Below are positions 1-31,502 of a stretch of 31,502 nucleotides of DNA, piece after piece. Positions within the stretch are counted from its first letter, which is position 1. Each line of letters starts with the position of its first letter. Position numbers and translations under genes: made by a program. The notes below the pieces were generated by a model. That model saw nothing but the letters and a program-made list of their open reading frames with translations. It was not told the origin of the DNA and made no database searches. This DNA comes from a candidate division KSB1 bacterium (GTDB lineage: Bacteria > Zhuqueibacterota > JdFR-76 > DREG01): assembly GCA_022566355.1 (NCBI GenBank), contig JADFJB010000052.1:1-31502 (forward strand). Direction: 5' to 3'.

Positions 1-60
1 TTTTCTATTATTATTTGTTACGAAAGCCATTGATTTTTGCCAAACTAGGAGGTCTCTATA

Positions 61-239
61 TGTCTTCATTTTAATATCCCCTCAATCTAAATGAGTTAGG
101 TTTTTTAAACTTTGTGCCTTTGTGCCTCTGTCACTTTGTGCCTTCTCCACTGTCTTCATATAAGTTTCCCCTGTATTTATTATTCAAGTTTTTATTAACT
201 TTGTGCCTTTGTGCCTATTTATCTTTGTCACTATCTACC
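61..239. repeat. Diverged two-copy direct repeat with a period-8 core
   Basis: Two roughly 90-bp units start with the same TGTCTTCAT (61 and 151), share a TCCCCT block near base 17 of the unit, and share an exact 20-bp match at 108-127 and 197-216. The core is an 8-bp periodicity: CTTTGTGC at 110-117, 118-125 and 134-141, with the degenerate unit CTCTGTCA at 126-133. In the second copy CTTTGTGC occurs at 199-206 and 207-214 and CTTTGTCA at 223-230 in the same register. The second copy runs into the 3' end of the oxygenase gene on the minus strand. Similar TTTGTGCC-type simple repeats are, from memory, dispersed in many environmental bacterial genomes; their function is unknown to me. Confidence 0.75.
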
Positions 240-1303
240 GCATAATCATCACCATAATACTTGCTGGTTGTTTTAGTATGAAATTTAATCGCTGAGATCG
301 GCTCATATTTTGGTTCACCGAGCCCGGGCAGGACTTCGAGGATCTCTTCTTCCCAGACATAAATGGCCATCGGAAAAGTCACGCGAGGCTTGCCAAAGAG
401 TCTTCTTTCGATAGGTTTTCCCACACGATGTGTGGTTGAGGGAAGTCTATCGTTGGTTATTCGCTGCATATAATCGCCGGTATTCAAAATGATGCTGCCT
501 TGTGGTGGATTTAACCGAATCCATTTCATGTTCTCCCGATTCAATACCTGCAATCCGTCCACCTCCTGTGCTGGCAGAATTGTAAAAAAATCAACATCTT
601 CATGACCGAGCATCCGGCCGGCGCCGGATTCATCATCTTCTTTACTAATTGGTGGATAATAATTCAATCGGAAACCAAAATTTGTATTTGTGAATTTCTG
701 ATCATAGAGATGTGGATCGCAACCCAAATAGGTGAGAACGCTTTGCATTAAGGGTATAAATAGCTTTTCATGCTGCAAACAAATCTGCCTGAAAAAAGGC
801 TCATAACCTGGCTTTGGCCAGTATGTAGATTCGTTATAATTGGGGTCGCTATCCATATCAAATGCGCGTCTGCAAAAAACCCATCCTTCAACAAGATCCG
901 GATGTATGATTGTGGTTTCCTTCATCGGAAAGTAACCTTGGTTTACCGACCCAAACCTCTCGGATTTATATTTCATTCTTTCTTCCCGGGTGGTTTGTTC
1001 AAAAAATTCGCATGTTTTCTTTTTACCTTCTTCATATAATCCAGGATCTATTCCATGCCCGGTGAGAATGGCAAATCCCAAACGTTCCAGGGCTTCCCCT
1101 AATTCCTGAGCAAACTGTTTCTTCCCTTGTTCGCCATTATTTAAGAATTGTCCGATGTCGCAGGTTTTTATAATTGTTTCGTTATCGAATTCTTCATCAA
1201 CTTCACCTTCTGCCAAATGATAGGTTTGTTCCTTCTTAACCTGGTCATATTTGCTGAAGTCCTGGTTGACAGCAGTGATGCCTTTATCTTTTAATGAACC
1301 CAT
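215..1303 (-). CDS. Isopenicillin N synthase-like 2-oxoglutarate/Fe(II) oxygenase
   Basis: Predicted cytoplasmic non-heme iron oxygenase of the IPNS/2OG-Fe(II) superfamily, 362 aa. The C-terminal half carries the jelly-roll signature: HED with His234 and Asp236 as iron ligands, then GLQV, then NTGD, then the third ligand His292 in STTHRV, and Arg307 in RVTFP where the family's co-substrate-binding RxS normally sits (Ser replaced by Thr). The N-terminal DIGQF and LGFAILTGHGI segments match the usual DIOX_N region. I start at the ATG at 1303 because AAGGA lies just upstream; 22 further in-frame codons extend to 1369 without a visible ribosome site. The substrate cannot be deduced: plant-type hydroxylases, ethylene-forming enzymes and IPNS all share these motifs. 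It is divergent from cphB, with 197 bp between start codons. The last codons and the stop fall in the repeat at 61-239, so the DSDKDK tail is probably repeat-derived. Confidence 0.88.
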   Translation of the reverse strand: MGSLKDKGITAVNQDFSKYDQVKKEQTYHLAEGEVDEEFDNETIIKTCDIGQFLNNGEQGKKQFAQELGEALERLGFAILTGHGIDPGLYEEGKKKTCEFFEQTTREERMKYKSERFGSVNQGYFPMKETTIIHPDLVEGWVFCRRAFDMDSDPNYNESTYWPKPGYEPFFRQICLQHEKLFIPLMQSVLTYLGCDPHLYDQKFTNTNFGFRLNYYPPISKEDDESGAGRMLGHEDVDFFTILPAQEVDGLQVLNRENMKWIRLNPPQGSIILNTGDYMQRITNDRLPSTTHRVGKPIERRLFGKPRVTFPMAIYVWEEEILEVLPGLGEPKYEPISAIKFHTKTTSKYYGDDYAVDSDKDK

Positions 1304-1500
1304 TATTTTTTCCTTATTTTTTGAAGGTTGATGCAACATAATAGGTACGAATATAATATGCAAGAACATTATTTAAAACCTGCAAATTCCTGGTTGCTAT
1401 ATAAAATGAAAAAATATTCCTTGAACTTTGCTTCCTTGTTGTGCATTTTCTTACATAATTTAATTGAACGCTTAGATTTAAATACGATAAGAAAAGAACT

Positions 1501-2355
1501 ATGAGTCCATCGATTGGTGTTGAAGGAAAAGAAAGAGGTTATATTGTCGCCGTTGGTGGCGCCGAAAAGCATTCTACTAAAGCCATAATTCTACAAAAGT
1601 TTACCGAATTAGCCAATTCAAATGGTGGTCAAATTGTGGTCATACCGACCGCCTCCGAAACCGAAGAAACCGGGCACCGATATATTAAAATCTTTAGCAA
1701 ACTAGGCGTTAGAAAAGAAGTGCTATCCATTCCCATTAAAACGAGATCGGATAGCGAGAAACCTGATTATGTTGAAAAGCTGGAAAGCGCTTCTGCCATT
1801 TTTATCACAGGTGGGAACCAGTTACGGTTGTCAACCGTCATGGGCGGCACTTCCGTTGCCCGATTAATTCGTAAATTAAATGCGGAAGGAGTTCATGTTG
1901 CGGGCACCTCGGCTGGTGCGGCTATTCTGTCCGAACATATGATCGCCGGTGGCGCAAGCGGGGCCACGCCGACGCCGGATGGTGTTACACTTGCGCCTGG
2001 TTTAGGTTTAACCAACAGCTTAATAATCGATCAGCATTTTCGCCAGCGAGATCGTTTGGGGCGCTTATTGGCTGCATTATCTTACAATCCCTTCATGTCC
2101 GGAATTGGTCTTGATGAGGACACTGCCATTTTCATAAATCCAAAAGGTGTTTTGGAAGTTGTTGGCAGTGGCGCGGTAACAATCATCGATCCAAGCAAAC
2201 TGAAATATTCATCGATGGGTTCCGTTCGCGCCGGACAACCGGTTAGCTTGATTGGCCTTCGTTTGCATATTCTAGCCAGCGGCGGACGGTATGATACTCA
2301 CTCACGTGAAGCGATCATCGATGATAAAAACGATAAACAAATTACTTCGAAATAA
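1501..2355 (+). CDS. cphB: Cyanophycinase
   Basis: Serine exopeptidase of family S51 that degrades cyanophycin to beta-Asp-Arg dipeptides; 284 aa, cytoplasmic, close to the family's usual length. Visible motifs are an early GYIVAVGGAE, the ITGGNQ loop (102-107), the nucleophile elbow GTSAGA with Ser137, DQHF with His179, and GLDEDTA with Glu206. The Ser-His-Glu spacing (42 and 27 residues) equals the spacing I recall for the characterised Synechocystis enzyme (Ser132/His174/Glu201). The start is the first ATG; the upstream AAGAAAAGAA is only a weak ribosome site. It is followed after 58 bp by cphA, the common pairing of degrading and synthesising enzyme. There is no signal peptide, so this is the intracellular type rather than the secreted type. 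Confidence 0.96.
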   Translation: MSPSIGVEGKERGYIVAVGGAEKHSTKAIILQKFTELANSNGGQIVVIPTASETEETGHRYIKIFSKLGVRKEVLSIPIKTRSDSEKPDYVEKLESASAIFITGGNQLRLSTVMGGTSVARLIRKLNAEGVHVAGTSAGAAILSEHMIAGGASGATPTPDGVTLAPGLGLTNSLIIDQHFRQRDRLGRLLAALSYNPFMSGIGLDEDTAIFINPKGVLEVVGSGAVTIIDPSKLKYSSMGSVRAGQPVSLIGLRLHILASGGRYDTHSREAIIDDKNDKQITSK

Positions 2356-2413
2356 TTCAGATGGGTTGACTAACTTTTCTTTTTGTAAAGGTAATTTTGC
2401 AGGAATTTAAGTT

Positions 2414-5209
2414 ATGAAAATATTATCAACAAATGTTTATTTAGGACCGAATCTTTACGCTCATTTTCCGGTGATCCGCCATGTTATTGATATTGGCATT
2501 TTGGAAGACTGGCCGACGAAACGACTTGGAAAAGAATTTATCGATGGCTTGCTGGAAAAACTGCCGGGTCTTCAGGAGCATGGCTGTTCCTATGGAGAAC
2601 CAGGTGGCTTCATACGGAGGATGACAGAAGATGAAGGAACCTGGCTCGGGCATGTTTGGGAGCACGTAATTATCGAATTACAAAACGAAGCTGGATCTGA
2701 TGTAACCTTTGGTAAAACTCGTTCAACGGAAATTTCCGGTCAATATAATATGGTATTCGAATATAAGCATCGTGAGGTTGGATTAGAAGCCAGTCGTCTC
2801 GGAAACCAATTGATAAACCATTTGCTGCCGGAGGATTTAAAGAAACAGTTCGAATCTGAAATTGATGCTGAATTTAATTTCGATGAAGACCGAGACGCTT
2901 TTATTCAATTTGCCCAGCGAAAAGAATTAGGGCCTAGCACCGCTTCTTTGGTTAAAGCAGCCATGGAACGAGATATCCCTTTTTTAAGGCTTAATAAATA
3001 TAGTTTGGTACAATTTGGTCACGGTAAATACCAGCGTAGAATACAGGCAACTGTAACCAGCGAAACGCGACACATCGCCGTCGAGATTGCTTGTGATAAA
3101 GAAGATACCCATAATTTGCTTAGCGACCTGGGATTACCGGTTCCCAAGCAGAGGTTAGTGTATAACGAAAGACAAGCTATTAGAGCTGCTTTGCATATCG
3201 GCTACCCGGTTGTGGTAAAACCATTGAATGCAAATCATGGACGAGGGGTCACAATCAATATTTCGGATGATGAAGAAGTAAAGACGGCTTTTACTGTTGC
3301 ACAGGACTTTGGCTCCAGCCGGTCCGTTGTGGTTGAAAGTTATATCACCGGATTTGATCATCGTATGCTGGTTGTTAATGCAAGGCTTGTGGCAGTATCA
3401 AAACGTGTTCCCGGCCATGTGGTGGGTGACGGCGTAAAAACAGTTACAGAATTAATCGATGAAGTAAATCAAGATCCAAGACGTGGTATAGGACATGAGA
3501 AGGTTCTAACCAAATTAAAATTCGATCAGCAGGCTGAACAGCTTTTGCAGGAAAAAGGCTATACAAAGGATACAATACTAAAAAAAGACGAGATTGTATA
3601 TTTGCGTTCAACAGCCAACCTGTCAACCGGTGGAACGGCAATAGATTTGACGGATGTGGTTCATCCGGATAATCGAGATATGGCTGTTCGCACAGTACAG
3701 GCAATCGGGCTCGATGTCGCCGGTGTAGATTTTTTGACCGATGATATTACACAATCGTATAAAGATATCGGCGGTGCAATAGTGGAAGTCAATGCAGCAC
3801 CGGGATTTCGCATGCATGTTGCACCCAGCGAAGGAAAACCACGAGATGTGGCGGGCCCAGTGATGGATATGCTGTTTCAGCCCGGTACTCCTGCAAGAAT
3901 CCCAATAGCCGCAATTACAGGCACAAATGGTAAAACTACTACCTCCAGGATGTTGGCCCATATTCTTAAAACCGCCGGACATGTAGTGGGAATGACCTCC
4001 AGCGATGGTGTTTATATCGATGGCCACCTTACTGTTAAAGGCGATATGACGGGTCCCATATCGGCACAGATGGTTTTACGTGATCCTTCTGTCGATATTG
4101 CCGTTATGGAAACTGCTCGTGGAGGTTTGCTTCGCGGCGGGATGGGATATCGTCGATGCAACGTAGCTGCCTGTCTGAATGTCACTGAAGATCATCTTGG
4201 TATCAAAGGAATTGACACCCTGGAACAGCTTGCTGAACTCAAGAGAATTGTGATCGAAGTGGCAAAAGACACTGCTATGTTAAATGCCGACGATCCTTTT
4301 TGTCTTAAAATGGCGGATTTTACCAAGGCAGAACATATTTGTTACGTAACCATGAATCCGGAACATGATTTAGTACGTGAACATATTCGATCTGGCGGCA
4401 GAGCCGTTGTTCTGGAAAAAGGCATTAACGGGGATATGATTACACTTTTTGACAACAATGCCCATATTCCCCTGTTGTGGACGCATTTAATTCCGGCAAC
4501 CATGGAAGGAATTGCAATTCACAATGTGCAAAATGCCATGTTTGCTGCCGGATTGGCTTATTTCCTGGGAAAATCCCTCGAAGATATTCGACATGGTTTG
4601 CGCACTTACTCCGCTTCTTTCTTTCAATCTCCAGGTCGAATGAATGTATTCGATGGCCATCCTTTTAAAGTCATTCTCGATTATGCCCACAATCCGGCGG
4701 CAATGGAAATAATGTGCCAGTTGGCAGATAAACTGGATACAAAAGGAAAAAAGATGTGCGTGCTTTCCGCTCCAGGCGACCGAAGGGATGAAGATATTCA
4801 GGAAATTGCCAGAATCGCTTCCAAACATTTTGATGAATTTATTTGTAAAGCGGATGACAATCGACGAAAAAGAGGCGCTGAAGAGGTGCCTAAAATGTTG
4901 CAGAAAACTCTCTTGGCAGAAGGTATAACTTCTGCGAATATTAAAATGATTCCGGATGAAGTCGAAGCTGTCGACAAGGCTCTACAGAGTGCCAGGCAAG
5001 ATGATCTTCTCATTATTTTTGGCGATGAAATCACCAGGTGCTGGAAGCAAATTATAAATTTTAATTCGGATGGAAATGTTGCAAAGCCTGGTTCTTCTGC
5101 AATATCTAAGGATCATCAAACTCCGGCGGAAGGATTCGTTATAGATAAAGACCAACGCCTGGTTCGTGATGATAGAGGCGTTCGTTTGGCAAAGGAAGAA
5201 GCCGATTGA
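2414..5209 (+). CDS. cphA: Cyanophycin synthetase (CphA1 type)
   Basis: ATP-dependent non-ribosomal synthesis of multi-L-arginyl-poly-L-aspartate, a cytoplasmic nitrogen reserve. The 931 aa show the full three-domain plan. The N-terminal CphA domain (about 1-160) starts KILSTNVYLGPNLYA. An ATP-grasp domain (about 220-490) has the KPLNANHGRGV glycine-rich loop and EVNAAPGFRMH as the metal-binding end; it adds Asp to the backbone. A Mur-ligase-like domain (about 495-885) with P-loop GTNGKTTT (503-510), TEDHLG and DYAHNP (756-761) adds Arg. The protein is somewhat longer than the roughly 870 aa of cyanobacterial CphA because of a C-terminal tail of about 50 residues ending in LVRDDRGVRLAKEEAD. 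AGGA lies 12 bases before the ATG. The last codon region overlaps the next gene by four bases. Confidence 0.97.
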   Translation: MKILSTNVYLGPNLYAHFPVIRHVIDIGILEDWPTKRLGKEFIDGLLEKLPGLQEHGCSYGEPGGFIRRMTEDEGTWLGHVWEHVIIELQNEAGSDVTFGKTRSTEISGQYNMVFEYKHREVGLEASRLGNQLINHLLPEDLKKQFESEIDAEFNFDEDRDAFIQFAQRKELGPSTASLVKAAMERDIPFLRLNKYSLVQFGHGKYQRRIQATVTSETRHIAVEIACDKEDTHNLLSDLGLPVPKQRLVYNERQAIRAALHIGYPVVVKPLNANHGRGVTINISDDEEVKTAFTVAQDFGSSRSVVVESYITGFDHRMLVVNARLVAVSKRVPGHVVGDGVKTVTELIDEVNQDPRRGIGHEKVLTKLKFDQQAEQLLQEKGYTKDTILKKDEIVYLRSTANLSTGGTAIDLTDVVHPDNRDMAVRTVQAIGLDVAGVDFLTDDITQSYKDIGGAIVEVNAAPGFRMHVAPSEGKPRDVAGPVMDMLFQPGTPARIPIAAITGTNGKTTTSRMLAHILKTAGHVVGMTSSDGVYIDGHLTVKGDMTGPISAQMVLRDPSVDIAVMETARGGLLRGGMGYRRCNVAACLNVTEDHLGIKGIDTLEQLAELKRIVIEVAKDTAMLNADDPFCLKMADFTKAEHICYVTMNPEHDLVREHIRSGGRAVVLEKGINGDMITLFDNNAHIPLLWTHLIPATMEGIAIHNVQNAMFAAGLAYFLGKSLEDIRHGLRTYSASFFQSPGRMNVFDGHPFKVILDYAHNPAAMEIMCQLADKLDTKGKKMCVLSAPGDRRDEDIQEIARIASKHFDEFICKADDNRRKRGAEEVPKMLQKTLLAEGITSANIKMIPDEVEAVDKALQSARQDDLLIIFGDEITRCWKQIINFNSDGNVAKPGSSAISKDHQTPAEGFVIDKDQRLVRDDRGVRLAKEEAD

Positions 5210-6915
5210 CCGAACCTGGTAAAAAGCTGGAAATTCAAGACAGCCGTCGTTTGACGGGTGCAAATTTGCTGTCCAATGAAGCGGGGGCAATTTTAGATGT
5301 AACCATTTCGGGTTATCCCATTGATGAAGTTGTCCATCTATGGCAACAACAGGCGCTTCATCTTCTTGAAGGTATTGGTTGGATTAAGGAACAGATATTT
5401 TTTCGTGTATTTAATCAAGGCGCCAGTCTCTCATTGAGTGCTCCTGTGGATGCACTTTACGCTGCCACAGAAGTGAATGAGGCGGCCTGGAATTCTGCGG
5501 TTGCTAATTTGCAGCGTGAGGATGTCGTTGATTATAATTTGACTGTAGATCAACTAAAAAAAACAATCGATGCAGAACAGAATCCTGATTTGATTCGGCT
5601 TATGGATGCGTCACAGGAAAGAGGTGTTTGCTTTTTATCGGATGATGAAACTGTCTCGATTGGAATGGGGATAGGTTCTAAAACATGGGAAGTGGATGAA
5701 ATACCGCATCCTGATAAAATCTCATGGCATAAAATTCATGACATTCCTTTGGCATTGGTAACCGGAACGAATGGAAAATCCACCACCGTCCGATTGCTGG
5801 CGTCCATGCTTAAATCAGCAGGGAAGATCGCTGGAATTACCTCGACAGACTATATCCGAGTCGGAGAGGAAATTATCGATTCAGGCGATTACTCTGGCCC
5901 CGGTGGGGCTCGCACGTTACTACGGGATGATCGTGTGGAAGTCGGCGTTTTGGAAGTCGCCCGCGGCGGAATTTTGCGACGAGGGTTAGGTGTTCCAAAA
6001 GCTGATACTGCTATCGTTACCAATGTAGCGGTCGACCATTTAGGACAATATGGCATCGACACATTAGATGATCTGATCCAGGCAAAACTGGTTGTCAATC
6101 GTTCTTTGAATTCAAATGGAAAATTAGTATTAAATGCTGATGATGAAGGAATAGTGCGACATGCTAAAACCGTTAAAACGCCGATCTGCTGGTTTAGTTT
6201 AGATGAGAATAATCCTGTAATTATAGATCATCTCAACAACGGCGGCTGTGTGTGTACTATTAAAGATAATCAAATGATCTATCAATCAATCAGTGGACAA
6301 GAAAAAATTGTCCCTATAAATAATATCCCTATTGCAATGAATGGCGCCTCTAAGCATAATACGGCCAATTGTCTCGGTGCTATTGGTCTTGCCAAATCGT
6401 TGCAAATAAACCGTTTTGCCATTGTAGAAGGATTAACATCATTCCGAGGTGATTTAAAGGACAACCCAGGCAGGGGTAATTTATTTGAAATCAATGGTGC
6501 CAAAATAATGATAGATTTTGCCCACAACGTTCATGGGATGTCGGCTATTGTGGATACAGTTTCATCCATACCTGCTCATCGACGCTTGTTGCTAATGGGG
6601 CAGGCTGGCGATCGTACTGATGAGGAAATTCGAGCATTAACCCAGATCGCATGGCAGATTCATCCGGATAGAATTGTCCTAACGGACCTTCCTGTTTACT
6701 TGCGAGGCCGGGAAGAAGGTGAAGTTCCAATGATCATACAAAAGGAGTTAATTCGTTTGGGATCGAGCGCTGCATCTATTATATTAACAAAAACCCCCCT
6801 GGATGGTGTAAAAGAAGCAATCGATTGGGCGCAGGAAGGCGACTTGTTACTTTTATTAATTTTAGCTCAGCGTAACGAAGTGTTTGAATATCTGAATAGT
6901 AGGTTAACAAATTAA
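5206..6915 (+). CDS. Mur-ligase-like CphA partner lacking ATP-grasp
   Basis: A 569-aa protein whose residues about 180-565 form a Mur-ligase fold resembling the C-terminal half of CphA: P-loop VTGTNGKST (185-193), LEVARGGILRRGLG (249-262), NVAVDHLG, and a DFAHN motif equivalent to DYAHN of CphA. Residues 1-180 are unlike the CphA N-domain and include GASLSLSAPVDALYAATEVN; there is no ATP-grasp. The start is TTG at 5206, inside the TGA stop of cphA (TTGA overlap), with AAGGAAGAAG just upstream, so translation is coupled to cphA. I recall unnamed Mur ligase family proteins of this type next to cphA in other phyla, but know of no assigned function. Plausible roles are an accessory ligase acting on cyanophycin, a dipeptide-recycling ligase, or a CphA partner subunit. 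Family assignment is firm; function is open. Confidence 0.85.
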   Translation: MTEPGKKLEIQDSRRLTGANLLSNEAGAILDVTISGYPIDEVVHLWQQQALHLLEGIGWIKEQIFFRVFNQGASLSLSAPVDALYAATEVNEAAWNSAVANLQREDVVDYNLTVDQLKKTIDAEQNPDLIRLMDASQERGVCFLSDDETVSIGMGIGSKTWEVDEIPHPDKISWHKIHDIPLALVTGTNGKSTTVRLLASMLKSAGKIAGITSTDYIRVGEEIIDSGDYSGPGGARTLLRDDRVEVGVLEVARGGILRRGLGVPKADTAIVTNVAVDHLGQYGIDTLDDLIQAKLVVNRSLNSNGKLVLNADDEGIVRHAKTVKTPICWFSLDENNPVIIDHLNNGGCVCTIKDNQMIYQSISGQEKIVPINNIPIAMNGASKHNTANCLGAIGLAKSLQINRFAIVEGLTSFRGDLKDNPGRGNLFEINGAKIMIDFAHNVHGMSAIVDTVSSIPAHRRLLLMGQAGDRTDEEIRALTQIAWQIHPDRIVLTDLPVYLRGREEGEVPMIIQKELIRLGSSAASIILTKTPLDGVKEAIDWAQEGDLLLLLILAQRNEVFEYLNSRLTN

Positions 6916-6947
6916 TATGATTAGATCAATTAATCGAAGGAGGTAAT

Positions 6948-9827
6948 ATGCGACGGAGTAAATTGTTTTTTGGATTATGTTTTGTAGGGTTGCTGTTTAT
7001 ATGTTCTTTGGATGTCGTAGGTCAGCAGAAGAAACCGCTCGATCATGACGTATATGATATCTGGAACAGGATTACCCGCAACGCTATTTCTAATAACGGC
7101 GATTGGATCATGTTTACGCTCGCTCCGGAAGATAAAGATGCTGAATTGCGAATTAAAGATTCAAATGGCAATTTATCGTATCAGGCTGAGCGCGGAGATT
7201 CGGGTAGTTTTTCATTCGATTCACAATTTGCAGTCTTTAAGATTAAAGCATTCAAAGATTCTGTAAAGGCAGCAAAACGAGAAAAGAAAAAAGGTCCGGA
7301 TTTGCCAAAAGATAGCCTGGCAATTTTCAATTTAAGTTCAGGGGAAGTTGTCAAAATACCGCGTGTTAAAACCTTTAAAATGCCAAAAGAAACGGGTGGA
7401 ATGCTAGCCTATCTTTTGGAAAAATCAGATAAAAAGAAGGAAGATACTTCAGACAAAGAAAAACCAAAGGAAGAAGAAAAAGAGAAGAAAAAAGAAAAAG
7501 AAAAAAATGAAAAATCAAAATCGGATAAGAAAAAGAAAGCCGAGGGGACGGATTTGATTTTGCGAAATTTGGAAACGGGTTCTGAAAGTCGATATTTAGA
7601 TGTAACCGAATTTTATTTTTCTCATGATGGTAAATGGTTGGTTTACACAACTTCGAATAAGGATAGTACGGCAGATGGGATCTTTGCCGTTAAGACAGAA
7701 ACAGCAGAGCCAGTGGAAATCCTAACTGGAAAAGGAGATTACAAGCAAGTTGCAATTGATGAGACTGGTAAGCAAGTCGCATTTCTAACAAACAGGGATG
7801 ATATTTCTGCCAAACAACCAACCTATTCGCTATATCAATGGCGGATTGGTTCTAAGTCACCAAAGATAGTTGCTAAGGAAGGAACTACTGGTATAGAAGC
7901 TGGCTGGTGGGTCAGTGAACATGGCAAAGTTTCGTTTTCGAAAAATGGCAAACGGCTGTTTTTTGCAACGGCACCTCGGCCGGAACCTGAGCCGGATGAG
8001 GAACAGCCTGAAGATGAAAAAGTCAAGATTGATATCTGGAATTGGAAAGATCCTCTTTTGCAGCCCATGCAATTGCTGCAAGCCAAAAATGAGCTAAAAA
8101 GATCCTACCAGGCCGTAGTTCATTTGAATAATGGTAAAATTATACAGATGGCGACAAAAGATATTCCATCGGTAACGGTCGGTGAGAAAGGCAACGCCAA
8201 CATTGCGATTGGCAATTCAAACATGCCATATCGCCAGGAGATCTCATGGGAATCGCCCAGGTATTATGATGTTTACCTGGTTGATGTGGCGACAGGAAAA
8301 CGCAGCTTGGTTTTGGAAAAAGTGCAATCCCAGGCATCATTATCGCCTGGTGCAAAATATATTACATGGTGGGACAGAGATGAGTTGGCTTGGTTTGCCA
8401 TGGATACAAAAAAGCATAGTATAGTTAATTTATCTGAAAATATCCCTTATCCGGTATACAATGAAATCCATGATTGGCCCTATAAAGCCAATTCTTATAG
8501 AAGCGCTGGTTGGACGAAAAATGATCAGGAATTTGTGATTTATGACAAGCATGATTTATGGGCTGTCGATCCCACCGGCAAAAAAGTGCCTCGTTCTATC
8601 ACAAAAGGCCTGGGACGTTCGGAAAATATACAATTTCGTTATTTCAAGCTCGATCCTGAAGAGGAGGCCATTGATCCAATGGAAGCTATTTTGCTTTCAG
8701 CGTTTCAGTATGAAAATAAAGATGCTGGATTTTACCGGCTGCAAATGCAAGGAAATCAAAAACCGACAAAACTTACCATGATGGCCAAGGCTTTTTCACG
8801 CCCTAAAAAAGCTAAGAATGAGGATAAATTACTCTTCACTCGTTCAAGCTATATTGATTTTCCTGATTTGTGGACCAGTGATTTGAAACTATCCGACATG
8901 AAAAAAATAAGCGATGTCAACCCCCAACAATCCGAATACTTGTGGGGTACAGCTGAGCTTGTAGAATGGAATTCGTTAGATGGCATCCCGCTGCAGGGAA
9001 TTCTTTATAAGCCAGAAAACTTCGATCCGACAAAAAAATATCCGATGATGGTCTATTTTTATGAGAAGACGTCCAACGGTATTCACAGACATAGACCACC
9101 GGCTACTGCGCGTTCCAGTATTAGCTTCAGTTTTTATGTGAGTCGCGGGTATGTGGTTTTTGTACCGGATATTCCATATAAAGTCGGATATCCAGGTGAG
9201 AGCGCTCTTAACGCGGTCGTGCCAGGTGTGCTGCGTGTTATAAGTCTTGGTTTTGTTGATGAAGAAAATATCGGAGTTCAAGGGCATAGCTGGGGTGGAT
9301 ACCAGATTGCGTACATGATCACTCGTACCCATATTTTTAAAGCAGCTGAGGCCGGCGCTCCGGTTTCCAATATGACCAGCGCTTATGGCGGCATACGCTG
9401 GGGATCGGGAATGAGTCGTATGTTTCAATACGAAAGGACACAGAGCAGGATCGGTGGTTCTTTGTGGGAATACCCAATGCGATATTTCGAAAATTCTCCA
9501 ATCTTCTGGGCTGATAAAATTCAAACGCCTGTCTTAATGATGCATAATGACAAAGACGGCGCTGTACCCTGGTACCAGGGAATCGAGTTTTTCGTAGCCT
9601 TACGGCGTTTGGGTAAACCGGTATGGATGCTCAACTACAATGGCGAGCCACATGGGTTACGGAAATACAAGAACAAAAGAGATTTTGCCATTCGCATGCA
9701 GCAATTCTTTGACTATTACTTAAAAGGCGCACCTGCACCGGTCTGGCTTGAGGAAGGTGTGCCGGCGATTAAGAAAGGGAAGACATTGGGCTTAGAGCTA
9801 GTTTCGACGGAGATAGCTGAGAAGTAG
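6948..9827 (+). CDS. Exported S9 (prolyl oligopeptidase-like) serine peptidase
   Basis: A 959-aa secreted or periplasmic peptidase, start fixed by a strong AAGGAGG before ATG. A signal peptide covers about 1-26 (hydrophobic LFFGLCFVGLLFICSL). A beta-propeller-like region (about 40-650, with repeated WxxDG/sxDG-type strands) precedes an alpha/beta-hydrolase domain with nucleophile Ser781 in GHSWGGY, Asp870 in HNDKDGAVPW and His902 in GEPHGL, a full catalytic triad. Residues 161-199 are an almost pure Lys/Glu/Asp/Ser low-complexity insert inside the propeller, which should be a solvent-exposed flexible loop. It lies 32 bp after the Mur-ligase-like gene and could share the transcript, but an exported peptidase cannot act on cytoplasmic cyanophycin, so the association may be only positional. 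Specificity within S9 (dipeptidyl peptidase, acylaminoacyl peptidase or other) cannot be told from sequence. Confidence 0.92.
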   Translation: MRRSKLFFGLCFVGLLFICSLDVVGQQKKPLDHDVYDIWNRITRNAISNNGDWIMFTLAPEDKDAELRIKDSNGNLSYQAERGDSGSFSFDSQFAVFKIKAFKDSVKAAKREKKKGPDLPKDSLAIFNLSSGEVVKIPRVKTFKMPKETGGMLAYLLEKSDKKKEDTSDKEKPKEEEKEKKKEKEKNEKSKSDKKKKAEGTDLILRNLETGSESRYLDVTEFYFSHDGKWLVYTTSNKDSTADGIFAVKTETAEPVEILTGKGDYKQVAIDETGKQVAFLTNRDDISAKQPTYSLYQWRIGSKSPKIVAKEGTTGIEAGWWVSEHGKVSFSKNGKRLFFATAPRPEPEPDEEQPEDEKVKIDIWNWKDPLLQPMQLLQAKNELKRSYQAVVHLNNGKIIQMATKDIPSVTVGEKGNANIAIGNSNMPYRQEISWESPRYYDVYLVDVATGKRSLVLEKVQSQASLSPGAKYITWWDRDELAWFAMDTKKHSIVNLSENIPYPVYNEIHDWPYKANSYRSAGWTKNDQEFVIYDKHDLWAVDPTGKKVPRSITKGLGRSENIQFRYFKLDPEEEAIDPMEAILLSAFQYENKDAGFYRLQMQGNQKPTKLTMMAKAFSRPKKAKNEDKLLFTRSSYIDFPDLWTSDLKLSDMKKISDVNPQQSEYLWGTAELVEWNSLDGIPLQGILYKPENFDPTKKYPMMVYFYEKTSNGIHRHRPPATARSSISFSFYVSRGYVVFVPDIPYKVGYPGESALNAVVPGVLRVISLGFVDEENIGVQGHSWGGYQIAYMITRTHIFKAAEAGAPVSNMTSAYGGIRWGSGMSRMFQYERTQSRIGGSLWEYPMRYFENSPIFWADKIQTPVLMMHNDKDGAVPWYQGIEFFVALRRLGKPVWMLNYNGEPHGLRKYKNKRDFAIRMQQFFDYYLKGAPAPVWLEEGVPAIKKGKTLGLELVSTEIAEK

Positions 9828-9838
9828 GAGAAAAAAAA

Positions 9839-9863
9839 TTAGCCACGGATTCACACGGATTAA
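9839..9863. repeat. CACGGATT 10-bp-period simple repeat
   Basis: CACGGATT occurs at 9844-9851 and 9854-9861, giving TAGCCACGGATTCACACG followed by GATTAA. It begins 12 bp after the S9 peptidase stop. I recognise this as a type of short dispersed element (CCACGGATTCACACGGATTAA-like) often seen in intergenic DNA of environmental bacteria. That recollection is not a database result. Confidence 0.5.
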
Positions 9864-9992
9864 GAAAAAAAATAAAAAGAAAATCTAAATCTTTAATAAA
9901 ATTGTTTTTGATTGTGTTCCAGTGGCTCATATTATAATTGGTAAAAAACACCTTGCTTTTTCTTGATTAACCGTCTAGATTTCCTGGAGTGA

Positions 9993-10202
9993 GGGTGGGA
10001 TTTTACAAGTGGGTTTGAAGAACGAATTGGTTATTTGATCGCACGATATAGGCTTCAAAATACTCAAAGGGCACAGGTATGCAATTCTAAACTTGAAGGT
10101 CTTGAAACTTTTGTGGAAGTGGATGAGGTGAAACTCAAAAAAGCAATAAATAGCGGAGATTCCCTTTTTATAAAAAAGATCGTGTTTAGAAGTTTAATAT
10201 AA
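9993..10202 (+). pseudogene. Possible gene remnant or non-ATG small ORF
   Basis: An open frame of 69 codons between in-frame stops TGA (9990) and TAA (10200) encodes a soluble-looking peptide with RIGYLIARYRLQNTQ and VDEVKLKKAINSGD. It has no ATG or GTG start, only a TTG at codon 15. It ends 16 bp before the Vps62-like start, just upstream of that gene's ribosome site. This looks like the 3' end of a decayed gene, or less likely a TTG-started small gene. I do not recognise the family. Chance openness cannot be excluded. Confidence 0.25.
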
Positions 10203-10218
10203 CCAAAAAGGAGGTAAC

Positions 10219-11088
10219 ATGGCTTTTCCAATTTCTAACGTTGTAAAATATGCACCCATTGTTAATTTTCATCCCGATGAAGAATATTTTCCTATTGATC
10301 CCATGGACTTCATTTCAAAATCGAGATTTCGGCATCATCGAGTGGGCAAGGATGAAGGTTATGATAAAACGAAGGATAAATGGGTGAAAACGAATTCTCA
10401 AGAAACAAATTATTACGACATTCCAGTTGATTTTATTGATAAATTTCGTGTTTGGGGTCGCCGTAATAGGCGGCCTCATGATAGCGCATCAGGAGATCAT
10501 TGGAATGTATTTCTTCAAACAAGGAAGAAAGAGAAAGGTGTTCCTGATCCTGATTCTAAAATTCCAGTGTTCTATTATGTAAAACGTACGGACACAACGG
10601 AATTTGCTGAAACTGCTAGGAAACAATTCAATATCCAACCAGAAATTAACTATAAAATACAATACTGGTGGTTTTTCGGTTATAATAACGGCCCTGCGAC
10701 CCAAAACCATCAAGGGGATTGGGAGCATGTAACTGTTCGGCTGGATGAGGATGCTAATATTCAAGGTGTTTATTTTGCTGCTCATGGCAAACCCAAATTT
10801 GTAAAAAAAAATGAACTGAAGTTTTCAAACGATCATTGCAATGTATGCATTGCTAAAGGGACACACGCTGCTTATGAAAAAGCAGGCGATTTTCCATTAA
10901 AAGTATTAGGTATTAAAGTGGCAGACGATAATACCCGGGACAACGGAAATGTGTGGAATACTGAATTAAAATTATTGAGTCTAAGGACCCAACCATGGCG
11001 TTATTATGCGGGTGCATGGGGTGAAGTTGGAGAATTAGCCGATACGACTGGTCCTCTCGGTCCCTGGCATAAAAAAGATAAGAATTGA
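10219..11088 (+). CDS. Vps62/DUF946-like protein
   Basis: A 289-aa protein without signal peptide or membrane segments. It carries the run of motifs I associate with the Vps62 family (PF06101/DUF946), best known from fungi and plants: YAPIVNFHPDEEYFP (11-25), YWWFFGYNNGP (149-159), GDWEH (166-170) followed by an alternating beta strand, AAHG (187-190), GTHAAY (214-219) and a C-terminal AGAWGE then GPLGPW (278-283). These motifs place conserved His, Asp and Glu residues as in the eukaryotic members. The biochemical function of the family is not established. The start is decided by a near-perfect AAAAGGAGGTAAC before ATG. It appears to be transcribed alone, with eroded sequence on both sides, so it may have been acquired by transfer. 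Confidence 0.75.
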   Translation: MAFPISNVVKYAPIVNFHPDEEYFPIDPMDFISKSRFRHHRVGKDEGYDKTKDKWVKTNSQETNYYDIPVDFIDKFRVWGRRNRRPHDSASGDHWNVFLQTRKKEKGVPDPDSKIPVFYYVKRTDTTEFAETARKQFNIQPEINYKIQYWWFFGYNNGPATQNHQGDWEHVTVRLDEDANIQGVYFAAHGKPKFVKKNELKFSNDHCNVCIAKGTHAAYEKAGDFPLKVLGIKVADDNTRDNGNVWNTELKLLSLRTQPWRYYAGAWGEVGELADTTGPLGPWHKKDKN

Positions 11089-11415
11089 TGGAAAGGTTGA
11101 GTTTTTAGTACCATTGGATTTATTTAATAACATCATAATCTATTTAAGTGACCGGAAGGACAATATCCTAAGAATTCACTTTACTTAGCCAATTCTTCAA
11201 AAAAATCTCATCTTTTACCTGCCTGAACATGTTTATAAATTCCGGGTGAAAAAGACTAGAATCCAAAAAACAATGTATTACAATGGCTTGAAATTTGAAT
11301 GATGTATTTATGTAAAGGACATTTTGTAACTCTCATTTTTGTCAACAATTGAATTCTAATCTAAACTGTAAGAAGCGACGATCATAATAATGTCGAGGAA
11401 ATTAACGGAGATAAA
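11089..11415. other. Intergenic gap upstream of LOG gene
   Basis: This 327-bp AT-rich gap has no plus-strand gene. On the minus strand it contains the stop-to-stop frame described at 11168-11332. The downstream end supplies the ribosome site ACGGAG for the LOG-family gene. I see no terminator hairpin after the Vps62-like gene and no convincing promoter. Confidence 0.5.
11168..11332 (-). pseudogene. Possible decayed gene fragment
   Basis: A 54-codon open frame between stops reads like natural protein towards its end (HPEFINMFRQVKDEIF then LKNWLSKVNS and a TAG stop), but there is no start codon apart from an internal Met near residue 37. It may be the 3' end of a gene whose front is lost. No family was recognised, and a chance frame is a real alternative. 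Confidence 0.2.
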
Positions 11416-12243
11416 ATGCAGAAGAGAAAATTTGAAAAAGCTTACGAAAACGATCACTTCCTAAGAAGTTCAGATGCAAGGATTATTCGAATCATTTCTG
11501 AATATCTTGAACCTAAGCAAAGGTTACATAGGGAGAAAGTAAGGGATACAATCGTATTTTTTGGCTCGGCTCGATCCATACCTGTTCTGGAAGCTCAAAA
11601 TATGTTAAATAAGTTAGCAAAAAAAAATGGCGGCAATCAAAATACACAAGAATTCCGCAAAGCCAAAAAAAAACTGCTCCTGGCGAAATATTACGAAGAT
11701 GCAAGAGAATTAGCGCGCCGATTGACGGAGTGGAGTCACAGCCTTGATCACGGCTCCAGGTTTATTATTTGTTCAGGCGGAGGACCTGGGATGATGGAGG
11801 CCGCAAACAGAGGGGCAGCCGAAGCAGGCGGGAAGTCCATTGGGTTTAATATCAGTATTCCTATGGAACAAGACTCCAATTCCTATATCACTCCGGAGTT
11901 GAATTTTGATTTTCATTATTTTTTTATGCGTAAATTTTGGTTCGTCTATCTATCTAAAGCATTGGTAATCTTTCCTGGCGGATTCGGTACCATGGATGAA
12001 ATGTTTGAAGTGTTAACATTGGTGCAAACCAAAAAGCTGCATAAGGAAATCTCTGTAGTTATCTATGGACGTGAGTATTGGGAAAGTATTATTAATTTTC
12101 AAAAGTTTGTCGAATGGGGAACCATTAGTGAAGAAGATCTCAAATTAATCCAAATCGCAGATTCGGTTGATGAAGCATTTTCTATGTTAACGGGCTATTT
12201 ACAAGAAAAAATTTTAAATAGAGAGAAATTCTGGTCATTATAA
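11416..12243 (+). CDS. LOG-family (TIGR00730-type) nucleotide hydrolase
   Basis: Rossmann-fold protein of the LOG/lysine-decarboxylase-like family, whose characterised members release the base from (cytokinin) riboside 5'-monophosphates in the cytoplasm. Key motifs are VFFGSAR (47-53), SGGGPGMMEAANRGA (120-134), the MRK loop (171-173) and PGGFGTMDE (187-195), which holds the conserved catalytic/phosphate-binding residues. At 275 aa it is longer than the roughly 190-aa core: there is an N-terminal extension of about 45 residues and a Lys-rich insert of about 35 residues (58-92) between the first strand and the following helix. ACGGAG precedes the ATG. Family assignment is secure, but substrate is not; in a bacterium it more likely has a nucleotide-salvage role than hormone synthesis. 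Confidence 0.9.
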   Translation: MQKRKFEKAYENDHFLRSSDARIIRIISEYLEPKQRLHREKVRDTIVFFGSARSIPVLEAQNMLNKLAKKNGGNQNTQEFRKAKKKLLLAKYYEDARELARRLTEWSHSLDHGSRFIICSGGGPGMMEAANRGAAEAGGKSIGFNISIPMEQDSNSYITPELNFDFHYFFMRKFWFVYLSKALVIFPGGFGTMDEMFEVLTLVQTKKLHKEISVVIYGREYWESIINFQKFVEWGTISEEDLKLIQIADSVDEAFSMLTGYLQEKILNREKFWSL

Positions 12244-12564
12244 ATAGTATATTCAGTTTGGCTTTTTTCTAAACCTTCCTTAATTTATTCTGAAAATTAG
12301 TCTGCTTAATGTATAAAACGCAGAGTGTGTAGAGTTCACTGAGATAGTTTTTCTATACTTAACCTTATTATTTCTTTTTATTTTGTTTCATTTTTCGGAA
12401 AAATTGCTACCTTAGGTTCATTGTATGTTTTTATTTAATTTCTGCATTCTCTTGAACCTCTGCAATTGAAATATAAGGTTAGCAATAAATATTAATTCGT
12501 TAAAAAACATTGTTTCAGCGTTCGATAGATCCTGTATTGAATTTTAAAATTATCCGCCATAAAT
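12244..12564. other. Intergenic gap upstream of mutY
   Basis: This 321-bp very AT-rich gap has no gene. A 9-bp inverted pair (TAACCTTAT at 12360-12368 and ATAAGGTTA at 12473-12481) is separated by 104 bp and may be chance. No terminator or well-spaced promoter is convincing. Confidence 0.45.
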
Positions 12565-13662
12565 ATGAAAGAAATCGATCCCAACATTTCTAAAAAGTTT
12601 CAGAGGAGTTTACTCCGCTGGTTTACTAATAATAAGCGCGAGCTTCCCTGGAGAGACTCTAAGTCTCCCTATAAAATCTGGTTATCAGAAATTATGCTCC
12701 AACAGACAAGGGTAGATACTGTCATTCCATATTATCAAAAGTTCCTGAAGAAATATCCAACTATCGCATCCCTTGCAAAGGCTGATCTTCAAGGGGTTTT
12801 GAAAACATGGGAAGGCTTGGGCTATTATTCACGAATTAGAAATATGCGAAAAGCTGCAAAAATCATAATCGAAAAATATGACGGCAATTTCCCGGATGAA
12901 TATTCACAAATACTAAAATTACCAGGAATAGGACCCTATACTGCCGGAGCAATCTGCAGTATTATGTTTGATCAGCCTAGGCCTGTTGTGGACGGAAACG
13001 TAATTCGAGTTTTAGCTCGATATTTTGGAATAGAAACGGATGCTACAACAACGGATGGCAAAAATGAATTCTGGCAAGTAGCTGAAAAGTTAATACCAAC
13101 CAAACAACCAGGAGCTTTTAATGAAGCTCTAATGGAATTGGGTGCGCTTATTTGTACTCCGAAGAAACCGGACTGCGAGTTTTGCCCTGTTAGATCTGAT
13201 TGTGTGGCAAAAAAGTCAAACCGCCAGGAGGAATTACCTATTCGGAAGAAGAAATTGCCAACACCCCATTATGATATTGGCGCAGGTTTGATTTGGAAAA
13301 ACGATTTGTTATTAATAACAAAGAGAAAGGAGAAGGGATTATTGGGAGGATTTTGGGAGTTCCCCGGGGGAAAGCAAGAGCTTGGTGAAAATATTTCAAC
13401 GTGCGTAAAAAGAGAGATTGAGGAGGAATTAGGTATTCAGGTAGATGTGGAAGATTCTTTTGCGATAATCAAACATGCCTATACCCATTTTCGCATAACT
13501 TTGCAGATCTATAACTGCAAATGGACTGCGGGAGAACCGGTCTGTAAAGAATGTGTGGATTTTCGTTGGGTTAGGCTTAATGAATTGGACAATTTCCCTT
13601 TTCCCAGGGCAAACAAAAAAGTAGTGGAAAGATTGCAGGAATTGTTCACTAAATCATCTTAA
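12565..13662 (+). CDS. mutY: Adenine DNA glycosylase MutY with intact Nudix box
   Basis: Removes adenine mispaired with 8-oxoguanine, 365 aa. Glu42 in SEIMLQQTRVDT, the helix-hairpin-helix LPGIGPYTAGA (119-129) with catalytic Asp143 in VVDGNV, and the iron-sulfur cysteines 197, 204, 207 and 213 all sit exactly five residues later than E. coli Glu37/Asp138/Cys192-199-202-208, as I recall those numbers. The C-terminal MutT-like domain (about 235-360), which normally only recognises oxoG and is degenerate in E. coli, here keeps a complete 23-residue Nudix box: G269-x5-E275-x7-RE-I-x-EE-x-G-I. It could therefore be catalytically active. The start ATG has no good ribosome site. A separate Nudix hydrolase gene lies about 600 bp downstream. 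Confidence 0.96.
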   Translation: MKEIDPNISKKFQRSLLRWFTNNKRELPWRDSKSPYKIWLSEIMLQQTRVDTVIPYYQKFLKKYPTIASLAKADLQGVLKTWEGLGYYSRIRNMRKAAKIIIEKYDGNFPDEYSQILKLPGIGPYTAGAICSIMFDQPRPVVDGNVIRVLARYFGIETDATTTDGKNEFWQVAEKLIPTKQPGAFNEALMELGALICTPKKPDCEFCPVRSDCVAKKSNRQEELPIRKKKLPTPHYDIGAGLIWKNDLLLITKRKEKGLLGGFWEFPGGKQELGENISTCVKREIEEELGIQVDVEDSFAIIKHAYTHFRITLQIYNCKWTAGEPVCKECVDFRWVRLNELDNFPFPRANKKVVERLQELFTKSS

Positions 13663-13774
13663 TCACTATGGTATAATGTTCAAATTCTATTGAGATTTTT
13701 CTTTTGAATACACTATATTGAAACGTTAATTAAATTGTACTCAATAATTGTATATCAAAACGGAGGTATTTTGA

Positions 13775-14251
13775 ATGGCCGGAACGCGTGAATTCGAAGT
13801 TAGAAATTTGGAATTTAAGCTTACCCTAAATGTATCTGCAGAAACGCTGTTTAAAGCATGGACAGATCCTATGAAATTTCAGAATTGGTTTGCTCTGGAG
13901 GATTCTCATTCGATTCCGATTATAGAATTTGACCTACGGGCTGGCGCAAAATATCGTATTGGAATCAAGCACCCGGATGGAACTTTACGAATTATTGGGG
14001 GGATTATTAAACGAATTATTCCCAATGAATTGCTGTCGTTTACATGGAGTGTGGGTGGCGGTGGAACTCAGCAAATGAAAAGCACTGTAACCGCTGAATT
14101 TGTTCAGAAATCAGAGGGGTCAGAATTAATTGTTAGACATCAATTTATACCTGGCGAAAAACTAAGACTTCAATTTGAACAAGAATGGAAAACTCGCTTA
14201 GCCAGGTTAGAAAACATGTTATCCAAACTGAATACATCAGTAGTAAATTAG
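13775..14251 (+). CDS. SRPBCC/AHSA1-like protein
   Basis: A 158-aa single-domain protein of the START/SRPBCC helix-grip fold, AHSA1 (activator of Hsp90 ATPase C-terminal-like) subgroup. Evidence is the N-terminal signature [19 protein letters not shown] (21-39), followed by a run of alternating beta strands containing [15 protein letters not shown] and [18 protein letters not shown], and a long C-terminal helix ending in [11 protein letters not shown]. The fold has a hydrophobic cavity; ligand and role are unknown for most bacterial members. ATG is preceded by ACGGAGG, so the start is clear. The stop precedes the next gene's preferred start by 17 bp, so the two are probably cotranscribed. Confidence 0.85.
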
Positions 14252-14268
14252 CCTATAACTTTTGTCAT

Positions 14269-14724
14269 ATGTCTAAGCCCCTGGTTCATACTTGTCCTTC
14301 ATGTGGTGAAAATTCGAAAATATTCAAAAATCCTATTCCAACTGTTGACATCATTATTGAATTAACACGAAATGGTAAAACAGACGGCATAGTTTTGATT
14401 GAAAGAAAAAATGAACCGTTTGGCTGGGCAATTCCGGGTGGCTTTGTTGACTATGGTGAGAGTGTCGAAGATGCTGCTATAAGAGAGGCCAAAGAAGAAA
14501 CAAGTCTCGATGTAGAACTATTAAATCTGCTGGGCGTCTATTCAAATCCGAACCGAGACAAGAGAAAACATACCATATCCACTGTTTTTGTAGCCAAGTC
14601 CGAAGGAATCCCTGTTGCCGGTGATGATGCAAAAAAACTGTCAGTTTTTAAAAAGAGCGATCTTCCTTTAAACCTGGCTTTTGATCATAAAAAAATCTTG
14701 CAGGACTATTATAAAAGCACCTAA
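14269..14724 (+). CDS. Nudix hydrolase (ADP-ribose pyrophosphatase-like)
   Basis: Hydrolyses a nucleoside diphosphate linked to another group. In the 151 aa from the ATG at 14269 a Nudix box runs from Gly58: G-x5-E64-x7-REAKEE, with the usual Gly near the end replaced by Ser79. A CPSC pair at 9-12 suggests a vestigial zinc-ribbon-like N-terminus. [14 protein letters not shown] and the terminal LAFDHKKIL resemble ADP-ribose pyrophosphatase-type members (COG1051), but substrate cannot be read from the sequence. An upstream in-frame ATG at 14185 would add 28 residues encoded inside the SRPBCC gene. I prefer 14269 because the conserved part starts there, although neither start has a strong ribosome site. 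Confidence 0.88.
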
Positions 14725-14889
14725 TATCATTGTTGATTTTATTTTTTAGAAACATCAATACCCTTCGTTTGTAGTCTAGATAAATATTCAATTATTTGGT
14801 AAGAGATTTATTAAAAAAATGAAATATGTTGAAAAAACATTGAATGTTTTCAATTGAAATTTAATTAAACTGGCTTAGCTATTCTATTT

Positions 14890-15852
14890 ATGTTTTTTAC
14901 AGGAAATCTTAGAAAAATTCCTTTACCTCATTTCTTTTTAACTACCTTTTTGATTTTTGTGATCCCCGGAAACCGAGTTGTTTCTGTTGAATCAGAAAGA
15001 CTATTAATTGTTTTTACAGCAAATAACAATGGCCAATTATTGGATTGCGGTTGTAATACTGAATATCCCGGCGGATTACCACGCAGGTTAACTGCAATTA
15101 ACAACCTTCGAAAAGAATATGGTGAGATTTTATTATTGGAAGGCGGTGATTTTCTGGGAACTACCGATGTGGTCTTGCAAAACAAGTTTGTCATGGATGC
15201 TTACGATTTATTTAAATATGATGGGATTGCATTTGGAGAGCAAGAATTTTGGAATGAAGTTCCATTTTTTGAAAATGAAATCCTTGGTAGAAAACAATCA
15301 TTCGTCTGCACTAATATTAATAGTAGCAATGTGAAAGACCAAACTAAGGGCAGGATTATTCGAAAAATCAAAGTTATAAAAAACGGTTATAAATTGAATA
15401 TTTTTGCTTTGCTGCATAAAAATTCGTTTTTGTATTTTCCTGATAATAAAATTCCTTCGTTTCAATTTGAAGATGTAAAGCGTCATTTGCGATCAGAATT
15501 GAAGAAGGTAAACGATCATTCATCTTTAAATATTGTGATTTATCATGGAGACCATTGGATATTCGAGGAGTTAAAAAAGGAGTTTAGTGAGATCGCTATA
15601 TGGTTGATTGGACATGAACCCGGTAACCTCCTCGATTCATGGCAAGAGAGCTCAAAACCTGTAATTGTTCAGAGTGGAACCGATGGTGAAAGCCTGGAAC
15701 TTGTTGAGGTATCCAAGAGTGATAAAGGTAAACTATTTTTCAATGTTAAAAGGCTCTATTTAACTGAAGAAATAGTACCGGATGTTGAATTAAAGAAATC
15801 CCTGGAAGAATATTATAATATAATCAATGTGCCATTTAAACTTAAAAACTGA
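14890..15852 (+). CDS. UshA-like metallophosphoesterase-fold protein with degenerate metal site
   Basis: A 320-aa exported protein: hydrophobic segment at about 14-32 and likely cleavage near VVSVES. The layout follows the N-terminal domain of 5'-nucleotidase/UshA: first strand VFTANNNG (41-48), GGLPRR (61-66), LLLEGGDFLG (81-90), AFGEQEF (114-120) and IGHEPGN. The metal ligands are largely lost. The DxH of the first motif is NxG, the GNHEF motif is GEQEF, and the late GHxH is GHEPGN; only the GGD motif is kept. A CGC motif (53-55) follows the first strand; I recall related UshA-like families where this site can carry selenocysteine, but both codons here are plain Cys. The C-terminal nucleotidase domain is absent. 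Probably not a standard nucleotidase; possibly a binding or redox protein. It opens the run to 22829; mltG follows after 8 bp. Confidence 0.7.
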   Translation: MFFTGNLRKIPLPHFFLTTFLIFVIPGNRVVSVESERLLIVFTANNNGQLLDCGCNTEYPGGLPRRLTAINNLRKEYGEILLLEGGDFLGTTDVVLQNKFVMDAYDLFKYDGIAFGEQEFWNEVPFFENEILGRKQSFVCTNINSSNVKDQTKGRIIRKIKVIKNGYKLNIFALLHKNSFLYFPDNKIPSFQFEDVKRHLRSELKKVNDHSSLNIVIYHGDHWIFEELKKEFSEIAIWLIGHEPGNLLDSWQESSKPVIVQSGTDGESLELVEVSKSDKGKLFFNVKRLYLTEEIVPDVELKKSLEEYYNIINVPFKLKN

Positions 15853-15860
15853 GCAGACCC

Positions 15861-16901
15861 TTGAAAAAGAAATTAATCATATTTTTTTCATTATTTTTGT
15901 TTATTTTGCTTCTTTTTAGTATTTGGGTTTATTATATTCTATTTGATTCCCATAAGAGTTTACACAATGATCAAAATATTACTGTTATCGTCAAATCCGG
16001 AATGTCTGTCGGCCAGATTGCTAATTTACTCTATGATAAAAACTTGATCTACAAGACCAAGGATTTTATTTGGGGAGCAAAGTTAATGGGAACGGCCAAT
16101 AAGCTAAAGGCAGGACGATACGAAATACCTAAAGGGAAAAATAATTACCATATTATTAAATTGCTTGATCTGGGTAAAATCAGTAGTATTCGCGTTGTAA
16201 TTCCGGAAGGAATAGATTCCCGAAAAATTTCGTCCTTGTTAGCACATAACCTGGGAATCGACTCTTTGAAATTAATAAGTTATGTGGATGATTCAGTTTT
16301 TATTCATTCGATGAATATTCCAGGCATTTCTCTTGAAGGATACTTGTTCCCGGAAACTTATGACTTTTATTGGGGACAAGATGAAGAGTCCGTCATAAAA
16401 CGAATGGTAAATCAATTTATTGAGGTAGTTCCTGATTCAATTTTACGAATATCAAAAATCAACCCTAAACAATTTAATGAGATTATAACATTGGCATCCA
16501 TTATACAAGGAGAGGCAATCGTTGCTGAAGAAATGCCTATTATTTCGGGAGTGTATACGAATAGATTGAAACGTAGAATGCTGCTTCAGGCCGATCCCAC
16601 GTTACAATACATTATTGAAGATGGACCGAGACGATTGACCAATAAAGATAAAAAAATTCAATCACCATATAATACATATCTATACCTGGGATTACCTCCC
16701 GGACCCATTAACAACCCAGGATTAAATGCTATTCTTTCTGCCGCAAATCCGGAAAAAGTACCCTATCTTTATTTTGTCGCTAATGGGGATGGCACCCATA
16801 CTTTTAGTCGTACTTTAAATGAACATTTAAACGCGAAACGCAAGTTTGATAAAATTAGAAGGGAAGTTTACAGGAAACAGAGATTGGAAAAAACAAATTA
16901 A
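15861..16901 (+). CDS. mltG: Endolytic murein transglycosylase MltG
   Basis: Inner-membrane lytic transglycosylase that cleaves nascent peptidoglycan strands and sets glycan length. The 346 aa comprise one N-terminal membrane helix (about 5-28), a LysM-like segment (about 40-105) and the YceG catalytic domain. ASIIQGEA places Glu218 at the catalytic position (same number as the E. coli enzyme), followed by NRL and LQADPT (242-247), SPYNTYLYLGLPPGPI and the terminal FVANGDGTHTFSRT block. The start is TTG at 15861, since the next ATG would remove the membrane anchor; the ribosome site is weak and 8 bp from the previous stop, suggesting translational coupling. The stop overlaps the next start by one base (TAATG). 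Confidence 0.95.
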   Translation: MKKKLIIFFSLFLFILLLFSIWVYYILFDSHKSLHNDQNITVIVKSGMSVGQIANLLYDKNLIYKTKDFIWGAKLMGTANKLKAGRYEIPKGKNNYHIIKLLDLGKISSIRVVIPEGIDSRKISSLLAHNLGIDSLKLISYVDDSVFIHSMNIPGISLEGYLFPETYDFYWGQDEESVIKRMVNQFIEVVPDSILRISKINPKQFNEIITLASIIQGEAIVAEEMPIISGVYTNRLKRRMLLQADPTLQYIIEDGPRRLTNKDKKIQSPYNTYLYLGLPPGPINNPGLNAILSAANPEKVPYLYFVANGDGTHTFSRTLNEHLNAKRKFDKIRREVYRKQRLEKTN

Positions 16902-19096
16902 TGACTGTACAAAACCTTAGTAAATTGAAAAAGATATTGATGGACTTAAACGAAGTCCAACTGGCTGCAGTGGAATGTCCCCCAGGGCCAGTACTTGTTC
17001 TTGCAGGAGCAGGAAGTGGTAAAACAAGAGTTTTAACAAGCCGGATTGCTCTATTACTTGCCAGATACAATGTTCAACCTCATGAAGTTCTCTCGGTTAC
17101 TTTTACGAATAAAGCCGCTAAAGAAATGAAAATCAGGCTCAAGGCTATGGTGAATACCGATTTTTCGACCTTATGGGTTGGGACATTCCATTCTGTTTTT
17201 GCTCGAATATTGAGAAGAGAAAGCGTCTATATCGGTTACGGACGAAATTTTTCTATATTTGATTCTGATGATCAGCTGCAGACAATTAAGCGGATAATGA
17301 AAGATTTGAATATCTCTGCAAAAGATTATTCTCCTAATATTATTCGTGGATTGATAAGCCGTAACAAAAATAAAATGAAGACTCCCGAGCAAGTGGGTAG
17401 TGCTATTGCCGATCGATTTGATGAGGTACTTTTTAAAGTCTATTCTCAATACAGAGGGTTGTTAAAATCAAATAATGCCATGGATTTTGATGATCTAATT
17501 ACACTTCCGGTGAATCTTTTTCAGGAGAATCCTAAAGTCTTAGAAAAATACCAGGATCGTTTTCAGCATATTTTGGTTGATGAGTTCCAGGATACGAATG
17601 TTGCTCAGAATGAATTGATCAAATTATTAGGTCGCAAAAATCAGAATGTTTTTGTAGTAGGTGATGATGATCAGTCTATTTACAGTTGGAGAGGGGCGGA
17701 AGTAGAAAACATCTTGAATTTTGAAAAGTCATTTCCCAATTGTGAGGTTTTTCGTCTTGAGCAAAATTACCGCTCTACAAAAACGATCTTAGCTGCAGCA
17801 TATTCAGTGGTTAAAAATAATTATCATCGGAAAGAAAAACGATTGTGGACGGAAGGCAACCAAGGGGATCCCATTATTTTGATGGATTCTTATAACGAAG
17901 CGGATGAAGCAAGTAAAATTTTAAATCGAATTCGCTACGAAATTAGCAATTATAAACGGAATTTCCAGGATTTTGTCGTTTTATACAGGACAAATTCTCA
18001 ATCAAGAGCCATAGAAGATGCTTTACGCCGAAATGCCATTTCCTACGAAATTGTCGGTGGTATAAAATTCTACGAGCGTAAAGAGATCAAAGATTTTCTA
18101 GCGTACCTTCGGATTATAGCAAATCCCAATGATGAATTGAGTTTACGAAGGATTATTAATGTACCGGTTAGAGGAATTGGCGCTGCTACCTTAAACAAAT
18201 TACAGGATTATTCTGAGAATGAAAATATTTCATTATTAGACTCATTAAAAAAAGTTGATGAGGTATCCGGTATTTCTTCAAAAACCAGCGATAGACTTAA
18301 AGAGCTAGGTGTCTTCTTCGAAAAATACTTTTCACTTAAAGATACACTAGGCCTTGATGAATTTACTCGAGTAATGAATGATGAAATCGGTTTTTTTAGA
18401 ATGTTTAAAGAGGATGGTTCGTTGGAAGCAATGAACCGGTTCGACAATCTTCAGGAGCTTCTTTCGGCGATTTCAGAATATTGCGAAACACGTGAAGAGC
18501 CAAGCTTGGATGGATTTTTAGAAGAAGTTGCGTTAGTGACGGAGTTGGACAATTGGAACGAACAATCCAATGCTGTGACGCTAATGACTATCCACAGTGC
18601 AAAGGGATTAGAATTTCCGGTAGTTTTTATTTCTGGGCTTGAAGAAGGACTTTTCCCGCTTTCTCGGAGCAAAGAAGATCCGGATGATTTTGAAGAGGAA
18701 AGACGGCTCTTTTATGTGGGACTTACACGAGCCAAAGAAAAAGTCTATCTATCATGGGCACAAAACCGTCGGAGATTCATAGAAGGAGCTATAAATAGTA
18801 TTTCATCATTCGTAGATGAGATTGATCCTGAGTATATTGAAAGACTTGTACCCAAAACTGTTTCCATTCACAAACCTGTTTACCAGGGTTTGAAATATGA
18901 GCCAATGCCAGATTATGAAAACGAAAGCCAGGAACAATCACTATATGTTGGGTGTTTAGTAAAACATGATTTGTTTGGTACTGGTAAAATTCAAGCCATG
19001 GAAGGAACAGGACAGGATCTCAAATTAGCTGTTCACTTTGAAGGAATTGGCACTAAAAAACTTCTTTATAAATATGCTCAACTGGAAATTATGTAG
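16901..19096 (+). CDS. pcrA: ATP-dependent DNA helicase, UvrD/PcrA type
   Basis: Superfamily 1A 3'-5' helicase, 731 aa, the usual size, acting in repair and in removal of recombinase from DNA. Motifs in order: Q-motif LNEVQLAAV, Walker A AGAGSGKT (35-42), FTNKAAKEM (Ia), DEFQDTN (227-233, motif II), GDDDQSIYSWRGA (III), QNYRST (IV), TIHSAKGLEF (563-572, motif V), VGLTRAKEKVYLS (VI). The C-terminal tail (YVGCLVKHDLFGTG to the end) is the small Tudor-like domain known to bind RNA polymerase in PcrA/UvrD. The start overlaps the mltG stop (TAATG). A second Met at codon 14 is possible but the first fits the overlap. The 3' end overlaps the TPR gene. Confidence 0.96.
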   Translation: MTVQNLSKLKKILMDLNEVQLAAVECPPGPVLVLAGAGSGKTRVLTSRIALLLARYNVQPHEVLSVTFTNKAAKEMKIRLKAMVNTDFSTLWVGTFHSVFARILRRESVYIGYGRNFSIFDSDDQLQTIKRIMKDLNISAKDYSPNIIRGLISRNKNKMKTPEQVGSAIADRFDEVLFKVYSQYRGLLKSNNAMDFDDLITLPVNLFQENPKVLEKYQDRFQHILVDEFQDTNVAQNELIKLLGRKNQNVFVVGDDDQSIYSWRGAEVENILNFEKSFPNCEVFRLEQNYRSTKTILAAAYSVVKNNYHRKEKRLWTEGNQGDPIILMDSYNEADEASKILNRIRYEISNYKRNFQDFVVLYRTNSQSRAIEDALRRNAISYEIVGGIKFYERKEIKDFLAYLRIIANPNDELSLRRIINVPVRGIGAATLNKLQDYSENENISLLDSLKKVDEVSGISSKTSDRLKELGVFFEKYFSLKDTLGLDEFTRVMNDEIGFFRMFKEDGSLEAMNRFDNLQELLSAISEYCETREEPSLDGFLEEVALVTELDNWNEQSNAVTLMTIHSAKGLEFPVVFISGLEEGLFPLSRSKEDPDDFEEERRLFYVGLTRAKEKVYLSWAQNRRRFIEGAINSISSFVDEIDPEYIERLVPKTVSIHKPVYQGLKYEPMPDYENESQEQSLYVGCLVKHDLFGTGKIQAMEGTGQDLKLAVHFEGIGTKKLLYKYAQLEIM

Positions 19097-22000
19097 GGAA
19101 CCCAATTCAGGCTCCATTATTCAATTTCTGTTGCTCTTTGTGATTGGAGTTTGGTTAAACCAACCGGTAATAGCCCAGGAATCCGAGGCGGTTCGTCAAT
19201 TTCAATATGCCCAAAAATTGATGAAAGATGGTTTTTTGGACCTGGCTTCCTCACAATTCGATGAATTCTTAAAATATTATCCGGATAGCCCGCGGGTGAC
19301 AGAAGCCCTTTTCTACTGGGCGCAATGCCTGCAAAAACGAGAAAAGTGGGAGGAAGCTTCTGAAAAATATCGTGAACTTTTAGTTAAATATCCCGATTCT
19401 CCTCGTTGCGATGTAGCTCTCTACACAATCACCGAAAATTATTTTAACCTTCAAGAACCTGAAAAAGCTATTCGTAGTTTTGAGAGATTCCCGCTTTTTT
19501 ATCCAAAAAGTCCACTGGCCACGCAAGCATTGTTTAAAGCCGGAGAATTAAACCTGGAGCGATCTGATTTTGCGAAAGCTGAAGAGGATTGGCGACGTAT
19601 TTTGGATGAGTTTCCAACATCAACATGGATTGAAACGACCAGGTACCATCTTGCCGAACTTTATTTTAAGCAGAGAAAATTTGATCAAGCTGAAACACAA
19701 ATTAATCGGTTGTTAGAGTTTACTTCGGAGAGGGTGCCATATGTTCGTCTTGCCCTTCTAAAGGCAAAAATCTTAACCCATAAATATCGGCTTGATGAGG
19801 CTGAAGCTCTCTATTCAAAACTACAAAATACTTCACTTTCCAATGGCTGGTATAAAAGAGTTCAATTGGACTATGCTGAATTCTTACAGAAATTGGGACA
19901 ATTGGATAAAGTAGAAGAGATTCTAAGACCTCTTGTTGAATCTGAATCAACCACGACTTTGCGTGACTCATTGCTGCTGCAATGGATATCCTATCACTCA
20001 CAGGCAGGTAATGATTCATCCGTAATTGCGGTTGTGAACCAGCTTATTCACGCCACAAATAATAAATCTGTAATGATGGCATCAATGGAGTATGGTATTA
20101 ATGCTGCAAAAAGTTCAGATAGCAAATTGGTGTTGGTGGATTATCTCGAGAGAATGATTGAACTTGAAAAGGATATCAAATTTAAAAAGCCACTTTTAAA
20201 AAATACTTATCTCGATTTGCTCAAAACCTTTAATCAAATTGGCAGACCGGCATCTGCACTTGAAATAGGCCAGGTTGCTTTAAATCGATTCGGAAGTGAT
20301 TTATACTTCTTAGATCAAGTAAAATATAACATGGGCCGGATTTATTTGGAAACATTGAATCAACCGCGAAAAGGACTTTTCTATTTTGAGCAAATATCGG
20401 AACCATCTCATAAAAGTGAGTTGGCCGACGACGCTTATTATCAAATGGCATTATGCTATGAGAGACTAACTGATTCTAATCAAGAGATCCGAATTCTTGA
20501 AAATTTCAGTCAGAATTTTCCAGGAAGTCCAATTCTGCCACTAATCTATGATCGTTTAAACTGGTATAGATATTATAGACCTGCCGATCTTTCAATCGAA
20601 CTCAGCCGTACGTTATCCATGTTTACTAACCTGCTATTGACCGGCCAACGGGAAGAGTCAATATTTGCATTTGTCAAACAAATGTTTGAACAGCTAAGAG
20701 CCTATCAGGATGTAATCGAAACTAACAAAATCATCAGAAGTGAAAATCTCTTAAAAAATTACACAGACCAGCTTGATCAAATGGTGGCGGATTCTTATTA
20801 TCGCCTTGCATTACAGGAAGAAGATATTGATAAAAAAGAATCTTTACTTGATAATGCCCGCATTTATTATCTAAAATATTTAGCTTCACCACCAACGTTA
20901 AAAGAGCAGTTGCGGGTAGCATTAGACATCCAAAAAATTGAAAGACTACGTTCGGACCGGGATTCGAGCAATGTGAAATCTGAATATAATTACTATAAAG
21001 TTGTTATTGATAGATTCAAAAATTTGGAGGAAGTTAAACAAGTTAAATTAGAATTGGCAGACCTTCTTTTTCAAATAGGGAAAGATGTTGATAGCGATTC
21101 CATAAAATCTGCAATTCGGTTATATGATGAGATCTTAGATGACAGCAGTAATACTATAGCATCAAATGGCGCCGGTTGGAGTCATCTAGATCCGGAATAT
21201 CTTCCAGCGACAATTGAAGAAACAGCCTTATATCGAAATGGTCTGGCTCATTTAGTTATTAACGATACCTCATCAACAATCTCAATCTTATCCTCATACG
21301 TTACACAGTACCCCAAAGGAACGTATGTTCTCTCAGCGATAGAAGAGCTTAGCAAGATTAGTATTCATCAAGAAGATTGGGAAGCAGCGGAAAAATATTT
21401 ATCCAACCTTGCAAAGACTTACTATTACGCTTCTACGGTACAATCTGCAAAATTACAACTAGCAGAAATAATGATTACTCAAAATCGATTTGAAGATGCC
21501 TTAACGATTTTGGCCGATCTGGATGAAAATTTTGATATCAACCATGAGAAAAAGCTATTTTTACACGGGTTTGCCTTAAAAGGTGTTTCTGATTATTTCA
21601 AGTCCAGACAGGTTTTTCAGGAGTATTTGCAGCACTATCCCAATGGTATTTTTGTTCCGGATGTATATTTGCATTTGGCAGATATCGGCAAAAGGACCAA
21701 CCAGCCACAAGAGTTTCTACTTAATTATGACAGGTTTTTAATTCGATTCCCTACAGATCCACGTGGCCGTGATATATTACTGGAATTGGCGGATGATCGG
21801 TTTAAAAACGGCGAGTATAGTACTTCTTTGGATCAATATAAAGAATTATTGGCTACTTCGGTTGATCCCGAAGAGCTGAAGGTATTAGAACGAAAGAAGA
21901 TCATTTGTATGATTCGATTAGGCAATGTTTCAGCAGCCCAGGTGGCTGAAGCTCAATTTGATAAGGATTATAAGAATGTAGATGAAGACTTGGCTGAAAT

Positions 22001-22829
22001 CGAATACGAGCTAGGTAACTACTATCTCGATAAAAAATATTTTGAAGGCGCCGAAAGAATCTTTAAGAGAGTCAAAAACAAATATAAAAAAACCCGTTTT
22101 GGGTCTTATGGAGCATATGGTCTGGGCAAACTAAAAATAATTACAAATTTAACGGACGATGGCCTGGAAATATTGACCGAGATTATTGAAAAATATCCGG
22201 AATCGGATGTGCTTCCTAACCTGTACCTAACATTGGGTGATTTTTATTACAAGAACAAGCTATTCAATAATGCGCTTTCTGCTTTTCAGCATTGTTTAGA
22301 ATTGAATCCAGAATCTTCAGTTGATCTCACAGTGAGACGATACTTAATTAAGTTATATACAGAAATTGGAGTAAACGATGCAGCGTTGTTGGCAATTCGT
22401 GCTTATTTGGATAAGTATCCCGATGCTGACGATAGTTTTAACAAGAAATTTCAATTGGGCCTTAATTTAATGAATTTATATGAATATGATCGAGCCATCG
22501 ACCAATTCAGGAGTTTGCTACCGCTTGCAAATAATGATCAAGAAGCTGAAATCCGTTTTTATATAGCAAAGTGTTATTCAAGCAAGGGACAATTCCGAAA
22601 ATCAATCTCAGAATTTTTCAAAGTACCATACTATACGAGACCCACAGAATTACCCTGGCATGTAACAGCAGAATATGAAGCTGCAATTGCATATATGAAG
22701 TTACAGGAATGGGATCCGGCAAAATCAATTTTGGAAAAAATCGTTTACAGGGAAGGCCTTGAAAGTGTCTTTGGAAGGACGGCGATGAATAAAATTCAGG
22801 AAATTGACAAGCTCAAAACTAAAAAATGA
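19074..22829 (+). CDS. Giant exported TPR protein
   Basis: About 1251 aa made almost wholly of tetratricopeptide-type helical repeats, with many A-x3-F/Y ... YPDSP elements (for example FDEFLKYYPDSPR, YRELLVKYPDSPR, RRILDEFPTS, LTEIIEKYPESD). The early repeats resemble BamD/YfiO and YbgF/CpoB. A signal peptide lies at about 15-36 (FLLLFVIGVWL then AQES), so it is periplasmic. Such proteins are scaffolds, often in envelope assembly; the exact role is unknown. The start is uncertain: ATG 19074 overlaps the helicase gene by 23 bp, and an in-frame TTG at 19038 would add 12 residues. Neither has a clear ribosome site, and initiation probably depends on ribosomes terminating the helicase. The frame is uninterrupted throughout. 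Confidence 0.88.
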   Translation: MLNWKLCREPNSGSIIQFLLLFVIGVWLNQPVIAQESEAVRQFQYAQKLMKDGFLDLASSQFDEFLKYYPDSPRVTEALFYWAQCLQKREKWEEASEKYRELLVKYPDSPRCDVALYTITENYFNLQEPEKAIRSFERFPLFYPKSPLATQALFKAGELNLERSDFAKAEEDWRRILDEFPTSTWIETTRYHLAELYFKQRKFDQAETQINRLLEFTSERVPYVRLALLKAKILTHKYRLDEAEALYSKLQNTSLSNGWYKRVQLDYAEFLQKLGQLDKVEEILRPLVESESTTTLRDSLLLQWISYHSQAGNDSSVIAVVNQLIHATNNKSVMMASMEYGINAAKSSDSKLVLVDYLERMIELEKDIKFKKPLLKNTYLDLLKTFNQIGRPASALEIGQVALNRFGSDLYFLDQVKYNMGRIYLETLNQPRKGLFYFEQISEPSHKSELADDAYYQMALCYERLTDSNQEIRILENFSQNFPGSPILPLIYDRLNWYRYYRPADLSIELSRTLSMFTNLLLTGQREESIFAFVKQMFEQLRAYQDVIETNKIIRSENLLKNYTDQLDQMVADSYYRLALQEEDIDKKESLLDNARIYYLKYLASPPTLKEQLRVALDIQKIERLRSDRDSSNVKSEYNYYKVVIDRFKNLEEVKQVKLELADLLFQIGKDVDSDSIKSAIRLYDEILDDSSNTIASNGAGWSHLDPEYLPATIEETALYRNGLAHLVINDTSSTISILSSYVTQYPKGTYVLSAIEELSKISIHQEDWEAAEKYLSNLAKTYYYASTVQSAKLQLAEIMITQNRFEDALTILADLDENFDINHEKKLFLHGFALKGVSDYFKSRQVFQEYLQHYPNGIFVPDVYLHLADIGKRTNQPQEFLLNYDRFLIRFPTDPRGRDILLELADDRFKNGEYSTSLDQYKELLATSVDPEELKVLERKKIICMIRLGNVSAAQVAEAQFDKDYKNVDEDLAEIEYELGNYYLDKKYFEGAERIFKRVKNKYKKTRFGSYGAYGLGKLKIITNLTDDGLEILTEIIEKYPESDVLPNLYLTLGDFYYKNKLFNNALSAFQHCLELNPESSVDLTVRRYLIKLYTEIGVNDAALLAIRAYLDKYPDADDSFNKKFQLGLNLMNLYEYDRAIDQFRSLLPLANNDQEAEIRFYIAKCYSSKGQFRKSISEFFKVPYYTRPTELPWHVTAEYEAAIAYMKLQEWDPAKSILEKIVYREGLESVFGRTAMNKIQEIDKLKTKK

Positions 22830-22927
22830 GTAGGGAGCAAATAATCGGAAATATTATATTATTTTCAATTGTTGCAATCATTTAAAATATATTATACATT
22901 TATACAAAATCATAAAGGAAGCATATT

Positions 22928-23623
22928 ATGAAAAAATTAATCATTCCAATGATCCTCATAGGGATTTTTGCTACTTCCATTCATGCACAAAATCGTAAAC
23001 CACCCAAGCCAAAGCCAGAGGAAGAAGAGACCGGCAAGGCTGGTGTGATTAAAGAAACTAAGTTTGTAAAACGGAGCCAAATAAAGCGGACTAAACTACA
23101 CAGTAAGCCTCCAACCAGGTTAGGGAGCATGAATTTTGGCGTGTTCTCCAATGAATACCTGGGTTTTGGTGCATCATATGAAATGAATAGGCATACGGAT
23201 CTTGGGATTTCATTTAGCTTTTATTATTATCCTATTCCCGATGATCAGCTATACTTTGATCCTTATTATTATCAATTAGTACAAAGGAACAAAGGGTCAA
23301 TGATGATTTTGTATATTGGCGGTAAATACCATTTACCATTTATGAAGAATGAACCAAATATTAATCCATATGCTATTTTTGGAGGTGGCCCGGTTTTAGG
23401 AATTGAAAGTGATCAATCAAAACAATGGCCCGGGAGTATGTTGCATGCTTTTGCCATTGGAGGATATTCCGCATATGGTGGAGCTGGAATGGAATATCGT
23501 ATCAATTCATGGGCGGTTAGTTTTGATCTTCGCTACCAATTTCTGCGATTTCCAAATCAAATATTTGGCGAAAAATATTTTGATGGTTTAATCTACAATA
23601 TTGGCATTGGGAAATTATTTTAA
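22928..23623 (+). CDS. Outer-membrane beta-barrel protein
   Basis: A 231-aa exported protein with a signal peptide (about 1-20, LIIPMILIGIFATSIHAQ), a Pro/Lys/Glu-rich periplasmic stretch (23-65), then alternating hydrophobic/aromatic strands with turns: MNFGVFSNEYLGFGASYEM, ISFSFYYYPIP, MMILYIGGKYHLPF, NPYAIFGGGPVLG, GGAGMEYRINSWAVSFDLRY, ending in IGKLF. The terminal Phe fits a BAM-inserted barrel of about eight strands. AAAGGAAGC precedes the ATG. It sits 98 bp after the TPR gene and is followed by a strong terminator, so it ends this transcriptional unit. No specific function can be assigned. Confidence 0.82.
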   Translation: MKKLIIPMILIGIFATSIHAQNRKPPKPKPEEEETGKAGVIKETKFVKRSQIKRTKLHSKPPTRLGSMNFGVFSNEYLGFGASYEMNRHTDLGISFSFYYYPIPDDQLYFDPYYYQLVQRNKGSMMILYIGGKYHLPFMKNEPNINPYAIFGGGPVLGIESDQSKQWPGSMLHAFAIGGYSAYGGAGMEYRINSWAVSFDLRYQFLRFPNQIFGEKYFDGLIYNIGIGKLF

Positions 23624-23647
23624 GGAATAAATATTTTTATTATAAAT

Positions 23648-23693
23648 CCGGAAGATTTGTAATTTTTAAATTGCAAACTTCCGGTTTTTTTTT
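23648..23693 (+). terminator. Rho-independent terminator after the barrel gene
   Basis: CCGGAAG at 23648-23654 pairs with CTTCCGG at 23678-23684. The stem extends through TTTG/CAAA with a one-base bulge, has an AT loop, and is followed by nine T. It is 25 bp after the stop of the beta-barrel gene. Confidence 0.9.
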
Positions 23694-23838
23694 GTTACAA
23701 AATATAGGCTTTAAAGCATGACTGTTTATAAATCAAGCTGTTAACTGTGCTGCTATCTAATTATTTTGTAGAATAGTAATCAAAGATTAACTTCGGTTGC
23801 AAGATAATCTATATATATAAAAATTTTTAGTTATTCAA

Positions 23839-25959
23839 ATGTTGAAGAATCTAATTTTTGTTTTTTTGACTTCCATTGGATTTTGTAATACCCTTTACGC
23901 ACAGTTGGCAACGAATACGGGTAATAGCCTTACTCAGCCAATTCTTATTTCACCTTCAAACCAATCTGATAATGTATCAACATTACCTAAATTAATAGTC
24001 CAGGTTTTAGATACTGAAAATGATTCACTTCAAGTAATATTTTTCCTTCGAAAAATAACAGATGAATCGAGTAAAAACTTTATATTGATTGGAGTTCCGG
24101 ATACTCAATTCTATACATCGAGCTTGAATGGCGGAAGTCCTGAGATTTTAAAATCTCAAACCGAGTGGATTGTTGATAATAAAGATTCTCTCAACATTGC
24201 TTTTGTTGCACAACTCGGTGATTGTGTTCAGAACGGCGATAATAATGGCAACGAAGTTGAATGGATTAATGTAGATTCTGCATGGAGCTTACTAGAAGAT
24301 CCTTTAACAACATTTTTGCCTGATGGTATTCCTTATGGATTGGCAGTCGGTAACCGAGATCAATCCCCGCCTGGTAGTGCAAATGGTACCACCACTCTTT
24401 ATAATAAATTTTTTGGGATTGCAAGATTCGAGAATCGATCATATTATGGCGGTCATTTTGGAAATAATAATAACAATCATTATGAATATTTTAATGCAGG
24501 TGGGATGGAATTTATTGTCATTTATCTTGAATTTGACACACAACCTAATATGGATAGCATAAATTGGGCGGATAACTTGCTTAAAACGCATAGCAATAAG
24601 CGAGCTATTATTGTTAGCCACTTCATCCTCGAAAGTGATGCTTCTTTTAGCAACCAGGGACAAACCATTTATAACGCATTGAAGGATAATGGAAATGTAT
24701 TCTTAATGTTGTGCGGACATATAGGTGTTGAAAGAAGAAGGGAAGATACCTTTAATGGAAATTTAATTCATTCTGTTCTGTCAAATTATCAAGATAGAGT
24801 AAATGGTGGTGACGGTTGGTTGCGGATAATGGAGTTTACTCCGGCTGATAATGAAATTCGAGTCAAAACATACTCCCCATTTCTTAATGATTACGAAAAT
24901 GATCTCGATAGTGAATTTAGTCTGAATTATGATATGCGAAACAGCTATTTCACTCCAATTGCTACACTTCAGGGTTCCGGGCAAGGCAATGAATTTATGT
25001 TTAGGCCTTCTCTTCTTGCCGAAACAGATTATGAATGGTATGTAGACATTAATAACGGTGAAACTTCAATCGCTGGTCCAACCTGGAATTTTTCAACTCG
25101 GCTTTTATTAGCTGCTCCAGTAGGCTTGAGTGCCATAGCTGAAGATGGAAGAATATCTTTGTATTGGCTTCGATATCTAGACTTTGATTTATCTTCTTAC
25201 AATATTTATAGAAACACCTCAAATGATTCGTTAAATAATATAGTACGGATCGATTCAATTTCAAAATCTCAAACAGTATATATAGATACATCTGTTATTA
25301 ATGGTATCGAATATTTCTATTGGGTATCTGCGTTTGATAGTGCTGGTAATGAAAGTCTATTTTCAGAAGGGGTAAGTGCTATTCCCCTGGTTTTTCTATC
25401 TGTTGAGTTTTTTTCTTTTAGTGCTACTCTAAACAAGTCTATTGTTTCATTACATTGGCAAACGCAAACAGAAACAAACAATTATGGCTTTGAAGTTGAC
25501 CGTTTCTACTACTCAAATTGGCAAACAATAGGGTTTGTTAAAGGAAAGGGCACCTCGACAATTATTCATAGCTACTCATTTAGCGACAATATTAGGGATC
25601 TTTTTGGGGAAATAAAATATCGTCTTAAACAAATTGATTTTAATGGAACTTTTAGTTATTCAGAAGAACTTATCGTAACATTAAACGATCCACCAAAGGC
25701 ATTAAAATTAAGTCAAAATTATCCGAATCCATTTTTGACAAATTCAACCATTTATTATTCTATTCCGAGAGATACCGAAGTCACGCTGGATATTTACGAT
25801 TTGCAGGGAAGACTGGTTAGCACCTTGATTCATGAATTTGGAAAAGCAGGAAATTACAAAGTAAATGTCAATGCTCTGTTATTCCCGAGTGGCCTCTATT
25901 TCTATAAATTAACCACAGGGGAATTTACGGAGATTAAAAAATTTGTAATTATTAGATAG
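23839..25959 (+). CDS. Secreted calcineurin-like protein with FN3 and sorting domain
   Basis: A 706-aa exported protein. Signal peptide about 1-21. A short Ig/FN3-like strand region (35-72) precedes a calcineurin-like phosphoesterase-fold domain (about 80-350) with VPDTQ (87-91), QLGDCVQNG (125-133), AVGNRDQ (169-175), VSHF (259-262) and CGHIG (292-296). In canonical enzymes the third motif is GNHD/E and the last is GHxH; here the first His is Arg173 and the last is Gly296, so activity is doubtful. A fibronectin type III domain (about 425-515) and a beta-rich linker follow. The C-terminal 80 residues are a Por/type IX secretion sorting domain (SQNYPNPF, then IYDLQGRLV, then SGLYFYKL, ending KKFVIIR). 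It is transcribed alone after a terminator; no ribosome site is visible. Confidence 0.85.
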   Translation: MLKNLIFVFLTSIGFCNTLYAQLATNTGNSLTQPILISPSNQSDNVSTLPKLIVQVLDTENDSLQVIFFLRKITDESSKNFILIGVPDTQFYTSSLNGGSPEILKSQTEWIVDNKDSLNIAFVAQLGDCVQNGDNNGNEVEWINVDSAWSLLEDPLTTFLPDGIPYGLAVGNRDQSPPGSANGTTTLYNKFFGIARFENRSYYGGHFGNNNNNHYEYFNAGGMEFIVIYLEFDTQPNMDSINWADNLLKTHSNKRAIIVSHFILESDASFSNQGQTIYNALKDNGNVFLMLCGHIGVERRREDTFNGNLIHSVLSNYQDRVNGGDGWLRIMEFTPADNEIRVKTYSPFLNDYENDLDSEFSLNYDMRNSYFTPIATLQGSGQGNEFMFRPSLLAETDYEWYVDINNGETSIAGPTWNFSTRLLLAAPVGLSAIAEDGRISLYWLRYLDFDLSSYNIYRNTSNDSLNNIVRIDSISKSQTVYIDTSVINGIEYFYWVSAFDSAGNESLFSEGVSAIPLVFLSVEFFSFSATLNKSIVSLHWQTQTETNNYGFEVDRFYYSNWQTIGFVKGKGTSTIIHSYSFSDNIRDLFGEIKYRLKQIDFNGTFSYSEELIVTLNDPPKALKLSQNYPNPFLTNSTIYYSIPRDTEVTLDIYDLQGRLVSTLIHEFGKAGNYKVNVNALLFPSGLYFYKLTTGEFTEIKKFVIIR

Positions 25960-26247
25960 GATCAAAGGAGGTCTATAACAAAACCAAATAAATATAATTT
26001 CAGCAAAATTGGTGTAACCCTAGGTATTCCTAACCCTACCTCCTCATATTTCGGGGGGGGCGAAAGCAAAACGATTTGTGAGATTTGATGAATAATAAAT
26101 AGGAAAAGTGCCGACTTAATGGCGTGAAAAATAATAAGAAATAATGCTAAGTAGTGAATATTGGATGCTCTAAGTAAAAAAAGCCATGCCCAAAGGTAGC
26201 CTTTAATTTACAATAACTTACAGCCTTATTTTATTAGAATGGCAGGC
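25960..26247. other. Gene-free stretch with orphan ribosome site and G8 run
   Basis: There is no supported gene here. AAAGGAGGT at 25964-25972 is a perfect ribosome-binding-type sequence with no start codon in reach; it can also pair with ACCTCC at 26038-26043. An eight-G run lies at 26053-26060, unusual in this AT-rich DNA. Near 26247 the sequence joins a broken tRNA-Val on the minus strand. It may be a scar left by rearrangement. Confidence 0.5.
26176..26201 (-). terminator. Weak terminator candidate after the tRNA pair
   Basis: Read on the minus strand, GGCTACCTTTGGGCATGGC forms an imperfect hairpin followed by seven T. It lies where the 3' end of an intact tRNA-Val gene would be followed by a terminator. 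The stem is imperfect, hence the low confidence. Confidence 0.35.
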
Positions 26248-26287
26248 TTGTAAGGGCAGTACTCTAAACCAGTTGAGCTAAGCGCCC
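26248..26287 (-). pseudogene. 5' half of tRNA-Val(UAC), 3' half missing
   Basis: On the minus strand the sequence starts as a normal tRNA: acceptor GGGCGCT, D-arm GCTC-AACTGGTTTA-GAGT, anticodon stem CTGCC and loop CTTACAA (anticodon TAC). The next bases should be GGCAG to close the stem, but are GCCTG followed by AT-rich DNA. No variable loop, T-arm (GGTTCGA) or acceptor 3' strand follows within the 40 bp to the terminator candidate. It lies 44 bp downstream of tRNA-Asp on the same strand, so an Asp-Val tRNA pair was probably intact once. Confidence 0.75.
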
Positions 26288-26328
26288 GGGTGGAAATGAA
26301 AATAGCGGAAATCAATCCGCTATCAATT

Positions 26329-26406
26329 TGGCGGGGTCGACGAGACTCGAACTCGCAACTTCTGGCGTGACAGGCCAGTGCTCTAACCAAATTGAACTAC
26401 GACCCC
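26329..26406 (-). tRNA. tRNA-Asp (GUC), CCA encoded
   Basis: Complete cloverleaf on the minus strand: acceptor GGGGTCG pairing with CGACCCC, D-arm GTTC/GAGC, anticodon stem CTGGC/GCCAG with loop CTGTCAC (anticodon GTC), T-arm GCGAG-TTCGAGT-CTCGT, discriminator G, then CCA at 26331-26329. It begins 21 bp after the DUF3098 gene stop and may be read from the same transcript. Confidence 0.96.
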
Positions 26407-26427
26407 AAACCTGAAAAGAACAATTAC

Positions 26428-26676
26428 TTATTTATTTTTTTTCTTATACAAAATAGCAATTGGCAGGGTGATACAATATCCAATTACCAATAAAATCGGC
26501 GCCACTGTTAATGAAGAAAAACTATCCCAGGGCCCAATTGACATAAAAATATAACCGATAAAAATGATTGCAAGACTCAAACCAAATAAAAGGTAATTGT
26601 TTTTATCAAATGGCAGTTGAGTCTGCATTTTCTTGCGTGATCTGTCGCGTTTCTTTGGTGTTTTATCCGAATTCAT
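26428..26676 (-). CDS. DUF3098-family small membrane protein
   Basis: An 82-aa protein with a basic N-terminus (KTPKKRDRSRKK) and two membrane helices, about 28-45 (YLLFGLSLAIIFIGYIFM) and 55-76 (LTVAPILLVIGYCITLPIAI). The LPFDKNNYLLFG start and the LTVAPILLVIGY segment match the DUF3098 family that I know from Bacteroidota, where it often sits near ftsX and uppP. Here those neighbours are missing. Function is unknown; inner membrane. AAAGG lies close before the ATG. It is followed on the same strand by tRNA-Asp. Confidence 0.72.
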   Translation of the reverse strand: MNSDKTPKKRDRSRKKMQTQLPFDKNNYLLFGLSLAIIFIGYIFMSIGPWDSFSSLTVAPILLVIGYCITLPIAILYKKKNK

Positions 26677-26764
26677 AAGCCTTTAAATATATACCTGCGA
26701 TTGAATTCTGTCAACTTAATTTATCGTTTTTACGTTCGACACAGAATTCAATTTATTCGATTTA

Positions 26765-28009
26765 TTAAGGCATCAATAAAACTTTATGAATTCGCTCAAA
26801 AGCCCAGTCTAAATCTTCCTTTTTGATCACAAGGGGAGGCGCAAATCGGATCACATTTTCATGGGTTTCTTTGCACAACATGCCTTCATCCATTAAGGCT
26901 TCGCAAAACCTGCGTGCGCCACCGGCTTCATTATTCAATTCCACACCAATAAACAAGCCCTTGCCACGAACCTCTATGATGTGAGGACTATTTACTGTTT
27001 TTAATTTCTCCAGAAAATAGTCCCCTAACTCTTTGGAATTTTGCACCAGGTTTTCTTCCTGAATCACTAGAAGCGCTTCCCTTGCAACGGCACAGGCCAA
27101 CGGATTACCACCGAACGTACTGCCATGATCGCCCGGGTTAAATACGCCAAGGATTTCTTTCGAGGATGCAACGGCAGAAACCGGGTACATACCTCCGGAT
27201 AAGGCTTTGCCCAAAATAATCATATCCGGTTTAACATCTTCATGCTGGTGGGCAAACATTTTCCCGGTCCGACCAAACCCGGTCTGAATTTCATCTAATA
27301 CTAATAGAACATTGTTATGTCTGCATAAACTTTGGCATTCTTCCAGATAGCCACCTGGTGGGATCAGAACACCGCCTTCACCCTGGATCGGCTCAACCAT
27401 AAAGGCAACTGTGTTGGGTGTTATCGCCTGCTCCAGCGCCTGGGTGTCTCCAAAAGAAATGACAGAAAATCCCGGTGTAAACGGGCCAAATCCATCCTTG
27501 TATTGATCTTCTGTGGAGAATCCTACGATAGTGGTGGTGCGCCCATGAAAATTATTGTCACAAACAATAATCTCTGCTTGATTTGCAGGAACTCCCTTTT
27601 CCTGGTAGCCCCATTTTCTTGCGACTTTAATTGCGGTTTCAACAGCTTCGGCGCCGCTGTTCATTGGAAGCACCATTTCCATTTCACAAACTTCAGCGAG
27701 CTCCTTATAATAATAGCCAAGTTCACAGTTCCTGAATGCCCTGGATGTTAACGCTACTTTTTGCGCTTGGGTGATTAAAGCATTGACGATTCGAGGATGG
27801 CAATGGCCCTGGTTCACCGCCGAATAAGCGCTCAAAAAATCCAAATATTTTCTACCCTCAACATCGTAAACCCAGATCCCTTGGGCTCTTTCGATTACGA
27901 TATCGAGTGGGTGATAATTATGCGCCCCGTATTTTTCTTCAATTTCAATATAATCCTGTGTGGTTTTTCTGCTTGTTTTTGTTGCTTCTAAAACATCACT
28001 AATTGCCAT
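26765..28009 (-). CDS. rocD: Ornithine aminotransferase
   Basis: PLP-dependent class III transaminase (EC 2.6.1.13) converting ornithine and 2-oxoglutarate to glutamate-semialdehyde and glutamate; cytoplasmic, 414 aa, normal length. From the ATG at 28009: [12 protein letters not shown] (27-38) typical of OAT, NSGAEA (117-122), FHGRT (154-158), [12 protein letters not shown] with PLP-ring Asp239, and LGKALSGG with Schiff-base Lys268; STFGGNPLA follows. The upstream start at 28066 would add 19 basic residues; I prefer 28009, which has GGAAAAAAA before it and matches the family N-terminus. It is divergent from the cyclophilin-like gene. It could use ornithine derived from cyanophycin arginine, but no arginase or arginine-degrading gene is in the window. 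Confidence 0.93.
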
Positions 28010-28173
28010 TTTTTTTCCATTGTTTTTTCTGGTAGAGAAATTAATCAATTCTTTAAAAAAAGACAAGTCTCATTTGATTATATTATTCGGCCAATTTATT
28101 TTTTGTCTTGACTTTTGTTCTGGTTTGATTTTTAAACTTCTGCTGTTTATATTGTGCAAAACCAGGAGTTTCC

Positions 28174-28539
28174 ATGTATTCATTAACATTGTATTTGCCG
28201 GGCGGAAAACTTGATTTGGAATTAAACGACACCGAGACAGCCAAGTTGGTGTACCAAGGTAGTCCTTATCAAGCCTTGGCCCAGCTATATGGCGAGGAAG
28301 TTTATTTTTCAATCCCGATTAGGCTTGAACAAGAAACACCGGTTGCAACCGTAGAAATCGGAGATATTGCCTATTGGCCGCCAGGACAGTCAATTTGCTT
28401 GTTTTTCGGTCCGACGCCGGATAGCACAGGTGACCTAATCAAGCCGGCTTCTGATGTTACCATTATCGGTAAAATGAAAGGTGATCTATCACTCTTGCAA
28501 GAAGTACAAGCTGGTGATATCGTTACTGTTCAATTTTGA
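28174..28539 (+). CDS. Cyclophilin-like domain protein (PF04126/TM1367 type)
   Basis: A 121-aa single-domain cytoplasmic protein. GDIAYWPPGQSICLFFGP (63-80) followed by PASDVTIIGKMKGD is the hallmark of the small cyclophilin-like family typified by Thermotoga TM1367. That family has a cyclophilin fold but lacks the peptidyl-prolyl isomerase active-site residues; no function is established. CAGGAG lies before the ATG. The next gene starts 22 bp after the stop, so the two are probably one operon. It is divergent from rocD, with 164 bp between preferred starts. Confidence 0.82.
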   Translation: MYSLTLYLPGGKLDLELNDTETAKLVYQGSPYQALAQLYGEEVYFSIPIRLEQETPVATVEIGDIAYWPPGQSICLFFGPTPDSTGDLIKPASDVTIIGKMKGDLSLLQEVQAGDIVTVQF

Positions 28540-28561
28540 TTAAATAAAAAAAAGGGTTAAA

Positions 28562-29440
28562 ATGAGTACTGAAATGTCGGTCGGGTTTTTGGGATTAGGC
28601 GTCATGGGTAAACCAATGGCCCTAAATATTTTGAAGCACAACTTCCCATTATCGGTTTATAACCGGACAGCTGCTAAAATGCAACCACTTTCCGAAGCTG
28701 GCGCTTTTGCATGCAATACAATTACGGAATTGGCCGAGCGATCAGATGTGATAATTACGATGTTGCCGGATTCACCGGAATCTGAAGAAGTGATAATCTG
28801 CGAATCGGGATTAATCAACTTTCTCAGGCCCGGAATGACCATCATTGATATGAGTTCCATTGCTCCTATGGTTTCGAAAAAGTTAGCAAGCGAATTGAAG
28901 TTAAAAGAGGTTGAATTCCTCGATGCACCAGTGAGTGGGGGAGAAGTTGGCGCGATCGAAGGGTCCCTGGCCATCATGGTTGGTGGTGATGAGTTTGTAT
29001 TCAAAAAGCAATTATTGCTTTTGAAAACTATGGGAAAGTCTGTTGTTTATGTGGGACCAGTTGGTTCGGGTGGCTTTACAAAGCTAGTCAATCAAATGAT
29101 CGTGGCGATCAATATTGCAGCAATGGGAGAAGCGTTTGCTTTCGCTGAAAAAGCAGGATTGAATATACAGACAGTATTCGAAGCAATCAAAGGTGGGCTG
29201 GCGGGCAGCGCTGTGCTCGACAGCAAATTTCCGAAAATCGCTAATCAGGATTTCAGGCCTGGGTTTCGATTGAGCCTGCATCGCAAAGATTTAAAAAATG
29301 TACTTGCCACAGCCAGGCAAATAGGCTATGATCCAAAGTTAACCCAAAAAGTTCAGGAAGCTATCGTGCAGCTTTGTGAAACCGGAAAGGAAGATTTGGA
29401 TCATAGTGCTATGGTGCAATATTTTAAAGAAGATGCATAA
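28562..29440 (+). CDS. Beta-hydroxyacid dehydrogenase (GarR/3-HIBADH family)
   Basis: NAD(P)-dependent reductase or dehydrogenase of small beta-hydroxy acids (tartronate semialdehyde, succinic/glyoxylic semialdehyde or 3-hydroxyisobutyrate), 292 aa, full length. Rossmann motif GFLGLGVMGKPMA (8-20), NRT (34-36) for cofactor phosphate recognition suggesting NADPH, the substrate loop DAPVSGGEVGA (121-131), and the catalytic Lys174 in GGFTKLVNQM, followed by the all-alpha C-domain. Substrate cannot be chosen without assay; the GLYR/GarR group is most likely. AAGGG lies upstream of the ATG; a second Met at codon 5 is possible. Confidence 0.92.
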   Translation: MSTEMSVGFLGLGVMGKPMALNILKHNFPLSVYNRTAAKMQPLSEAGAFACNTITELAERSDVIITMLPDSPESEEVIICESGLINFLRPGMTIIDMSSIAPMVSKKLASELKLKEVEFLDAPVSGGEVGAIEGSLAIMVGGDEFVFKKQLLLLKTMGKSVVYVGPVGSGGFTKLVNQMIVAINIAAMGEAFAFAEKAGLNIQTVFEAIKGGLAGSAVLDSKFPKIANQDFRPGFRLSLHRKDLKNVLATARQIGYDPKLTQKVQEAIVQLCETGKEDLDHSAMVQYFKEDA

Positions 29441-29504
29441 CGATTACCCGTATTAGTGTACAACATGTTTTTTTGATATATATCGTTGCTGAAAGGAAAA
29501 AAAC

Positions 29505-29532
29505 TTGCCTACTTTGGGAATTTATTTATAAT
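29505..29532 (+). promoter_or_regulatory. Sigma-70-type promoter for tRNA-Thr
   Basis: TTGCCT (29505-29510), 16-bp spacer, and a perfect TATAAT (29527-29532). Transcription would begin near 29539, about 36 bp before the mature tRNA-Thr. Confidence 0.7.
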
Positions 29533-29574
29533 TAGCACTGGAAATCAAAAGAAAATTTACCATTTAGATGTTAA

Positions 29575-29647
29575 GCCACCGTAGCTCAGCTGGTAGAGCA
29601 GCTGATTCGTAATCAGCAGGTAACCGGTTCGAATCCGGTCGGTGGCT
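29575..29647 (+). tRNA. tRNA-Thr (CGU)
   Basis: Complete cloverleaf: acceptor GCCACCG/CGGTGGC, D-arm GCTC/GAGC, anticodon stem GCTGA/TCAGC with loop TTCGTAA (anticodon CGT), T-arm ACCGG-TTCGAAT-CCGGT, discriminator T. CCA is not encoded, unlike the tRNA-Asp in this window. It has its own promoter and terminator. Confidence 0.96.
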
Positions 29648-29666
29648 CTAATAAAAACAATAACTT

Positions 29667-29697
29667 AAGCCTGATTTATTCAGGCTTTTGTTTTTGG
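29667..29697 (+). terminator. Rho-independent terminator after tRNA-Thr
   Basis: AAGCCTGA (29667-29674), 5-base loop, TCAGGCTT (29680-29687), an 8-bp perfect stem followed by TTGTTTTT. Confidence 0.88.
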
Positions 29698-29709
29698 TTT
29701 AAAAAAATG

Positions 29710-29847
29710 TTACCAAAACGTTACCACTTTTTCATAAAAACCCTTGATTGAATACTCTTGACTCTGTAGGATAGAGCAACGGACTTAGTTATAGTTAGCC
29801 AATGTTGGATATAGTAGGTCACACCAAGAATTGCCACCCTATTGCCA
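29710..29847. repeat. Two TTRCCA-N5-TTRCCA direct-repeat pairs
   Basis: TTACCA at 29710-29715 and 29721-29726, and TTGCCA at 29831-29836 and 29842-29847. Both pairs share the pattern TTRCCA with 11-bp period, one helical turn, and each is followed by C. They lie just downstream of the tRNA-Thr terminator. Such paired sites near a tRNA resemble recombinase arm-binding sites, or the eroded 3' ends of integrase genes; no integrase gene is present here. Confidence 0.45.
29769..29786 (+). pseudogene. tRNA-Arg(UCU)-like fragment
   Basis: GGATAGAGCAACGGACTT is identical to the D-loop, D-stem and 5' anticodon-stem segment of a typical tRNA-Arg(UCU) as I recall it. It diverges inside the anticodon loop, where CTAATCCG is expected. 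GTAGGTCA, which in such tRNAs follows the anticodon stem, appears 27 bp later at 29814-29821. No T-arm follows. It may be a fragment captured by an integrating element. Confidence 0.4.
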
Positions 29848-30126
29848 CCTGAAAAAAAGAATTACTTTCTGAGGAATCGCAACCCCACGCCCCAAATAAT
29901 AATGATGGATGTCAAGATAATTTTCTGTAACAATTTATACCATCTCAGATATGAGCATAATAGCTCATCAACCGCCAAGATTATAGCATTAAATAAGCCG
30001 TGATAAGGGCAAGTCAATTGAAAGCTCCAATACAATACCACTGTTAGGCTCCAGCATATCTTTGGGGGGATAACCACACAAGTAAAGCTCCCGATATAAC
30101 CCCCGCCTTGAGAATATCCCCAAAAT

Positions 30127-30144
30127 TCCCGGGAACACCCGGGA
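30127..30144. repeat. GC-rich perfect hairpin with AACA loop
   Basis: TCCCGGG-AACA-CCCGGGA gives a 7-bp perfect stem. Each arm also contains the palindrome CCCGGG. It is conspicuous in an AT-rich background and lacks a T run, so it is not a standard terminator. Confidence 0.6.
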
Positions 30145-30361
30145 GGTTTAGAAGAACATGAACGAAATTTGGATTTGCTGAAGAGTTTGATGGAACTGAA
30201 ATAACATTATTTAAGTTTTAATGTATGGATTTTATAATTAATATTACGCTTAAAATGGCATATAATAATGAGTAACTAAATATTTATTGATGTTCAAAGT
30301 CTTTAAGTTATATTTAAGATTCTTACGAGACACTTAATGTAACCTAAATAAAAAAGTATAA

Positions 30362-31036
30362 ATGAGCATAAATATACGTCCAGCTAGTGAGTGGAAGTAT
30401 CCCGAGGGATGGCCACCAGAAGAATATTATGTCGCGAAACAGGAAGTAACTAGAGTACAATTGGATGGATTGAAGAATTTAGTTGATAACAATTCGCCAG
30501 AATCTGAGTTAGACTCTTACTTAGCAGCAAACCCTCAAGTGATGGCGCATTGTTTAACATTTCTGAATACTGGTCACCATGGTGCTTGGATAATTCCTCA
30601 GCAACAAATACGACCGCCCCAAAAATATGTCAGGTATGGACTTAGACCTGATTATATAATAGGAGGAAGAGATTCTGATGGATTTTTTTGGTATGTTTTG
30701 GAATTAAAAGGGGCAAATGAGAACATTTTTTCTGAAGAAAATGGAAGAGTATTTTTTTCCAAGACTACAAATAAAGCTATGTTTCAGTTGCTAGAATATA
30801 TAGATTATTGTTCTGAAACCCAGGCATACTTACGGGAAACACTTAACCTAACAAATTTTCGCGAACCTCAAGGAATTCTTATGATAGGTAGAGCTTCAGA
30901 AGTTGAACAGAATTCAAAGAAACAACGGATGAAGGCAGCGTGGAATAAGATTACTGCTGATAGAGTTGAATTGCGCACATATGATGCTTTAATAAGTGTT
31001 ATTGAGACAGAAGTTGATTATAAGGCGAAAAGATAA
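30362..31036 (+). CDS. Shedu-like (DUF4263) defence nuclease, short form
   Basis: A 224-aa soluble protein matching the Shedu effector SduA/DUF4263 pattern. SPESELDSYLAANPQVM (45-61) resembles the characteristic E-x-ELQ-x-FL-x-x-NP helix. RPDYII (95-100) with Asp97, FWYVLELKG with Glu114 and Lys116 give a PD-(D/E)xK nuclease core, and Gln142 in AMFQLLEYIDYC plus GILMIGRASEVE (171-182) complete the family signature. In Shedu, a single-gene anti-phage system, the nuclease acts on invading DNA. This protein is on the short side, with only about 45 residues before the core and no recognised sensor domain. There is no clear ribosome site before the ATG. Its position behind tRNA-Thr and eroded DNA fits a small mobile or defence island. 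Confidence 0.72.
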   Translation: MSINIRPASEWKYPEGWPPEEYYVAKQEVTRVQLDGLKNLVDNNSPESELDSYLAANPQVMAHCLTFLNTGHHGAWIIPQQQIRPPQKYVRYGLRPDYIIGGRDSDGFFWYVLELKGANENIFSEENGRVFFSKTTNKAMFQLLEYIDYCSETQAYLRETLNLTNFREPQGILMIGRASEVEQNSKKQRMKAAWNKITADRVELRTYDALISVIETEVDYKAKR

Positions 31037-31502
31037 GCTGCGCCATATCTAAATTTAAATATTTTTCTAAATAGCAAAAGCACTGCGAAGCTATGAAACT
31101 TACTCTTGCTCAACTAAACCCCCGTGGGGGATAAACTCTATCCGCCGGATATTTTATTGAAAAAGTCTCTGAAAATCGGTAGCCTTTGATTTTTGGGAGA
31201 CACTATGTTCTCATTTTTTACAGCTTTGCTCCCATCCCTTTTTAACCCCTAAAAACTACGATTTACATATAACCCTTATCTGAGGTGGCATTATATAGGA
31301 TCGTTGAGTTTAAGCCCCGAATACACCACTGGGAAGGGGTTTTGATGGAAATAAAATAGCTGCAACAACCTGAATCTGAGAAATTCTGACACTCAAGGAA
31401 AAAATTAGTAAACTCAAGAAAATCATTGATTTTGGACTTCTCAACTAGTACTATTCAATATCATAGAACTCTAAATATTTCCAGATTAAATCAAAAACTA
31501 TA
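31037..31502. other. Non-coding tail after the Shedu-like gene
   Basis: No supported gene in 466 bp. Structures seen: CCCCCGTGGGGG at 31119-31130 (short hairpin, no T run); an inverted repeat 31165-31201 pairing GTCTC with GAGAC and AAAATC with GATTTT around an 11-base loop; AAAATCATTGATTTT at 31419-31433 (perfect 7-bp inverted repeat). A stop-bounded frame ending at the TAG near 31447 contains TLKEKISKLKKIIDFGLLN and may be a coding remnant. Confidence 0.5.

Follow-up and report, generated by a model that had tools for sequence, protein, structure and literature searches.

A predicted CphA1 paralogue without the ATP-grasp domain is encoded behind cphA in one clade of cyanophycin synthetases

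Why would a bacterium with a complete gene for CphA1, the synthetase of the nitrogen-storage polymer cyanophycin, encode a second Mur-ligase-like protein directly behind it? The question is raised by a 31,502-nt stretch of DNA (hereafter the window) from a candidate division KSB1 bacterium (GCA_022566355.1, contig JADFJB010000052.1). One operon on the forward strand, at positions 1501-6915, consists of cphB, a complete CphA1 gene and an ORF for a protein of 569 aa, hereafter the partner. Its features, numbered from the first letter of the window, are as follows.

1501-2355 (+): cphB, first gene of the operon, cyanophycinase of 284 aa (TIGR02069, 255.7 bits against a cut-off of 126.6; Pfam Peptidase_S51)
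2414-5209 (+): cphA, complete CphA1 of 931 aa with N, G (ATP-grasp) and M domains (TIGR02068, 1154 bits, cut-off 850)
2651-2665 (+): HVWEH, the HxxEH metallopeptidase motif, residues 80-84 of the CphA1 N-domain, intact (sequence)
5159-5206 (+): conserved C-terminal tail of CphA1, LVRDDRGVRLAKEEAD, behind a variable linker, typical of the partner-bearing clade (alignment)
5191-5198 (+): AAAGGAAG, Shine-Dalgarno-like, within the 3' end of cphA and ahead of the partner TTG (read from the sequence)
5206-5209 (+): TTGA, 4-nt overlap of the partner start TTG (5206-5208) with the cphA stop TGA (5207-5209) (sequence)
5206-6915 (+): partner gene, predicted G-domain-less CphA paralogue of 569 aa (ORF; AlphaFold model aligned to whole CphA1)
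5206-5739 (+): N-terminal region of the partner, residues 1-178, predicted divergent CphA1 N-domain fold without HxxEH, then a G-domain stub (model)
5536-5673 (+): putative remnant of the start of the CphA G domain, partner residues 111-156 corresponding to CphA 158-205 (hhalign E 1.2e-4, probability 55 percent)
5740-6855 (+): M (MurE-like) ligase domain of the partner, catalytic residues kept (hhalign E 9.7e-88 to CphA1 M-domains)

The window CphA matched all of the Pfam families Cyanophycin_syn, RimK/ATP-grasp, Mur_M and Mur_C. The overlap of the cphA TGA with the TTG of a 569-aa protein, described in the original prediction, was confirmed, and no start codon was found in frame between this TTG and the nearest stop upstream. 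The same prediction took the coupling to imply matched stoichiometry, which is not established: across homologous operons, the distance from the cphA stop to the nearest partner start has a median of 8 nt and ranges from -32 to +160 nt. The G+C content of the operon (0.43-0.46) is higher than that of the remaining window (0.37). At the far end of the window, positions 30362-31036 (+) encode a protein with the SduA C-terminal domain (Pfam PF14082, E 2.9e-12) of Shedu, a known anti-phage defence family.

The cphB-cphA-partner arrangement is not due to chance, because it recurs across phyla. Scanning a genome collection gave 80 loci, spread over Alpha- and Gammaproteobacteria, Gemmatimonadota, Acidobacteriota, Myxococcales, Eisenbacteria and Chloroflexota. 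Four plasmids (Shinella, two Ruegeria, Roseateles) carry full-length orthologues, all behind cyanophycinase and cphA genes and annotated publicly only as 'Mur ligase family protein'. The three genes follow in the same order on one strand in nearly all of the 84 retrieved loci having upstream DNA, and the partner is intact in nearly all loci, accompanying one branch of CphA1 in at least seven phyla. The sole intact exception to adjacency (L066) has its cphA on another contig of the genome, and that CphA1 carries the tail of the clade.

Among 298 Gemmatimonadota genomes, the partner was present in 46, of which 43 also have CphA, directly upstream in 42 of the 43 (Fisher p 6.6e-31); the other three hold two contig-edge fragments and one frameshifted copy. 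CphA without a partner was found in 24 genomes of this survey. In 369 Gammaproteobacteria, the partner stood beside 8/8 CphA1s of the window's clade versus 0/10 others, and in 390 Rhodobacterales beside 22/23 versus 0/12. Absences in these last two groups are less firm because two candidates were scored per genome; for three genomes (G1095, G1058, G300), scoring of all candidates confirmed the absence. On the CphA1 tree, presence of the partner amounted to one change against a shuffled mean of 19.7, and the exact split had 77 percent support. The partner is near-obligately associated with one CphA1 clade, which fits a single origin, and this association says that it is retained wherever a CphA1 of the clade is used. 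The idea that it is a partner of CphA, put forward from the sequence of the window, is strongly supported by the Gemmatimonadota counts. The search for homologues away from cphA came out in favour of pairing, since the few solitary ones are the edge fragments, the frameshifted copy and the case with CphA1 on another contig.

Neighbouring families found in at least 16 loci were iadA-like (25) and iaaA-like (16) genes for cyanophycin degradation, named by reading their sequences; as a clue to the substrate, nothing outside the cyanophycin genes recurs widely among the neighbours. Two Ruegeria plasmids carry saccharopine dehydrogenase-like and aldehyde dehydrogenase genes upstream of cphB (L022, L024), and one aldehyde dehydrogenase family is present in 8 loci. 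Such neighbours give a weak hint toward lysine. The viral contigs searched contained no relatives of the partner.

Within its own phylum, this genome is the only one of 82 sampled with an intact partner copy. A decayed remnant, 51 percent identical over 71 residues, was found in another genome of the phylum (G028, L003:1501-1982); this locus has frame breaks, an enolase gene nearby and weak CphA matches to the same M-domain stretch only. The CphA1 of the window is nearest to gammaproteobacterial CphA1s, with up to 70 percent identity, and this affinity together with the difference in G+C content points to horizontal gain of the operon. The mean pairwise distance was 1.65 for the partner versus 0.83 for CphA1, indicating that the partner evolves about twice as fast. 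Tree distances of the partner correlated with those of CphA (r 0.84) no better than with those of CphB (0.84), which therefore fits joint transfer of the operon and shows no special pairing. As for degradation, this genome seems to have the complete path from cyanophycin down to free amino acids because of two asparaginase_2-type (IaaA family) genes, though no IadA was found there above the cut-off. A class-III aminotransferase reading like ornithine aminotransferase is encoded at 26765-28066 (-) of the window; it could use arginine released from cyanophycin, but it lies 20 kb off.

What kind of protein is the partner? Pfam matched Mur_ligase_M at residues 185-396 and Mur_ligase_C at 422-550, with no ATP-grasp match in the protein and no match of any kind in residues 1-180. 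Against TIGR02068, it scored 368.5 bits over residues 178-559 only, short of the whole-protein cut-off of 850, and 54 of 54 orthologues matched this model (best E 5e-120). An AlphaFold model built on the 54 orthologues reached a mean pLDDT of 94.9, and its best structural matches were CphA1 chains (Z 36-41). Approximately 551 of the 569 residues superposed on whole SuCphA1 (chain residues 1..872) at Z 36-39 and 27 percent identity, the ATP-grasp domain being skipped. The lack of ATP-grasp first read from the sequence thus holds in both the Pfam scan and the structural alignment. Because the model aligns to whole CphA1 with this domain skipped, the partner is, as predicted, a CphA1 paralogue with the G domain excised, composed of an N-domain, a G stub and an M-domain.

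The N-terminal region was the part that the original prediction had called a different domain of 180 residues. Modelled alone (pLDDT 95.7), residues 1-180 matched best the CphA1 structure 7wae (chain residues 1..488; Z 12.7 over 162 residues, 14 percent identity), covering the CphA1 N-domain and the residues around 487, immediately before the M-domain. CphA2 came after CphA1 with Z 10.6, and unrelated folds reached Z 7.2 at most. Chains of CphA1 and CphA2 headed the fold list for this part, and MurE was absent among the matches listed, which does not exclude MurE. The predicted fold is that of a divergent CphA1 N-domain followed by both ends of the G domain; this match of the predicted structure ruled out that the N-domain is new or unrelated. 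Profile comparison over residues 1-120 was weak (hhalign E 0.08) and did not reveal the kinship with CphA1. The HxxEH motif is absent from the partner helix 81-102, where no His is conserved in the 54 partners, and the invariant residues of the N part in these orthologues are R14, R15, G18, R67, G72, D82 and L84.

Conservation of the M-domain was compared against 103 CphA1s, 84 from the partner-bearing set and 19 partner-less. The motifs GTNGKST, VARGGILRRG and DFAHN, already noticed in the partner, are present, and it retains the CphA1-conserved residues GTNGK (187-191), E250, R253, D277-H278, K294, N388, R423, D437, H440-N441, R500 and R502. The invariant positions shared by both proteins include the P-loop, the metal-binding Glu, ARGG, the DH pair, the MurE-type Lys, the PGR Arg, D-x-A-HN and the RGR arginines, with roles in ATP binding, metal binding and catalysis assigned by analogy. 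Residues of the catalytic type are invariant or nearly so across the 54 partners, which come from several phyla. The pair D277-H278 corresponds to D585-H586 of SuCphA1, the site of the mutation that inactivates the M site (PMC9262961). Because of the shared invariant residues, the M site of the partner is expected to be active.

The clearest difference in the M-domain is the lid loop, DDxxRGR in CphA1 versus ExxxYLRGR in the partner. We take this loop to correspond to the DNPR amino-acid loop of MurE. D814 of CphA1 is found in 107/111 CphA1s, and partners have mostly P, E or A at this position; their own loop conserves E/D494 (52/54), Y498 (52/54) and R500-G-R502 (54/54). In CphA1, the M site puts the Arg side chain on the polymer and requires a C-terminal Asp still without Arg (PMC9427784). 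Since the lid loop has been rebuilt, the amino acid added by the partner may differ from Arg, a suggestion and not a proof.

Could the partner make up for a damaged CphA1? HxxEH together with C58 forms the primer-making site of CphA1, and the Cx19HxxEH motif is present in about 83 percent of CphA1s (PMC9262961). The C, H, E and H of this site are identical in 88/88 partner-associated CphA1s. Compensation for a broken CphA1 was ruled out, as the paired CphA1s have kept their catalytic residues in both the N and the M domain. At their C-terminus, the CphA1s of the clade carry a variable linker and then a tail of the form (I/V)RDERGVRLA..E.D. The tail motif was found in 0/19 fetched partner-less Gemmatimonadota CphA1s, one of which (L119) has a short unrelated extension, and 15/15 partner-less plasmid CphA1s fail to align there. 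A sister CphA1 (L142, genome G1095) has the clade tail without a partner, and on reading this locus a second cyanophycinase-type protein apparently lies downstream. As a strict mark of the partner, the tail is weakened by L142; it marks the clade at least, and because of this same case it is no more than a candidate docking element.

The reading that we prefer, held with about even confidence, is that the partner is an accessory side-chain amino-acid ligase of the cyanophycin-synthetase family, acting with the adjacent CphA1 on the polymer. From its anatomy, it should be unable to extend the Asp backbone or to cut primers but capable of coupling an amino acid to a carboxylate. Conservation of the M active site makes a catalytic role the likelier one, and repolymerisation of the backbone is made less likely by the lack of a G domain. 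The partner would have arisen from a CphA1-like ancestor by loss of the ATP-grasp domain. The polymer would be held between its N and M domains, as in CphA1, ATP would activate a free polymer carboxylate, most likely the beta-carboxylate of the C-terminal Asp, and an amino acid would then be joined to the activated carboxylate. The partner could serve as a second side-chain station letting CphA1 keep up, or could add another amino acid instead of Arg, an option proposed because of the change from DDxxRGR to ExxxYLRGR. It might form a stable complex with CphA1, and our guess is that the conserved CphA1 tail would perhaps hold it. It is not obvious why a second M site would be needed, as the CphA1 encoded alongside brings intact N and M sites and an ATP-grasp domain of its own. 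We consider it rather unlikely that the whole clade practises a two-protein synthesis in which the partner, docked on CphA1, supplies the polymer with a different amino acid or a cap, yielding a chemically distinct cyanophycin.

A regulatory or otherwise non-catalytic subunit is a doubtful alternative. Hetero-oligomers of partner and CphA1 would tune assembly, primer cutting or granule attachment, and the M site would bind ATP or polymer and need not ligate. The near-obligate pairing with one CphA1 clade, the start overlap and short gaps, and the tail conserved in paired CphA1s are all compatible with such a subunit, as are the N and M domains in both proteins, from which hetero-oligomers could be built; the faster evolution of the partner would also fit. 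However, a purely structural role does not need the invariance of M catalytic residues seen in 54 partners, and the tail is shared with the partner-less L142.

It is unlikely that the partner is a salvage or primer ligase, making beta-Asp-Arg units from Asp and Arg (or from degradation products) to prime or feed CphA1, with the purpose of CphA2 but an M-type site. The active site of CphA2 sits in the ATP-grasp domain, exactly the one that the partner lacks. Joining Asp to Arg is M-type chemistry, and the partner is encoded alongside a cyanophycinase and often isoaspartyl dipeptidases, both in favour of this role. It also agrees with CphA1s being limited by slow primer formation (PMC9262961), yet primer-making HxxEH is kept in 88/88 paired CphA1s, so that an extra supply of primers is not obviously needed. 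In CphA2 itself, one active site carries out the repolymerisation of beta-Asp-Arg, and the N-domain motif is missing (PMC10206079, PMC9262961). The reading that the partner has no role in cyanophycin and is a cell-wall-type Mur ligase out of place or a duplicate in decay, to which the weak MurE-family score (TIGR01085, 105.7 bits) and the bare 'Mur ligase family protein' of public records might lead, is highly improbable for a protein that scores far higher (368.5 bits) with cyanophycin synthetase models, has CphA1s as its nearest folds, is intact in nearly all loci and is distributed with CphA1.

No function for the partner was found in curated families, solved structures or open-access papers, and none of the homologues found is characterised as acting on an unrelated substrate. 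The text searched in a 2023 bioinformatic survey (PMC10206079) makes no mention of the partner. We file the partner as a new type of member in the cyanophycin-synthetase family, reduced in the opposite way to CphA2, while prior notice is possible. The literature presents cyanophycin as made by one enzyme (PMC9427784). A companion that one CphA1 clade has kept across at least seven phyla, and whose ligase site is predicted to be intact, suggests that CphA1 there normally has a second protein and that making or modifying the polymer takes two proteins in these bacteria and not one. This bears on the composition, chain length and yield of cyanophycin as well as on its engineered production, for which CphA1s are usually expressed alone.

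Compared with known systems, the partner has in common with CphA1 (PDB 7lg5, 7lgq, 7wae; TIGR02068) the predicted N-domain fold, the M catalytic residues and stubs of both G-domain ends. It differs in lacking the ATP-grasp G domain, and with it the extension of the Asp backbone, in lacking HxxEH, in the lid loop (ExxxYLRGR for DDxxRGR) and in length (569 versus about 870-930 aa). We did not file it as CphA1 because ATP-grasp and the model cut-off were both tested, and the partner has no such domain and scores below the cut-off. CphA2 keeps its ATP-grasp domain and repolymerises beta-Asp-Arg, whereas the partner is the opposite case, with ATP-grasp gone and the M site intact. Both resemble each other as CphA1 paralogues of fewer activities, and the N-domain of CphA2 (PDB 7ta5, 8fxh) is also without HxxEH (PMC9262961). 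MurE belongs to the same ligase superfamily, and 2wtz (Z 27.1) was the top fold match outside the cyanophycin synthetases, near MurC and MurD; the listed fold matches for the N part of the partner are headed by CphA, and the MurE score of the protein is far under the cut-off of 257.3 bits.

A protein of Legionella adelaidensis (WP_058462805.1, 622 aa; plasmid locus L025:5530-7398) has, like the partner, N and M domains without ATP-grasp and adjoins a cyanophycinase; it also adjoins an isoaspartyl peptidase. Its N-domain, unlike that of the partner, has HxxEH and is recognised by Pfam Cyanophycin_syn. No CphA1 gene was found within the 13 kb read at this locus. This protein appears to have lost the G domain independently and is a second kind of G-less CphA, and the ATP-grasp domain seems to have been lost more than once. 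A third G-less CphA-like protein, of 614 aa, is encoded in a Gemmatimonadota genome (G302, L130:1922-3766) with an ordinary CphA on another contig; its N part is CphA-like by eye and has no Pfam match. Four Gammaproteobacteria (G600, G611, G494, G701) carry tandem CphA-like genes, a full one and a second of ~730-780 aa in which the G domain is partly retained. Such tandem pairs are another layout of CphA with a partner, distinct from the G-less partner described here.
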